In this document: positions 1-58,819 of the stretch, piece by piece
How positions within the stretch are numbered: position 1 is the stretch's first letter
How the letters are laid out: every line of letters begins with the position of its first letter
Origin: an aff. Roholtiella sp. LEGE 12411
GTDB lineage: Bacteria > Cyanobacteriota > Cyanobacteriia > Cyanobacteriales > Nostocaceae
Reading direction: 5' to 3'
DNA length: 58,819 nucleotides
NCBI RefSeq assembly: GCF_015206995.1
Contig: NZ_JADEXR010000025.1
Span: 1 to 58,819 of the forward strand
Program-made: the position numbers and the translations under genes
The notes under the pieces: generated by a model
Database searches by the model: none
What the model saw: only the letters and a program-made list of their open reading frames with translations
Told to the model about the DNA's origin: nothing

Positions 1-102
<102 letters not shown>

Positions 103-105
103 TAC

Positions 106-217
106 GATTTGGGAATGGGGCATTGGGAATTGGGCATTGGGCATTGAGTATGAGTAAAACTCTTGCCCATTCATCATTCTCCATACCCCATGCCATATCC
201 CCCATGTCCCATGCCCT
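106..217 (+). repeat. STRR-type short repeats between fabI and hisB
   Basis: The gap carries degenerate copies of GGGCATT / GGGAATT and their complement CCCAATG/CCCCATG (for example TTGGGCATTGGGCATTGAG near 132-150 and CCCATGTCCCATGCCC near 201-216). These are the short tandemly repeated heptamers known from heterocystous cyanobacteria. The complementary halves could fold into a long imperfect hairpin. No gene is seen here. Confidence 0.7.
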
Positions 218-859
218 ATGCAAATTAGCCAAGTTAATAATTCCTTAAACTACGACCAGTTAACTAAAGCCCCTCGCATGGCCACTGTTCATCGCACCAC
301 TGGCGAAACCGATGTGCAAGTTACCATCAATTTAGATGGTAGAGGAACCTGCAAAGCCGAAACAGGTGTTCCATTCTTGGATCACATGTTGCATCAAATT
401 GCCTCTCACGGACTAATTGACTTGAATGTCCAAGCCAAAGGAGATTGGGAAATTGATGACCACCACACTAATGAAGATGTGGGCATTACCTTGGGACAAG
501 CTCTAAACCAAGCACTAGGCGATAGAAAAGGTATTGTCCGCTTTGGTAATTTCCTCGCACCCCTGGATGAAGCTTTAGTTCAGGTAGCGCTAGACTTTTC
601 CGGTCGCCCTCACCTCAGCTATGGCTTGCAAATTCCTACCCAGCGCGTAGGAACCTATGATACTCAACTGACACGCGAATTCTTTGTTGCGCTAGTCAAC
701 CACAGCCAAATGACACTGCACATTCGGCAATTGGATGGCATTAATTCCCATCACATCATTGAGGCGACATTTAAAGCGTTTGCGAGAGCAACGCGGATAG
801 CTGTAGAAATCGATCCTCGTCGTGCTGGTACGATTCCCAGTTCCAAAGGCGTTTTATGA
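218..859 (+). CDS. hisB: Imidazoleglycerol-phosphate dehydratase (HisB)
   Basis: Catalyses the dehydration of imidazole glycerol phosphate to imidazole acetol phosphate in histidine biosynthesis; a cytosolic Mn-dependent enzyme. The protein shows the two histidine-rich metal-binding motifs of the family, [11 protein letters not shown] (about residues 55-65) and [11 protein letters not shown] (about 85-95), the later [16 protein letters not shown] block, and the C-terminal SSKGVL end. Length is 213 residues with the ATG at 218; an ATG at 278 ([10 protein letters not shown]) would give a 193-residue protein closer to the minimal family length. The upstream 20 residues have no conserved role that I can name, so the start is uncertain. 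It is the monofunctional dehydratase form without the phosphatase domain. Confidence 0.95.
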
Positions 860-1025
860 AAAGAGATAGGAGTTAAAAGACAGAGGAAGCAGGGGGAGTG
901 GGAACAGGGGGGAAGTTGCAGAAAGTCTTTCCCCTGTACACCTCCACACCTTTGCCTCTTAACCCTTGACTCCTGTTTCCTTTTCTCTAAACTAGTTATA
1001 GTTACTTAGTAAAAGGGATGCGTAT

Positions 1026-1114
1026 GGTATTAATTGGCTACTCAGTTTGCGATAATTGACAGACTAGGCAGTGATGGTTATTATCAGCCTACTGACTGAC
1101 TTGCAATTAATACC
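1026..1114. repeat. Short inverted repeat upstream of the ABC ATPase gene
   Basis: GGTATTAATTG at 1026-1036 is repeated as its exact complement CAATTAATACC at 1104-1114, about 20 bases before the ABC ATPase start. The remainder of the 860-1134 gap holds purine- and pyrimidine-rich low-complexity sequence (about 880-1000). It may be a small MITE-like relic or a regulatory fold; nothing more can be said. Confidence 0.4.
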
Positions 1115-1134
1115 AAATGGATAATTGAAACGAG

Positions 1135-2100
1135 ATGAAGTCTGTTGCAGACGACGCTAATTCTCAACTGAATACTAAAGATACTCCACCAGTACTGGTA
1201 ACTTCTGAGTTACGAAAAATCTATCGTACTGGCTTTTGGCTGAATCAAAAAGTTATATCCCTCAAAAGCTGTTCTTTAAAAGTTTACAAAGGGGAAACTT
1301 TTGGGTTGCTGGGGCCAAATGGTGCTGGGAAAACTACCCTTTTAAAACTGCTGCTGGGAATTATTCGGCCGACATCTGGACAGGGATTATTGTTGGGTAA
1401 GCCTCTAGGCGATCGCAGCATTAAGCAAAATATCGGCTATCTGCCAGAAAATCCCTATTTATATGACTATCTCACAGGCTGGGAATTTTTACAGCTAGCA
1501 GCTGGACTATTCCAAATTCCCAAAAAGGTGCAACGCCAACGCATTCCGCAACTGCTGGAATTAGTGGGTTTATCTCAAGCCGATGCCCGTAAAAAGCAGA
1601 TTCGCCGCTACTCTAAGGGAATGCTACAGCGTGTCGGTATGGCGCAGGCGCTAATTAACGAGCCAGAATTAGTCTTTTTAGATGAGCCAATGTCTGGACT
1701 TGATCCAGTGGGACGTTATCAAATGCGGGAAATTATCCTGGCGCTAAAAGCTGATGGTAAGACAATTTTTTTTAACAGCCATATTCTTAGTGAAGTGGAG
1801 CAAATTTGCGATCGCATTGCCATCCTCGCTCAAGGTGAATTAATTTGTTCTGGTTCCCTCAATGAACTCTTAGGCATGACAAACATATATAATGTCAAAG
1901 GTCAAGGTGGTGACTGGGAAATTCTCAAAAAATGGATACCCAGCCTAGCTTTCGAGCCTGATGGTTCTTGGCAAGGTACACTACAAGACAATTACTATGA
2001 TTTTCTTGCCAGTCTCCGTCTAATGGGAGGACAAATTATTACTATGAAATTGTCGCGCCACTCTCTAGAAGAATTTTTTATCCAACAGATCCAAAAATAA
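1135..2100 (+). CDS. ABC transporter ATP-binding protein (orphan)
   Basis: Nucleotide-binding subunit of an ABC exporter-type system. Walker A is LLGPNGAGKTT at residues 58-68, the signature is YSKGMLQRVGMAQAL, Walker B is LVFLDEPMSGLDP, and the switch histidine lies in FFNSHILSE. The roughly 100 residues after the ATPase core, and the CcmA/NatA-like layout, match ATPases that pair with ABC-2 type permeases. No permease lies next to it on either side, so its partner must be encoded elsewhere. The first 20 residues (Asn/Asp/Thr-rich) look non-conserved. The substrate cannot be deduced. The ATG at 1135 follows AACGAG, a weak ribosome site. Confidence 0.88.
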   Translation: MKSVADDANSQLNTKDTPPVLVTSELRKIYRTGFWLNQKVISLKSCSLKVYKGETFGLLGPNGAGKTTLLKLLLGIIRPTSGQGLLLGKPLGDRSIKQNIGYLPENPYLYDYLTGWEFLQLAAGLFQIPKKVQRQRIPQLLELVGLSQADARKKQIRRYSKGMLQRVGMAQALINEPELVFLDEPMSGLDPVGRYQMREIILALKADGKTIFFNSHILSEVEQICDRIAILAQGELICSGSLNELLGMTNIYNVKGQGGDWEILKKWIPSLAFEPDGSWQGTLQDNYYDFLASLRLMGGQIITMKLSRHSLEEFFIQQIQK

Positions 2101-2554
2101 AATGGCTTACCTAATACCAAATTGTCCAAATATGTATTGTTTCAGAAAATCTGTACTTACTTATTACTCATGTAAATTTAGTTAGGAGTTGTTGATAAGA
2201 ATTTTGCCGATAATAACTACCCATGCCGTATTTAAAATTACCGTCAAATTGCCAGAATATTAATTTAGTTCCCAAGATTTTTTTTACAGGTATATGGTTA
2301 CACAACAGATAATTTGTTATTTAAACTATATTTTTTGCGTCAGTCCTATATTCTTTGAGGATTGCTAGATTGAAGCTAGTTTAGCTTTAAGTTAACTTCA
2401 CTAAAAATTCAAATTCAGACAATAAATTTACTCCGGAAAATTACACTTTTCTAGGAAAATAAGAGTGTCGGGGAACTTGAATAATTAAGTATAGTCAAAA
2501 TAAAAATGTTTAGACAGTACTTTACCAATAGTAGTCTCAGAGTCTCAGGTAAAT
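2101..2554 (+). promoter_or_regulatory. 454-bp AT-rich leader before the polysaccharide export gene
   Basis: No open frame with coding character is seen. The region is AT-rich and precedes the secreted export protein, so it presumably holds its promoter and a long 5' leader, but I could not place -35/-10 boxes with confidence. Two short CTCAG-containing words (AGTCTCAG twice at about 2533-2548) sit just before the start codon. Confidence 0.3.
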
Positions 2555-4084
2555 ATGCTTAACACAGGTTTGTTGAAATTCCTCGCCCAGCCAGCTGCGG
2601 GTGTGGCCTTGTTAGCGGCTGTCAATGTCGCTGTGCCATCTGCCAGCCTAGCTCAGGGACAACCAGGATTACCCACCAATCAAATAACACCACTTACGCA
2701 AATAACACCAATAACACCCACTACACAAACATCACCCACTACACAAACCTCAACTACTACACAAATAGATACCAATTACTCATTAGGAGGCGGCGATCGC
2801 ATACGTGTAAATGTATTTGAAGTACCTGAATATACAGGTGAATATCAAATTCCTCCAGGTGGAGCGATTAACTTACCTTTGATCGGTAGTGTACCCATTC
2901 TGGGACTAACAACGGAACAAGCTTCTGATGAAATTGCCAGAAGATACTCTCGCTTTCTTAAACGTCCCCTGATTTCAATCAATCTATTATCGCCTCGTCC
3001 CGTAAACGTCTTTGTTGCCGGAGAGGTAACACGTCCAGGGGCTTATACTCTAAGTTTAAGCGGCGGCGCAGGAGACAATCCAGGTGTACAATATCCAACT
3101 GTCTTAGCTGCACTCACCACAGCGCAGGGGACGCTTGGTAGTGCGGATATGACTCAAGTGCAATTACGGCGTAAGCAAGGGCGAGGCTCAGAGCAAGTAG
3201 TCACGCTCAATTTGGAAGAACTCATCCAGACAGGTAGATTAACGCAGGATATTACCTTGCGGGATGGAGACACCATAGTCGTGCCAACTGCAACCAAATT
3301 TGACTTAGCAAGAGCACGCAACTTATCTGCCGCTAACTTTGCTGCCAGCCCAAACACACCCCGTACCGTCGCTATTGTTGGTGAAGTCAACCGTCCTGGC
3401 TCGTATCTTGTCACTACAGGTAGCACAGAAGCCACTACCGCCGCCACAGGCAATAGTCAGCCAACTGGCAGCGGACTGCCAACTATAACGCGGACAATTC
3501 AATTAGCTGGAGGAATTACGCCACAAGCGAATGTTCGCAATATTATCCTACGCCGACCTACAAGAAGCGGCTCAGAACAAACTGTAGATATCAATCTTTG
3601 GCAACTTTTAGAGAGTGGTGATATTAATCAAGATTTAATTGTGCAAGATGGAGATACGATTTTTATTCCTACGGCAACTGAGATTAGCCCAGCAGAAGCT
3701 ACCCAATTAGCTACTACTACTTTGTCTCCTGGACGCATTCAAGTTGGTGTGGTAGGTGAAGTTAAAAGACCAGGAGCTGTAGATATTCAGCCTAATAGCT
3801 CTTTAAATCAAGCACTACTGGCTGCGGGTGGATTCAACGATGCTAGAGCTAGCAGAGGTACTGTAGATTTGGTTAGGCTCAACCCTAATGGTTCTGTGAC
3901 TAAACGTCAAGTCAAAGTGGATTTCTCACAAGGTATTAATGAGGAGACTAATCCTATACTCCGCAATAATGATGTTGTGCTAGTTAGCCGCTCTGGCATA
4001 GCCAAGACTAGCGATACCTTAAGCACCATAGCAGGGCCTCTAGGCACGATCATAAATATTCTCAGGTTTGTTACTGGTATTTAG
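2555..4084 (+). CDS. Polysaccharide biosynthesis/export protein, Wza-like with SLBB repeats
   Basis: Probable outer-membrane/periplasmic component of an exopolysaccharide export machine. A signal peptide spans about residues 1-33 (hydrophobic core GVALLAAVNVAV, cleavage near SLA-QG). It is followed by a Thr/Pro/Gln-rich spacer (about 36-75), a Poly_export domain (LGGGDRIRVNVFEVPEYTG..., about 77-165) and three SLBB-type beta-grasp modules, recognisable from repeated GEV.RPG (V)AGEVTRPGAYTL, VGEVNRPGSYLV, VGEVKRPGAVDI. The C-terminal end (LGTIINILRFVTGI) is hydrophobic. At 509 residues it is longer than E. coli Wza, as is usual in cyanobacteria. The adjacent genes do not belong to an EPS operon, so it is a stand-alone export gene here. 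Confidence 0.9.
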   Translation: MLNTGLLKFLAQPAAGVALLAAVNVAVPSASLAQGQPGLPTNQITPLTQITPITPTTQTSPTTQTSTTTQIDTNYSLGGGDRIRVNVFEVPEYTGEYQIPPGGAINLPLIGSVPILGLTTEQASDEIARRYSRFLKRPLISINLLSPRPVNVFVAGEVTRPGAYTLSLSGGAGDNPGVQYPTVLAALTTAQGTLGSADMTQVQLRRKQGRGSEQVVTLNLEELIQTGRLTQDITLRDGDTIVVPTATKFDLARARNLSAANFAASPNTPRTVAIVGEVNRPGSYLVTTGSTEATTAATGNSQPTGSGLPTITRTIQLAGGITPQANVRNIILRRPTRSGSEQTVDINLWQLLESGDINQDLIVQDGDTIFIPTATEISPAEATQLATTTLSPGRIQVGVVGEVKRPGAVDIQPNSSLNQALLAAGGFNDARASRGTVDLVRLNPNGSVTKRQVKVDFSQGINEETNPILRNNDVVLVSRSGIAKTSDTLSTIAGPLGTIINILRFVTGI

Positions 4085-4097
4085 ATAGGTTTACAAA

Positions 4098-4130
4098 CTG
4101 GGGACGCTGCTCAATCCTCCTCGTCCCCAG
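4098..4130 (+). terminator. Probable intrinsic terminator of the export gene
   Basis: CTGGGGACG at 4098-4106 pairs perfectly with CGTCCCCAG at 4122-4130, giving a 9-bp GC-rich stem with a 15-nt loop, 14 bases after the stop codon. The following tract is ATTTCT rather than a pure T-run, so termination efficiency is uncertain. Confidence 0.55.
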
Positions 4131-4180
4131 ATTTCTCCAAAAGTGCATTTTGACCAATAAAGTTATGTGTTATTCCTAAC

Positions 4181-4538
4181 TAATAGGACTAGCCCTTTCA
4201 AGGTGAGCATATTGTACTATCAAAATTTTTACGGCATTTAAAGCATCGGCTGAAATTGAACAAGGAATTTATGCATTCACCTCCAAATTTTTGGACTGTA
4301 AATTAAGCGATCGCCTGAGCCAAAGTCACAAAATTGGGTTAAAAACATCATTTATTTCATAGTACAAACGTTTACCTTGAAAGGGCTAGTCCTATTAGTA
4401 GCCCTTTCAAGGTGGTGAAATTGGGAACGAAGATTGGTTATTTCAACCTTTAAAAAGCCCAAAAGCTGAGCGGAGGATTTGAGATGGTAGCACTGAAACA
4501 ACGCATCTTCATTGGTCAGCTTGAAAGGGCTAGTCCTA
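4181..4538. repeat. Four-copy CTTGAAAGGGCTA(GTCCTA) module with a perfect hairpin
   Basis: The word CTTGAAAGGGCTAGTCCTA occurs as direct copies at about 4376-4394 and 4520-4538, and inverted at 4183-4203. A fourth, shorter inverted copy, TAGCCCTTTCAAGGT at 4399-4413, pairs perfectly with ACCTTGAAAGGGCTA at 4374-4388, a 15-bp stem around a 10-nt loop. The outer inverted copies enclose about 190 bp, as in a MITE. A 67-codon open frame on the minus strand (4352-4555) is largely built of this repeat and is not called as a gene. No transposase is present. Confidence 0.65.
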
Positions 4539-4551
4539 CCTAACTCAGGAC

Positions 4552-5154
4552 TCAAGACTCAAGACTTACTTTAACTTCATCGGCAAAATTGCCCCAACGG
4601 ACAAAGCAAAAGGGGCCGGCGATAGAACCCCAGAGATGTTCATCACTTTCTAAATCCCTTCCTCGGTCAAGGCTGAGAAAGTTTTCAGCGTCAATCTCAA
4701 ATTCATTATCAAGATAAGTGTTTTTACCGTCACGAACTACGATGCAGCCTTTACCAGGTTCAACCCTGCCTTTGAAGCTCTTACCTGTCCACTCTACAAC
4801 CATGTTGCAACCTGGCATTTTCTCCAGTTGGTCAACAGATAAGTCTTTGAGGCGTTCGGGATCGCGGGATGCGCCGTAAAACTTTTGTTCTTCCTTAATT
4901 GTGTAGTGTTCGATGAGAATATGGTTTTCTGCCTTAATCAACTTCATTATCCTTATCCGGTAGGGTTGAGTGAGCATAAAATCATAAGCTTGTTCGAGAA
5001 ACAAGCTGATCCCTGAGAACAATTCCCAAGGCAGGGGACGGATACACACACGAATATGGGCATATAAAGGCGGATTTTCAAAAGCTTGTTCTTGATTGCT
5101 AAAGTCAGCGGCCATCCAGCGAGCTAAAGTAGCAATATCCGTAGAATGAGTCAT
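4552..5154 (-). CDS. cpcT: Phycobiliprotein chromophore lyase, CpcT/CpeT family
   Basis: Attaches phycocyanobilin to a beta-subunit cysteine (Cys-beta155 type site) of phycobiliproteins; soluble, acts during phycobilisome assembly. The 200-residue length, the opening DIATLARWMAADFSNQEQAF, the centre PGCNMVVEWTGKSFKGRVEP and the LDRGRDLESDEHLWGSIAGP stretch followed by FCFVRW are characteristic of CpcT. The family has more than one paralogue in Nostocales (CpcT and CpeT-like), so the subunit specificity is inferred. It stands alone, in opposite orientation to both neighbours, with repeats on both sides. The ATG at 5154 fits the conserved start MTHSTDIATLARW. Confidence 0.9.
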   Translation of the reverse strand: MTHSTDIATLARWMAADFSNQEQAFENPPLYAHIRVCIRPLPWELFSGISLFLEQAYDFMLTQPYRIRIMKLIKAENHILIEHYTIKEEQKFYGASRDPERLKDLSVDQLEKMPGCNMVVEWTGKSFKGRVEPGKGCIVVRDGKNTYLDNEFEIDAENFLSLDRGRDLESDEHLWGSIAGPFCFVRWGNFADEVKVSLES

Positions 5155-5208
5155 TACAGATGATTAACCAGTTGCTTAAAAACTATCTGGGAGTATTGTA
5201 GAGCTGGG

Positions 5209-5372
5209 GAATGGGGAATGGAGAATGGGGCATTGGGCATTGGGCATTGGGCATTGGGCATTGGGAACTGGGAACTAGGGACTAGGGACTAGGGAATGGG
5301 GAGATGATAGAGATGGAGAAAATAACTATTGACTATTGACTATTGACTATTGACTATTGACTGTTGACAAAT
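5209..5372 (+). repeat. Three families of tandem short repeats
   Basis: Tandem GGGCATT units (about 5229-5265), GGGACTA units (about 5277-5297) and five consecutive TGACTAT-type heptamers (about 5328-5366) lie one after another between cpcT and the TPR gene. Each has a 7-bp period, typical of STRR DNA. Array length is expected to vary between strains. Confidence 0.8.
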
Positions 5373-5410
5373 GACTAAATACAACTTAACCAAAGTAAGG
5401 TAAAGTACCC

Positions 5411-6655
5411 ATGCTACGGCACTTAAGTGTTATTACCACAGCTATACTCCTTCTTAGCAGTTTCTTAACGCTGGCAGAGGGTAAAAAGCCCAAGGAGCCT
5501 GATAAATTTCCTCCAAGTCCGCTAGAACTTACTACACCTGATCCACTGCTACCATCTTTGCGTGACAAACAGCCGTTAACTCAGGGTGAGAGGCAAAAGT
5601 TAGAGGTGGCGTTGGATGAGTTAAACCAAGAAGCTGCGGCAAAACTGCAAGCAGGGGATAAACTAGCAGCGTATGAAATTTGGAATCGGGAACTACGCTT
5701 GCGGCGGTTTTTAGGTGCATTAGCAGAGGTGCAAGCACTATCACGAGTAGGTGCGATCGCCTGGAATCAAAACGATCGCCAAGAATTACAATATATTACT
5801 CAGCGATTACAAGCAATTCAAAAGCAGGCACAACCCAAAAAAACAGATACTCAAAAAAGTATTGCCCAAAAAGGTGTTGATCTAGAACTTTTGCGATCGC
5901 TAGGTGAAGCTTACCAAAAAGTGCGATTGCCTAAACTCGCCGTAGAAGTTTATGAGCAAGTTTTGGCAGTAGTGCGACAACAAAATCCAGCAGCATTAGT
6001 AGAAACTCTCAAGACGATTGGAGAGATGAATCTGAGTTGGTTTGATTATCCCAAAGCTGCCATTACTTACGAGGAATTGTTAGGTTTAGCTACTTCCAAA
6101 GGCGATCGCCTGAATGAGTTAGCATACTTGAAACAATTAGCTTATATTTACGAGCAAGCAAAACAACCCCAGCAGGCAATCATTGTACAAAATAAGCTAG
6201 CGGAAATTTATGTCAATGAAAATAATCTTACTGAAATACCAGAATTGAAGCTAGCGATCGCCTCAGATTACGAATCCCTAGCAAAGGAAAATCCTAGCTT
6301 ATTGCAAGAAGCTTTTAAAAATTATCAAGAAGCCTACACTACAGCTTGGCAATTGCAGCAGTACGTTGGTGCTGGTGAAGCTTTGCAGAAGTTAATCACA
6401 CTGTACCGTTCTCAGGGACAAATAGATGATGCTTTGCAAGCTAGCCAAATTCTTGTGGAGACTGAGAAACGAGCCGTCAATTTTTACGGAATGATGCAAG
6501 CGTATGACCAAATTGGTAAATTGCATTTAGAACGCAAAGAATATCCTCAAGCACTAACAGCTTTTCAAAAAGGGTTAGAACTAGCGCAACAGATTAAACA
6601 TGAGGAAGCGTACTTTACTGGGCAAATTGAAAAACTGTCGAAAACAAATTTTTAA
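5411..6655 (+). CDS. Secreted tetratricopeptide-repeat protein
   Basis: A 414-residue protein with an N-terminal signal peptide (LSVITTAILLLSSFLTLAEG, residues 5-24) and, after a Pro-rich spacer (about 25-55), a run of helical TPR-like units across about 65-410. Recognisable units include the TPR-like LRSLGEAYQKVRLPKLAVEV and a C-terminal QIGKLHLERKEYPQALTAFQ. It is thus expected outside the cytoplasm (periplasm, thylakoid lumen or cell surface) as a protein-binding scaffold. No catalytic motif is seen and the ligand is unknown. Several HIP1 sites occur in the gene. Start at 5411 is supported by the signal peptide beginning there; no strong ribosome site is visible. Confidence 0.8.
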   Translation: MLRHLSVITTAILLLSSFLTLAEGKKPKEPDKFPPSPLELTTPDPLLPSLRDKQPLTQGERQKLEVALDELNQEAAAKLQAGDKLAAYEIWNRELRLRRFLGALAEVQALSRVGAIAWNQNDRQELQYITQRLQAIQKQAQPKKTDTQKSIAQKGVDLELLRSLGEAYQKVRLPKLAVEVYEQVLAVVRQQNPAALVETLKTIGEMNLSWFDYPKAAITYEELLGLATSKGDRLNELAYLKQLAYIYEQAKQPQQAIIVQNKLAEIYVNENNLTEIPELKLAIASDYESLAKENPSLLQEAFKNYQEAYTTAWQLQQYVGAGEALQKLITLYRSQGQIDDALQASQILVETEKRAVNFYGMMQAYDQIGKLHLERKEYPQALTAFQKGLELAQQIKHEEAYFTGQIEKLSKTNF

Positions 6656-6746
6656 CAGATCGGGGCATTCCTCTCCCTGGGGACTTGGGAAAACATTCCC
6701 AAATATATTTGGGGTTAGAGCAAATTCCATAATTTTTCATTTGAAT

Positions 6747-6812
6747 ACCCCAATGCCCAATGCCCAATGCCCAATGCCCAATGCCCAATGCCCAATGCCC
6801 AATCCCCAACGC
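6747..6812 (+). repeat. Tandem ATGCCCA heptamers
   Basis: About eight consecutive ATGCCCA units, the reverse-complement form of the GGGCATT STRR family. Apparent short open frames on both strands here are made of repeat and are not genes. The rest of the gap to 7028 (6813-7028) shows no gene; it ends 5' of the accessory cluster and must contain its promoter. Confidence 0.85.
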
Positions 6813-7028
6813 CTTTTACAATTTATTTTTTTCATGAATAATTATTAACAATGCTTTCTAGATCTGCGGATTTTGCGGAACCGCCTCTAGCGCTGTTGAG
6901 GTAAAACAGCAGTGGTGTTAAAAAACCCGCTTTTGAATCTCAAGTTCCATTCTGATGATCTTTCTCCTTCGTCGTGAACCTGGCTGAAGCGTATCTTGCA
7001 ATGTCCACACTTTTAAAGGATTGATACT

Positions 7029-9356
7029 ATGACTCGTTTATCAAGCCCTATTGAAAACTTAAAAAATCACTATAAAGTTGTGATTATTGGTTCCGGCTAT
7101 GGCGGTGGGATTGCTGCTTCACGCCTAGCACGGGCTGGACAGCAGGTATGTTTACTAGAACGAGGCAAAGAATTTCAACCAGGTGAATACCCAAATAATG
7201 AAGTCAAATCACTGGGTGAAATACAAGTAGATTTGCCTACTAAACGCATTGGTTCATGCACAGGCTTGTACGATTTTCACGTCAATAAAGATATTAATAT
7301 ATTCGTCGGTTGTGGGCTGGGTGGCACATCGCTCGTCAATGCCAATGTGTCATTACAAGCTGAACCCCGTGTTTTTGCAGATCAGCGCTGGCCCCAGGAA
7401 TTGCGTGATGATGTCAAAACATTATTGGCCGAGGGATATCGTCGTGCAGAGGAAATGCTCAAACCTACTGCCTATCCTCAAGATTTTCCGCCTTTGCCAA
7501 AATTAGATGCATTAGAAAAGTCTTCTAAATACTTGAATGAAAATTTTTATCGACCACCCATCAATGTGACTTTTAAAGATGGGGTTAATCATGTCGGCAT
7601 AGAACAGAACAAATGCAATCTCTGCGGTGATTGTGTATCAGGTTGCAACAACAAGGCAAAAAATACTGTATTGATGAATTACCTGCCCGATGCGAAAAAC
7701 CACGGCGCAGAAATTTATACCCAAGTATCCGTGCGGCAAGTTGAAAAACAGAATAATCGCTGGTTGGTTCACTTCCAACTACTCAACGCCGGACAAGAGA
7801 AATTTGACGCTCCCGCAATGTTTGTTAGTGCCGATATAGTTATCCTAGCGGCTGGTACTCTCGGTTCTACAGAAATTTTACTGCGATCGCAACAAGCAGG
7901 TTTAGCATTATCTAGCCAGGTAGGACATAACTTTACAGGTAATGGCGATGTGCTGGCCTTCGGCTATAACACCGAGCAAAAAATTAACGGCGTTGGCTTT
8001 GGTAATCGTCCTCCTAGTGGACAGGAACCCGTCGGCCCCTGTATCAGCGGTATTATCGATATGCGCGAGCAACCACGGTTAGATAACGGCATGGTAATCG
8101 AAGAAGGCTCAATTCCTGGTGCGCTAGCTCCCATATTGCCAAAAAGTCTTGCTGCTGTTGGCACCATACTAGGTAAAGATACTGATGAAGGTTTAGGCGA
8201 TCGCCTCCAAGAAAAGCTACGAGAGGCAGAAAGTTTAACTCACGGTGCTTACACTGGTGCAGTCCGCAATACCCAGACTTACCTAGTGATGACCCACGAT
8301 GATGCAGCCGGAGAAATGTACTTAGAAAATGACCGTCTCCGCATTCGTTGGGAAAATGTAGGTAAACAATCCATTTTTCAACGGGTAAATGATCGCCTCA
8401 CAGAGGCAACTCGTCCCCTGGGTGGCACACAAATTCCCAACCCCATTTGGACTAATTTATTCGGCCACGACCTAATCACCGTCCATCCTTTAGGTGGCTG
8501 TATCCTAGCAGGAAATGCCGAACACGGTGTTGTTAACCACAAAGGACAAGTATTTTCTAGCAACCAAGGTACAGCCGTTTACGAAAACCTATATGTTTCC
8601 GACGGTTCCGTGATTCCCCGTACACTGGGAGTTAATCCACTACTTACAATTTCTGCCATAGCTGAGCGCTGCTGTGCCCTCATCGCTAAAGACCGGGGGT
8701 GGACAATTAACTACAATCTACCTTCAGCACCAACTTCCCCAGGCGTCAACACGCCCGCCAAAGTGGGAATTCAGTTTACTGAAACCATGCGCGGTTACTT
8801 TTCCACTGAAGTCAAAGACGACTATCAACGTGCCGCCCAGCAGGGTCAAAAAGACAGATCACCCCTGCAATTTACCCTGACAGTAATTGCCGATGATTTA
8901 GAACATCTACTCAACGACCCCAAACATCCCGCCAAGATAGTTGGTACAGTAACAGCCCCCGCTCTCGCTACCGAACCGCTAACTGTCACCAATGGCGAGT
9001 TTAACCTGTTTGTCGTGGCACAAGACCAACATGAAACACGACAGATGCTCTACCGTCTACCCATGACCACAGAAGCGGGACAGTCCTACTACTTAGAGGG
9101 CTACAAAGAACTTCACGATGACCCAGGTTTTGATTTGTGGTCTGACACCACCACCCTTTATATCACCGTTTATGCTGGCGACAATAACACTAATCCCGTA
9201 TTAGGTAAAGGCATTCTGAAAATTCAGCCTGTAGATTTTGTCAAGCAAATGACCACCCTGAAAGTCACCAACGCCCCCAGCCCCACGGAACGTCTGCAAG
9301 CAATTGATCGCTTCAGTCGCTTCTTTGCTGGCACATTATCTGAACTCTACCTTTAG
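7029..9356 (+). CDS. GMC-family flavin oxidoreductase, cholesterol-oxidase-like, with extra C-terminal domain
   Basis: FAD-dependent alcohol oxidase/dehydrogenase. The dinucleotide fold is at residues 16-45 (VVIIGSGYGGGIAASRLARA, G21-x-G23-x-x-G26, acidic E45). A CX2CX2CX3C cluster at C196-C199-C202-C206 (CNLCGDCVSGC) resembles a 4Fe-4S site found in bacterial ChoD-like GMC proteins. The GMC C-terminal signature VSDGSVIPRTLGVNPLLTIS lies near residues 520-540. Residues about 565-775 form an added domain (from KVGIQFTETMRGYF to the end) that recurs as the N-terminus of the hydrolase at 10674. No signal peptide. It heads a co-oriented cluster; an oxidation of a secondary alcohol such as a sterol- or terpene-like compound is plausible, but the substrate is unknown. 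Confidence 0.88.
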   Translation: MTRLSSPIENLKNHYKVVIIGSGYGGGIAASRLARAGQQVCLLERGKEFQPGEYPNNEVKSLGEIQVDLPTKRIGSCTGLYDFHVNKDINIFVGCGLGGTSLVNANVSLQAEPRVFADQRWPQELRDDVKTLLAEGYRRAEEMLKPTAYPQDFPPLPKLDALEKSSKYLNENFYRPPINVTFKDGVNHVGIEQNKCNLCGDCVSGCNNKAKNTVLMNYLPDAKNHGAEIYTQVSVRQVEKQNNRWLVHFQLLNAGQEKFDAPAMFVSADIVILAAGTLGSTEILLRSQQAGLALSSQVGHNFTGNGDVLAFGYNTEQKINGVGFGNRPPSGQEPVGPCISGIIDMREQPRLDNGMVIEEGSIPGALAPILPKSLAAVGTILGKDTDEGLGDRLQEKLREAESLTHGAYTGAVRNTQTYLVMTHDDAAGEMYLENDRLRIRWENVGKQSIFQRVNDRLTEATRPLGGTQIPNPIWTNLFGHDLITVHPLGGCILAGNAEHGVVNHKGQVFSSNQGTAVYENLYVSDGSVIPRTLGVNPLLTISAIAERCCALIAKDRGWTINYNLPSAPTSPGVNTPAKVGIQFTETMRGYFSTEVKDDYQRAAQQGQKDRSPLQFTLTVIADDLEHLLNDPKHPAKIVGTVTAPALATEPLTVTNGEFNLFVVAQDQHETRQMLYRLPMTTEAGQSYYLEGYKELHDDPGFDLWSDTTTLYITVYAGDNNTNPVLGKGILKIQPVDFVKQMTTLKVTNAPSPTERLQAIDRFSRFFAGTLSELYL

Positions 9357-9401
9357 ATGGTTAATTGTTAGCTGTTACTGACCCTTGACCTTTGACTCAA
9401 T

Positions 9402-10466
9402 ATGCAAATCGACTTTCATCATGGTGTTACCTACGTTGCAGCGAGACTAGCGGGGTTTGAACACGAACCTGCTAATATCATCGCTTATAGTGCTCAATAC
9501 GTAGACGATGCAATAAATGACGGATTCATCCGGTTTGATAACGGCGCACTGTTTCACCGCATCAGTTCTGCACACAAGATGCTGGACTATCGCAACTTTG
9601 AGGAACTGGCAAATTACGGCGTTTGGATTCCGTTTCATTTTCTGCCAGGTAACGGCGGATTACCAGCAACTGAAGACCCTCAAGGAAGTTTTATCGACAA
9701 GCTAATTTGTCGCCCCAACAGCTACGTAGCTCAGGAGATGGTGAGGGAATGTATAAATCACCGCCACACTCCCTACGGACTGCATCGCCTGGGGATTACT
9801 GCTCACGTATATGTTGACACTTGGGCACATCAGGGCTTTGCCGGTGTTAATCATCGAGTCAATGAAGCCAAACATCTACTAGATGAACATGGTCAACCCG
9901 ATCGCAACCTCATGGATCGTCTTCAGAATTACTTCGTGAGTGAGGCTTTACCCTTGGGACATGGTTCTGTTCTCAGCCATCCTGACAAGCCATTTTTGCG
10001 CTGGGGTTACTCCAACGGTAGGGGCGAGCAAATTACCAGAAACAATCCCAAAGACTTTCTAGAAGCGGCAGACAATATGTGCAAAGTCATGCAGCAGTAT
10101 ATAGCAGGTAATTCTGATGCAGTTGTACCCGGACTGCCACAATCAGATAAGACTTTAATTGCCCAGATGCTAGAGAGTATCACAGACAACAAAAGTAGCC
10201 CGCGTCACCAAAAATGGTTGAGTGCGATCGCTCAGGGTAAGTTCAGCTTCGGCAAAGCAAATGTTACTTATATCCCCAAAGGCAAAGACTCGTGGAAACA
10301 CGTAGCCCTTGGTACCGAAAACTCAGTTGACCGAGAAAACGAAAGATTTCCCTATCACCCCAGCTTTTTGGCAAGTAATTGGAAACTATTTCACGACGCC
10401 TTGCAGTCCCATCACTTTTACATCATCCACGACCTGCTACCCAAATATGGAATCTGCGTCGCTTAA
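9402..10466 (+). CDS. DUF6765-type protein
   Basis: A 354-residue protein of unknown function. It opens with MQIDFHHGVTYVAARLAGF and continues ANIIAYSAQYVDDAINDG, which I recognise as the DUF6765 family. Conserved His/Asp residues in the pattern FHHG, YVDD, HRHTPYGLHRLGITAHVYVD and TWAHQGFAGVNHR suggest a metal centre like those of helical phospholipase C/S1-P1-type enzymes; this is inference from His/Asp spacing, not a known activity. It starts 46 bp after the GMC gene and the same proteins recur on both sides, so it is probably co-transcribed with them. No signal peptide or membrane segment. Confidence 0.75.
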   Translation: MQIDFHHGVTYVAARLAGFEHEPANIIAYSAQYVDDAINDGFIRFDNGALFHRISSAHKMLDYRNFEELANYGVWIPFHFLPGNGGLPATEDPQGSFIDKLICRPNSYVAQEMVRECINHRHTPYGLHRLGITAHVYVDTWAHQGFAGVNHRVNEAKHLLDEHGQPDRNLMDRLQNYFVSEALPLGHGSVLSHPDKPFLRWGYSNGRGEQITRNNPKDFLEAADNMCKVMQQYIAGNSDAVVPGLPQSDKTLIAQMLESITDNKSSPRHQKWLSAIAQGKFSFGKANVTYIPKGKDSWKHVALGTENSVDRENERFPYHPSFLASNWKLFHDALQSHHFYIIHDLLPKYGICVA

Positions 10467-10496
10467 TCTCTCAACTCTTGACTCCTGGCTCTAACC

Positions 10497-10578
10497 TCTT
10501 ACCTCTGCGTTCTCTGCGCCTCTGCGGTTAAATAAATTACTTTTAAACCGCAGAGACGCAGAGAGCACAGAGAGAAAA
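10497..10578. repeat. Long imperfect hairpin repeat (CTCTGCG/CGCAGAG)
   Basis: CTCTGCGTTCTCTGCGCCTC at 10502-10521 and following CTGCGGTT are complemented by AACCGCAGAGACGCAGAGAG at about 10546-10565, around an AT-rich loop. A related copy lies at 15621-15684 and a partial one at 36447-36620. This is a dispersed intergenic repeat of Nostoc-type genomes and may attenuate read-through inside the cluster. Confidence 0.7.
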
Positions 10579-10673
10579 AAAGAAATTTTACGAGTCACAT
10601 TGAAAGAGCTACTCCCAACTACTTCTTTATCCAAGAAAATTCAGCAGCGATTCTTTAATAACCGAGGTGTTTC

Positions 10674-12380
10674 ATGGCAACAACCACAACAGCAACAAAC
10701 AAAGTGGGAATTCGGTTCACCGAAACCATGCGCGGCTACTTTTCTAAAGCAGTCCAAAACGACTATAAACGCGCAGCACAACAGGGTAAACAGAGTGGCT
10801 CCCAATTTGAATTCACCCTCACAGTCAGCTCCGACGATTTGGACATGATGCTCACAGATGAAAGCCACAAAGCCAAAATCGTTGGTAGTGTAATTGCTCC
10901 AGCTCTATCGCCAGAACCTCTCAGCGTTACCGATGGTGAATTTAACTTATTTATCGTTGACCCAGACAGCGTAAATACGCGTCGCATGGTCTACCGCATG
11001 AAAATGACTAGCGAAGAGGGTAAAGTTTATTACTTAAATGGCTTCAAAGTCGTACACAATGACCCAGGTTTTGACATTTGGGCAGACACCACCACGCTAT
11101 ACATTACCGTGCATGACGGCGAGAGTCTCAACAGTCCTGTTTTAGGGCAAGGAATCTTAAAGATTCTCCCAGCAGATTTCCTTCACCAGATGACTACGTT
11201 GCAAGTTACCAACACCACTAGTTTGACGCAACAGGTAGAAGAAACTGCTCGTTTCGGCAGCTTTTTTGCCGGAGTCTTATTTAACGTTTACGGTGGAATA
11301 TTTGCTCCTTCAAAAGTATTCGATCCCGATGCACCTCCCCGTCAAAAGCGCCCTCTGCGGATGTCAGCGCCCCAAGTTCATTTTTGCACAACTGACGATG
11401 GAGTCCAATTGCGACTAATTCGATATCAAGGCGGGACAAAAGGCCCAGTCATGCTAGCACCAGGCTTTGGTACTTCCACCTTAGCATTTTCCATCGATAC
11501 CGTAGACACAAACCTGCCAGAGTTCTTGTATGCTCAAGGCTATGATGTCTGGCTATTCGATTATCGAGCTAGTGCCGATTTGCCATCCGCCACCACCCAA
11601 TTTTCCGCCGATGAGATTGCGCTTTACGATTGGCCAGCAGCAGTTGAGCAAGTGCGTAGCATCACTGGGTCAGAAACAGTTCAAGTCGTGGGTCACTGCG
11701 TTGGTTCCATGTCCTTTTTAATGGCCATGCTAGCGGGTTTAAAAGGAGTGCGTTCCGCCGTTTGTTCGCAACTAACGACCCATCCTAAAGCCGCAACTCT
11801 GAACGAAATTAGAGCTGGTTTGCGTCTAGCTTCATTTCTGACAGTGCTGGGGGTAGAAACTCTCAACCCAGACTTTGATACCCATGCCGATTGGCAAAAT
11901 AAACTTTACGACACGGTTTTAAGACTGTATCCCACCAAAGAACCCTACAACAACCCTGTTGACCGCCGCATTCTCTTCATGTATGGAGAAGTCTACAAAA
12001 TCGCCCAGTTGAACGAAGCCACCCACGATGCTATCCACGAGATATTTGGCCCAGGTAATCTAACCTTCTTCAGACATATATCTCTGATCCTACGCCAGGG
12101 ACACATTGTTGATAAAGATGGTAAAGATGTTTACTTGCCCCATCTAGAACGCTTAGCCATTCCCATAGCGTTGATTCACGGCGCAGACAACGCCTTTTTC
12201 CTGCCAGAGGGTTCGGAAATTACTTACAAGCTATTGTGCGATAAAAATGGTGGCGACTTGTATGTTCGCCATGTTATCCCTGATTATGCACACATGGACT
12301 GTTTCATGGGCAAAAACACAGCCAAGGATATTTTTCCGACTATCCTGGCGGAATTAGACAAGTTCAATCAATTGAGGTAG
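10674..12380 (+). CDS. Alpha/beta hydrolase with N-terminal domain shared with the GMC oxidase
   Basis: A 568-residue two-domain protein. Residues about 10-205 match the C-terminal domain of the GMC protein at 7029 almost segment by segment (FTETMRGYFS, DPGFD.W.DTTTLYITV, LG.GILKI.P.DF..QMTTL). Residues about 235-568 are an alpha/beta hydrolase: oxyanion region LAPGFGTSTLAF (261-272), nucleophile elbow VVGHCVGS with Cys342 in place of Ser (G-x-C-x-G as in PHA synthases), and a late catalytic-histidine candidate in PDYAHMDCF. Cyclic esters, thioesters or polyesters are possible substrates. In some bacteria GMC and hydrolase parts occur in one polypeptide (from memory), so this is likely a split pair. 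An ATG at 10674 follows AACCGAGGTGTTTC, with a usable GAGGTG ribosome site. Confidence 0.85.
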   Translation: MATTTTATNKVGIRFTETMRGYFSKAVQNDYKRAAQQGKQSGSQFEFTLTVSSDDLDMMLTDESHKAKIVGSVIAPALSPEPLSVTDGEFNLFIVDPDSVNTRRMVYRMKMTSEEGKVYYLNGFKVVHNDPGFDIWADTTTLYITVHDGESLNSPVLGQGILKILPADFLHQMTTLQVTNTTSLTQQVEETARFGSFFAGVLFNVYGGIFAPSKVFDPDAPPRQKRPLRMSAPQVHFCTTDDGVQLRLIRYQGGTKGPVMLAPGFGTSTLAFSIDTVDTNLPEFLYAQGYDVWLFDYRASADLPSATTQFSADEIALYDWPAAVEQVRSITGSETVQVVGHCVGSMSFLMAMLAGLKGVRSAVCSQLTTHPKAATLNEIRAGLRLASFLTVLGVETLNPDFDTHADWQNKLYDTVLRLYPTKEPYNNPVDRRILFMYGEVYKIAQLNEATHDAIHEIFGPGNLTFFRHISLILRQGHIVDKDGKDVYLPHLERLAIPIALIHGADNAFFLPEGSEITYKLLCDKNGGDLYVRHVIPDYAHMDCFMGKNTAKDIFPTILAELDKFNQLR

Positions 12381-12382
12381 AG

Positions 12383-12527
12383 GTCAAGAGTCAAGAGTCA
12401 AGAGTCAAGAGTCAAGAGTCAAGAGTCAAGAGTCAAGAGTTATTATTCTTCCCCAATGCCAATGCCCAATGCCCAATGCCCAATGCCCCATGCCCAATGC
12501 CCAATGCCCAATGCCCAATGCCCATTC
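12383..12527 (+). repeat. Two tandem STRR arrays (AGAGTCA and ATGCCCA)
   Basis: Eight consecutive AGAGTCA heptamers (about 12382-12438) are followed by about nine ATGCCCA-type units (about 12455-12522). They separate the hydrolase from the next cluster gene. No gene is present. Confidence 0.9.
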
Positions 12528-12545
12528 CCCACAAGGTAATTGCAA

Positions 12546-14009
12546 ATGAACGAGATTAATCAACTACTCACTGAACCTCTAGCATCTGATATCAACCAAC
12601 ATCCTGGCTTGAAAGAGCTATTTCGCTACCCGCTGATAGAAGCAATTGTTGAGCGACGCACTCGCAGATTAGCCCGTGGTGCTTCAGTCGTAGCAGGAGA
12701 ACTTAGCCATACCAGCCAAAATCAGCCAGACCCCCTTAGTCCTTTGGAAGAGGCGATTTTGATTGTTGCTACGGGGATGACTGGTATCACAACCCACGAT
12801 GGCCCTCTCGATAAACCAGAAGGTGGCAAAGAACTGGGAACCCCCTTCCTTAACATTGTTGCTCGTTCTGGTAGTAGCGCTGATAATTCTCAAGCTACCT
12901 CCTTTTTCATGATCAACGATGAAGGCATCTGGCTAATCAAGCGACTCAAGGGTCGCCAAGCTTTAGCAGCCCTTGGCGATTTACCTCCTAAATGGGAAGA
13001 TTGGTCAGAGGAACACTGGCTAAAAGCTGCTGCTGCCGTCAAACATAAAATTAGCGATCGCCGCCTAGATTTCCCCCGGATTTATCCCTACTACCTCGGT
13101 TGGAACAAGCAAATCTCTAACCTTCCTGGGACAACTCTCTTTTTCCCCGTCGTCGATTGTACCCGTCAATATATTAATGTTCTGCTTATCCTACTTTCAG
13201 AACCAGACGGTCAAAAACCTTTATTTGTTGATGACTGGCAGAAATTTCGACCCAAAAGTTTGGCAGACTGGGCAGCTTGGGCAGGAATGCACTTAGGGCT
13301 GAGTCCTAAAATCCCTTATCAACCCATTGGTGGGATTGAGCGAGTCAAGGGTGGTTTTGTCAACCCCAATAACACTGTTCCCTTGGGACTCGCCCACACC
13401 ATGCGTACCGACCATGAATGTTTCTTTATTTTGCAAAACTTAATGCTCATTGGTCAGGCAATGGGTGTTGGTGGTTGGGTGCATGGGTCAGTCTTCCAAC
13501 CCTTTATTTTAGAACACAACCCCGCCAAAGAATGGTATGGTCTTGGGTTTCGCATGGAACCACCAACTCCGAAGAAAAGTATTTGGGCCCCGCCGCCCGC
13601 TAGCCAACCCAATCCAGTTGGTATCGATGGTGTGTTGGAAGGACTTTGCCCACCATACATTAGTTCTATGGATGAAGCAGTCGATCGCGTCATTGAAGAG
13701 AAGTACGGTAGCCAGGGAGCCTATGGAGACAAGGATGTATTTGCCCGCTCCTATCAATCAAAATCAAGTGCTGAAGCCTTTCTGCGCGATGCCGAACCCC
13801 ATTCTAAAGAAGCAATTCAGTACACCAAAGATATCTGCAACTATATCTACGAAACTTACGGTCGTTTTCCTGCCCACGTCGATGCCTTCTTTGTTCCTGG
13901 CATCTGGCTGCAATTTAGCCACATAGAGTTGGAATACTACCAAAAGTACTACGATCCGGCTCTTTTCCGTCGCCAAGCCCAGCACGCTGAATTTTGGGGC
14001 GATCGCTAA
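12546..14009 (+). CDS. Conserved protein of unknown function, nitroreductase-like
   Basis: A 487-residue soluble protein. I do not recognise it with certainty. The block PLEEAILIVATGMTG near the N-terminus and QNLMLIGQAMGVGGWVHG near residue 310 resemble the FMN-binding helix segments of nitroreductase/SagB-type flavoproteins (compare the N..L.A.alGLG motif of that fold). The middle has an unusual Pro-rich stretch (PPTPKKSIWAPPPASQPNPVG, about 345-365). Downstream spacing to the cytochrome is 32 bp, implying one transcript. The ATG at 12546 with AAGG seven bases upstream is preferred over a TTG at 12540. A role as an oxidoreductase in the cluster is inference. Confidence 0.6.
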   Translation: MNEINQLLTEPLASDINQHPGLKELFRYPLIEAIVERRTRRLARGASVVAGELSHTSQNQPDPLSPLEEAILIVATGMTGITTHDGPLDKPEGGKELGTPFLNIVARSGSSADNSQATSFFMINDEGIWLIKRLKGRQALAALGDLPPKWEDWSEEHWLKAAAAVKHKISDRRLDFPRIYPYYLGWNKQISNLPGTTLFFPVVDCTRQYINVLLILLSEPDGQKPLFVDDWQKFRPKSLADWAAWAGMHLGLSPKIPYQPIGGIERVKGGFVNPNNTVPLGLAHTMRTDHECFFILQNLMLIGQAMGVGGWVHGSVFQPFILEHNPAKEWYGLGFRMEPPTPKKSIWAPPPASQPNPVGIDGVLEGLCPPYISSMDEAVDRVIEEKYGSQGAYGDKDVFARSYQSKSSAEAFLRDAEPHSKEAIQYTKDICNYIYETYGRFPAHVDAFFVPGIWLQFSHIELEYYQKYYDPALFRRQAQHAEFWGDR

Positions 14010-14041
14010 AGACTGTCGCCAAATCTTTGTGAGAGGAAAGT

Positions 14042-15610
14042 ATGCTAAAAGTTATCAGGATTGTTGCCATCTCCCTCATCTCTATCTTGCTGGTAGCTAC
14101 CTTTGGGTTTTTGTACATAGAATCAACTTGGGCAAAGCCTCAATTTAGAACACCAAAAGAAGCATTTATCCACGGTAGTATCGGTACTGAGTTAGCGCCT
14201 TTACCAGTTTTCCAAGTATTGCCCGATTTATTCCCCGATCAATTTCAGCCAGCAGGCAAACAAGCTGGGGATTGGATTGAGCAATTCGGATTGATCCACG
14301 GAAAGCCGGAGGACAAAGAAGGTTTGCCAGTGGGCTTTAGTGTTTCTAACTATCAACCTCAATCGGGAAATCCCTCGCCTGTAAAGTTTGTGGGTTTTAG
14401 CTGTGCATTGTGTCACACATCCCACATTAGGAGGTTTCCCGGAGATGAAGCTGTGATAGTCACAGGTATGGGGAGTACTTCGTTAGACTTGTTTGCCTGG
14501 GTAGACGCCTTTAAAACTGCAATTCTTGATCAGAAACGTCTGACTGTAGAAAACATTGCCAAGGCTTATGAAGCTAAATACCAAAAACCTCTAACAATTG
14601 TAGATAAAACTGTAATTGGTTTTTGGCTATCCACTGCTAGAGGTCAAGTACTAGCTTCACTTCCGAAATGGGATGCCCCCTATAATGGCAAAAACCTGAG
14701 AGACTCCAAATTGTCACCCATTGGCCCGGCTCGAACGCAACCTTTTAAAGAGTTAGTCCATTTTGTGATGGATCGTCCCGCCGCCTCAGATAAATCTTAT
14801 TCCAAATTGCCGTCATTGTACGAGCAGGAAAATCGCGAGTGGGCGCAATATGACGGTAGCGTTAGAGATCGTCTCAGTCGCAGCGTGCTTGCAGCTCTTG
14901 CAGCAGGAGCCACCCCGAATAACTTAGTAGTGCCAGAAATTTCTCATAATGTTACTCAAGCCATTGAATACACCAGAGGCTTGCAAGGGCCTAAATATGC
15001 AGAGGTATTTAAAGACCTCAAGCTTGATCCACAAAAAATAGAACGTGGTCATGCTATCTTTCAGCAGAGTTGCGCTACCTGTCATGGCGATCGCAATTCT
15101 GAAGATAACACTTGGGTGAAAGGTGAACTTCAGGGTTTAATTACACCGATAGAAGAAATTCAAACTGATTCTGAACGGCTTAACTATCGTTACTATCAAG
15201 AACTACCGAATGCTGTTGATGTTTTCTTCCCTGATAGCAATCCCTTAAAACCCAAACGAGAAAACATCAGACCAGGGCCTTTAGGAAATACCAAAGGTTT
15301 CATTAACGCTCCTATAGAATCAGTTTTTGCTCGCGCTCCCTATTTGCACAATGGCAGTGTCTTGACTTTGGCAGAGTTAATTAATCTCAAACCTCGTCGA
15401 GAAATTTTTTATCGTGGAGACAATCTTTACGATCCGATTGATGTCGGTTTGGCTTCGCCAACTAAACCTGATGATCAACATTACTTTAAGTTAGATACCC
15501 ATGTTCAGGGTAACTCTAATAAAGGGCATGATTATCCTTGGACTTATCAGGGAACTGCCTGGAATAAGGCAGCTTTGGAAGATTTATTAGAGTATCTCAA
15601 GACACTTTAA
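14042..15610 (+). CDS. Membrane-anchored di-heme cytochrome c
   Basis: A 522-residue protein with an N-terminal membrane anchor/signal (IVAISLISILLVATFGFLYI, residues 7-26) and two covalent heme sites, CALCH at 121-125 and CATCH at 344-348. The C-terminal part has APYLHNGSVLTLAELI, a segment conserved in di-heme cytochrome c peroxidase relatives such as RoxA-type rubber oxygenases. It would sit on the periplasmic or lumenal side and either pass electrons from the cluster's oxidoreductases or act as an oxygenase/peroxidase itself. AGAGGAAAG at 14031-14039 is a good ribosome site for the ATG at 14042. It lies between the flavin-like protein and the P450, which supports a redox role in this pathway. 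Confidence 0.85.
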   Translation: MLKVIRIVAISLISILLVATFGFLYIESTWAKPQFRTPKEAFIHGSIGTELAPLPVFQVLPDLFPDQFQPAGKQAGDWIEQFGLIHGKPEDKEGLPVGFSVSNYQPQSGNPSPVKFVGFSCALCHTSHIRRFPGDEAVIVTGMGSTSLDLFAWVDAFKTAILDQKRLTVENIAKAYEAKYQKPLTIVDKTVIGFWLSTARGQVLASLPKWDAPYNGKNLRDSKLSPIGPARTQPFKELVHFVMDRPAASDKSYSKLPSLYEQENREWAQYDGSVRDRLSRSVLAALAAGATPNNLVVPEISHNVTQAIEYTRGLQGPKYAEVFKDLKLDPQKIERGHAIFQQSCATCHGDRNSEDNTWVKGELQGLITPIEEIQTDSERLNYRYYQELPNAVDVFFPDSNPLKPKRENIRPGPLGNTKGFINAPIESVFARAPYLHNGSVLTLAELINLKPRREIFYRGDNLYDPIDVGLASPTKPDDQHYFKLDTHVQGNSNKGHDYPWTYQGTAWNKAALEDLLEYLKTL

Positions 15611-15620
15611 AAGTTTAATC

Positions 15621-15684
15621 TCTGCGTCTCTGTGGTAAAAAAATAATTTATTTAACCGCAGAGGCACAGAGGGCACAGAGGAAA
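15621..15684. repeat. Imperfect hairpin repeat, second copy
   Basis: CTCTGCGTCTCTGTGGT pairs imperfectly with ACCGCAGAGGCACAGAG across an AT-rich loop. Same dispersed family as 10497-10578. It separates the cytochrome c and P450 genes. Confidence 0.7.
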
Positions 15685-15703
15685 GAGGTTAAAGAGTAAT
15701 TTT

Positions 15704-17671
15704 TTGAACTTGACAAAGCTCTCTTCAAAGAACAATATTCACAGTTACATAAAAATGGAAATATTTAAATTTCAAAGAAATATTTACTTAGCAGAATTTG
15801 CTAATACTTTTTTTCTTTTTGCAACTACATTGATAGCTGCCCTATTATTGGCAGAGTTTCAACCAAATTTGAATTTACACCGTGCAATTTACTCATTTTG
15901 GGCTAGTACGGTGTTATTAATTCCAGCAATTTATTTATATATATTGCTAGGAAAATCAGCAAAAAAGAGTAATTATTGGTTGCTGTTATGGACTTTTAGC
16001 TTTTTAGCTTATTTGGTTCATTTGTTTTATGAGGTGTTTGGAATTTATGGCAGCATCCAAGAAGCTTTTGCTGCTGATGGGAGTGCGATCGCCTACGCCC
16101 TCGCAGCAAGTAAATTAATCTTAGCTTTATGGTGGGGATTAGATATAAGTTTGGGATGGTTTAGTGATTCTTCGGCAACTTGGGTACAAATCCAACGAAC
16201 TGGGGTGCATCTTTACGTTGGTTTGAGCTTTTTGGTTGCCAATTTGATTTTACAAGCGGGATTTGCTCGCACTTTCGGAATTATCTTAGCTATCTCTATT
16301 TTGGTAGCTCTACTGGTGCGGCACTACACCTGCAATGGTCAAGATAATCAAAACCTACCACCTGGTTCTTACGGTTTGCCGCTGTTGGGTGAGACGATTC
16401 CATTAGCTATGGATATCCATAGCTTTTACCGCAAACGTGTTAAAAAATATGGCCCAGTCTTTAAAACTCATTTATTTGGCAAACCTGTTATTGCTTTTAA
16501 CGGCCCGGAGGCTTTTACTTTCTTTCTAAATCAAGAATATTTCACCCGTGAAAATGCCAGTCCACACCCGATAAAAGAACTACTAGACTGGGACGCTTTA
16601 CCACTATTGGATGGTGACGAACATCGTCGCCGGAAAAGGATTATTCTCCAGGCTTTTACACCGGAGGCTTTCGATCAATACATACCCAGCATTGAACAAA
16701 CAGCGACTTACTACCTGGGACGCTGGGAAAAACTGGGTAGCTTTACCTGGTTAACAGAATACCGTAAGCTGAGCGCATCTTTAACCAATGCGTTATTTAT
16801 CGGGGGAGAGCCAGGCCCAATGAGTGAAGCTGTGGGAGAAATCACAGACATTTTTATCAAAGGTTTCTCCTCAGTACCGATTAACTTGGGTTTTAATGCT
16901 TATGGACGGGCGCTCAAGAATCGTGATTGGTTACTCAATTACATCGACCAAGCGATTGGGCAGCACCGTCAGCAACCTCGCCAGGATCTACTAGGATTGC
17001 TGTTATCAGCCCGTAGTGAAGATGGTAGCACTCTCACCGATGCACAGTTGCGCCGCGAGGTCATGCATCTGTTCTTTGCGGCTTATTCTGGTTTTTATGT
17101 TGCCCTCACCCTGCTTTCCCTGACCCTAGCCCAACATCCAGAGATTGCAGCACGTGCTAGGCAAGAAGTCAAGCAATATGTACCTGATGGGTCACTGGAT
17201 ATGGTACGGTTGCAAAAGTTGGTATATCTGGAGCAAATTACCAAAGAAATCCGCCGCTTCTATCCCATTAATGCTGCTACTTTTTTTGCCCAGGTAAACA
17301 AAGACTGTGAGTTTCAAAACTTCCACATTCCCAAAGGTTGGGGCGCAGTGGCAGGAATCCATACCACCATGCATATCCCTGGGGTTTTTTCTGAACCGAA
17401 CAGTTTTAAGCCCTGTCGCTTTGCTCCAGAAAACTTTGCAGCCTTACCGGAAAACAGCTATGTACCCCAAGGTGGTGGGCCTAGAGACGGACACCGTTGT
17501 GCAGGCGAAGACTTGATCACTGTATTGCTGAAGATAATGGGGGTACATTTGTTGCGTCGATATAGTTGGGAACTGTTACCACAGAATCTGGAATTGAACC
17601 AAGATTTGTTTCCTACCCCGCGTGATGGGTTAAAAGTGCGGTTTGGTATTGATAGGCAGACAATTACTTAG
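15704..17671 (+). CDS. Cytochrome P450 (CYP120-like) fused to an N-terminal membrane domain
   Basis: Residues about 25-207 contain five or six hydrophobic helices (for example FFLFATTLIAALLLA, VLLIPAIYLYILLG, LVANLILQAGF, IILAISILVALLV). Residues about 215-655 are a P450: PPGSYGLPLLGETIP start, E515-x-x-R518 of the K helix, and the heme loop VPQGGGPRDGHRCAGEDL with Cys599 as thiolate. The catalytic domain is close to Synechocystis CYP120 (a retinoic acid hydroxylase). The I helix (LFFAAYSGFYVAL) lacks the usual acid-alcohol pair, as seen in peroxide-using P450s. The open frame starts with TTG at 15704; ATG at 15755 (MEIFKFQRNIYL) is an alternative start and neither has a clear ribosome site. 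Hydroxylation or peroxygenation of a lipophilic substrate is expected. Confidence 0.88.
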   Translation: MNLTKLSSKNNIHSYIKMEIFKFQRNIYLAEFANTFFLFATTLIAALLLAEFQPNLNLHRAIYSFWASTVLLIPAIYLYILLGKSAKKSNYWLLLWTFSFLAYLVHLFYEVFGIYGSIQEAFAADGSAIAYALAASKLILALWWGLDISLGWFSDSSATWVQIQRTGVHLYVGLSFLVANLILQAGFARTFGIILAISILVALLVRHYTCNGQDNQNLPPGSYGLPLLGETIPLAMDIHSFYRKRVKKYGPVFKTHLFGKPVIAFNGPEAFTFFLNQEYFTRENASPHPIKELLDWDALPLLDGDEHRRRKRIILQAFTPEAFDQYIPSIEQTATYYLGRWEKLGSFTWLTEYRKLSASLTNALFIGGEPGPMSEAVGEITDIFIKGFSSVPINLGFNAYGRALKNRDWLLNYIDQAIGQHRQQPRQDLLGLLLSARSEDGSTLTDAQLRREVMHLFFAAYSGFYVALTLLSLTLAQHPEIAARARQEVKQYVPDGSLDMVRLQKLVYLEQITKEIRRFYPINAATFFAQVNKDCEFQNFHIPKGWGAVAGIHTTMHIPGVFSEPNSFKPCRFAPENFAALPENSYVPQGGGPRDGHRCAGEDLITVLLKIMGVHLLRRYSWELLPQNLELNQDLFPTPRDGLKVRFGIDRQTIT

Positions 17672-17682
17672 AGGAGTTGCTA

Positions 17683-17805
17683 GTGAATATCTTTATTCGG
17701 TTAATTGTCATCGTTTTAGTAGTATCACTTTTGGCGATCGCAATTTTCTATGGCAGGACTTACGCAAAATATCTCTCAAACTCTCGTACAACACAGCGTC
17801 AATAA
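17683..17805 (+). CDS. Small single-pass membrane protein (40 aa)
   Basis: A short open frame starting with GTG at 17683, 11 bases after the P450 stop, preceded by GAGGAG at 17671-17676, a strong ribosome site. It encodes one hydrophobic helix (FIRLIVIVLVVSLLAIAIFY) followed by a basic, polar tail (GRTYAKYLSNSRTTQRQ). The tail overlaps the common intergenic word GGACTTACGCAA, so the end of the gene may have been altered by repeat insertion. Possible partner or anchor for the P450; no homologue is recognised. Confidence 0.45.
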   Translation: MNIFIRLIVIVLVVSLLAIAIFYGRTYAKYLSNSRTTQRQ

Positions 17806-17929
17806 ACTATCCATTCCCAATCAATGAAACGTTGGCGCAGTGGGGCGTAGCCCATTAAAAAGTCCGTTAGCGCAGCCCATTATGAATTCCGCATAGCGGC
17901 ACTAATAACTGTCATACCAAGGTATAAAA
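17806..17929 (+). other. Short intergenic gap with GCGTAGCCCATT-type repeat
   Basis: Contains GGCGTAGCCCATTAAAA and GCGCAGCCCATTATGAA, two relatives of a dispersed cyanobacterial repeat. No gene is seen. GGTATAAAA just before the next start is not a clear ribosome site. Confidence 0.5.
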
Positions 17930-18760
17930 ATGCGTATTCACGCTGTTCAGAGCGGACTTGTAACCATCAAAACTTGTCAGTGCTATGGCAAAGGTCATGG
18001 TGCTATGCGTCTGGTAAACACGATTCTTGACCGCAACTGGGCTGAGCCTTTACCCATTTATAGCTGGGCAATTGAGCATCCAGAAGGCATTATCTTAATC
18101 GATACAGGCGAAACTGCACGCACCATAGAACCGGGTTACTTCCCTTGGTGGAACCCTTATTTTCAGCTGAGTATCAAACCATGTTTGCAACCTGAAGACG
18201 AGGTGAATTTTCGGTTACGAGCTTTGGGCATAGAACCAAATGATGTACGTTGGGTAATTCTCACTCATCTACACACAGACCATATAGGCGGTCTGCACCA
18301 TTTTCCTAACGCCGAAATTATTATTTCTCGTAGAGAGTATGAACTAACTGGTGGTTGGCGCGGACAGCTAAGAGGTTATTTAACTCAGCGTTGGCCAGAG
18401 TGGTTAAACCCTCACCTAATCGAGTATGAATCTCAGCCAATTGGGCCTTTTTTAGAGAGTTACCCGCTGACAAAAGCTGGAGATGTCAGGTTAATTCCTA
18501 CAGAAGGTCATACTGGGGGGCACTTGTCTGTTTTGGTACAAGCTGACGGACTATCTTTATTTTTTGCTGGTGATGCTTCTTACACTCAGCAACTAATGTT
18601 GGATCAGATTGTTGACGGTGTTGCTCAAGATGAAGAAAAATCTCGCCAGACACTAAAGCTGATTTTGCAGTACATACAGGAATTTCCTACAGTCTATCTT
18701 CCGAGTCACGACCCTGATGCTGCTCACAGGTTAGCAGAGCGAACCATTATTTCAGTCTAA
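17930..18760 (+). CDS. Metallo-beta-lactamase-fold hydrolase, N-acyl homoserine lactonase-like
   Basis: A 276-residue soluble di-zinc hydrolase. The metal site HLHTDHIGG follows VILT (near residue 105), later ligands are His in EGHTGGH and Asp in FFAGDAS, and the last His is in YLPSHDPDA. The N-terminal strand pattern (PIYSWAIEHPEGIILIDTGE) and overall length match the AHL-lactonase branch (AiiA/AttM). It could open a lactone made by the cluster's oxidases (for instance a Baeyer-Villiger-like or P450 product) or quench quorum signals. Orientation and position (between the P450 and the glycosidase) favour membership of the cluster. The ATG at 17930 matches the family start. Confidence 0.85.
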   Translation: MRIHAVQSGLVTIKTCQCYGKGHGAMRLVNTILDRNWAEPLPIYSWAIEHPEGIILIDTGETARTIEPGYFPWWNPYFQLSIKPCLQPEDEVNFRLRALGIEPNDVRWVILTHLHTDHIGGLHHFPNAEIIISRREYELTGGWRGQLRGYLTQRWPEWLNPHLIEYESQPIGPFLESYPLTKAGDVRLIPTEGHTGGHLSVLVQADGLSLFFAGDASYTQQLMLDQIVDGVAQDEEKSRQTLKLILQYIQEFPTVYLPSHDPDAAHRLAERTIISV

Positions 18761-18792
18761 TTACTTTGATTATTTCTAAAGGAGTTATTTCT

Positions 18793-21030
18793 ATGTCAGA
18801 CGCACAAACAAAGCCACTTACCGACAAAGCTCGCTTCTCACCTTTACCAGATTCATTCATGTTTGGTGTTGCTACAGCTGACCATCAATGCGAAGCTTAT
18901 GACTCCCGCTATGAAGACATTCGGGATGTGTGGGAGCGTCGTCGCGCCCTGACAATTAGGGGTCAAGCAACTGACTTTTGGCATCGCTACGCCGAAGATA
19001 TAGCCTTAGCCAAGTCTCTTGGTTGCAAGATGTTCCGTTTTTCTATCGCCTGGTCGCGGGTAGAACCTAAACCTGGTCAGTTTAATGAGGAAGCCTTTGA
19101 ACACTATCGCCAAGTGATTGAAACTATTCGATCGCATGGTATGGAACCTATGGCCACTCTGCATCACTTCACCCATCCCATCCATGTTGAAGAACGGGGG
19201 GGTTTAATTTCCCCAGATTTCCCATCCATTTTCGCCACTTATGCCAAAGAAGTTGCTCAGCGTTTGGGCCCCTTAGTGCGCTACTGGATTAGCTTTAACG
19301 AACCCAGTCAACTCATTTATGGCTATGTCAAACCTTGGTGGGAGAGAGCTTATTTTATGCCACCCGGTTTAGATCGAGGCGCAACCATCGCCGACCAGAT
19401 GACCGCAGTCCGCAAACTGATGCGAAATTTGTTCATAGCACATACTAATGCTAGAACTATTCTCAAGCAAGTCAACCCAGATGCTCAAGTAGGAGCAAAC
19501 CCCATGTTGTTGGGTCTACCCTTATGGTTGCAAAAACTGGTGGATCGCAACGTCATGAATCTCCGCAGTCCTGAAGACTTCGTTGCTCAAGGAAAACGTT
19601 TCAGTGAGCGGGCTTTGCTGGAAAAAGGCCAGGTAGATGTAGTGATTGCTACCTTGACTGTAACGCAGGAGCGACAACAGCAAGTGGCTTTCTCCGAGGC
19701 ATACTATCAAGCAGGTCAATTTTTACTGGTGAAGTCAGCAAATCCAATTCAGCGACTCGAAGATGTCGATGGCAAACCTATAGCAGTGGTTAAAAGCACT
19801 ACCGCCGAATCTACTGTATATCAACTATTTCCCGCAGCCAATATCCAAGTAGTAGAGAATCATGCTGATGCTCTCAGAGCGTTGGATTACGAGCAAATCA
19901 GCGCCATCCTCGCTGATGACAGCATTTTGTTAGGAATCGCACAGCAGTTTCCGGGGCAATATCGGCTCGTTGGTAAAAATGGTGAAGGGCTAACTGAAGA
20001 AAATTATGCGGCTGCTGTAGTTAAAGGCGATCGCGAGTTGCTCAATGCTGTAGACATAGCAGTGCGAAACTTCAAAGAATCCGGTGCTTGGGCTACCAGT
20101 TATGCTCGCTACTTCCCCGATCAACCAGTGCCAGAACCGCCCCGCCTAGGCAGACGCTCAACCCTAGCTGACATCACACATCAAGGAGAGGAGCAACCCC
20201 CAGCGCCTAACAAACCCCTGCCCAAACCTCTACTGCGTCGGATTCAAGACCGGGGTTATTTAATTGTTGCCGTTAAAGATAATGTTCCTGGGTTTGGCTA
20301 TCGCAACCCAGAAACAGGTGAATTCAGCGGCTTAGAAATCGATCTAGCTCGTGCTTTAGCAAAGCAAATTTTCGGTGATCCTAGCAAAGTTAAATTTCAA
20401 GCCGTTGCTACTCAGGAACGCTTGCCTGTACTGCGCTCTGTTGTAAGATTGTTTGATCCCATCTTGAAGATTTTCGGCGCTCTCTCAACATCACTGACAA
20501 GTAACTGGTGGCATCTTGGCATGGCTGGAAAACTGCCAACATTCCTCTGTCCTCAAGAATGCGTCGATCAGCAAGATTTTGTCGGGTTTGACTACTATTG
20601 GGGCATCAGCAATTTACGACTTAACCGCATTCAGCAGTTGATGGATGCAGCTTTCGGGCGTTTCGGTAATGCACCAGTCTGGCCTGGCATACTCTACGAT
20701 ATGCTCAAGTTCCACAGCCAATTATTTCCCGGTAAGGAGATTTTCATTGTTGAGAACGGCTGTGTTGATGTAGCTGATAAAGTTGTCAAACGCGAGGAAT
20801 ACATTGGCCAGCATATCCAGCAAGTGCAACGCGCTCGTCACGACGGTGTAAATGTGGTGGGCTATGTTTCTTGGTGTATTACTTCTAACCGTGAATGGGG
20901 TCTGAAGTTTGGCCCGGATAGCGATTTTGGTCTATATCATGTTGACCTAGATAATGACCCAGAATTAAAGCGCCAAGCGACTCTGGCTGCAACTGCGTAC
21001 CGGGAAATTATTCAAAAAGGTGGTGTTTGA
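18793..21030 (+). CDS. Family 1 glycoside hydrolase with an inserted, circularly permuted solute-binding domain
   Basis: A 745-residue chimera. GH1 part A (residues about 15-270) has MFGVATADHQCEA, the FSIAWSRVEP strand and the acid/base WISFNEPSQ (E170). GH1 part B (about 555-745) has FVGFDYYWG, the nucleophile FIVENGC (E654) and YVSWCITSNREWG, so both catalytic Glu are present. Between them lies a bacterial SBP_3-like domain in swapped order: the second lobe first (about 277-441, DVVIATLTVTQERQQQVAFS), a Pro-rich linker (442-479), then the first lobe (480-549, LLRRIQDRGYLIVAVKDNVP...FSGLEIDLARALAK, QERLPVLRS). No signal peptide, so it is likely cytosolic. AAAGGAGTT at 18779-18787 fixes the ATG at 18793 rather than 18766. 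It may be an allosteric beta-glycosidase sensing a small molecule; this is inference. Confidence 0.88.
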   Translation: MSDAQTKPLTDKARFSPLPDSFMFGVATADHQCEAYDSRYEDIRDVWERRRALTIRGQATDFWHRYAEDIALAKSLGCKMFRFSIAWSRVEPKPGQFNEEAFEHYRQVIETIRSHGMEPMATLHHFTHPIHVEERGGLISPDFPSIFATYAKEVAQRLGPLVRYWISFNEPSQLIYGYVKPWWERAYFMPPGLDRGATIADQMTAVRKLMRNLFIAHTNARTILKQVNPDAQVGANPMLLGLPLWLQKLVDRNVMNLRSPEDFVAQGKRFSERALLEKGQVDVVIATLTVTQERQQQVAFSEAYYQAGQFLLVKSANPIQRLEDVDGKPIAVVKSTTAESTVYQLFPAANIQVVENHADALRALDYEQISAILADDSILLGIAQQFPGQYRLVGKNGEGLTEENYAAAVVKGDRELLNAVDIAVRNFKESGAWATSYARYFPDQPVPEPPRLGRRSTLADITHQGEEQPPAPNKPLPKPLLRRIQDRGYLIVAVKDNVPGFGYRNPETGEFSGLEIDLARALAKQIFGDPSKVKFQAVATQERLPVLRSVVRLFDPILKIFGALSTSLTSNWWHLGMAGKLPTFLCPQECVDQQDFVGFDYYWGISNLRLNRIQQLMDAAFGRFGNAPVWPGILYDMLKFHSQLFPGKEIFIVENGCVDVADKVVKREEYIGQHIQQVQRARHDGVNVVGYVSWCITSNREWGLKFGPDSDFGLYHVDLDNDPELKRQATLAATAYREIIQKGGV

Positions 21031-21140
21031 ATTGTATAAATCAATGCGACTCACACAAAAACAATCTTTAAGTTCGGCAATTATTGGTATTCTTATCAGT
21101 GTGTTAAGAACCTGATATTTGCTAAATAGAACTCAAAGTA

Positions 21141-22175
21141 ATGCCTAGAGACAATTATGTAAGTAACTTTTGGCGATCGCATAATTTTCGCTTGGAGCCT
21201 TGGGGGAATGACTACGAGCCACCAATTCAAATCAGCGAAGAGCTTTTCCTGTGTGAAAGTGATGTTAACCCTACAGTAGAAACTGAAAATTGGGACTGTT
21301 TTCAATCTCCCCAGGCGCGATCGCTACCTAATCGGCTTATCTTTATCGATGGGCGTCGTCGGCTAGACGCTGCGCTTGTGGGTGGCAATGGCAACACAAT
21401 TTTTTACGGTATTTTCGGTACGATCGCTGTAGGTGCTGTAGTATTAGATCGCTCTGTGCCCCAAGCTAGTTGCTCTCAAATCAGTATTCGCCGAGTTTTA
21501 GGTTTTGGCGGTGAACAAGAAGCTGTCTTAACTCGCATTCCTTGTTTTTTGGGAAGCAAAGCAGAATTAGTCTATGAACCAGTTAAACCTAGTCAAGATA
21601 ATACTCCCGAAGTCCGAGGCTTAATTGTCCAAAATGCCATGCTAGCCGCAGAAGAACAGTTAGTAACCAAACAGATGGCAAAAGATCTGGATACTTTAGT
21701 GATTCGGGATGGGCGATTGTCTTATAACTCGCCTGATTTTCTTTTGGGTTATGTGAAAACAATGCACAAAAATTACTTAAGTGAAAAATATGCTGCATTG
21801 TTATGGGAGTTAGCACCGGGAGAGCGATCGCCTATTTTCTTAATTGCAGAAAAAAATCGCCCCCGTTATTCATGGTATTTAAAATCTGGTACTTCTCAAG
21901 TTAGTTCAGAAATACTTGGGAACCAAGGCTTACATGGGATTGTGCGACTGGAATTATCTAGCGAAATATCTTTAGAAACAGCTAAAGAAATAGCTAATCA
22001 AACTTGTTATTTAATTCCCCATTACGCTTCCCATCCATCACAAGATCCCCGCGCATCACAAAATCTCGCACCCGTTAGCGCTTTAGAACGGGAATTAGGA
22101 AGAAGAATGGGTAATGCAATACTAATTAAGCGACGGCTGCAATCATTTCTGGCATCTTTGGGAGATCATAAATGA
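21141..22175 (+). CDS. NurA-like DNA repair nuclease
   Basis: A 344-residue protein resembling cyanobacterial NurA-domain proteins that pair with a HerA ATPase. Supporting features are FIDGRRRLDAALVG (candidate first metal Asp in the first strand, residues about 68-82), a second acidic block DTLVIRDGRLSY (about 183-195), and LYSxK-like KTMHKNYLS. NurA is a 5'-3' exonuclease in end resection, acting with HerA in the cytosol. The stop codon overlaps the start of the downstream HerA-like stub by 4 bases, the usual nurA-herA operon layout. Since herA is broken here, the nuclease may be an orphan. Family assignment is by motif and context only. Confidence 0.65.
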   Translation: MPRDNYVSNFWRSHNFRLEPWGNDYEPPIQISEELFLCESDVNPTVETENWDCFQSPQARSLPNRLIFIDGRRRLDAALVGGNGNTIFYGIFGTIAVGAVVLDRSVPQASCSQISIRRVLGFGGEQEAVLTRIPCFLGSKAELVYEPVKPSQDNTPEVRGLIVQNAMLAAEEQLVTKQMAKDLDTLVIRDGRLSYNSPDFLLGYVKTMHKNYLSEKYAALLWELAPGERSPIFLIAEKNRPRYSWYLKSGTSQVSSEILGNQGLHGIVRLELSSEISLETAKEIANQTCYLIPHYASHPSQDPRASQNLAPVSALERELGRRMGNAILIKRRLQSFLASLGDHK

Positions 22176-22282
22176 CATCTTCTGAACCAATCGGTTTTGT
22201 ACTAGATACTAAAGAAGCTACTCCCTTGGAATTTTGGATAGCAGTGGATGTAAAAAAAGTTTTACGGCTAGATCAGGATTAG
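22172..22282 (+). pseudogene. HerA-like ATPase, N-terminal stub (36 codons)
   Basis: Starts with ATG overlapping the NurA stop (ATGA). The 36 residues, including EPIGFVLDTKEATPLEFWIA, look like the opening of the HAS-barrel found at the start of HerA-like helicases in cyanobacteria. The frame then ends at TAG (22280-22282) and no ATPase core (Walker A/B) follows in any frame before the next gene. A deletion appears to have removed the rest of the gene. Confidence 0.6.
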
Positions 22283-22376
22283 AGCTTGGATTTCCACTCA
22301 AAAGTTTTGAACTGGTGAAATTCTTGCGTTTATCCACCCAATGTGATATCTGAAATTAAGGGAGCAGATATTATAA

Positions 22377-23651
22377 ATGTTGATCGAGGGCTGTGTGGCA
22401 ATAATTACACCAAAACTTCTATTTGCCGACGACTGCTTAGAAGACCGGGAAACTTATCGACGCTACTTGCTGGGGGATAAGCAACGCACCTACAATATTT
22501 TAGAGGCAGAAACCGGAGAAGAGGCGCTGTTATTTTGTTGCCAACAAATTCCGGACGTAATTTTGCTTGATTATCTGCTACCAGATATGGATGGGCTAGA
22601 AATTTTAAGTCAGCTGAAGACTCAGTTTGGTAAAACAAACCTTCCAGTCATAATGCTAACTGGTCAGGGAAATGAACAGATAGCAGTACAGGCGATGAAA
22701 AGTGGTGCTGCTGACTACTTGGTTAAAAGAGATACTACGTCACAAAGCCTTCGTCTTGCTATCCAAAATATACTGGAAAGTGTGAGCAAGCCGCTAAAAG
22801 ATGAGGTATGTTCACATCCACGGGAATTCTTTGGCGTAGTGGAGAACAGCCATAAATCTATTTTCACTGTTGATACTGACCTAACTGAGAAAAAACAACT
22901 TTCAGCCCAGTTTTCTAGGGCACAACGGCTAGAGAGCCTTGGTATTATAGCAAGTGCGATTGCACATGATTTGAATAACGTACTGACGCCGATTCTGATA
23001 ATTGCTCAACTGCTGCCACTTCATCTGCCCAATTGTAATGAGCAGAATCGGCAACTACTGACAATATTAGAGGATAACTCTAAACGCGGTGTTGAACTGG
23101 TCAAACAAATTCTGTCTTATGCACGGGGAGCGCAAGGAAAGCGAGTTCCTTTACAAATAAAATATTTGCTTAAGGAAATTGAGCAGACTGCCAAAAATAC
23201 GTTTCCAAAATCAATTGAAATCCGCACTAATATACCAGCGCAAGATATTTGGATGGTTTCGGCAGACTCTACCCAATTACATCAGGTATTGATGAATCTG
23301 TGTGTAAATGCTCGTGATGCCATGCCACAGGGGGGCACACTAACTATTTCTGCTGAAAATCTATTTTGTGATCAAAACTGTGTCGGGCGGAATTTGGAGG
23401 CAGAAGTGGGTGATTACGTGCTCATAACCGTTTCGGACACAGGATGCGGTATACCACAAGAGTTGTTAGAGCAAATTTTTCAACCGTTTTTTACAACCAA
23501 AGATACGAGCCAAGGTACGGGATTAGGGCTTTCTATTGTTGTTAATATCATCAAAAACCACGGTGGTTTTGTCAAAGTGTATAGCGAGGTAGGTAAAGGT
23601 AGCCAGTTTCAAGTTTACTTGCCAGCCAATGACGCAGAAGCAATGCTGTAA
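22377..23651 (+). CDS. Hybrid receiver-histidine kinase
   Basis: A 424-residue soluble two-component protein with a receiver domain first (residues about 12-135: acidic pair D18/D19, phospho-acceptor D65 in VILLDYLLPDMDG, and K117 in YLVKRD) and a kinase second. The H-box is IASAIAHDLNN with H197, followed by N-box NLCVNARDAMPQGG, G1 DTGCGIP, F-box and G2 GTGLGLS. No membrane segments, so the signal reaches it through the receiver or an unseen partner. The linker between receiver and H-box (about 135-180) is short and may hold a shrunken PAS remnant. No cognate regulator lies next to it; both neighbours are unrelated. The ATG at 22377 is the longest start, with no clear ribosome site. Confidence 0.88.
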   Translation: MLIEGCVAIITPKLLFADDCLEDRETYRRYLLGDKQRTYNILEAETGEEALLFCCQQIPDVILLDYLLPDMDGLEILSQLKTQFGKTNLPVIMLTGQGNEQIAVQAMKSGAADYLVKRDTTSQSLRLAIQNILESVSKPLKDEVCSHPREFFGVVENSHKSIFTVDTDLTEKKQLSAQFSRAQRLESLGIIASAIAHDLNNVLTPILIIAQLLPLHLPNCNEQNRQLLTILEDNSKRGVELVKQILSYARGAQGKRVPLQIKYLLKEIEQTAKNTFPKSIEIRTNIPAQDIWMVSADSTQLHQVLMNLCVNARDAMPQGGTLTISAENLFCDQNCVGRNLEAEVGDYVLITVSDTGCGIPQELLEQIFQPFFTTKDTSQGTGLGLSIVVNIIKNHGGFVKVYSEVGKGSQFQVYLPANDAEAML

Positions 23652-23690
23652 ACTTTAGCAATTATCACTATGGATTAGGAACAAATAATT

Positions 23691-24341
23691 ATGACTTCTT
23701 TACTAATCATCGTGGGAATGGGTGAAGGTAATGGATTAGCGATCGCCCGTCGTTTTGCTAAAGAAGGTTTTGCGATCGCCATGATTGCTCGCAACCAAAG
23801 TAAGTTACAGGAGTATCGAGAGCAGTTGCAAGGGTCAGGCTATGAAGTATATGACTTTGTGGCTGATGCGGGTGATGAAGCTTCTTTAAAATCAGCATTT
23901 GCCTCTATTCAAGAGCAGTTGGGAAATCCAGATGTGCTTGTTTACAATGCGGCGGTTCCAAGAATGGAAAATGTTCTGAATACATCTTTTGAGACACTAG
24001 TCAATGATTTTAAGGTGAATATTGCTGGCGCATTAGTAGCAGCCCAAGCCGTTATCCCAGCAATGCAAGCACAGGGTAAGGGAACAATTCTGTTGACTGG
24101 CGGTGGATTTGCTTTGTATCCCAGTCCTGATTTTGCCTCGCTCTCTATTGGTAAAGCTGGTATTCGCAGTTTGGCTAACACGCTTGCAGGTGCTTTAAAA
24201 AGTCCAAATATTCGGGTGGGAACAATCACAATTTGCGGTACAGTGGACGCGGCAGACCCCAAATACAGTCCCGATCGCATTGCAGATAAATACTGGGAAT
24301 TTCATACTACTCAAGATTCTGAAACAGAAGTGGTGTATTAG
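23691..24341 (+). CDS. SDR-family protein lacking the catalytic tyrosine
   Basis: A 216-residue short-chain dehydrogenase fold. The nucleotide motif is [15 protein letters not shown] (residues about 8-22), NAA is at VYNAAVP, and the catalytic Ser region is [10 protein letters not shown]. The YxxxK motif reads LSIGKAG: the lysine is kept but the tyrosine is leucine, so normal SDR chemistry is doubtful. It ends soon after the conserved core and is somewhat short (about 240-250 residues are usual). Possible roles are a binding or regulatory protein, or an atypical reductase. It lies 40 bp downstream of the kinase gene. Confidence 0.8.
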
Positions 24342-24357
24342 TAGGAGTCGCAGCCAG

Positions 24358-24495
24358 ATGGAGATTTCAGCCGGATTACCCCCAATTTATGCAGATACGC
24401 CGATTCAATTGGCATCTGCCCAAGTCATTGCTTCGTTTCCAGCCAATACCTTTCTAGAAAATTTGGCGATCGCTAGTCATTTTTGTACGTGTTAA
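24358..24495 (+). pseudogene. SMP-30/gluconolactonase-like N-terminal stub (45 codons)
   Basis: ATG at 24358 with AGGAG at 24343-24347. The encoded segment, including [20 protein letters not shown], resembles the start of SMP-30/gluconolactonase/LRE-family beta-propeller proteins in cyanobacteria. The frame stops at 24493-24495 after a HIP1 site and a foreign-looking tail, and no propeller follows. It is probably a truncated gene. Confidence 0.45.
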
Positions 24496-24545
24496 TTAAT
24501 CTTTTGAATACTTTCTTTACACCCTTGTTCCGCGGCTTACCTCCT

Positions 24546-25454
24546 TTAAGGAATAGAAATTGATCGCAATAATCGCTCAACAACAGTTCGAGAACTGCGT
24601 CCTCCCCTAGGGATGAGGCGATGACAAAGAACGTGAGGAGCAAGAAATTTTACATCATCGGGAATTGCATAATCACGTCCTAGCAGAAAAGCTAGCGCTT
24701 GGGTAGCTCGTTGTAATCCTAATGTGCCGCGTGGACTAGCACCAAGGGCAATTTCTTCGTCTTGTCGTGTTGCCCTCACCAATTCGAGGATGTACTTTTG
24801 CAAGGAGGCTGCTACTCTTACCTGAGAACAAATGTCACGTAATTCTTGTACCTCTGTCAAAGTAATACAAGGTTGCAAATCAGCAACCTTAACACCCTTT
24901 TGAAGGCTTTGCAGCATCTGGAATTCTTCTGCCTCAGAAGGATAGCCCAAACTTAACGACAACATAAATCGATCCATTTGCGCTTCTGGCAGGGGAAAAG
25001 TACCTTGATACTCAATAGGGTTTTGGGTGGCAATGACAAAGAAGGGTTGGGGAACAGCACGGGAGACACCATCGACTGTTACCTGATGCTCCTCCATGAC
25101 TTCCAGTAAAGCTGACTGAGTGCGGGGTGTAGCCCGGTTGATTTCGTCGGCTAGCAACACATTGGCAAATATTGGCCCAGAAAGAAAAGTAAATTCGCCG
25201 CTTTTTGGGTTCCAGATGTTGGTACCAGTGATGTCAGTTGGCAATAAATCAGGGGTGCATTGTAAGCGTTGAAATTTGCCATCTATGGAACGAGCTAGGG
25301 ATTTTGCGAGCAGAGTTTTGCCAACGCCAGGAACATCCTCTAGCAGGGCATGACCACCGCCTAATAGAGCGACTAGCACTAAGCGTATAGCCTCGGTTTT
25401 GCCAACGATGGTATAAGCCAGATTTTGTGTTAGAGCGTCAATTTTTTCTCTCAT
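24546..25454 (-). CDS. MoxR-type AAA+ ATPase
   Basis: A 302-residue chaperone-like ATPase. Walker A is EDVPGVGKTLLAKSLA, Walker B is VLLADEINRATPRTQSALLE, sensor 1 is FFVIATQNPIEYQGTFPLPE, with arginines at LDRFMLSL-type MDRFML and a C-terminal lid (LGASPRGTLGLQRATQA). MoxR proteins help mature or insert metal cofactors and often act with von Willebrand A proteins; none is encoded next to it. The open frame extends upstream through repeat-derived codons (NSQFPNPNSPIP), so the ATG at 25454 (MREKIDALTQNL), where the conserved part begins, is the real start. Confidence 0.9.
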   Translation of the reverse strand: MREKIDALTQNLAYTIVGKTEAIRLVLVALLGGGHALLEDVPGVGKTLLAKSLARSIDGKFQRLQCTPDLLPTDITGTNIWNPKSGEFTFLSGPIFANVLLADEINRATPRTQSALLEVMEEHQVTVDGVSRAVPQPFFVIATQNPIEYQGTFPLPEAQMDRFMLSLSLGYPSEAEEFQMLQSLQKGVKVADLQPCITLTEVQELRDICSQVRVAASLQKYILELVRATRQDEEIALGASPRGTLGLQRATQALAFLLGRDYAIPDDVKFLAPHVLCHRLIPRGGRSSRTVVERLLRSISIP

Positions 25455-25550
25455 GTACTGTGGGATTGGGGAATTGGGATTGGGGAATTGGGAATTGGGC
25501 ATTGTCAGTAATTTTTGACTATGCCCTATGCTCCATGCCCGATTTATTGT
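25455..25550. repeat. STRR spacer between moxR-like gene and ribF
   Basis: Degenerate GGGATTG/GGGAATT heptamers followed by ATGCCC-type words. It is translated in the upstream extension of the ATPase frame but has no protein-like conservation. Confidence 0.7.
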
Positions 25551-25556
25551 TCCCAC

Positions 25557-26699
25557 TCAGCACTCAATACTCAAAACTTCTCTAGCAGCAATGCAATCAA
25601 GTTGAATTTGTGTTTTCAGGGCTTCTAAAGAAGGAAATTTTTGTTCAGGGCGTAAAAATTTTGCTAGTTGCACAACCAGCTTTTTGCCATATAAGTCACC
25701 AGACCACTCAAACAAATGTACTTCCGCAGATGAATAAGTACCATTTACAGTTGGGCGGTTGCCGATATTCATTACACCCAAGCTCTGAATAGGAGAAGTA
25801 TTTGGCGTTTCACTATGTATGAAAACGCGGACTGCATAAACCCCTTGGCGAGGTAAAAACTTTTCTTTTGGGAGTTGGAGATTGGCGGTGGGAAAGCCAA
25901 TAGTTCTGCCCAGTTGTTGGCCTTGAACAACAACACCACTTAGGGTGTAGGGACGTCCTAGTAGGAGATTTGCATTTTCAATGTCGCCGTGCTCAAGTGT
26001 TTGGCGAATCAGTGAAGTGCTAATACGCGCTTGCGGTGTTGGATCAATGTTAACATCCGTACTTTCTGGTGGTACGCCTGTATAAGTTTGTAAAGGGACG
26101 ATGGTAACTGGAATACTGTACTTGGCAGCGAGTAATTGCAAATCTTTAGCAGTGCCACTGCGCTTTTCGCCAAAACAAAAATCTTCCCCGATGCTAATTT
26201 TTTGACATCGCAGTTGCTGTACGAGAATTTTTTCCACGAACTCTTCGGGGGTCAAAGCAGATAATTCTTTGTCAAAAGGCAGCAGGACTAATTGTTCTAC
26301 CCCAAGCGATCGCAGTTGTTCAACTTTTTCATCCAGTGGCGTTAACAAAGTCCGAGGTTTCCCTGTAAAAAACTCCTGTGGATGGGGATCAAAGGTGACA
26401 ACTGTCGAGTGGATACGTTCGTTTGGTGATGCTAGAGGTGCAGAAGAGGGGGGATGAGAGGATGGGGGGAAAGATGAAGAATGACTTTCTTTTCCAATCT
26501 CCCTCTCTCCCTCTGTTTGTCTATCCCACTCTCGCCCTCCCTCTTGTCTCCTTGCTTGCTGCAAAACTGGTTGAATTACTCTTTGATGACCAAGATGGAC
26601 ACCGTCAAATTTGCCAAGAGCAACAGTGGTTGGTGTTAGAGCCAATTCGGTCGAAGAAGCAACCCACACAGAACACCCATTTTGAGACAGATTTAGCAC
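25557..26699 (-). CDS. ribF: Bifunctional riboflavin kinase/FAD synthetase
   Basis: Makes FMN from riboflavin and FAD from FMN. The N-terminal nucleotidyltransferase part has ALGKFDGVHLGHQRVI (about 28-43) and later TPEEFVEKILV and GEDFCFGEKRSG; the C-terminal flavokinase has GRPYTLSGVVVQGQQLGRTI followed by GFPTANLQLP and GVMNIGNRPTVNG. At 380 residues it is longer than usual (about 310-340). The excess is a low-complexity stretch at about 50-95 (RQTEGEREIGKES, SSSFPPSSHPPSSAPLAS) placed just before VVTFDPHPQEFF, encoded by purine-rich repeat DNA that stays in frame. The enzyme core is otherwise complete. Confidence 0.93.
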   Translation of the reverse strand: MLNLSQNGCSVWVASSTELALTPTTVALGKFDGVHLGHQRVIQPVLQQARRQEGGREWDRQTEGEREIGKESHSSSFPPSSHPPSSAPLASPNERIHSTVVTFDPHPQEFFTGKPRTLLTPLDEKVEQLRSLGVEQLVLLPFDKELSALTPEEFVEKILVQQLRCQKISIGEDFCFGEKRSGTAKDLQLLAAKYSIPVTIVPLQTYTGVPPESTDVNIDPTPQARISTSLIRQTLEHGDIENANLLLGRPYTLSGVVVQGQQLGRTIGFPTANLQLPKEKFLPRQGVYAVRVFIHSETPNTSPIQSLGVMNIGNRPTVNGTYSSAEVHLFEWSGDLYGKKLVVQLAKFLRPEQKFPSLEALKTQIQLDCIAAREVLSIEC

Positions 26700-26873
26700 G
26701 TGGATTCTGGGATTTTAGGTTTATTTTAGCTATCAGCAGTAAGCTACTCTATGGTAAACCGCCTTAAAGCGTGTCCTCCGATTGTTGCCGTGTACCCAAC
26801 AGGTACGCTCCCGTGCTGAAAGCTCTTGATCACCAATCTAATCTAAAATCTACAATTGCTTCGACTGCAACCG
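26700..26873. other. Intergenic gap downstream of the MBL gene and upstream of ribF
   Basis: No gene seen. AT-rich immediately before ribF, consistent with its promoter, but no boxes could be placed. Confidence 0.3.
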
Positions 26874-27770
26874 TTAAGCTGAAAACTTGCTGACAGGAAA
26901 AGATTCTGATAAGGGAACTGAGACGGGAACCTGAAGTACCATTCCTTCGCGTGCCATAATTGCACCAGGAAATTTCACTGCTGCTTGTTCCCCAACATTA
27001 TCCAAAAAGTCGTCATTATGTGCAGGGTCGTGATGATAAATCACCAAAGTTTTGACGTTAGCAGCTTTTGCTACTTTTACAGCTTCTTGCCAGGTGGAAT
27101 GTCCCCAGCCAATTTTTGGGGATTTTGGACAATGGTATTCGTCATCAGTATAGGTGGAATCGTAGATTAGGATGTCGGCATTCCGAGATAACCACAGAAC
27201 GTTGTCATCGAGTCGGTCGGGATAATGTTCCGTATCGGTAATGTAAACAGCAGCACCGCCTAACCAGTTTACTCGGTATCCTACAGCTTCACCCGGATGG
27301 TTTAAAGGTGATGTTTCTACGGTAATGTCATCAATAAGTATTGGTTGCCCTGGTTGAATATCGTAGAAATTCAAATTGGCTTGCATAATCTGCAAGGGTA
27401 CGGGAAAATTCGGGTGGAGCATTTGGTCATTTAGGCGTTGTTCTATGGTTGAACTATCCGGAGCGATCGCGCCGTAGATATGAAAGTTATTCCCTTTGAC
27501 AAATCCTGGACTAAAAAAGGGAAAACCCTGCATGTGATCCCAATGCGAGTGGGTGAAAAATATATGAGCTTCTATTGGCATTTGGCGCAACAAAGATTGC
27601 CCCAAAACATGTAGTCCTGTACCAGCATCGAAGATTAAGCGTTTACCACCCACTTGCATCTCAACGCAAGGGGTATTACCACCGTAACGGACGGTGTGTG
27701 GCCCTGGACTGGGGATGCTGCCGCGAACGCCCCAAAATTGCACAGTAAATTGGTTCTCTATCCTAGACAT
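26874..27770 (-). CDS. Metallo-beta-lactamase-fold hydrolase (ribonuclease Z/phosphodiesterase-like)
   Basis: A 298-residue di-metal hydrolase. The opening FTVQFWGVRGSIPSPGPHTV followed by RYGGNTPCVEMQV is typical of a bacterial MBL group related to RNase Z and cyclic nucleotide phosphodiesterases. The metal motif is FTHSHWDHMQGFP, further ligands are TDTEH and YDSTYTDDEY, and the end has GHSTWQEAV and YHHDPAHND. Cytosolic; the substrate is unknown. The ATG at 27770 (MSRIENQF) starts at the conserved region; an ATG/TTG extension to 27803 is possible. It is unconnected to the lactonase-like MBL protein at 17930. Confidence 0.88.
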   Translation of the reverse strand: MSRIENQFTVQFWGVRGSIPSPGPHTVRYGGNTPCVEMQVGGKRLIFDAGTGLHVLGQSLLRQMPIEAHIFFTHSHWDHMQGFPFFSPGFVKGNNFHIYGAIAPDSSTIEQRLNDQMLHPNFPVPLQIMQANLNFYDIQPGQPILIDDITVETSPLNHPGEAVGYRVNWLGGAAVYITDTEHYPDRLDDNVLWLSRNADILIYDSTYTDDEYHCPKSPKIGWGHSTWQEAVKVAKAANVKTLVIYHHDPAHNDDFLDNVGEQAAVKFPGAIMAREGMVLQVPVSVPLSESFPVSKFSA

Positions 27771-28039
27771 GGGTGTTGCTTGCTGGACTGAGCGGGCGAT
27801 CAATCAAAAAAATGTTACTTATTTGGTCTAAGTTTATGGTGTCTCATTGGTTTTAGCAGAGAGTGATTTATTGGTAAAACAGCATACTCTGTTATTAGCT
27901 GGTTTTGTAACCTAATCAAGGTATTACAAAGCACAATTACCAAGATTTAAACACGTATGTATATCAGTTATTTTAAGAGTGCTCCTACTTTATAGCCTAC
28001 ATTTTCCTGTGATGCATTTAACTATACGCCTTATGTGAA
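27771..28039. other. Intergenic gap without recognised gene
   Basis: AT-rich DNA. Nothing with coding character is seen on either strand. Confidence 0.4.
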
Positions 28040-28180
28040 TTAAGCCACAGGATGCTGTTCAAAAGTAATAACATCAATACCAAAACGCTGACGCAAAAAA
28101 ATACGCAGAGTATGACTGGTCATTTTACCGACAACATGGACGCAGATACCATCAACTTTCTTCCTCAATAGACGTTCCAT
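28040..28180 (-). CDS. Small hypothetical protein (46 aa)
   Basis: An open frame from ATG at 28180 to TAA at 28040-28042 encodes a basic, compact peptide containing KVDGICVHVVGKMTSHTLRI and ending RFGIDVITFEQHPVA. The alternation of hydrophobic strand and helix (a beta-strand ICVHVVGK, then a helix LRIFLRQRF) looks protein-like rather than random, and the frame runs upstream without a stop into the surE 3' end. It may be a genuine small gene or a fragment of a longer one. No homologue is recognised. Confidence 0.35.
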   Translation of the reverse strand: MERLLRKKVDGICVHVVGKMTSHTLRIFLRQRFGIDVITFEQHPVA

Positions 28181-28209
28181 CCTAAATCGTTGCCCATAGA
28201 TAAAATGAT

Positions 28210-29007
28210 TCAGGGAAACTTAAATTCCCACTCAGACAATTTATCCAGTCCGGTTGCATAGGTGAGATTGTACTGTAACGGCGTTATACTGATGTGGTTT
28301 TTACGGACAACATGCACATCTAAGGGTATGTATTTAGGCAAATTTAACCCTGATGGGGGTTCCACATCTTCAATTACTTCTCCTGTTAACCAGTAATACG
28401 TTTTTCCACGGGGATCGACTCGCTTATCAAACACATCAATGTAGCGCCGTACTCCCTGACGGGTGAGAGTGACTCCGGCAATTTCTTCCCACTTAACAGC
28501 AGGAATATTGACGTTGAGCAACATCAAATCTTCTAGGGGTTTTTGTGCTAATTGCTCCACTAAAATTTTGGCAAAATTAGCCGCAGGTTGAAAGTCCTTA
28601 GAGGTGTGACTGATAAGACTCAGCGCCACACTGGGAATGCCTTCAATTAGACCTTCCATTGCCGCAGAAACTGTACCGGAATAGAGAATTTCCGTTCCCA
28701 AATTCGCACCTTGATTAATGCCAGAGAGAACCAAGTCGGGGGGCGACTCTAGCAAAGCCCACAGTGCCAATTTCACACAGTCTGAAGGAGTACCATCACA
28801 AGCCCAGGCATTGACAGCAGGATGAAAAAGTGCATCGACCATTTCGGCGCGGATGGGTTGGTGCATAGTTAGTCCATGTCCAGTTGCTGATCGCTCTCGA
28901 TCTGGGCAAACTACGCTGACATCATGACCAGCTTCTGCCAAACAGTTAGCTAGAGTACGAATACCTAGGGCCGAAATGCCATCATCATTGCTAATAAGTA
29001 ATTTCAT
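28210..29007 (-). CDS. surE: 5'/3'-nucleotidase SurE
   Basis: Metal-dependent phosphatase that dephosphorylates nucleoside monophosphates, a stationary-phase survival protein in other bacteria. [20 protein letters not shown] at the start contains the metal-binding ND-D motif (N8, D9, D10), followed by [15 protein letters not shown] and [20 protein letters not shown], then AMEG, all diagnostic. 265 residues with the start at 29007; the longer frame to 29028 is built from the flanking repeat (MTNDKRL) and is rejected. It is divergent from pheS with a repeat-rich spacer between them. Confidence 0.95.
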
Positions 29008-29300
29008 AAGTCGTTTGTCATTGGTCATTTGTCTTGGAAGTTCTGTTCGCCGATTCGCTTTTAGACGTTCCCTGCCGGATCTTGCTACAGACTTCTCTCT
29101 TTGTCATTGGTCATTGGTCATTTGTCAATTGTCTTGGGTCACAAGTTTAGAACAAAAAATATAAAATATACATACATTCAATTAACTAAGTCTACCTTCG
29201 ACCCTTACCTTTGATTTCAGCAATGGCACAATGCTCAGATGATTTGTTGAGCAGTCTTGAGCTTTGAACTATAGACTAATGACTAATGACTAATGACTAA
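29008..29300. repeat. Repeat-rich surE-pheS intergenic region
   Basis: Contains GTCATTTGTC/GTCATTGGTCATTTGTC words at 29017-29036 and again 29101-29130, and four tandem GACTAAT heptamers at about 29275-29301. Between them is a GC-richer island (TTCGCCGATTCGCTTTTAG...). Promoters for both divergent genes must lie here but could not be pinpointed. Confidence 0.7.
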
Positions 29301-29307
29301 TTAACCA

Positions 29308-30300
29308 ATGACTAGCAATTTAGAGGCTCAACTTTTAGCACTGCGGCAGGAAGGAGAAAAAGCGATCGCAGCCGCCGATACCCTAGAACGCCTAGAAGAA
29401 CTAAGAGTTAGCTATCTGGGCAAAAAGGGGCAACTGGGGGCACTGTTGCGAAGTATGGGGCAAATGAGTGCAGAGGAACGACCGAAAATTGGGGCGATCG
29501 CCAATACAGTCAAAGAGTCTCTACAAACCAGTTTAGACCAGCAACGCACCGCTCTGGAAACCGTGCAAATCGAAGCACAGCTAGAGGCTGAAACTTTAGA
29601 TGTGACTATGCCGGGAATTTACCGCCCTCAAGGTCGCATCCATCCCTTGAATGGCATTATTGACCGGGCGCTGGATATCTTTGTCGGTATGGGCTATACG
29701 GTGGTTCAAGGGCCAGAAATGGAAACAGATTATTATAATTTCGAGGCTCTCAATACCCCGCCTGACCACCCCGCCCGTGATATGCAGGATACTTTCTACC
29801 TACCAGATGGGAATCTGCTACGTACTCATACCTCGTCAGTACAAATTCGTTACATGGAAAGAGAGGAACCACCCATTAGGGTTGTTGCTCCAGGGCGAGT
29901 TTATCGGCGAGATAATGTAGACGCCACTCACTCAGCGGTTTTTCATCAAATAGAACTTTTAGCAATTGACGAGGGACTAACTTTTACAGACCTCAAGGGC
30001 ACAATTAAGGTATTTTTGCAAGCAGTATTTGGCGACCTGCCAATTCGTTTCCGTGCCAGTTATTTCCCTTTTACTGAACCCTCGGCTGAGGTGGATTTGC
30101 AGTGGAATGATCGCTGGCTGGAGGTGATGGGCTGCGGTATGGTCGATCCAAATGTACTTAAGTCTGTGGGTTACGACCCAGAAGTTTATACCGGGTTTGC
30201 CGCCGGTTTTGGTGTAGAACGTTTTGCGATGGTGTTACACCAAATCGACGATATTCGCCGCTTATACGCTAGCGATTTGCGGTTTTTGCAGCAGTTTTAG
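29308..30300 (+). CDS. pheS: Phenylalanyl-tRNA synthetase alpha subunit
   Basis: Catalytic subunit of the (alpha-beta)2 enzyme that charges tRNA-Phe. The N-terminal coiled-coil tRNA-binding part has [20 protein letters not shown]; class II motif 2 is [19 protein letters not shown], and motif 3 is [20 protein letters not shown]. 330 residues is normal. pheT is not nearby, as often in cyanobacteria. Start at 29308 ([20 protein letters not shown]) fits the family; it follows the repeat region directly. Confidence 0.96.
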
Positions 30301-30325
30301 GCAATTACAAGGTCAATCAGTTATT

Positions 30326-30362
30326 AATGAACAGTTATCAACTTCACTGATAACTGTTCATT
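30326..30362 (+). terminator. Intrinsic terminator after pheS
   Basis: AATGAACAGTTATCA (30326-30340) pairs perfectly over 15 bp with TGATAACTGTTCATT (30348-30362), loop ACTTCAC, followed by GTTTTAAT. It lies 26 bases beyond the pheS stop. Confidence 0.8.
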
Positions 30363-30436
30363 GTTTTAATAGTCAACGAAATTGTACCAGAATAAATTTG
30401 GTAAACTATATAGTACCTAACTTGCGTTGAAGCGAT

Positions 30437-31030
30437 ATGACTGCAATCACTGGCAAACATCTAACGCTTGAGGAATATTTGAAGTATGAAGATGGCAGTG
30501 ATAGCCAGTATGAACTGGTGGCAGGGGAATTAATTGCAATGCCACCTGAAAGCCCAAAAAATGTTCAGATATCTCTGTTTTTGCTAGTCAATTTGCTTAG
30601 GTTTGTCCCCATCAATCGGTTGAGTAACAAAGCTGAAATTGTTGTTGCTGGTTCTCGTGCGACAACTCGTGTTCCTGACCTTGTTGTGCTGACAGATGAT
30701 CTAGCAAAAGCCTTACAAGGCTCAACAAGATCCACAATTACTTTGGATATGCCACCTCCAGCACTGGTTATCGAAGTCGTTTCTCCTGGCAAAGCTAATG
30801 AAAACCGGGACTACCGCTACAAACGTTCCGAGTATGCTGCAAGGGGAATTGCTGAATATTGGATTGTTGACCCCCAAAGGAACAGGATAACTGTATTGAC
30901 ATTAGTTGATGGGTTTTATGAAGAAGCTGTATTTGTAGGAAACACATTAATTGTTTCTACCATCTTCCCGGAATTACAGCTAACCGCAGAGCAAGTACTT
31001 AATGCTGGAGAACTGCAATATCTCAGATAG
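30437..31030 (+). CDS. Uma2-family (DUF820) putative restriction-like endonuclease
   Basis: A 197-residue protein of the very abundant cyanobacterial Uma2 family with a PD-(D/E)xK-like core: TLEEYLKYEDGSDSQYELVA near the start, TTRVPDLVVL (metal Asp), ALVIEVVSPGKANENRDYRYK (the E-x-V core and Lys) and IAEYWIVDPQRNRITV. Biological role unsettled. It opens a small island of small genes typical of accessory/TA-like neighbourhoods. TTGAAGCGAT upstream gives no strong ribosome site. Confidence 0.9.
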   Translation: MTAITGKHLTLEEYLKYEDGSDSQYELVAGELIAMPPESPKNVQISLFLLVNLLRFVPINRLSNKAEIVVAGSRATTRVPDLVVLTDDLAKALQGSTRSTITLDMPPPALVIEVVSPGKANENRDYRYKRSEYAARGIAEYWIVDPQRNRITVLTLVDGFYEEAVFVGNTLIVSTIFPELQLTAEQVLNAGELQYLR

Positions 31031-31098
31031 GCAAACGACCAACGTCCCAGAGTAAAATGTAGTCAATAATTCCTACCCAAAATTCATGCTATGAGCCG

Positions 31099-31428
31099 AT
31101 GGCCTTTTTATCGCAGGATGCACAAATCGCAGAAGAAAAGCTAACTAAGTATCTGCTTATGCCGTTGCCAAAAGACGATAAATCTAAATTTCTGGCTAGA
31201 GCTGGGTACACACTAGACAACTGGCAACAACTGGAACGGGATCTACGCGCTCAAGTTTTAACGCAACCTGCCGAGGGGATCGAAACAACTCGCTATGGTC
31301 AGAAGTATGCCATTCGTGCGTGTCTGCAAGGAATCAATGGCGTTGAACTCAATATCTTGACCATTTGGATGGTTGCAAACGATACAACCAAATTTGTCAC
31401 CTTAGTGCCAGATCAAGGAGCCAACTAA
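31099..31428 (+). CDS. DUF6883 protein
   Basis: A 109-residue protein. AEEKLTKYLLMPLPKDDKSK, FLARAGYTLDNWQQLERDLR and the final NILTIWMVANDTTKFVTLVP match the DUF6883 domain, seen next to DUF4926 genes in many cyanobacteria. It overlaps the next gene by one base (TAATG), so the two are translationally coupled. This layout is what a toxin-antitoxin pair would look like; the activity is untested as far as I know. Confidence 0.8.
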   Translation: MAFLSQDAQIAEEKLTKYLLMPLPKDDKSKFLARAGYTLDNWQQLERDLRAQVLTQPAEGIETTRYGQKYAIRACLQGINGVELNILTIWMVANDTTKFVTLVPDQGAN

Positions 31429-31754
31429 TGAAGGTACAGCACCCCCTATTCTCCCAAGTTGCCTTAGCGCAAGACTTACCAGAATACAACCTGAAGCGAG
31501 GGAATGTTGCAACAATTGTGGAACATTACCCCATGCCTGAAGGTGAAGAGGACGGGTATAGTCTGGAAGGGTTTGATCTGCCCCATGTGACGATCGAAGT
31601 ACCAGCATCTCAAATTATCCCCATTGCCCAGTGGCAGCAAGAAGAAATGATTTTAGCCAAGTTACGCCAGCTATCTGGAGCGAGGCTGTTGCAATTACAA
31701 GACTATCTCGATTTTCTCTTGCAAAAAGAAGAGTCTGAGCATCAGAGTGCTTAA
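31428..31754 (+). CDS. DUF4926 protein
   Basis: A 108-residue protein. LFSQVALAQDLPEYNLKRGN, VATIVEHYPMPEGEEDGYSL and EGFDLPHVTIEVPASQI form the small beta-barrel DUF4926 domain (about residues 6-65). A helical tail (LAKLRQLSGARLLQLQDYLD, about 76-95) follows. AAGGAG at 31415-31420 is the ribosome site and ATG at 31428 overlaps the upstream stop. A longer frame from 31365 is rejected because it would overlap DUF6883 deeply. Confidence 0.8.
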   Translation: MKVQHPLFSQVALAQDLPEYNLKRGNVATIVEHYPMPEGEEDGYSLEGFDLPHVTIEVPASQIIPIAQWQQEEMILAKLRQLSGARLLQLQDYLDFLLQKEESEHQSA

Positions 31755-31813
31755 AGCTGTGAGTGTCACTATAGTGAAACTATTAATTAGTCCTGAATGA
31801 CCAGGGTAATTGT

Positions 31814-31963
31814 TCATAGCAGATTCTCCTCAAGGTCTATCTCTTTCACCTTCTGGCGTGGAGAACGTCGCAGGTTTTTTACATCTTCATCCAGAGTAGC
31901 CTTCTTCGCCCATTTGCTGATCTCAGCCAAAATATCTGGATTGATTGCCTCAACACATTCCAT
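31814..31963 (-). CDS. Small hypothetical protein (49 aa), antitoxin-like
   Basis: Open frame from ATG at 31963 to TGA at 31814-31816. The peptide contains VEAINPDILAEISKWAKKAT followed by DEDVKNLRRSPRQKVKEIDL: charged, helical, and far from random. Its stop overlaps an ATG (CTATGA) that opens a 40-codon frame running antisense into the DUF4926 gene, as though a downstream partner gene had been lost. It resembles a small antitoxin or regulator; no family recognised. The opposite-strand frame (31797-32063) is considered its shadow. Confidence 0.4.
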   Translation of the reverse strand: MECVEAINPDILAEISKWAKKATLDEDVKNLRRSPRQKVKEIDLEENLL

Positions 31964-32064
31964 AAGGGTAATGCGATCAAGACTCCAACAATGTCAACTA
32001 TTAATCAGATTATTTTTAATAAATGTCAGGTTTGTTAAAGACAATAGAGAAAAAGGAGACTGAT

Positions 32065-33510
32065 TTATTGACGGCAATTATCGCAATGTCCGCAACGCAG
32101 GTTAGCTGCTTCTTTGTCAAAACCAAAGGCATTTAACAAAAACTGCCAACGACACTGCTTGGTAGTGAGGTATTGATGCATTTGTTTTGCAGCGTGTAAT
32201 TGTGTGGGTGGCTGATTTCCGGCTTTTTGCCCAATGCTGTAATGAAAAGGATCAAGCCAGTTTAGCTGACCGCTGCTATGGAGTAAAGCTAAAGCGATCG
32301 CAGCTTCGGGAAATTGTCGCGTCACTGCATTGATTTCTCCCTGTTTTGGTAATTTTTTCACAAGTTGCTGCGCTGTTTGTTGTTGCGATCGCATTTGTTC
32401 TTGAAAAAACTGCTGTCTTTGCTTATCTTCTCGGTCTAACCACCCCGTCGGTTCACTCACCAAAGTCAGCGCCTGGGCTGGTTTCCCATCCCGTCCAGCC
32501 CGACCAATTTCTTGCACATATTCAGACAGCAGATGTGGCGCGTGAAAGTGAATTACCCAACGCACATCTGGTTTATTTATCCCCATACCAAATGCACAGG
32601 TACAGACTACAAAGGGCATTTTTCCGCCTAACCAGCTTGCTTCTACTGCACGGCGTTCTGCTGCACCTAATCCCGCATGATAACTAGCTGTTTCATAACC
32701 CATGTCTGCTAGCCATTGGGCTAAATTCTCGCTATCTCGCCGGGTACGAACATAAACTAACCCAGATTGTTGCGGTCTATTTTGAATAAACTTTAATAAT
32801 TGTTGTTTCCTACCTTGTGGTGTCCAAGCTATGCGGACGCTAGTATGCAGATTAGGACGGTAAGGATTCAAGCAAAAAATCTCTGGTTGCTGTAATTGTA
32901 AAACTGTTGAAATTATTTTTTGAGCTAACGGGTCAGCAGTAGCAGTAAAAGCAGCGATGCTGATTTTTGTTCCTGGTGGTTTTGATTTGAGTAATGCAGA
33001 CCGTACCGCTCCTAATCTGCGATAAGCTGGTCGAAAGGTATCACCCCATTGCACTAAACAATGAGCTTCATCCAAGATGAAACCATTGATTTGCAACTGA
33101 GGATGACACAATCTCTCCCATACTGGCGCACTTAATAAAGTCTCTGGCGATAAGTACAGTAACCTAAGCTGTTGACGTTCTAAAGCTTGTAGTGTTACAC
33201 GGCGCTGATATGTGGACAATTCATTATGCAAAAGTGCGGCTTTTTGGTGATGCTCAATTAGTTCCTGTACTTGATTTTCCATTAATGCTACCAAGGGCGA
33301 AACTACTAAAGTTAATCCTGTTTGTAGCAGTGCGGGAAGTTGAAAGCAAATGGACTTTCCGCCACCAGTAGGCATAATAATCAGTGCATCTTTTTGTGCC
33401 AATAAACTGCTGATAATTTCTCCCTGTGGTGGACGGAAATCTTCATAACCCCAGATTGTTTTAAAGGCTGCGTGGACTTCTTGCCAAGATGTTTTACCGG
33501 GTTGATTCAT
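32065..33510 (-). CDS. recQ: RecQ-family ATP-dependent DNA helicase
   Basis: A 3'-5' helicase for recombination and fork repair. Motif 0/Q (WGYEDFRPPQGEII), motif I MPTGGGKSICFQLP, motif II ILDEAHCLVQWG, motif III AFTATADP, motif V/VI (GMGINKPDVRWVIHFHAPHL and QEIGRAGRDGKPA) are all present. The C-terminus ends with the zinc-binding CRWQFLLNAFG..CGHCDNC. At 481 residues it lacks the winged-helix tail and HRDC domain of long RecQ, as short cyanobacterial RecQ proteins do. Start ATG 33510. Confidence 0.93.
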   Translation of the reverse strand: MNQPGKTSWQEVHAAFKTIWGYEDFRPPQGEIISSLLAQKDALIIMPTGGGKSICFQLPALLQTGLTLVVSPLVALMENQVQELIEHHQKAALLHNELSTYQRRVTLQALERQQLRLLYLSPETLLSAPVWERLCHPQLQINGFILDEAHCLVQWGDTFRPAYRRLGAVRSALLKSKPPGTKISIAAFTATADPLAQKIISTVLQLQQPEIFCLNPYRPNLHTSVRIAWTPQGRKQQLLKFIQNRPQQSGLVYVRTRRDSENLAQWLADMGYETASYHAGLGAAERRAVEASWLGGKMPFVVCTCAFGMGINKPDVRWVIHFHAPHLLSEYVQEIGRAGRDGKPAQALTLVSEPTGWLDREDKQRQQFFQEQMRSQQQTAQQLVKKLPKQGEINAVTRQFPEAAIALALLHSSGQLNWLDPFHYSIGQKAGNQPPTQLHAAKQMHQYLTTKQCRWQFLLNAFGFDKEAANLRCGHCDNCRQ

Positions 33511-33609
33511 AAGCAGTTGTAGATGGGCATGATTCTGAATATACCTGCTAGAATCAATTCCTCGGCTCAGTAATTTTGTCAGATGCCTTTGCCTTCAACC
33601 TTCATCGCC

Positions 33610-33692
33610 TTATACCGATTCAATTAATGATTGCAACAAATATTTTGGGAGAGACGTTGCATTGCAACGTCTCTACATGGTCTATCTGTCAC
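33610..33692. repeat. Palindromic GAGACGTTGCATTGCAACGTCTC repeat, copy 1
   Basis: The core GAGACGTTGC / GCAACGTCTC folds into a 10-bp stem at about 33651-33673. The flanks, ATTAATGATTGCAACAA before and TACATGGTCTATCTGTCAC after, recur in the copy at 36487-36583. Dispersed intergenic repeat. Confidence 0.75.
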
Positions 33693-34360
33693 TTAATATG
33701 CAAACGTGTGTAGTTTTGTACTTCAGCAGGGATGTTAATCGTTGACTGCACACGAGAATCGGCGATCGCCTCTTTGGCAACTAATTGCAGTGGCACAACA
33801 CCTGCCCACACTGGTAAAGTGTAGTCGGCTTCATCATCCAGTGGTGGGCCTGTCCGCACTTTGGCGGATGCTTCTGCTAAAGATAAGGAAAGCACTAGAG
33901 TTCCCTGTAACTCCTGGCGGCTGGGTTGGCGCACTTGTGCCCATCGTTTCGGCACTACATGGTCAGTGAAAGCTCGCAGAGCTGCTAATTTCTGTTTAGG
34001 GTCTTGGACTATAGTCGCTGTACCAAATATGACTACCGAACGATAGTTCATCGAGTGGTGGAACGCAGATCGCGCTAGTACTAGCCCATCTAGCAAGGTG
34101 ACAGTCAAGCAAACTTCGATACCAGTCTGAAGCGATCGCAACATCCGACTAGCTGGTGAACCATGAATATACAGTTGGTCTTCTACTCGACCATAAGCAG
34201 TGGGAATGACAAATGGCTGTCCATCTACGACAAATCCTACATGACAGACTAACCCTTCGTCTAAAATTTCATAGATTACCTGACGCTCATAATTTCCTCT
34301 TTGGGGTAGTCGTTTGATCTGACTGCGCTGTGTAGGAGTAACACGATCTAAACTACTCAT
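33689..34360 (-). CDS. Pyridoxamine 5'-phosphate oxidase-related flavin protein
   Basis: A split-barrel FMN-binding protein of 223 residues: YEILDEGLVCHVGFVVDGQP, FVIPTAYGRVEDQLYIHGSP and NYRSVVIFGTATIV are typical of the PPOX-like family. True PdxH activity is not implied; relatives bind FMN, heme or F420. The ATG at 34360 (MSSLDRVTPTQRSQIKRLPQ) is preferred over 34375 because AACTATT upstream carries no signal and homologues start near here. It is co-oriented with the GNAT gene and divergent from a MocR regulator, which is often seen controlling PPOX-type genes. Confidence 0.85.
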   Translation of the reverse strand: MSSLDRVTPTQRSQIKRLPQRGNYERQVIYEILDEGLVCHVGFVVDGQPFVIPTAYGRVEDQLYIHGSPASRMLRSLQTGIEVCLTVTLLDGLVLARSAFHHSMNYRSVVIFGTATIVQDPKQKLAALRAFTDHVVPKRWAQVRQPSRQELQGTLVLSLSLAEASAKVRTGPPLDDEADYTLPVWAGVVPLQLVAKEAIADSRVQSTINIPAEVQNYTRLHIK

Positions 34361-34395
34361 AACTATTTGCTCCAATTACAAGAAAATTACTGTAT

Positions 34396-34875
34396 TTACA
34401 TCAAATCCAGGTGCATTGCATTACTCTGTGAGAAACCAAGGCTGGAGTAGACTGGTTTACCTGATGGAGAGGCATTAAGAACTACTCGTGTGCAACCAAT
34501 CGCTTTTAAATGAGCGATCGCACTATTAGTTAAGTGTTTGGCAATGCCTTGTCTGCGATGAGACGGTTCAACGTAAACACCCCAGATGTATCCGAATTTT
34601 CGGTATTGCGCTTTCAGCACATCTGGGTATAAACCTGTAAACAATTGACAACTTGCAGATCCCACAACTGCATTGTTCACTTCTGCCACAAAAGCTTTGT
34701 AAAACAAATCCTTATGAGCTCGTTCAGTAAACTGGAGGGTAATATCAAGCCAGTTAGGGTCGATAGCTTCATCAGGAATGCCAATATCTCGCCACATTTG
34801 ATAAAAGTGCTCTGCAATCAATGAGCCTTCTTGGGGAATTGCTTCTCTAATGGTGATGTGTTTTTCCGTCAGCAT
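34396..34875 (-). CDS. GNAT-family N-acetyltransferase
   Basis: A 159-residue acetyltransferase: ITIREAIPQEGSLIAEHFYQ start, VGSASCQLF strand, the acetyl-CoA loop YVEPSHRRQGIAKHLTNSAI (R/Q-x-x-G-x-A) and GFSQSNAMHLDLM end. Substrate unknown. It sits 20 bp upstream of the PPOX gene, with which it likely forms an operon facing away from MocR. Confidence 0.88.
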   Translation of the reverse strand: MLTEKHITIREAIPQEGSLIAEHFYQMWRDIGIPDEAIDPNWLDITLQFTERAHKDLFYKAFVAEVNNAVVGSASCQLFTGLYPDVLKAQYRKFGYIWGVYVEPSHRRQGIAKHLTNSAIAHLKAIGCTRVVLNASPSGKPVYSSLGFSQSNAMHLDLM

Positions 34876-34979
34876 CGTTGGGGGCGCTTATTTCAACCAC
34901 TGTCAGCATAATTTCCCAAGTGGTCTTAGACAAGAGCCAATTTGATAATTTAATACCAGTCCACTTTCATTGCCAGATT
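34876..34979. promoter_or_regulatory. Divergent promoter region with a candidate MocR operator
   Basis: The 104-bp region between the GNAT and MocR start codons holds AAGTGGTCT at 34918-34926 and its near-complement AGTCCACTT at 34958-34966 (8 of 9 positions), centres 40 bp apart, that is about four helical turns. MocR-type regulators commonly bind paired sites of this kind in divergent promoters. Assignment as the operator is inference. Confidence 0.35.
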
Positions 34980-36440
34980 ATGGATTTAGCGATCGCCATT
35001 GACAGCAATTCTGCTGTACCACTGCATCAACAGCTATATCAAGAACTGCGTCAAGCTATTCTCAACGGGCGGTTGTCGCCTGGAAAACGCATTCCTTCGA
35101 CGCGATCGCTGGCCCAATCTCTGGGAGTTTCTCGCACTACTATTACCCAAAGCTATGAACAACTTTTAAGTGAGGGTTATTTGACAACAATTGTAGGTTC
35201 TGGTACGTTTGTGTGCGCTCAACTTCCCGATGATCTGCTACATTCAACGCCTATAGAGTCTAGCCAAATTACTCGTCCACCAATCAAATTAAATCGCTAT
35301 GGGGCAAGTCTAGCCCAGATAGAGGATCTCCCGAAAATTACCGAACCTGATGCCCTGATTAACTTTCGGTACGGAAGACCAGCTTTTGATCAATTTCCCC
35401 TCAAGCTGTGGCGGAGGTTACTATCTCGTTATTTTTACAGCAATTTGAGTTGGCTGGATTATTCGACAGAACCCTTGGGTTACAAACCTTTACGAGAAGC
35501 GATCGCTTGCTATCTTTCTACTTCCCGTGCTGTCAAATGTGAACCCAATCAAGTGTTGATTGTTAATGGTACTCAGCAAGCACTCGATTTAATTGTGCGT
35601 CTTTTAATCGAGCCTGGGGATGTCATTGCACTCGAAGATCCTGGCTATATGAGCGCACGCCTCATTTTTCAGACTCAGGGCGCTCAACTCTTACCGATTA
35701 CTGTCGATAACTCAGGCTTGATAGTGAAAGAACTGGTATACGCCAGCCAACCAATCCCTCTGGTGTACGTAACGCCTTCTCACCAGTTCCCAACTGGAGC
35801 AATTTTGTCTTTACCTCGCCGCTTAGAATTACTAGCTTGGGCACAGCAGACTGGGGGATTAATTATCGAAGATGACTATGACAGTGAATATCGCTATGGT
35901 GACAGACCTATACCTGCTTTGCAAGGATTGGATCGAAGTGACTCAGTGCTGTACATAGGTACTTTCTCAAAAGTGCTTTTTCCCGGATTGCGGATTGGCT
36001 ATCTGGTATTGCCAAACAGTTTAGTTTCTTTATTTGCCCGTGCGAAGTGGTTGAGCGATCGCCATCTACCATTACTAGAACAGCAAGTGCTTGCAGACTT
36101 TATCGCCGAAGGGCATTTAGAACGTCATATTAGAAAAATGCGATCGCTTTATGAACGGCGTTGCCAAGTTCTTGTTAAGGCTTTGAATGTTCACTTTGGA
36201 CAACAAGCAACTATTTTAGGAGAAAAGGCTGGAATTCATTTGATGGTGAAATTGCACAGCCATCTGAGTGATGAAGAGATCATTCAACTTGCTGCTCAAA
36301 TGGGTGTTGGTATGATGTCTGCTAAACCACAGTATCTCAAACCCAATAACACAGGTGAGTTTATCTTTGGCTATGGTGAACTCACAGAGCAGCAACTAGT
36401 AGAGGGTATTCGCAGATTAGCTCAAATTCTAGTTCGGTGA
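34980..36440 (+). CDS. MocR/GntR-family regulator with aminotransferase domain (PdxR-like)
   Basis: A PLP-sensing transcription factor. Residues about 10-75 form a GntR winged helix (LHQQLYQELRQAILNGRLSP, RSLAQSLGVSRTTITQSYEQL). After a linker, an aminotransferase class I fold of about 350 residues follows, with the PLP lysine in YIGTFSKVLFPGLRIGYLV and the Asp of IIEDDYDSEYRY. Members control vitamin B6, GABA or related pathways; the divergently transcribed PPOX and GNAT genes are likely targets. The ATG at 34980 (MDLAIAIDSNSAVPLHQQLY) marks the beginning of conserved sequence; the longer frame from 34878 would remove the divergent promoter and is rejected. Confidence 0.9.
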   Translation: MDLAIAIDSNSAVPLHQQLYQELRQAILNGRLSPGKRIPSTRSLAQSLGVSRTTITQSYEQLLSEGYLTTIVGSGTFVCAQLPDDLLHSTPIESSQITRPPIKLNRYGASLAQIEDLPKITEPDALINFRYGRPAFDQFPLKLWRRLLSRYFYSNLSWLDYSTEPLGYKPLREAIACYLSTSRAVKCEPNQVLIVNGTQQALDLIVRLLIEPGDVIALEDPGYMSARLIFQTQGAQLLPITVDNSGLIVKELVYASQPIPLVYVTPSHQFPTGAILSLPRRLELLAWAQQTGGLIIEDDYDSEYRYGDRPIPALQGLDRSDSVLYIGTFSKVLFPGLRIGYLVLPNSLVSLFARAKWLSDRHLPLLEQQVLADFIAEGHLERHIRKMRSLYERRCQVLVKALNVHFGQQATILGEKAGIHLMVKLHSHLSDEEIIQLAAQMGVGMMSAKPQYLKPNNTGEFIFGYGELTEQQLVEGIRRLAQILVR

Positions 36441-36739
36441 AATCTTTTTTCTCTCTGTGCCTCTGTGTCTATATAGGTTTAATTTATACCTATTAAATTA
36501 ATGATTGCAACAAGTAGAGACGTTGCATTGCAACAAGTAGAGACGTTGCATTGCAACGTCTCTACATGGTCTATCTGTCACATTCTTTTTTTTAATTGGT
36601 ATTATTTAACCCCAGAGGCACAGAGAAGCCAGCGCGTTGCGGGGGTTCCCTCCGTTGTAGCGACTGGCGCGACACACATAGAAATCTGAGCTAGGGAAGC
36701 TTTAGATCAGAACTTTGGTAATGGGGTTCTTGTGGGTTT
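36441..36739. repeat. Repeat cluster between the MocR gene and leuA
   Basis: Contains CTCTGTGCCTCTGTG (about 36451-36467), the second copy of the ATTAATGATTGCAACAA...GAGACGTTGC/GCAACGTCTC...CTATCTGTCAC repeat at 36487-36583 (its first arm tandemly duplicated: GTAGAGACGTTGCATTGCAA occurs twice), CCCAGAGGCACAGAG (36611-36625) and GCCAGCGCGTTGCGGG with partial complement GTAGCGACTGGCGC (36630-36671). No gene. All are dispersed Nostoc-type intergenic repeats. Confidence 0.75.
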
Positions 36740-38335
36740 TTATGCAGTTACTTCCTCTGGCTTTTCTTGAGTTTGCAAAGATGCGTAAAGCCTATTAAGA
36801 GCATTAACGTAGGCTTGTGCAGAAGCAACTATGATATCTGTGTTCGCTGCATGACCAGAAAATACTCTAGATTCATACCGCAAACGGATGGTTACTTCCC
36901 CAATAGCATCAATACCACCCGTTACCGACTGCACAGAAAACTCAATTAACTGGTTTGGTACATTGACTACACGGTTGATAGCCTTGTAAACTGCATCCAC
37001 TGGGCCAGTACCAATTGCTGCATCGGTTAACTCTTCACCTTCTGGGGTGCGGAGGGTAACTGTAGCAGTGGGACGGGCATTGCTACCACAGGAAACTTGC
37101 ACCAATTCTACACGGAATAAATCGGGTGCTTGTTGGATTTCATCATTAGCGATCGCTTCCAAATCCCGATCAGAAATTTCTTTCTTTTTATCCGCTACCT
37201 CTTTGAATTTGACGAATGCTTTATTTAATTCGGTTTCCGATAGTTCAAAGCCCAATTCTTTCAACCGAGTACGGAAAGCATTTCTACCTGAATGTTTACC
37301 CAAAACTATTTGATTGTCTGTCAAACCAATCAATTGGGCATCCATAATTTCATAGGTGAGCCGATTTTTTAATACACCATCTTGGTGAATACCAGACTCA
37401 TGAGCAAAGGCATTTGCCCCTACGATTGCTTTATTTGGTTGCACTAACATTCCTGTCAAATTAGAAACTAAGCGCGAGGTTCTATAAATCTCACGAGTGT
37501 CGATATTTGTCAGGGGTTCTTGAGAATCAGCTGGTTTTCCGAAATAAAAGTTAAAATATTGCCGCCGGACGTGTAATGCCATCACCAATTCTTCTAATGA
37601 CGCATTTCCTGCTCGTTCACCAATGCCATTGATTGTACATTCTAGTTGCCGTGCGCCATTTTTTACGGCTTCTAAGAAGTTAGCAACTGCTAAGCCTAAA
37701 TCATTATGACCGTGAACAGAAATAATCGCTTTGTCGATGTTGGGAACATTTTCTCTAATGCCCTTAATTATTTCTCCAAATTCGCTGGGAGTGATATAAC
37801 CCACAGTGTCAGGAATATTAACTGTTGTTGCACCAGCGGCGATTGTTCGCTCTAATACTTGGTAAAGAAATTCTGGATCGGAACGAGCAGCATCCATTGG
37901 AGAAAATTCTACATCAGTCATGAAGGATTTGGCATAAGCTACCATTTCTTCGGCGATCGCTAACACTTCTGCTCGTGACTTCCGCAGTTGATATTCTAAA
38001 TGAATATCAGAAGTAGAAATAAATGTGTGAATTCTGCCTTTCACTGCTGGTTTTAATGCTTCTGCTGCCGCTTCAATATCTGCTTTAATTGCTCTTGCCA
38101 AACTACAAATTATAGGCCCATTTTCGGTTCCTACAATTTGAGCAATCTTGCTAACTGCCTCAAAATCTCCAGGACTAGCAAAGGCAAAGCCTGCCTCAAT
38201 TACATCCACGCCCAGACGAGCTAGTTGCTTAGCTATAACTAGCTTTTCATCTATATTCAAAGTTGCCCCTGGACATTGTTCTCCATCTCGGAGTGTAGTA
38301 TCAAAAATTATTATTCGTTCTGTTTTAGTTGTCAT
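36740..38335 (-). CDS. leuA: 2-isopropylmalate synthase
   Basis: First committed enzyme of leucine synthesis, condensing acetyl-CoA with 2-oxoisovalerate. [20 protein letters not shown] at the N-terminus carries the catalytic R-D-x-E motif; [12 protein letters not shown] holds the metal-binding His pair; [20 protein letters not shown] is the linker motif and the C-terminal LeuA dimer/regulatory domain (about 400-525) binds leucine for feedback control. 531 residues is normal. Transcribed alone; the promoter must lie in 38336-38427. Confidence 0.96.
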
Positions 38336-38427
38336 TTGCAGTTTCCTCTTTAATTTTTACTTGTAACTCAAAATATATTCAACCTTAGTTCTTCTTTTAT
38401 TCTTACCTTTGTAAATAACTTATAAGT

Positions 38428-38952
38428 CTACTGACCTTCTGTTTTTTCTATTTGATCTCTGATATCATTTAAATCTATATATCTGTCTGTAGCATTACGT
38501 AATTCTCTAGCTATCATCCCTTCTGTAGATACTACTGTAATATAAGTATTTTTTCCTCGTAATAATTCGATTGCCCTTTCAAAATCTCCATCGCCACTAA
38601 ATAATACTACCCGGTCATACTGTTCTACTGTATTAAACATATCTACAACAATTTCAATATCTAAATTAGCTTTTTGTGAATAACGACCGGAAGAATCATC
38701 ATAGTATTCTTTAAGAATTTTAGTTCGTACTGTATATCCCAGACTAATTAGAGCATCTCTGAAACCTCGTTGATCTTGCGGATCTTTTAACCCAGTGTAC
38801 CAGAATGCATTAATTAAGGCTGTGTCTGGTTGTTCGTATTTGAAGTATTCTAAGACTCGCCGCGGGTCGAAAAACCAACCATTTTTTTGTTGAGCATAGA
38901 ACATATTGTTTCCGTCTACAAAAATAGACAGACGATTCATTGGAGAACCCAT
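38428..38952 (-). CDS. LabA-like NYN-domain protein
   Basis: A 174-residue putative PIN-like RNase of the NYN family. RLSIFVDGNNMFYAQQ gives the first acidic residue (VDGNN), DIEIVVDMFNTV the second block and VLFSGDGDFERAIELLRGKN the third (SGDGDF), with the late D/N cluster. LabA in Synechococcus takes part in circadian output; whether this paralogue does is unknown. Start at 38952 has AGGTG about 11 bases upstream; ATG 38940 (MNRLSIFVDG) is an alternative. Confidence 0.85.
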   Translation of the reverse strand: MGSPMNRLSIFVDGNNMFYAQQKNGWFFDPRRVLEYFKYEQPDTALINAFWYTGLKDPQDQRGFRDALISLGYTVRTKILKEYYDDSSGRYSQKANLDIEIVVDMFNTVEQYDRVVLFSGDGDFERAIELLRGKNTYITVVSTEGMIARELRNATDRYIDLNDIRDQIEKTEGQ

Positions 38953-39692
38953 AGAAATTTACACCTAATAATAGAAAAGAATTTAGATGGAACAATAGAT
39001 TATAGCAATTCTCAAATGGCAAGTTTGCTAATATCTATAAAGTAGCTTTTCATCTATAGCTTTTATCTTACCGCTCTCAAAGCATAAAATCGGCTAAAAA
39101 ATTGGAGTTGAGATCCTGGGCGCTAAACCTTTTTCACCTCCGGCACTGCAAGAGCCACCCTGTGATCAAAATTTACCAATAAAATAGACTGAGCAACAGC
39201 ATTCTTAGCTGTATAACACTAAAGTTTACTCCTAAAGAGGTATAGCATAAGCTGAAGGTAGGATATAAGTTGATGCCTATCTAGAGGTTTTGCTGTCAAT
39301 AGAAGGCTACGCTTTATAGAGAGCAGCAATATTGTACTAGAGACAGAATCTGCTCTTGGAACAGCTTCTGGTAGACCTCCTAGTTTAGGTCGTACTTGTT
39401 GGCTACGGTAGACTAAAATATGGCTGCAATCAAGTACAGAGGCGGAGCATCTCTGACTGTGAATCTGTGGAACAATCACAAGTTGGAACTCACTCAGACA
39501 AAGACAATAAATTAGACAGTAGCTGAGTTGGAATCTTGTGAGGGCTAGCTCTACCAACACAAGTTTGTCGATGAAGAAAGGATACTTTACAAATATATAA
39601 GTTTCTCATTTAAGTCTTATTTCAACGTGATTGCACTAAAACAGGGACTGAATAAATAAAAGTGTTGTACCTAAATCAATCAGTAGCACGAT
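38953..39692. other. 740-bp intergenic region with no supported gene
   Basis: A 113-codon open frame on the minus strand (39219-39560) lacks any recognisable motif, has a Leu/Ser/Cys-rich composition typical of a non-coding frame and no ribosome site. I see no RNA gene or repeat family here. The region before 39693 should hold the kinase promoter. Confidence 0.4.
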
Positions 39693-42014
39693 ATGGCAGA
39701 AGAACCTACATCTACCTTAACTAAAAAATATGTCTCTGCTGCCAATAGACTTTTAAGTAAACCTACGAAAGCAACTTCTACGGTATCAGCACGCCAGTCC
39801 AAGCTGATGGCTCGTCTAGGTCATCTACTTGCTGGTACTTTAGCAATGGGGGCTGCACTACTGAATGCTTCTAGTTTAGGCTTGGTTCAATTGATGGAAA
39901 ATCAAGCACCTTCCACTTTTTTTCAACTACGCGGGCCAATTGTGCCTCCAGAAGACATTGTAATTTTAGCCATAGACGATCAGTCAATATCAGTCCCCGA
40001 ACAGTACTATAAAACAGACACGCAACAGTATGCCCATTTAGAAACACTGCAATCTTTTCCCTATAAACGTGCTGCTTACGCCCAGGTAATTGCAAAGTTA
40101 ATCAAGGCAGGTGTACGCTCGGTAGCGATAGATGTAGTTTTTGACACGCCAAGTAGCTACGGAGTTAGCGACGATCGCCAACTCCAGGTAGTATTGCAAA
40201 AATATGGTAGCAAAGTTACCTTAGCAGCGCTCTACGAAAATTTTGAAACGCACCAAGGGCCATTCATACAACTGACACAGCCGCAACAAATATTTCGTAC
40301 AGGTTCAGTGTCCATTGGTTCAGCTAATTTTCCCATAGAGGTGGATGGCAAGGTTCACCGATTAGCCAGCGAGTTTCCCAAATTATTAGCTGAAGATGAT
40401 CTCTTCACAGCGAAACTACCCTCATTTGATCAAGCAGTACTAAGAGCAGCGCAAGTAAAATATCCTCATCCAAAAGGCGATCGCATTTATTTTTGGGGAC
40501 GTCCAGGTACATTTGAACAAATTCCTTTTTGGTACGTATTCGAGCCAGAAAACTGGAACAACTATTTGCAGCAAGGAAAGGTTTTCAAAGATAAGATTGT
40601 CCTGATTGGCTCGACAGATAAGTTAAGCAATGATTATCATGCAACATCTGCTACCAACACCACTGAGCAGATGTCTGGAGTGGAAATTCATGCCAATGCG
40701 ATCGCAAGTTTAATGACAGGTAAAACGATCACCGTTGCAATTAAAAGTCCACTGCTGCGGGGTTTGTTTGTACTAGTTCTAGTTGGCAGTACAGTTTGGA
40801 TGATTACTAGAAGCAAGCGCGGCATTAATAGATTGCTATTTAGCATTGTCCTAGCTGGTATTTGGGGAGGAATAAGCTATGTGTTATTTGTCTATGGTCA
40901 GTTAATTTTTCCTACTACTATACCAATGCTTGCGATCGCAATGAGTGGACTTTGTTACCTGGGAACTGAAGTCGCTAGGGATAAGCTCAGAACGCGTCAA
41001 TTAATAGACATTTTTCAAAGATATAAATCTTCTCCCGTTGTCCAAGAGATTATCAGCCAGCAAAATGATCTAGAAGACTTACTCCAGCAGCGAGATTTAG
41101 CTCTATCAGGAAAAGTACTTGCTGGACGCTACGAAATTGTTAAAGTTCTCGGTTCAGGCGGATTCAGCGAAACCTACATTGCTCAAGATATCCAACGTCC
41201 TGGCTACCCGCAATGTGTTGTCAAACAGCTAAAATCAGCCAACACTAAATCAGAAAGTTTGCAACTTGCCAGACGTTTGTTTAACTCAGAAGCGCAAACA
41301 TTAGAAAAATTGGGAACACACAACCAAATTCCTCAGTTGTTTGCTTATTTTGAACAAGGCGAAGAATTTTATTTAGTCCAGGAGTATATCATTGGGCATT
41401 CATTGAGTCAAGAACTGTTATTAGGCAAACCCCTATTGGAAAGCGCAGTTATTGAAATTATTAGGGATTTATTGCAAACATTAACATTTGTCCATGAAAA
41501 TGATGTGATTCACCGGGATATTAAACCTAGTAATATTATCCGGCGACACTTAGACAGCAAGCTGGTACTCATTGACTTTGGTGCTGTCAAACAAGTCATA
41601 GCAAATCAGCTTGATATTCAAGATCAAACTCCCTTTACCATTGGCATTGGGACTCAGGGCTATGCACCAAGTGAGCAATGCTTTGGGCGTCCTCAGTATA
41701 GTAGTGATATCTATGCAGTCGGCATGATTGGGATTAAAGCTTTGACTGGTGTAGCTCCTCATGAGCTAAATAGAGATGCTTATGGTGAATTAAGGTGGAG
41801 CGATCGCGCACAGGTAAGCAACTCCTTTGCTGAGATTCTCAGTAAAATGGTGCAAGATGACTTTAAACAGCGGTATCAGTCTGCATCAGAAGTTCTTCAA
41901 GCACTTGACGAAGTAGTAAATTTTGAAGGTAAAAACTCTGTGCCACAAGACAACTCATCTTTATTTTTAGACGATTCAGAGGCTCCCACTAAACCTTGGC
42001 CAGGAGCATCTTAG
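39693..42014 (+). CDS. CHASE2-domain Ser/Thr protein kinase
   Basis: A 773-residue membrane sensor kinase. TM1 is about 50-70 (LGHLLAGTLAMGAALLNASS). The extracytoplasmic CHASE2 domain is about 75-350 (ILAIDDQSIS..., SVAIDVVFDTPSSYG, IVLIGSTDKLSNDYH, GVEIHANAIASLM). Two or three TM helices at about 352-430 (LFVLVLVGSTVWMI, LLFSIVLAGIWGGIS) follow. A Hanks-type kinase occupies about 480-760: glycine loop VLGSGGFSETYIA, VVKQLK lysine, catalytic VIHRDIKPSNII, and LIDFGAVKQV in place of DFG-x. It probably relays an external signal. The last 20 residues are an acidic tail. No partner gene is adjacent. Confidence 0.92.
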   Translation: MAEEPTSTLTKKYVSAANRLLSKPTKATSTVSARQSKLMARLGHLLAGTLAMGAALLNASSLGLVQLMENQAPSTFFQLRGPIVPPEDIVILAIDDQSISVPEQYYKTDTQQYAHLETLQSFPYKRAAYAQVIAKLIKAGVRSVAIDVVFDTPSSYGVSDDRQLQVVLQKYGSKVTLAALYENFETHQGPFIQLTQPQQIFRTGSVSIGSANFPIEVDGKVHRLASEFPKLLAEDDLFTAKLPSFDQAVLRAAQVKYPHPKGDRIYFWGRPGTFEQIPFWYVFEPENWNNYLQQGKVFKDKIVLIGSTDKLSNDYHATSATNTTEQMSGVEIHANAIASLMTGKTITVAIKSPLLRGLFVLVLVGSTVWMITRSKRGINRLLFSIVLAGIWGGISYVLFVYGQLIFPTTIPMLAIAMSGLCYLGTEVARDKLRTRQLIDIFQRYKSSPVVQEIISQQNDLEDLLQQRDLALSGKVLAGRYEIVKVLGSGGFSETYIAQDIQRPGYPQCVVKQLKSANTKSESLQLARRLFNSEAQTLEKLGTHNQIPQLFAYFEQGEEFYLVQEYIIGHSLSQELLLGKPLLESAVIEIIRDLLQTLTFVHENDVIHRDIKPSNIIRRHLDSKLVLIDFGAVKQVIANQLDIQDQTPFTIGIGTQGYAPSEQCFGRPQYSSDIYAVGMIGIKALTGVAPHELNRDAYGELRWSDRAQVSNSFAEILSKMVQDDFKQRYQSASEVLQALDEVVNFEGKNSVPQDNSSLFLDDSEAPTKPWPGAS

Positions 42015-42082
42015 GATGCGTCAACTACTCCAATTTATTTCGTGGAGTCAAAGGTCAAGAGTTCAGAATTTACCTTATAAAC

Positions 42083-42273
42083 AGGACTTACGCAAGTGTC
42101 ATATTTTTAACGCCAGAGGTTGTCCAGAGTCAAAGGTCAAAAGTCCAAAAAACCTTGATTCTTGAACGCCACTTGCTTTAAGTCAAAAGAGCCGCAAGGG
42201 CGCAGTGGCTCCCCTTGACCCTTGACCCTTGACTCTTATACCAGAAGCCTTGTGTGCCAGTTGCGTAAGTCCT
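42083..42273. mobile_element. MITE-like element with 13-bp perfect terminal inverted repeats
   Basis: AGGACTTACGCAA at 42083-42095 is the exact inverse of TTGCGTAAGTCCT at 42261-42273. The 191-bp unit has no coding capacity and contains GTCAAAGGTCAAAAGTC and CCCTTGACCC heptamer-like words. The same terminal word (GGACTTACGCAA) is also present at about 17756-17767 beside the P450 gene. Likely a non-autonomous element mobilised by an IS located elsewhere. Confidence 0.6.
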
Positions 42274-42371
42274 AATAAATAAACACATTCGCTTGTATCC
42301 TTCTTCAGTGATCTTGACTTTTGACTTTTGACCCTGGATTCTCCAAAAAGCTGGTCAGTCCTGCATTTTAT

Positions 42372-43718
42372 CTAATTTAACGCTAGGAACTCTTCCCCAA
42401 CCGTGGGATGAATACCGATTGTTTCATCTATGTCTTCTTTGGTGATACCCTTACGAATTGCAACACCCAAAATTTGAATGATATCAGCTGCATTTTCACC
42501 CACCATGTGAGCGCCCAAAACTTGTCCAGAATTGCCATCTACCACTAACTTTATTGTTGTTTGCTCATCCTGTTTAGTCATCTGAGATAACAGTGGTTGA
42601 AATTGGGTGCAATAGCATTTTACAGATTCACCAAATTTTGCTCGTGCCTTTGCCTCTGTCATGCCCACGCTTGCTGCTTCTGGACGGCAAAAAACAGCAG
42701 ATGGTACATAATCATAATTCAGTTTTTGTGGCTTATTGCCAAAAACTGTATCGGCAAAGGCTTTACCTTCTGCTTTAGCAACTGGTGTCAATTGCAGGCG
42801 GCTAGTACAGTCACCTACAGCAAAAATGTTTTCTTCGGTGGTGCGGCTGTATTCATCTACTTTGATTGCGCCTTGTTCGTCGAGTTCAACATGAACGCTT
42901 TCTAAACCGAGATTCTTGGTATGTGGGATGTAACCTGTAGCAACTAGGATAGTGTCTGCTGTGATTATTTCTTGGCTATCACCAGTAATCATTAACAACA
43001 AACCCTCTTCTGAGAATTTTATTTCTTGAGCAGTGCTGTTGGTGAAAAACTGAATTCCCCGTTTGCTCAAACCCAGTTGCATCCCAGAGCGGATGTCATC
43101 ATCAAACCCTGATAAAATCATCTCATCTTTTTCGATAACTGTTACCTCGCAGCCGAAAGCGTGCATCATACTAGAAAATTCTGCGCCAATATAGCCGCCG
43201 CCAATAATTGCCAATCGTTTCGGTAGATAGGGTAAGTGAAACATCTGGCGGGATGTGATGGCGTATTCTATACCTGGGATGTCTGGTTTGCTGGGTTGAG
43301 CTCCCACAGCAATTAAAATTTTGTCTGCTGTAACTTTACGTCCATTGACATTGATAGTATGGGCATCAATAAAAGTGACATGTTCACGGATTAGTTCAAT
43401 TCCAGCTTCGTGCAACTGCTGAAAATAGGAGTGGTTAATGCTGTCGATATGCTGGTGTACTGACTTAATAAATATTGTCCAGTCAAAATGTGTTTGACAC
43501 TCACTCCATCCGTAACTGTACGCTATTTGATTTTGTAGGGCGAAGTCAGCAGCGTAGACAATCAGTTTTTTAGGAATACAACCGCGATTTACACAAGTAC
43601 CACCGGGGGCTTCTTGTTCAGCAACGGCGACACGCACACCGTAACTTGCTGCTTTTTTAGCTGCTGCCAATCCCCCAGGCCCAGCACCAATGACAAACAA
43701 GTCGTAATCAAATGTCAT
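42372..43718 (-). CDS. gor: Glutathione-disulfide reductase
   Basis: A 448-residue FAD/NAD(P)-linked disulfide reductase that regenerates glutathione. FAD motif LFVIGAGPGGLAAAKKAASY, redox-active disulfide GGTCVNRGCIPKKL (C42, C47), second nucleotide fold AIIGGGYIGAEFSSMMHAFG, FAD motif IFAVGDCTSRLQLTPVA, and the interface His/Glu in GIHPTVGEEF. The NADPH loop lacks an obvious double Arg, replaced by EKDE; cyanobacterial GRs vary here. Sequence is cytosolic. No partner gene adjacent. Confidence 0.92.
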   Translation of the reverse strand: MTFDYDLFVIGAGPGGLAAAKKAASYGVRVAVAEQEAPGGTCVNRGCIPKKLIVYAADFALQNQIAYSYGWSECQTHFDWTIFIKSVHQHIDSINHSYFQQLHEAGIELIREHVTFIDAHTINVNGRKVTADKILIAVGAQPSKPDIPGIEYAITSRQMFHLPYLPKRLAIIGGGYIGAEFSSMMHAFGCEVTVIEKDEMILSGFDDDIRSGMQLGLSKRGIQFFTNSTAQEIKFSEEGLLLMITGDSQEIITADTILVATGYIPHTKNLGLESVHVELDEQGAIKVDEYSRTTEENIFAVGDCTSRLQLTPVAKAEGKAFADTVFGNKPQKLNYDYVPSAVFCRPEAASVGMTEAKARAKFGESVKCYCTQFQPLLSQMTKQDEQTTIKLVVDGNSGQVLGAHMVGENAADIIQILGVAIRKGITKEDIDETIGIHPTVGEEFLALN

Positions 43719-43961
43719 AAAAATCTGTTCCTTTTTAACTGTTTGGAAAGCAGAGCTATTTCATCCCTTATAGTTATTTAGTTAAAGCTTCATCTACTGT
43801 CTTTGGGTGGACAAAGTGGGACGAAAACACTCACACAAGTAGCAAACTGCCGATTTTCGAGGAATTAGATCCAAAAAAAAACAGCGATCGCTGCCTGAAA
43901 AAATTGAGATAATATCAGTTAACTGAGCGATCGCTACTTTCACAATTGTCGGCAATTACAG

Positions 43962-44652
43962 TTAATCAAGTAAATTTTGCATCTCCTCTACATCCCGCGT
44001 CATTCCTAAATGCTTAAAACCATTGAGCGCCTTAGTTGACAATTGGTAAGCTTTTTCTACACTTCCCCACTTTTTTTCCCAGCAAGCAAGAGAACGCTGA
44101 TAGCGAGCCAAACGCCGTTTATTGTTGCTGCTTTCGGCGACAGTTAAGCCTTGAATTAATAGCTTTTGAGCTTCATCGCGATCGCCTTGTTCAATTGCCA
44201 GATCAGCTAGCCAATTTTGAGCAGAATTGTAATGTATCCACTTTTCCCAATCTTCTCCAGCATAACTATAGGCAAAGTCTAAATACCATTTCACCCAGCG
44301 CCTCCGTGCTTCTTTCTCGAAATCTGGGTAAGCAGCTAATTCTGCTAAGGCGTACTCACGAGTCAGAGACAGCATCTCATATCGCTTAGTCTCTGAGTTC
44401 AGATTCACTAAAGAGAGTTGCTGTTTCTGGGGACATTGTTTAATTAACCATTTGGTTATTGAATAAATAATAGGCGATCGCTCGTCTAGCTTGATTTATG
44501 TAGCCATTATCTAGAGCTTGGTAAAGTGCGATCGCTAACCTCAAATATCCCTCAACTAATAGGTTGCAACAAATATCTACAACATATACAATTTTGGATT
44601 CTAGACTTAAGTTTTGTTTAAGGGTATCGAAGTGACTGAATTTTTGGATCAT
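43962..44652 (-). pseudogene. Decayed NB-ARC/TPR-type regulator, C-terminal remnants
   Basis: Two short frames on the minus strand. 43962-44408 encodes YEMLSLTREYALAELAAYPD and ARRRWVKWYLDFAYSYAGED, then jumps from KWIHYNSAQNWL to TPR-like LAIEQGDRDEAQKLLIQGLT. This is how cyanobacterial NB-ARC/TPR proteins read, but with the middle deleted. 44440-44652 encodes a related helical piece (LVEGYLRLAIALYQALDNGY). No ATPase motifs remain. The parent would have been a large STAND-type regulator; this copy is not functional. Confidence 0.6.
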
Positions 44653-44719
44653 TTTTTAGTTGGAATACTCTAAGTCCTGCGAAAGTTAAGCTAAAACAGA
44701 AATCAGGAAAATTGTAAAT

Positions 44720-44950
44720 ATGTCTACCAAGCGTCTTGAAGATATAGACAACTTTCTCCAATTGTCGGATGTAATTGCTACTGGCGGACAACCGACCACA
44801 GAACAGTTTGCAGCAATAAAACACTCAGGATATCAATTAATTGTGAATTTAGCACTACCAACATCGAGTAATGCTTTACCTAATGAAAAACAAATTGTAG
44901 AATCTCAAGGTATGGAGTATATACACATTCCCAAAAGTGTTGAATGTTAA
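44720..44950 (+). pseudogene. Beta-lactamase hydrolase-like/DSP phosphatase, truncated by an IS
   Basis: ATG at 44720. MSTKRLEDIDNFLQLSDVIA followed by TGGQPTTEQFAAIKHSGYQL and IVNLALPTSSNALPNEKQIV is the start of the tyrosine-phosphatase-like DSP family often found beside sulfide/beta-lactamase-like hydrolases. The frame ends 12 bases into the insertion sequence (PKSVEC stop); the catalytic Cys loop is missing, and no 3' remainder is recognised after the IS. Confidence 0.75.
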
Positions 44951-44967
44951 GAAAAATCCGATAAAAA

Positions 44968-44996
44968 CAGCCCAAAATATGTTAAATTTTGGGCTG
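44968..44996. terminator. Hairpin at the left end of the IS
   Basis: CAGCCCAAAAT (44968-44978) and ATTTTGGGCTG (44986-44996) form a perfect 11-bp stem with a 7-nt loop, 20 bases before the transposase start. It would block transcription entering the transposase from outside, a common IS safeguard. Confidence 0.6.
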
Positions 44997-45015
44997 AAGA
45001 TTAAAGTATATCTAT

Positions 45016-46044
45016 TTGATAATGATTATAAATTCATTTCCCAAGATTGTCAAAGGTATCTTGAGAGGACTGCCAAAAAACGATTATCCAGTATTGAACA
45101 GTCGTCTGTTCTTTGAGTGCTGGTTATCTTATGCTATGGATAACAGCTTAACAAGTATGCGAGATTTGTTTAAGAGATTAAACAACACAGGATTTGAGGT
45201 AGATATTTCTACTTTCTCTAAAGCAAATTTACATCGAAGCCAAAAACCATTTCAAGAAATTTACCAAAAATTAAATGAATTAGTACAGAAGAAAGTTCAA
45301 AACAAGTTACACAATAAATATGCAATTTGTCCAATAGATTCAACAATTATTACTCTTACCAGTAAATTGTTATGGGTATTAGGACACCATCAAGTAAAAC
45401 TTTTCAGTTCTCTAAATCTAGCTACTGGAAGTCCATCAGATAACTTCATAAATTTTGGACATGACCATGACTATAAATTTGGTTCTAAAATGATGTCTAG
45501 TCTACCAATAAATGCTGTTGGAGTAATGGATAGGGGTTTTGCTGGATTAAAATTTATCCAAGAATTAGTACAAGAAAACAAATATTTTGTTTTGCGGATA
45601 AAAAACAATTGAAAATTAGAATTTGATAGCTCAAATGGGTTGGTCAAAGTCGGTGCATCTGATGATGCTCAAGCCTATAGAGTAATTAACTTTTGTGATT
45701 TAGAGGCGAAAACCGAGTTTCGCTTAGTTACTAGTTTACCTGCTGATGGAGAGGCTGCCGTTAGTGATGATGAAATTAGGGATATTTATCGATTACGTTG
45801 GGGAGTTGAATTGTTATGGAAGTTTTTAAAGATGCACTTAAAACTTGACAAATTAATTACTAAAAACGTCAATGGTATCACTATACAAATTTACGTTAGT
45901 TTAATAGCTTATCTAATTTTACAGATATTATCTATCCCACAACAATGGGGACATACGCTATTAGATAAATTCCGCTATTTACAATCTTGTATGTGTCAGA
46001 AAATCAGTTATGTTCATTGGTTTGAGGAGATGATGTCATGTTGA
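45016..46044 (+). pseudogene. IS4-family transposase with an in-frame UGA
   Basis: DDE transposase. First Asp in ICPIDSTIITL, second in GVMDRGFAGLKF, and the IS4 Y-(2)-R-(3)-E-(6)-K signature in YRLRWGVELLWKFLK. The reading frame is interrupted only by TGA at 45610-45612 between RIKNN and KLEFDSSNGL; the frame is the same on both sides, so this is one nonsense change (perhaps from TGG), not a frameshift. Joined length would be 342 residues. Presumably inactive. Confidence 0.85.
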
Positions 46045-46107
46045 CTATTTTAGGCTTTTTAGAGTTAGTGTAACTAGATATGTAAAGTTTTGTATTAGGA
46101 TTCAACA

Positions 46108-46422
46108 TTTCTGAGCGGTATGCAGTTGAGTGAGATACAAAAACTTTGCTGAAATGATTTTACAGTAAGGAGTTTGGTGTTCTCATCCAATCGATGACCG
46201 CTATATAGTAATCCGATTTGATTCGTGAACTGACTCGTAGATACACCGAATGGAGAAGGTGGGGGCCCCTCTGGGGAACTCGGGGCCCCCTTTGGGGATT
46301 AGGGGCGAAGAGGCAATGGGGAATGGGGCATGGAGAAGAAGTAATATGAATTTTTTTCAGAAATCAAATATGATTCCTATAGAAGCCAGGGAAATAACTA
46401 TTTATCTAGAGAAAATAAGTTC
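46108..46422. other. 315-bp intergenic region with one long repeat
   Basis: No gene is seen. 46253-46316 is a GC-rich repeat with an inverted near-identical copy at 49337-49403 (listed separately). Just right of it is a short STRR tail (GGGGAATGGGGCATGG). Confidence 0.5.
46253..46316. repeat. GC-rich repeat, left copy of an inverted pair
   Basis: Contains TCTGGGGAACTCGGGGCCCC and TTTGGGGATTAGGGGCGAAG. The complement of this segment is found at 49337-49403 with only a few differences. The pair faces inward around rnhA and cruG. Confidence 0.8.
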
Positions 46423-46953
46423 TTGATATCAACTCTATTCACCTTATTTATATTTAAGCTATTGAAATTATTTTTCTCAATTTCTTTTGCGATCGCATCT
46501 TTAGGGGTTACATTAGGAATTGTCCGCTTTTTAGGTATAATAGGTGCATTTGAAATCATTAAAAAAGAGCTTCGCCAGTTTTCACCAACATCATTAAGAA
46601 TCGTTAAAAATTATTTTTACTCTGCAAAACATTGGCTAACTATGTTTCGAGAAATGTGGAGTTTGAATACCAGTAGTCGCCAAGTTCAAAAAGCTAACGA
46701 TTTTGGGATTATTCCAATTATTAGTATCAAAGCAGGTACTTTTTTAAAGCCTTCCTTGGGGAGGCTTTATTTTTCGATCCAATCAGCCGATAAACTTCGC
46801 AACCAAATGCACTCTAATTTACTCTTTCTCTCAACTGATTGCCAACAATTATTAGCAGAAAAAAGTAGTCACTTCGTTTGGATAGATCAACGAGAAATAA
46901 TTATGCAAGCAGTTACACAAATTTTACAAAAAATTAAAAATATCAATCATTAA
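46423..46953 (+). pseudogene. Internally deleted alpha/beta hydrolase remnant
   Basis: TTG-initiated frame of 176 codons. An N-terminal hydrophobic segment (LFSISFAIASLGVTLGIVRF, about 16-36) and amphipathic region lead into IIPIISIKAGTFLKPSLGRL and a C-terminal half ending SSHFVWIDQREIIMQAVTQI; the latter resembles the last strand, catalytic-His loop and final helix of alpha/beta hydrolases. The nucleophile elbow and cap are absent. A terminator-like hairpin (AAAGCCTTCC..GGAGGCTTT, then ATTTTT) lies inside the frame at about 46746-46773, another sign of decay or recombination. Could be a small protein of another kind. Confidence 0.45.
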
Positions 46954-47052
46954 CTACCTGGAGTGCTTACCAGTATAATAGCCGCAATATTATTTACTAA
47001 AATCCGCTGATCAAACTTCTCTGTGTGTCCTTTGCAGTTCGATATTTTCACC

Positions 47053-47964
47053 ATGTCTACCCAACATATAATTCAAAGCATATACACAGATGGCGCTTGC
47101 ACCGGTAATCCTGGGCCTGGCGGTTGGGGTGTCGTCGTCTACTTTAGCGATGGCTCAATTCACGAAATGGGCGATGCATCGCCCCATACCACCAATAATA
47201 AAATGGAAATGCAAGCTGCGATCGCTGCCCTAAAATTTCTAGAAACTTCTGGACAAACTGAACCCATCACCCTTTATACCGATAGCGAATACCTGATTAA
47301 CTGCGTTACCAAGTGGGTGACAGGCTGGAAAAAGAAAGGTTGGAAAAAGTCAGATGGGAACCCTGTCCAAAACCAAGACCTTTTGGAAACCCTTGATGAA
47401 CTCAATAACCGACTAGTAAAGTGGCAACACGTCCGGGGACATTCTGGTAACATAGGTAACGAACGTTGTGATGTGATTGCTCGCACCTATGCCAGTGGCA
47501 AAACTCCATCTCTACAACAATTATTACCCATACATTCTAATCAATCTTCATATCCCCAAAATGAACTAAATGTAGCGAAAGTATCTGACTTTAAAACAAA
47601 CTCTACAATAATTGACAAAAGAACACAGGAAATCAGTATTTCTACATCAGAAATAACCATTATGGAACCATCAACTGGGACAGCCGCAGCCACAAATGAC
47701 GAAAAACTGCCTGAGATGAGGGTTTCGCAACTCCGCAACTTAATCGAAACTCTGCGTATCGCTGATGAAATTGCCGAAAAAGGCTACCTAATCACCAGTT
47801 CGGAACTAGCCGACTTGATGGATGTCCACGCCAGCGCCGTCACTAGTCGAGGAGATCAGTGGCGCTGGCGAAACTGGATAGTATCACGGGTACGCCGCGA
47901 AGGGAATCAAATTCTCTGGGAACTGGAACGCGGCGATCAAGTGGGAGGTGAAGGTGAGGAGTGA
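47053..47964 (+). CDS. rnhA: Ribonuclease HI with an extra C-terminal helical domain
   Basis: Degrades RNA in RNA-DNA hybrids. The catalytic D-E-D-D set is visible in IYTDGACTGNPGPGGWG, NNKMEMQAAIAAL, TLYTDSEYLINCV and the final GNERCDVIARTYA, with the flexible His in WQHVRGHSG. The RNase H part ends near residue 150. A Ser/Thr/Gln-rich linker follows (about 150-220), then a domain ending LRIADEIAEKGYLITSSELA...DVHASAVTSRGDQWRWRNWI that resembles a winged-helix DNA-binding fold. That extension is not in E. coli RNase HI (155 residues). The ATG at 47053 (MSTQHIIQ) fits the family; the frame to 47023 adds ten unlikely residues. Confidence 0.93.
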   Translation: MSTQHIIQSIYTDGACTGNPGPGGWGVVVYFSDGSIHEMGDASPHTTNNKMEMQAAIAALKFLETSGQTEPITLYTDSEYLINCVTKWVTGWKKKGWKKSDGNPVQNQDLLETLDELNNRLVKWQHVRGHSGNIGNERCDVIARTYASGKTPSLQQLLPIHSNQSSYPQNELNVAKVSDFKTNSTIIDKRTQEISISTSEITIMEPSTGTAAATNDEKLPEMRVSQLRNLIETLRIADEIAEKGYLITSSELADLMDVHASAVTSRGDQWRWRNWIVSRVRREGNQILWELERGDQVGGEGEE

Positions 47965-48024
47965 AGAACGAGGGAGCAGGGGATCACACAGAGGTATAAT
48001 CGCGTCTGTACTCAGCACTCAGTA

Positions 48025-49239
48025 CTATATATACTTTCTTCCCCGCCACTCGCGTGGAGTGCGGAATGCAGACAAGAAGATTCGTAAAACTGCTATGGGA
48101 TCAGCTAAAGGGGAAAGCCAGAATAACCAGCCACCTTTGACACTTTTGCGGTCATAAGAAGGTGCGATCGCTAATAGCATGGCAAAGCGAATTACCAGTA
48201 GAAGTAAGTTTAGTCCTAGTAGGAGGAGTGGGGGAGTGGGGGAGTGGGAGAGTGAAGTAGGGGGAGAAAGGAGAAAGTAAGTCAGGATGATTAACAGAGG
48301 TAGACCCTGGACTGCGGAGAGTAGCCATAAATCTCCCCACATTTGAGCAGGAGAAGATGCATCTTTGAGATCGAGACTCCGCCCCCATTCTTTCCAAGTC
48401 TCCATAGCTCCTTCATACATCCTTACTCTCAGTACCTTTGCACCATCCAAGAAGCCCACCTTAAAACCTTGGATAGCAATATTCCTTGCCAAGGTGACAT
48501 CATCGCAAAAAGAACTACTCGCACTGGTATAACCACCTACAGCAGCTAAAACAGAACGACGGCACAAAAAGCACTGTCCATTTGCCATCACCCGTTCTGG
48601 CTGTTCTGTATTGATCCCCGCTGGGTCAAACCGATAAAGCAGAGTCATCAACAAAGCCGGTTGTAACCAGCACTCCCCTGGATATTTGAGGATAAACTGG
48701 GGCGAAAGGGAAACCAGATCATAGCCTTGTGCTTCGGCTGTCTTCACTAAACCAGCAATCAAACCAGGATGGGGTTGGATATCAGCATCTAACCCCATAA
48801 ACCACTGACTATCCTCTGAACTATGCAAAAAGCCGTTATGCAACGCCCAAGGACGCCCCACCCAACCAGAGGGTAAGGGGTCATCCGTCATCAAGCGAAA
48901 GCGGGGATCTTGTTGCTGTGCTGCTTTGACTAAATCGGGAGTGCCATCCTGGGACTTGCTATCTACAACGATAATTTCCCGGACTTCGTAGCTTTGCCGA
49001 CTTAAACCAGCTAACAGAGGGCTAATACGAAGAGCCTCATTCAGCGTGGGAACGACAACACTAACACTACCCAATAGCTCCGGTGTTGGCTGTTGGGGTT
49101 CTATGGGCGGATGGCGTCTTGGGCCCTTCAGTAAGCGCGAAAGCAGAATCGCTGTTGCTGGTACTTGGATCAGTAGCAAGAAAAGCGATATGGCGCTTTC
49201 TAATGTCAAGGCGTTGTCCACTATCAAAATACTCAACAA
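48025..49239 (-). CDS. cruG: 2'-O-glycosyltransferase of myxol synthesis (CruG)
   Basis: A family 2-type glycosyltransferase. An N-terminal hydrophobic anchor (about 12-40) is followed by LLGSVSVVVPTLNEALRISP, VREIIVVDSKSQDGTPDLVK and the metal motif WFMGLDADIQPHPGL, then an acceptor region with FCDDVTLARNIAIQGFKVG. C-terminal TM helices (about 305-380) place it in the membrane. It lies directly downstream of cruF on the same strand, the arrangement known for the myxoxanthophyll pathway, where it adds fucose or rhamnose to the 2'-OH. The segment LLSPPTSLSHSPTPPLLLLG (about 324-343) is encoded by a purine-rich repeat that has entered the gene in frame. Confidence 0.85.
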   Translation of the reverse strand: MLSILIVDNALTLESAISLFLLLIQVPATAILLSRLLKGPRRHPPIEPQQPTPELLGSVSVVVPTLNEALRISPLLAGLSRQSYEVREIIVVDSKSQDGTPDLVKAAQQQDPRFRLMTDDPLPSGWVGRPWALHNGFLHSSEDSQWFMGLDADIQPHPGLIAGLVKTAEAQGYDLVSLSPQFILKYPGECWLQPALLMTLLYRFDPAGINTEQPERVMANGQCFLCRRSVLAAVGGYTSASSSFCDDVTLARNIAIQGFKVGFLDGAKVLRVRMYEGAMETWKEWGRSLDLKDASSPAQMWGDLWLLSAVQGLPLLIILTYFLLSPPTSLSHSPTPPLLLLGLNLLLLVIRFAMLLAIAPSYDRKSVKGGWLFWLSPLADPIAVLRIFLSAFRTPREWRGRKYI

Positions 49240-49336
49240 TTAAAATCCCGACTATACAAATTTCAATTGGGCATTGGGCATTGGGCATTGGGCATTGGAA
49301 AAGATAATTATTCTTTTGCTCCCCAGTCCATAGTCC

Positions 49337-49403
49337 CCATTACCCCTTCGCCCCTAATCCCCAAAGGGGGCCCCGAGTTCCCCAGAGGGGGCCCCACCTT
49401 CCC
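49337..49403. repeat. GC-rich repeat, right copy of an inverted pair
   Basis: Reads CCCCTTCGCCCCTAATCCCC and CGAGTTCCCCAGAGGGGG on the plus strand, complementary to 46253-46316. It lies between cruF and cruG next to STRR heptamers (GGGCATT units at 49267-49297). Confidence 0.8.
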
Positions 49404-49422
49404 CAATCCCTAACTTATCGGC

Positions 49423-50322
49423 TTACTTCAAAGCGACTACTGAGACTTCCTTGGTTGCTGGTTCAACAGCAACTTGAGCGCCGGGTGTGGTTGAGCTTCT
49501 TAACCACAGCGCCACAGCGGGAGCTACACCTAGAAGTAAGCCTAGCAATACAGGGATGGAGAAACCAGCTGCCAAGCTGAGTCCGGCGGCGAAGGCAAAG
49601 TTAGTTAAATAAACAACTAAGGGCAGATTGAGCTGCGATCGCTCTAATTTAATCGAGGTGTTTTTCCACAACAATCCTGCCACACTCATAAACAATGCAC
49701 TAGTACCAAACCAACCTGCATAGTTCTGGTAAGGTGTGCCAAAGAAAGCTCCTGGTTTTTCCCAGTACCAGAAGGGCAGAGACGATTGGCTCATAGCTGG
49801 CTCAAGGGCAAAGTCCCAACAAGTGAACAGCAAAGCACCAACAGCTATAGCAGCAATATGGCGTCCCCAACTGGGTTTGTGAGCCACTTTCAAACCAGTT
49901 CTAGCAATTAAGTAAGACGACAGCCCAACATAAAACCAAGATAAAGGAATTGTAAAAGGAACTAGCCCCGCAATCTTATAACCCAAGCCACTCAAGTAGC
50001 TATAATCACCGAATGGAAAACCCGTGCTGGTTCCCAGTAGTTCACTTCCCAAAGAGATCAACACAGCTGGTAGCATAAAAGCCACCCAAGCTCCCAATCC
50101 CAGCGTCCGGTAGGCATAAATAGAGACAGCTATTGTCCCCAAGATGATATCAACTACACCGCCGCCAGCCATACTTAACTGTATGGCAGTTTCTCCAACC
50201 TGCGATAAGTTTAAAATTATTTCGGCATTAGGTACCACCAGTAGCATCCCTACTAGTCCAAATGCCTTTGACACGATATGACCAATGAGGCATACGCGCT
50301 CAGCAATAACAAGTTGTCTCAT
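49423..50322 (-). CDS. cruF: Carotenoid 1',2'-hydratase (CruF)
   Basis: An integral-membrane protein of 299 residues with seven or eight hydrophobic helices. Residues LGLGAWVAFMLPAVLISLGS followed by ELLGTSTGFPFGDYSYLSGL and GYKIAGLVPFTIPLSWFYVG match the DUF422/carotenoid hydratase family; CruF hydrates the psi end of gamma-carotene to give the 1'-OH group of myxol. The cruF-cruG order on one strand agrees with that pathway. The start ATG at 50322 follows AAGGAATTATC, with AAGGAA as ribosome site. Confidence 0.9.
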   Translation of the reverse strand: MRQLVIAERVCLIGHIVSKAFGLVGMLLVVPNAEIILNLSQVGETAIQLSMAGGGVVDIILGTIAVSIYAYRTLGLGAWVAFMLPAVLISLGSELLGTSTGFPFGDYSYLSGLGYKIAGLVPFTIPLSWFYVGLSSYLIARTGLKVAHKPSWGRHIAAIAVGALLFTCWDFALEPAMSQSSLPFWYWEKPGAFFGTPYQNYAGWFGTSALFMSVAGLLWKNTSIKLERSQLNLPLVVYLTNFAFAAGLSLAAGFSIPVLLGLLLGVAPAVALWLRSSTTPGAQVAVEPATKEVSVVALK

Positions 50323-50718
50323 GATAATTCCTTAACAAGATGTGATACGCGGCTACTCGGCTGCTAATAGTTTACAAATGTTTAAGAACATATTTAAATA
50401 CTTTGTGTCGTAATTCTCGTAAACTTGTTTGGCTTTGTTGGGGAGAGCATAACAGCCTATTGATTGAAGCTATAAGAACGATGATGATAGATTTACTAGT
50501 CTAAGCCATGACAGTCAAAATCTAAAGAACTTCGTCTGATTTGCTCCAGGTTCCTTGCCACACTTTTACCTAGAACCGAAGAAACTCCCTTCATACCTAG
50601 ATATCGCTGAGGGGAGACAAATGTCAAAAACTCATCAAATTCTCAAGTAAAACAGAGCCTCTAATTAACCCACAAAGTTGTGGAATAATAGCTTGAACCA
50701 GTACAATAAACATCACCC
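50323..50718. promoter_or_regulatory. 396-bp divergent region between cruF and a membrane-protein gene
   Basis: No gene of reasonable size is seen; a nine-codon ATG frame after GAGGGGAGACAA (about 50610-50653) has a good ribosome site but is too short to judge. The region must carry promoters for both divergent genes. Confidence 0.35.
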
Positions 50719-51144
50719 ATGTCAATTTTGAAAAGAGTTCCCTGGGTTTCTTTGGCACTAGAATTGCTTAGCTACAGTACCTTGGGCTGGGTGATATCTG
50801 AGACACGTCCCCCTTTGTTTGTATGGCTGGTAGTTGTGGTTGCCATCTTACTTTTACTGATAACTTTGACCACTCCTTGGTCGAAGATGGCACGTTATTA
50901 TACCGTTTTATTTAAATCAAATACCAGGTCTTTCGGTGTTGCCGTTTTAGCAGCTTTCTTATTCTTTGTCATGCTTGCCTGGTTTCGGGTATTTCTTGAT
51001 ACCTTGCTTATCATTTCTGCGACCATATTAGTCAAAATAGAATTTCAAACAGCTGGTTTTAGAGAAGGGGTAGCCTTTGGGATTGCGTCTATCTTTTCGT
51101 TGGCAGGTTTAGCTTTAGGTGCGCTAGTTTACAACTTAATATAA
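50719..51144 (+). CDS. Small polytopic membrane protein of unknown function
   Basis: A 141-residue protein with four predicted helices (about 10-28, 33-50, 72-106 possibly two, 117-140). The sequence FFVMLAWFRVFLDTLLIISA and the closing LAGLALGALVYNLI resemble small cyanobacterial membrane proteins without assigned function. No catalytic motifs. It ends about 80 bp before the CAST, and an adjacent hairpin (51205-51221) may be its terminator. Confidence 0.7.
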   Translation: MSILKRVPWVSLALELLSYSTLGWVISETRPPLFVWLVVVVAILLLLITLTTPWSKMARYYTVLFKSNTRSFGVAVLAAFLFFVMLAWFRVFLDTLLIISATILVKIEFQTAGFREGVAFGIASIFSLAGLALGALVYNLI

Positions 51145-51204
51145 GCTGTCTTCTACACATTGCTAGAGGTAAAAAGTACTAGAACTAGTCTAGAGTAGGT
51201 AGGT

Positions 51205-51221
51205 TAGCCTCTTAGAGGCTA
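51205..51221 (+). terminator. Short hairpin just left of the CAST insertion
   Basis: TAGCCTC (51205-51211) pairs with GAGGCTA (51215-51221), with GGT/ACC extending the arms imperfectly. It may end transcription of the 50719 gene; no T-run follows, as the CAST has inserted there. Confidence 0.4.
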
Positions 51222-51230
51222 GAACCTTTA

Positions 51231-51273
51231 TGTACATTAACTAATTATTTGTCAATTTAACAAAATATTGTCA
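51231..51273 (+). repeat. tnsC-side transposon end with two TnsB-binding-like sites
   Basis: TTAACTAATTATTTGTCA (51237-51254) and TTAACAAAATATTGTCA (51257-51273) share the TTAAC(N8-10)GTCA pattern with the four sites of the other end. The second site contains the TTG used as the tnsC start. Normally tnsB separates this end from tnsC. Confidence 0.8.
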
Positions 51274-52068
51274 CAGTATTCTAAATACCTAAAACCCTTA
51301 CAGGCGGAGATTCAACGATTAAATCGTAAAGGTTTTGTCCCACTTGAACAAGTGCAAATTCTCCATGATTGGTTGGAAGGAAAGCGCCAATCAAGACAAT
51401 CTGGGCGTGTGGTAGGTGAGTCGAGAACGGGAAAAACAATGGGTTGTGATGCCTATAGGCTTAGGAATAAACCCTCTCAAGTTGCAGGAAAACCCCCAAC
51501 TGTACCTGTAGCTTATATCCAAATTCCCCAGGAGTGCGGTGCTAAGGAATTATTTTGGGTAATTATGGAGCATTTTAAATATCAAGTAACTAAAGGAACA
51601 GTGGCAGAAATTCGAGATAGAACACTGCGGGTTCTCAAAGGTTGCGGGGTGGAGATGTTGATTATTGATGAAGCCGATCGCTTTAAGCCAAAAACTTTTG
51701 CGGAAGTGCGTGATATTTTTGACAGGTTGGAAATAGCAGTGATTTTGGCAGGAACCGATCGCTTAGATGCAGTGATTAAGCGGGATGAGCAGGTTTACAA
51801 CCGTTTTCGATCTTGTCACCGTTTTGGAAAGATGTCAGGGGAAGATTTTAAGCGAACGGTGGATATTTGGGAGAAGCAAATACTAAGATTGCCAGTTGCT
51901 TCCAACCTTTCGAGTAAGACGATGTTGAAGACATTAGGGGAAGCAACTGGAGGTTATATCGGTTTGATGGATATGATTCTCCGAGAGACTGCAATCCGGG
52001 CTTTAAAAAAGGGACTGCAAAAAATTGACTTGGAAACTTTGAAGGAAGTAGCTGCTGAGTACAAGTGA
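51268..52068 (+). CDS. tnsC: TnsC AAA+ ATPase of a type V-K CAST, 5' end trimmed
   Basis: The ATPase that polymerises on target DNA and bridges the Cas12k-TniQ complex to TnsB. Walker A is VVGESRTGKT (residues 48-57), Walker B is MLIIDEADR (130-138), and AGTDRLDAVIKRDEQVYNRF matches ShTnsC closely. From LQAEI at residue 11 onward it aligns with ShTnsC; the ten residues before it (SQYSKYLKP) differ. Its initiation codon TTG (51268) lies inside the transposon-end repeat, so the native start has been lost by the deletion that removed tnsB, and the ten or so missing residues may or may not matter. It overlaps tniQ (TGATG). Confidence 0.93.
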   Translation: MSQYSKYLKPLQAEIQRLNRKGFVPLEQVQILHDWLEGKRQSRQSGRVVGESRTGKTMGCDAYRLRNKPSQVAGKPPTVPVAYIQIPQECGAKELFWVIMEHFKYQVTKGTVAEIRDRTLRVLKGCGVEMLIIDEADRFKPKTFAEVRDIFDRLEIAVILAGTDRLDAVIKRDEQVYNRFRSCHRFGKMSGEDFKRTVDIWEKQILRLPVASNLSSKTMLKTLGEATGGYIGLMDMILRETAIRALKKGLQKIDLETLKEVAAEYK

Positions 52069-52571
52069 TGGAAGTGGAAAATATTAAGCCTTGGCTATTT
52101 AGAGTTCAACCATATCAAGGAGAAAGCCTGAGTCATTTTTTGGGGCGCTTTCGACGGGCAAATGATTTAACCCCAACTGGCTTAGGTAAAGCAGCAGGGC
52201 TTGGGGGTGCGATCGCCCGATGGGAAAAGTTTCGCTTTAATCCTCCTCCTACCCGTCAGCAGTTAGAAGCATTAGCTGTTGTGGTGGGGGTTGATGCTGA
52301 TAGGTTAGCGCACATGTTACCACCTGCTGGGGTGGGGATGAAACTTGAGCCGATTCGGTTATGTGCTGTTTGTTATACCGAGTCGCCTTGTCACAAAATT
52401 GAGTGGCAGTTTAAAGTGACTCAAAGGTGCGATCGCCACAAGTTAAGCTTGCTTTCAGAATGTCCCAACTGTGGGGCAAGATTTAAGTTTCCAGCGTTAT
52501 GGGCGGATGGTTGGTGTCAAAGGTGTTTTATGACATTTACTGATATGGCACAGTGTCAGAAGCATTATTGA
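52068..52571 (+). CDS. tniQ: TniQ (TnsD-like target-complex protein)
   Basis: A 167-residue protein very like ShTniQ: IKPWLFRVQPYQGESLSHFL, GRFRRANDLTPTGLGKAAGL, an internal helix-turn-helix region, and MLPPAGVGM-EPIRLCAVCYTESPCH. Two zinc sites are evident, C99-x-x-C102 with C121/H124, and C132-x-x-C135 with C150-x-x-C153. TniQ links Cas12k R-loops to TnsC. The ATG at 52068 overlaps the tnsC stop; a GTG at 52065 is an alternative. It is complete, unlike the CAST genes around it. Confidence 0.94.
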   Translation: MEVENIKPWLFRVQPYQGESLSHFLGRFRRANDLTPTGLGKAAGLGGAIARWEKFRFNPPPTRQQLEALAVVVGVDADRLAHMLPPAGVGMKLEPIRLCAVCYTESPCHKIEWQFKVTQRCDRHKLSLLSECPNCGARFKFPALWADGWCQRCFMTFTDMAQCQKHY

Positions 52572-52608
52572 ATGATAATTAAATATTATGAAGCACCGTT
52601 GGACTTCT

Positions 52609-52690
52609 CACCACAATTTACGCTTGCTATCAGAATGTTCAAAAGTCGTGGTAAAGTGTAATATTCGGCGTTATTAGTGGATGGAAAGAT
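52609..52690 (+). pseudogene. Decayed second copy of the tniQ 3' region
   Basis: CACCACAATTTACGCTTGCT, then ATCAGAATGT, and GCGTTATTAGTGGATGG follow the tniQ segment 52437-52512 (CGCCACAAGTTAAGCTTGCT, TTCAGAATGT, GCGTTATGGGCGGATGG) at roughly two thirds identity. It has no open frame. It suggests an older, diverged tniQ lay next to the present one. Confidence 0.55.
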
Positions 52691-52774
52691 CATAAATTAT
52701 TAGTACTACTTGATTCTTCGCTTTTCCAACAGATTGTATGAGTCGGTTAACCATCAAGCATTCTCTAAAAAAAA

Positions 52775-53434
52775 TCAATAAATAGCTATGTGCAATACTT
52801 TCTTCTCTGCAACAGTTATCGTTTTATCGAAAAGGTTACTTGAAAACGTAAGGTCATCTGTAAATTTCCTAAAAGCAGTATTGTAAAAACTACGAATAAT
52901 AAAGGATATGAAGGTACTCGGTGCGATTGGGGAACAAACAGGTATTCTACAATTTTCAAACTGTCCCAAAGTTAGATGGCATTTGGGGTGATCTAATTCT
53001 TTATGATTGTCTGGATCATAATCGAATCTAATTGGTACTGGTAATATATTTTTTGCTATTATATCTGCATATATTTCCTCTGCTTCATAAATAGTAGGCT
53101 CATTCTGGAAAACTTCTAAAAATGGTGATGGTAAAAAGGCAAGCCTATGTGAAATTAACTCAGATTTTCTATACGTATATAAAAGTTGTATTAAGGCACC
53201 ATCAATCATTTTGAAATTGTAGTTTTTACCTATGTCTAGTTCATTATATATGTTCTTATAATCAATATTTTTCAGTGCTATTGATAGATTCTGCATACCA
53301 GAATATGCAATTTCATAACTATCTCTACCAAGAGATGTAGATGAGGGAAAATTTTGTTGATCGCATAAACTAACTTCTATTAGTTTCTGAGTAATGTATT
53401 CAATTTCTCTATAAATTTCTTGATGACTAGTCAT
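52775..53434 (-). CDS. DUF2290 protein, likely part of the cargo module
   Basis: A 219-residue protein. The C-terminal half, PVPIRFDYDPDNHKELDHPK then CHLTLGQFENCRIPVCSPIA and FISFIIRSFYNTAFRKF, matches the DUF2290 family I recall beside NERD/UvrD-type helicases. A cluster of conserved residues (RFDYD, HPKCH, NCRIPV) hints at a nuclease or metal site, but no function is established. Its ATG (53434) is placed just two bases before the helicase gene stop on the same strand, so the two are one operon. AT-rich relative to tnsC/tniQ, in agreement with recent acquisition as cargo. Confidence 0.75.
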   Translation of the reverse strand: MTSHQEIYREIEYITQKLIEVSLCDQQNFPSSTSLGRDSYEIAYSGMQNLSIALKNIDYKNIYNELDIGKNYNFKMIDGALIQLLYTYRKSELISHRLAFLPSPFLEVFQNEPTIYEAEEIYADIIAKNILPVPIRFDYDPDNHKELDHPKCHLTLGQFENCRIPVCSPIAPSTFISFIIRSFYNTAFRKFTDDLTFSSNLFDKTITVAEKKVLHIAIY

Positions 53435-53435
53435 T

Positions 53436-55553
53436 TTAAAATAGTTGATTTTTTAACTTTTCTATTAATTCTGGTGACAAATCTTCTTTCTGCATAACAC
53501 CCTTCTCTAAATCCTCAACAATATCTTTTAAATTTCTTTGGTTCTGAATTCTACGCTCACGCTCTTTAGGACTCATATCTCTATTGATAACATTCATTCT
53601 TATTCGTTCTTCTGCTGTAGGATAGGTAAATTGAAGAACAAAGTTTCTTTTTTTCACTTCTTCAAATTCTTTCACCAAACCCCTCATGTCTTCGCCATAC
53701 CCCAATACTCTTAACCAAGCTTTGCTTCTTGTCATGGCAGTAAACAAGATATTTCTTTTTCTGGAAAGCTCTGTACCAGAGAAGCATTCATGAGCATTTA
53801 TAACATATATCATCGCAGCTTCATTCCCCTTTGCTCTATAGATACCTGTGAAAGTAACTGCTTCTTCACTAAAAAATTCGTCGCGGGAATTTGTGACTCC
53901 AGCTAGATTAGAATTAATCTTTTTTTCAAAGAGTAAAGCCCTAGAGCTTCCAACGGCATTTTTAGTTGTAAACGGGTTACAATGAATAATCATTATGTCA
54001 TCATACTTTAATTCATCTTCCCTAAGATTCTTCTCTATTTCCTTGACTAACCATTCATTTTGTTCGCGGTTATTATTAAAGGACTTAAATATAATTAAGT
54101 CATCAATAGCTGAGTGATTTTCGAGGAACATTGGACTAGTATTGCTAGTTCTACTAAGCTTTACAGGCTTTCCATCTTCTAGATTTCCTTCTTCTAACTC
54201 ATAACCAATATCTCTCCATAAACCTGCATCATCAAACATCTGGATTAATCCTTCATTTCTATATATTCCAAAACCCAAAGCATGTGCAGAAGTTAGAAGT
54301 GGGCGAGAATTTCTATAGCATTTCTCTAATATAATGTCTTGTTTTGGTTTTCCTGATCTGTTTTGAAGTTGAACATATGGATTACCATAAGTATCTTTTC
54401 CAAAGATTTCTTCTGGTGATTCCATTGTCTTATTACTCAGACTTTGTAACTCATCGTATGCATAAACTAGTCTTTTCGGCTGCTTCAAAATTTTGTAACA
54501 AAGTTGCAGAAAATGTTTAGAAAAATCTTGTGCTTCATCAACTAGTATTGCATCATAATACTGCTCAAAGCTGTGGATTTTATCGAGTGCTTCCTCACAA
54601 ACTTTGTCAAATTCTTGACCAGATACATTAGTAATATTTTTTGCTGCATTTAAATCCCTGAATTCAATATTATGTTTTTTACATATTTCATAATAAATTC
54701 CTTCCGTTGAGGGATTTCCCCAAGCGTGAATAATTTTTATTTTTTCCCAGTCCGGCTCTTCACTAGTATGTTCAATACTAAAAGTGTTAATAAAGTGTTT
54801 AAACTGATTTTTAAGAGAGCGAGTATTAAAAGTAACAGCAATATTCCAATCAGGATGTTTTGCCTGTAAATATGCAACTTTAAGAGCTAGAACTATAGTT
54901 TTACCTGAGCCGGCAAGTCCTCTAATTCGCTGTACGCCTTCTACAGTTTCAAGGACAGCAGCACTCTAATTATTATCTAGGTTGGCGATAGAATCTTCCA
55001 GTTTCTGGAGTTTTGCGCCCCTAGAATCTTCTCGTTTAACATAGCTACGCTGCTTTCTTTTTCTGATGGAAGTTATAGCTTGTATAACTGAGCTAAGGCT
55101 CTCAAAATATTGGTTGTGTTCCCATTTACAAGATTTCAAGTACTCTTCTAGGGTAGGCTCATCAGTTATGATTGGATAGTCTTCTGAAACATTATTTGGT
55201 GTATTACTCAACGCAGGTGCAAATGTTACGACACTGATTTGCACCATTAGTTTCCTTCTTTCAATCAGAGTTTTATGCTGAAGTAGTTTTGATTGAACTT
55301 TGGTTACACTTTCATCTTGTGCCTCCTCTATATTTATGTTAGTACTAGTTCCCTCAATAACATTGAAAATAACAACACCATGCTCTCTGGATAATAAAAG
55401 AGCATCAATTTGATAACCACCTTGAGGCGTTCCTATTATTGGGTATCCCAGATATAAGCTGCCATCGATATCGGTCCTCTTCTCAAAGTACTCAGCTAGC
55501 CTTCTAGATGAAACTGGCTTATTATCTACATCACCTCGAATGACATTAACCAT
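53436..55553 (-). pseudogene. NERD-nuclease/UvrD-type helicase, interrupted by an in-frame amber codon
   Basis: Reading both halves together gives 705 residues. Part 1 (54966-55553, 195 aa) is a NERD nuclease-related domain: GGYQIDALLLSREHGVVIFN resembles the (D/E)xK-type strand pair. TAG at 54966-54968 then interrupts. Part 2 continues in the same frame without any ATG, GTG or TTG until 54488: SAAVLETVEGVQRIRGLAGS then GKTIVLALK (Walker A), AILVDEAQDFSKHF (motif II), and the C-terminal TGIYRAKGNEAAMIYVINAH and NILFTAMTRSKAWLRVLGYG (motifs V/VI). The single stop and the otherwise clean frame point to a recent nonsense mutation, suppression, or a sequencing error. The family is linked with anti-phage modules. 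Confidence 0.8.
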
Positions 55554-55564
55554 GAGATATTGCT

Positions 55565-55672
55565 TTACCTAAAGTATCTACCTCTATTATCTTTAAATTT
55601 GAAGTAATCGTCCCATGCTATTTCATATCTTTCGATGTTCCTCCAAATCGCATTTGAGTAAAGCTGAATCAT
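55565..55672 (-). CDS. Small open frame upstream of the NERD gene (35 aa)
   Basis: MIQLYSNAIWRNIERYEIAW then DDYFKFKDNRGRYFR ends 12 bases before the NERD start. The composition is protein-like and the frame continues upstream as NETQL without an ATG. It may be the 3' end of another cargo gene cut off by rearrangement. Low confidence; no ribosome site. Confidence 0.3.
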   Translation of the reverse strand: MIQLYSNAIWRNIERYEIAWDDYFKFKDNRGRYFR

Positions 55673-55904
55673 GAGTTGAGTCTCATTATCAGATGTGCGA
55701 TCGCACTTTCCAAGCCAAACTCTACACCATTAAGCGATCGCTCCATGAATTGTCTTCCTAGTCCCTGCTGAACCAATCAGCTTACGGCAATACATGAGAT
55801 GCTTATTGGTACTCTCTATCAGAAAACTACACCAAACGGTAAAAAAATGTGAGTTCGACGGTTAGAGAAAGCGTAAATACCATTTCCGCTTTATCCCAGA
55901 AGTT
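55673..55904. other. Cargo-region gap with HIP1-like sites
   Basis: No gene is seen. It carries two GCGATCG sites and no trace of cas12k in either strand. Confidence 0.4.
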
Positions 55905-56054
55905 TTAACTTTTTCCCAACTTCAGCGCCAACTTTTGATAAATTTCGTCCAACCACACCGGAATTACAGGTTTACCTTCATCCAAAGAAGCGATCGCCTT
56001 TTTTCGGTCAAACTCCACAACCTTAAGCGATCGCTCCTGTGCTTGCAACAACAT
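55905..56054 (-). pseudogene. Fragment of an unknown protein gene (49-67 codons)
   Basis: From ATG at 56054: MLLQAQERSLKVVEFDRKKA then IASLDEGKPVIPVWLDEIYQ and KLALKLGKS, ending at TAA 55905. The frame is open upstream to about 56110 as ASRQSGKDQEPELFISGKGKRF with a stop before it. The residues look conserved-protein-like, but I recognise no family; it is probably a leftover of older cargo. It is antisense to the tracrRNA promoter region. Confidence 0.4.
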
Positions 56055-56210
56055 AAAGCGCTTACCTTTACCTGAAATAAATAACTCTGGCTCTTGATCT
56101 TTGCCAGATTGCCTGGAAGCACAGAAAAATTATGCCAAACAGTATCGGCATAGTGTCCATCAGTGGAGTTATGGCAGATTGACAAAAATTTGAACCTTGA
56201 AAATAAAATA

Positions 56211-56458
56211 AGTAATAGCGCCGCAGTTCATGTTGTAATCAACCGCTGAACTGTGAAAAGTTTGGGTTAGTTTGACTGTGGGAACACAGTCGTGCTTTCT
56301 GACCCTAGTAGCTGCCCACCTTGAAGCTGCTGTCTGTTGTAGACACGAATCAGGTGCGCCCCCAGTAATAGAGGTGCGGGTTTACCGCAGTGGTGGCGTG
56401 ACCGTTTCACCTTCGACCAAGGAGGAACCCACCTTAATTATTTTTGATCCGGGTTAAA
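56211..56458 (+). ncRNA. Cas12k-type tracrRNA
   Basis: Sequence AATAGCGCCGCAGTTCATG, GGGTTAGTTTGACTGTG, ACACAGTCGTGCTTTCTGAC, CCTAGTAGCTGCC, AGGTGCGCCCCCAGTAATAG and ACCAAGGAGGAACCCACC follow the long ShCAST tracrRNA piece by piece. The GACTGTGGGAACACAGTC and GAAGCTGCTGTCTG segments are its hairpins, and the terminal GGAACCCACC is complementary to the GGTGGGTT of the homing guide (56772-56779). Start and end are approximate, set by the ShCAST comparison. An 61-codon ORF in it is not a gene. Confidence 0.88.
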
Positions 56459-56468
56459 GATTCAAGCA

Positions 56469-56575
56469 GTTTCAACTCCCGTTATTAAATTAGGAGGATT
56501 GAAAGATTCTTAGAGGAAAAGGTTAGCGCATCCTTGGGTGCTTTAACAACCTTTTCAAACGGATGGGTTGAAAAA
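56469..56575 (+). CRISPR. Minimal CRISPR array (one full repeat, one 35-nt spacer, one degenerate repeat)
   Basis: A 37-nt repeat at 56469-56505 begins GTTTCAACTCCCG and ends GGAGGATTGAAAG, like type V-K repeats. The following 35 nt (56506-56540) are spacer-like, and 56541-56575 (CTTTAACAACC...GGATGGGTTGAAAAA) looks like a degenerate last repeat. The spacer region also folds on its own (AAAAGGTT/AACCTTTT with GCATCC/GGGTGC inside), so part of it could be structure and not a true spacer. No protospacer is visible in this window. Confidence 0.65.
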
Positions 56576-56612
56576 ACCGACAGGGAGCGAGTTAAAAGCC
56601 TTTCCATCTATA

Positions 56613-56697
56613 AGGCTTATTGAAGGTTGAGTACTAACACATTTTCAGATACGCGTAGGCGTAGCCCGCGGTAGGCATCGCTTTTTTCAATAAGCCT
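56613..56697. repeat. Inverted-repeat insertion inside the CRISPR-to-guide spacer
   Basis: AGGCTTATTGAA (56613-56624) and TTCAATAAGCCT (56686-56697) flank the dispersed palindrome GCGTAGGCGTAGCCCGCGG / GTAGGCATCGC (about 56654-56681). A 22-nt hairpin, GTTTTAGTA-GTTA-TACTAAAAC, follows at 56736-56757, just before the homing guide. Confidence 0.6.
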
Positions 56698-56771
56698 CTA
56701 TCAAGTTTGAGTTGAGAAAGCTTCTACATATTAAGGTTTTAGTAGTTATACTAAAACTTTACTAGATTTAT

Positions 56772-56801
56772 GGTGGGTTGAAAGGTAAGGCAGAGGTCTG
56801 C
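56772..56801 (+). ncRNA. Delocalised homing crRNA targeting tRNA-Cys
   Basis: A truncated repeat GGTGGGTTGAAAG (56772-56784) is followed by the 17-nt spacer GTAAGGCAGAGGTCTGC (56785-56801). The same 17 nt occur on the minus strand of the tRNA-Cys gene (56974-56958), directly preceded there by GTG, a GTN PAM. Short 17-nt spacers with partial repeats are the known mode by which V-K CASTs find tRNA genes. The spacer sits about 110 bp inside the tRNA-proximal end. Confidence 0.9.
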
Positions 56802-56825
56802 CTTTGTGATAGGTATCCGTTTGTA

Positions 56826-56914
56826 GTTATGACAAAAAACCTGTTAACAGTGACATCATTTTGTTAAACATGACATCAATCTGTTAACAGTGACAAATAA
56901 TTAGTTAATGTACA
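56826..56914 (+). repeat. CRISPR-side transposon end with four TnsB-binding-like sites
   Basis: Four direct copies of TGAC(N9-10)TTAA at 56830-56847, 56851-56867, 56871-56887 and 56891-56908, spaced about 20 bp, followed by the terminal TGTACA (56909-56914). The outermost 24 bp are the exact complement of 51231-51254. Confidence 0.88.
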
Positions 56915-56920
56915 CTTTAA

Positions 56921-56991
<71 letters not shown>

Positions 56992-57003
56992 AGACCTTAG
57001 CTA

Positions 57004-57090
57004 GACCCTATTCAGCTACCCTTTAAGCTACCCTCTTGACTTCTAGCTACCATTCAGCTACCTTAAGTAAGGTAAAGGTTATAGGTAGCT
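57004..57090. repeat. AGCTACC direct repeats before the integrase
   Basis: Five copies of (C/T)AGCTACC or its variants at about 57015-57066 and its complement GGTAGCT at 57082-57088. The words recur around 58430-58555 as GGTAGTA. They may be binding sites for the integrase or a partner (arm-type sites), or the remains of an attachment site. Confidence 0.5.
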
Positions 57091-57093
57091 AAC

Positions 57094-58296
57094 ATGATGC
57101 AACCAATGAGGACAAGACAAGCCAATGGAACAGTAGGCATTGAAGACCATAGAGGTAAACTCAGGCTTAGGTTGCCTACCATGCTGACCAAAGAAGGTCA
57201 GAGCAGGTATGTAATGACTGGTCTAGATGCATCTGACTATAACAGAAAACAGATGCAAAAGCTAGTAGCGCTAATGAATGAGGAAATAGCTACAGGGTCA
57301 TTTGACTGCACTCTTGAGCGCTATAAGAGGGAAATAGAGGGTTACAACAGACCTCAGCTAACTATAGTCAAACCAACCGCGCCTCAGACTGACTTAGGGC
57401 AACTATGGGCGGCTTATTGCCAGTATATGCAACCTCAGCTAGCTACAACTACCTACAGAAGGGACTATGCAAGGAAGTATACCAACCATATAGCCGCCTT
57501 ACCTATTAAGGACTTAAACCAGTCAGTAGCCATTAGAAACCATTTATTAGCTACCCTATCCACTAATGCAGCTAAGAGAGTACTAACCTACCTATCAGCT
57601 TGCTGTAAATGGGCTGTAGCCTCTGGGCTGGTTAAAGATAACCCCTTCACAGGTATGTCAGAGGACATTAAGCTACCTAAGCATGATAATGATGCCATTG
57701 ACCCCTTCAGCAAACAGGAGATGGATAGCATAATAACTGCCTTTGAGCAGCATAAACCGCATTATGCGCCATTTGTTAAGTTCTTGTTCTGGACTGGTTG
57801 TAGGACAGGAGAAGCAATAGGGCTAACCTGGGGTCATATCAACCCTGAATGTACTCAAATAACCTTCTCTGAGTCTTATGACAGCGCCTTGAACATCAGA
57901 AAGACAACTAAGACAGGTAAGGCTAGGAAGTTTCCCTGTAATACCAAACTCAGAGCGCTATTACTCTCCATCAAACCGCCTAATACCCTCCCAGATACCC
58001 CGGTATTCCTAGCGCCAAAAGGGGGTATGGTTAATAATACAAAGTTTAGTACTCAAATATGGAAGGGCGGCAAACAGGGAGATAATAACTATCATGGGGT
58101 AATGCAGAAGCTAATAGAAGAAGGCGCTATTGACCGCTACAGATGCCCTTATAATACCCGCCATACCTTCATAACCCTAATGCTGGCAGAAGGGCTAACA
58201 GTCAGCGCTGTTGCTAAGTTAGTTGGTAATAGCCCTGCCATCATCCTAGCCCATTATGCAGGTAATACCCATCGTATAGAGCTACCAGAGTTATAG
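57094..58296 (+). CDS. Tyrosine-type site-specific integrase
   Basis: A 400-residue phage/island integrase. An N-terminal arm-binding/core-binding region (about 1-190: GQLWAAYCQYMQPQLATTTY, NHLLATLSTNAAKRVLTYLS) is followed by a catalytic domain: WTGCRTGEAIGLTWGHI (Arg), RCPYNTRHTFITLMLAEGLT (H-x-x-R box RHTF) and SPAIILAHYAGNTHRIEL (Tyr). Codon use differs from neighbouring genes (many AGG, CTA, ATA and GAG; no HIP1 octamer), as expected for a mobile element. It lies 102 bp from the 5' end of the tRNA-Cys gene and points away from it. Confidence 0.9.
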   Translation: MMQPMRTRQANGTVGIEDHRGKLRLRLPTMLTKEGQSRYVMTGLDASDYNRKQMQKLVALMNEEIATGSFDCTLERYKREIEGYNRPQLTIVKPTAPQTDLGQLWAAYCQYMQPQLATTTYRRDYARKYTNHIAALPIKDLNQSVAIRNHLLATLSTNAAKRVLTYLSACCKWAVASGLVKDNPFTGMSEDIKLPKHDNDAIDPFSKQEMDSIITAFEQHKPHYAPFVKFLFWTGCRTGEAIGLTWGHINPECTQITFSESYDSALNIRKTTKTGKARKFPCNTKLRALLLSIKPPNTLPDTPVFLAPKGGMVNNTKFSTQIWKGGKQGDNNYHGVMQKLIEEGAIDRYRCPYNTRHTFITLMLAEGLTVSAVAKLVGNSPAIILAHYAGNTHRIELPEL

Positions 58297-58570
58297 AGCG
58301 CTGTCACCATTCTACAAACCACCTACAGCATACATCCTAGCCATTTTAGATGGTCAAATGACACCATTAACCCTATTCAACCTGGATAGGGTATTGACTA
58401 GGTTCATAACCATCAAGCAAATAAGCACATAGGTAGTATATAGATAGTAGCTATAAGCTGAGTTGCACTCCTGGCAAGCATCCTAGCGGTAGTATAGTAG
58501 GTAGTATATAGGTAGTAACTACCCCTTGACAATAGGTAGTAACTATAGGTAGTAGTCAAGAGAAAGGACA
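58297..58570. repeat. Iteron-like GGTAGTA region
   Basis: At least six copies of the word (A/T)AGGTAGTA at about 58431-58557 (TAGGTAGTATATAGATAGTA, TAGTAGGTAGTATATAGGTA, ATAGGTAGTAACTATAGGTA), some overlapping, just upstream of a ribbon-helix-helix gene. TTGACA occurs at 58526-58531. Such arrays are typical of operators or replication iterons autoregulated by a small DNA-binding protein. Confidence 0.6.
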
Positions 58571-58738
58571 ATGGCTAAACCTAAACAATATTCAGAGCGC
58601 ATTCAAGTTGTAGTAACACCAGAGGAGGGTAAGCGCATAAAGCAGCTAGCAGATAGCGCTAACCTGTCCCTATCTGGTTTCTGTAAGCAGCTTATAGCGG
58701 TTATCAGTCTTCTGAAGTACAGTAGCAGCAGTGAGTAA
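58571..58738 (+). CDS. Ribbon-helix-helix (Arc/CopG-like) protein, 3' end cut by an IS
   Basis: ATG at 58571 with AAAGGACA directly upstream. MAKPKQYSERIQVVVTPEEG then KRIKQLADSANLSLSGFCKQ is the beta-strand plus two helices of a CopG/Arc fold. Past about residue 44 the reading frame enters IS630-like DNA (VISLLKYSSSSE), so the natural C-terminus was replaced. The preceding GGTAGTA array is a likely operator. Probably the regulator, partition or mobilisation protein of the integrase-bearing element. Confidence 0.65.
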   Translation: MAKPKQYSERIQVVVTPEEGKRIKQLADSANLSLSGFCKQLIAVISLLKYSSSSE

Positions 58739-58819
58739 ACCAACCGAGTAAATTCTCTATCGTCACTTCTGCGAATGCCGCATCTAATGCCTGGAGTAAA
58801 TCAGGGTATGTCCTTGCAC
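58704..58819 (-). CDS. IS630-family transposase, C-terminal end (partial)
   Basis: Minus-strand frame entering from the right edge and stopping at TGA (58704-58706). The residues ARTYPDLLQALDAAFAEVTI and LLGWFTHCCYCTSED match the C-terminal end of cyanobacterial IS630-type transposases (WFTHCCYCTS). The IS end must lie within a few bases of this stop, inside the RHH gene. Only the tail is visible. Confidence 0.75.
   Translation of the reverse strand, partial: ARTYPDLLQALDAAFAEVTIENLLGWFTHCCYCTSED

Follow-up and report, generated by a model that had tools for sequence, protein, structure and literature searches.

The 58,819-nt window analysed here, from aff. Roholtiella sp. LEGE 12411 (contig NZ_JADEXR010000025.1), carries a CAST as an insertion adjoining a tRNA-Cys gene, with some parts of a type V-K element present and others missing. 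The locus raises the question of whether such an element can still be moved by a relative, has been kept for another use, or is simply on its way out. We hold with considerable confidence that it is a V-K CAST decaying stepwise beside tRNA-Cys, eroded by at least three deletions together with point mutations and immobile on its own. It seems to belong to a known kind of element, as a copy in decay, and not to represent a new system.

An earlier note, made from the sequence alone, had described perfect 24-bp terminal inverted repeats within a CTTTA duplication, and direct reading bears this out. The repeats at 51231-51254 and 56891-56914 are identical at 24 of 24 nt, and the duplication stands at 51226..51230 on the right-end side and at 56915..56919 on the left-end side. 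Since exact 24-nt repeats accompany a direct duplication, and relatives have the same ends, the insertion is not a chance arrangement. Following the V-K naming of PMC9938897, which calls the side with the tRNA and the CRISPR the left end and that with tnsB the right end, the left end (56830..56914, minus strand) lies next to the tRNA-Cys attachment site (56920..56991, minus strand). It has four TnsB-type sites, as in L050 and L076, with three in L039.

The note had also called the ends intact, which holds for the terminal repeats but not for what lies inside them on the right. The right end (51231..51297, plus strand) is shortened to 67 bp, comprising the terminal repeat and TnsB-type sites 1 and 2, so that only two of the five sites found in L131, L064 and L062 are left. 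The terminator-like hairpin that lies within the right end of many relatives is deleted as well, and for both reasons the ends are not fully intact. In those relatives the hairpin may shield tnsB-tnsC-tniQ from outside transcription.

The guide RNA parts reported by the note, a tracrRNA, a CRISPR remnant and a homing guide, were all recovered. The tracrRNA region (56190..56450, plus strand) aligns to eight relatives, and the CRISPR remnant (56469..56574, plus strand, by direct reading), consisting of a 37-nt repeat (56469-56505), one spacer and one degenerate repeat (56540-56574), is the same in L050 and L039 apart from minor differences. This short array is followed by a cut-down repeat with a 17-nt homing spacer (56770..56801, plus strand; spacer 56785-56801), which matches tRNA-Cys across 18 nt (56784-56801 to 56958-56975). 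The protospacer occupies 56958-56974 and its PAM, GTG at 56975-56977 on the minus strand, fits GTN and lies 60 nt from the left end. PMC9938897 gives a distance of 46-82 nt between V-K insertions and a GTN PAM, which mostly falls in a tRNA gene, with the left end proximal, and the window element has this same geometry. Given the PAM, the protospacer, the 60-nt distance, the duplication and the orientation, insertion beside tRNA-Cys most likely took place through the element's own homing guide.

Two transposition genes are still open, again as claimed. tnsC (51268..52068, plus strand, 266 aa) matches PF05621 (E 5.7e-30) and the PADLOC model TnsC_V-K (E 2.3e-96), with up to 98% identity to full-length relatives, and tniQ (52065..52571, plus strand, 168 aa) matches PF06527 (E 2.2e-11) and TniQ_V-K (E 1.4e-78); the two follow each other in the V-K order. 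tnsC lacks about its first 22 codons, and its start has been replaced by a TTG, with the first 10 residues coming from the right end. Reading of the frame found no ATG ahead of the Walker A motif.

What is missing becomes clear against the gene order of relatives, which runs right end-tnsB-tnsC-tniQ-cargo-cvkR-cas12k-tracrRNA-array-left end. Three clean alignment gaps mark at least three separate internal deletions. Junction 1 (51297..51298, with about 1 nt of overlap) has cost about 2.0 kb, namely the inner right end, the region upstream of tnsB, tnsB itself and the start of tnsC. Junction 2 (56102..56104) has removed about 2.0-2.1 kb, leaving only the C-terminal half of cvkR, a MerR-type repressor gene (55916..56102, minus strand), and taking most of cas12k. 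Of the latter a C-terminal remnant persists (56104..56182, plus strand), whose 79 nt are identical to L050, L039 and L076. Junction 3 (56171..56182), 137 bp shorter than L050, has removed the 3' end of cas12k and falls on a 12-nt direct repeat that is present in two copies in L050, as slippage would predict. The loss of tnsB and cas12k reported by the note is thus right for tnsB, which was not found in the genome assembly, and needs qualifying for cas12k; nor are the losses limited to these two genes, since some 22 tnsC codons and the N-terminal half of cvkR have gone too and the cargo helicase is interrupted. With transposase and effector missing, self-transposition would not be expected.

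The cargo consists of an open gene for a DUF2290 protein (52775..53434, minus strand; PF10053, E 6.6e-65) and a helicase gene (53436..55553, minus strand) with one in-frame stop at codon 196; this stop and the deletion junctions were read from the draft assembly, without reads. A DUF2290-helicase cassette on plasmid pC052_A of Nostoc sp. C052 resembles the window cargo over 2.9 kb at 92.4% identity; it differs in having restriction-modification genes nearby and an uninterrupted helicase homologue of the same length. The gene table for that 20.9-kb stretch, an incomplete one, lists no CAST gene.

We then consider where the missing functions might come from. The host assembly (G000; 6.58 Mb, 338 contigs, 99.5% complete) gave no tnsB match with two TnsB queries, while a V-K TnsB query matched nine of ten genomes, with two of these matches weak or fragmentary; G000 was the one genome without a match. 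For cas12k, a single match fell below E 0.001, a 32-residue stretch at 56092-56187 in the window that contains a stop, and one further match had an E value of 0.555. Neither a second tnsC nor a second pair of ends (24-nt end, up to 3 mismatches) was found in the assembly. Hence the search that the note had proposed, for another V-K CAST in the genome with matching ends and its own tnsB and cas12k, came back empty, and its suggestion that the element could at present provide a relative within its own cell with parts is not supported. Its view of the element as a non-autonomous V-K derivative and inactivation product is supported, as the element has neither the tnsB gene, nor the cas12k effector, nor the full set of TnsB-type sites at both ends of an autonomous V-K CAST.

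Mobilisation by TnsB and Cas12k from another replicon or strain, with the element's own guide directing it home, is nevertheless conceivable, because the two outermost TnsB-type sites of the right end and the four of the left end persist. The terminal repeats and duplication are perfect, the guide matches its protospacer, at least the two outermost sites remain at both ends, and in published gel shifts two TnsB were bound by a substrate with two repeats (PMC9527255). We consider this improbable, however, as helper genes and a second copy of the ends are absent from the assembly and three of the five right-end sites are lost, internal TnsB sites being supposed to set orientation (PMC9371665). 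Moreover, an element mobilised in trans would be sought in several copies or with the same deletion elsewhere, and this one is single-copy in G000. A pattern search found junction 1 in one of 217 family genomes, its own, and among the best two candidates per genome scored in a DNA search of 388 genomes of the order, one other match (G140, 68% identity) overlaps the junction position. G140 was ruled out as a shared deletion, since a whole tnsB stands ahead of its tnsC. In other replicons, viral contigs gave one weak TnsC relative, plasmids 20 records that match the cargo or short stretches, all of them below 80% coverage, and phages four records with matches solely around the tRNA. That all this reflects a complete element collapsed or mis-joined during assembly is the least probable account, next to negligible in our estimate: the genome is indeed a draft of 338 contigs without reads, but tnsB and most of cas12k are nowhere in it, the three junctions are all internal to a 58.8-kb contig, one of them at a slippage-type direct repeat, and three gaps go beyond what a single mis-join could give.

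The survival of tnsC and tniQ raises a further reading, in which these genes, with or without the tracrRNA, serve the host or the upkeep of the cargo, for example in target immunity or as a decoy against related CASTs. Both genes are open, and with tnsB and the hairpin lost, a host gene of the same direction (50719-51144) now precedes tnsC, with no terminator-like site in a scan of 51100-52100. Since deletion 1 took the region upstream of tnsB and the right-end hairpin, transcription of tnsC-tniQ would need to come from outside; the same scan found no promoter-like site on the plus strand, which, like the missing ATG, speaks against domestication. Private changes were counted against four relatives in which tnsB, tnsC and tniQ are whole (L062, L063, L064 and L131). 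In tnsC, with the junction codon excluded, nonsynonymous and synonymous changes stood at 3:2, compared with 6:24 in the relatives (Fisher p 0.095, on small counts), which may hint, and only hint, at relaxed constraint. In tniQ the ratios did not differ (5:7 against 22:23), and this, together with both genes being open, counts against decay. The lean of tnsC towards nonsynonymous changes, the interrupted helicase and a state that no relative shares weigh further against domestication, which we regard as very improbable.

The tracrRNA offers a similar picture. It has seven private departures at columns where the eight other sequences agree, compared with two, two and one in the three most similar sequences. 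This is a small difference: of five other sequences, two have six and ten and three have one or two, and consensus pairs are broken as often in the decayed L050 as in the window. Loss of the tracrRNA promoter through deletion 3 was considered and dropped, because by reading a TTGACA-like motif still precedes the tracrRNA. Selection for the retained parts, which the note had raised, is thus not supported, given at least three deletions, the helicase stop, the private tracrRNA changes, the loss upstream of tnsB and the 3:2 count in tnsC. Under stepwise decay, tnsC, tniQ, the tracrRNA, the guide and the outer ends would be the parts that the deletions happened to spare during an erosion following insertion, with point mutations alongside. 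Against this stand the open tnsC and tniQ and the perfect outer ends and duplication, which would mean either recent decay or retention of the parts concerned. Quite improbable, in our judgement, is the bolder proposal that tnsC-tniQ, put under host transcription by the loss of tnsB, its upstream region and the hairpin, blocks or captures related V-K CASTs entering at tRNA-Cys, or that the short element rides helpers through its own guide.

The window element shares with V-K CASTs of the ShCAST/AnCAST type, cvkR branch, a V-K TnsC, TniQ, tracrRNA and short array, a cut-down repeat with a 17-nt homing spacer and a GTN PAM in a tRNA gene, the 60-nt PAM-to-left-end distance, a 5-bp duplication and TGTACA ends. 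It differs from them in having no tnsB, only the tail of cas12k, half of cvkR, two right-end sites instead of five and a replaced tnsC start. With the degenerate V-K CASTs L050, L052, L193 and L195 it has in common internal deletions and broken genes within recognisable ends, whereas it keeps whole tnsC and tniQ reading frames and has lost tnsB entirely. The latter state is rare: of 71 other tnsC loci for which enough sequence upstream was available, none lacks tnsB, and this rarity counts against the decay reading. For a tree, PMC9938897 set aside twelve degenerated Cas12k. The literature searched, whose coverage left out most subscription papers, yielded no report of non-autonomous V-K elements.

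The locus shows how a V-K CAST can die next to a tRNA gene, worn down by internal deletions that arose separately, one of them at a short direct repeat, and that leave the ends and guide readable; it is a cautionary case for partial CASTs annotated as mobile systems. If the ends were usable by a helper, guides and cargo could spread without a transposase of their own.

Four other genomes of the genus have the left-flank gene and tRNA-Cys on separate contigs, so that no empty site could be read in them. An 83-bp palindromic piece (L192:8010-8092), considered as a miniature element, has no target duplication at its flanks. In keeping with stepwise decay, other elements of the order are degenerate too: L050 has broken tnsC, tniQ and cas12k and L052 has all four genes partial; L193 and L195 show partial losses too, and in L195 the right end is joined to tniQ.

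The element at 51231-56914, delimited by direct sequence reading, is a type V-K CAST derivative in stepwise decay, and its sequence features are real. Its termini are perfect 24-nt inverted repeats with direct copies of CTTTA on both sides, its tnsC and tniQ score with the PADLOC V-K models, and a truncated repeat (3' end GTTGAAAG) precedes a homing spacer, GTAAGGCAGAGGTCTGC, which matches the tRNA-Cys gene at 56958-56974 with a GTG PAM; the terminal repeats, the duplication, tnsC, tniQ and the homing guide, as listed in an earlier note, were borne out. The duplication is followed at once, without spacing, by the start of tRNA-Cys, and the PAM lies 60 nt away from the left end (as in excerpts of PMC9938897, the left end is that on the tRNA side and the right end that on the tnsB side). 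The spacer, PAM and distance are consistent with the pattern given for V-K CASTs in those excerpts, namely a 17-nt anchor spacer, a GTN PAM and a range of 46-82 nt.

When compared with 20 stretches from relatives, and then with 79 loci, the window showed three gaps. In the relatives, where the stretch is long enough, the order is right end, tnsB, tnsC, tniQ, cargo, cvkR (reverse), cas12k, tracrRNA, array and left end. In the window the right end runs to 51297, where it is fused to tnsC at about codon 23 with an overlap of about 1 nt (2,034 bp absent versus the related locus L131, 1,995 bp versus L062); cvkR, a MerR-type repressor gene, abuts at 56102 the cas12k tail at 56104 (1,986 bp absent versus L038, 2,080 bp versus L050); and the cas12k end has lost 137 bp versus L050, the loss lying between copies of a 12-nt direct repeat which L050 has twice and whose second copy has two differences in L039 and L076. 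No fewer than three events must therefore be assumed, and what was kept did not come from one step.

The first deletion has its breakpoint inside the 5' arm of a terminator-like stem (AAAACCCTG...CAGGGTTTT) present in many relatives between right-end sites 2 and 3. The right end was located in 36 of the 66 loci having a tnsB start, and with the settings used 16 of these 36 had a stem with 11 or more pairs, versus 75 of 1,800 single-base shuffles. Among the 15 aligned stems, from loci between L062 and L131 in which the hairpin, flanked by TnsB-type sites 2 and 3, lies some 60-100 bp in from the terminus, 4 of 12 pairs are changed on both sides and 3 are unpaired in more than one row, kinship being ignored in both counts. 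This right-end hairpin of V-K CASTs is possibly an insulator. Neither terminator-like nor plus-strand promoter-like sites were found in window 51100-52100; the corresponding part of L131 contains three terminator-like sites, each of them at the hairpin stem, and three promoter-like sites, a number not above that in shuffled sequence. According to excerpts of PMC9938897, Anabaena tnsB has a promoter of its own, and by analogy that of tnsB would have lain in the region lost here, which would leave tnsC-tniQ without its promoter.

The claim that the ends are intact holds for their outer part and fails for the inner right end, where our scan found 2 TnsB-type sites in the window versus 5 each in L131, L064 and L062 (and 4 in L050, where the first site was too mismatched to be picked up). 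At the left end the window, L050 and L076 each have 4 sites and L039 has 3. Parts of PMC9527255 report ShTnsB gel shifts that point to 5 right-end sites, while a portion of PMC9371665 draws 4 per end and supposes that orientation is set by internal sites.

It is very likely that the element is unable to move by itself. In the host assembly (6.58 Mb, 338 contigs, 99.54% complete) we found one TnsC, no match to TnsB anywhere, a single cas12k remnant with one further match, at E 0.555, and no second copy of the ends at 3 mismatches. The earlier note's statement that transposase and Cas12k are both missing was upheld, apart from the remnant of the cas12k tail; the relative it proposed to look for, another V-K CAST with matching ends and its own tnsB and cas12k, was not found in this assembly by the same searches. 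The TnsB query matched 9 of 10 genomes, the host being the exception, with weak matches in G001 and G004 (E 4.7e-14 and 3.7e-7). A helper may reside on an unassembled plasmid, and a mobilisable CAST is a possible reading, for which the outer ends speak.

Selection for exactly the parts retained, which the note had suggested, is not supported. In tnsC the window has 2 synonymous private changes and 5 nonsynonymous ones, the junction codon accounting for 2 of the 5, versus 24 and 6 in four relatives together (Fisher p 0.095, junction codon left out); in tniQ the counts are 7 and 5, versus 23 and 22 in the relatives. These counts argue weakly, and short of proof, against tnsC maintenance. In a tracrRNA alignment of 9 sequences (columns 1-262), with departures counted where the 8 others agree, the window has 7 private departures, six of them within 16 columns and two forming an insertion, versus 2 in L050, L039, L035 and L043, 1 in L076 and L041, 6 in L038 and 10 in L161. 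Two consensus pairs are broken in the window, two in L050 and three in L038, and the window also has one gap common to its nearest relatives.

The cargo consists of a DUF2290 gene and a helicase gene, both matched by PADLOC models. The helicase frame (53436-55553, minus strand), 705 codons long without the final stop, is interrupted by an in-frame stop at codon 196; an equally long homologue on a Nostoc sp. C052 plasmid, in a cassette with 92.4% DNA identity near restriction-modification genes, has no internal stop, and no CAST genes are listed in the stretch around that cassette. With the stop left out, dN is 0.038 and dS 0.261 between the two, which suggests that the helicase was constrained over most of their divergence. 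The DUF2290-helicase cassette at L186:9001-11945 (plasmid pC052_A) is common, at 92%, to the cargo bay of a CAST and a conjugative plasmid.

The 79 TnsC loci, most of them V-K-like (the last seven only 45-47% identical), were sampled with two TnsC peptide motifs, which leaves elements that have lost tnsC uncounted. Eight have less than 2.1 kb upstream, of which 6 still show a tnsB piece and 2 are truncated where the contig ends; tnsB lies upstream in all 71 others (in 57 as a single piece at 90% or more, in 14 partially), so that the window is the only case seen of tnsC lacking tnsB altogether. Other relatives are degenerate too: L050 has a whole tnsB with tnsC, tniQ and cas12k broken, L052 and L193 carry deletions, L195 has a right end with two sites fused to tniQ, and L187 and L190 are relics with a right end and a piece resembling the tnsC start; L187-L197 were picked by right-end DNA match, which biases their outer-site retention. 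At L133:9170-10528 and L128:8408-10465 internal deletions fuse tnsB and tnsC in one stop-free frame, of 507 aa in L133 (genome G002). L192:8010-8092 is an 83-bp palindrome of two facing V-K right ends beside tRNA-like sequence, without target duplication, and the nearest relative element, L050:3261-11551, also lies by tRNA-Cys, flanked by AGCCT and GAAAG without target duplication.

As a side observation on tRNA-Cys (window 56920-58296 and 4084-4552), the window gene is the only full copy found in the host assembly, the T-arm half of this copy is unlike the one in relatives, and on the 5' side of the copy there is a gene for a tyrosine recombinase. The tRNA-Cys gene may have been moved or replaced with an integrative element. 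Of the 20 tRNA-Cys loci that were retrieved, 7 have a gene like that at window 4552-5154 close by.
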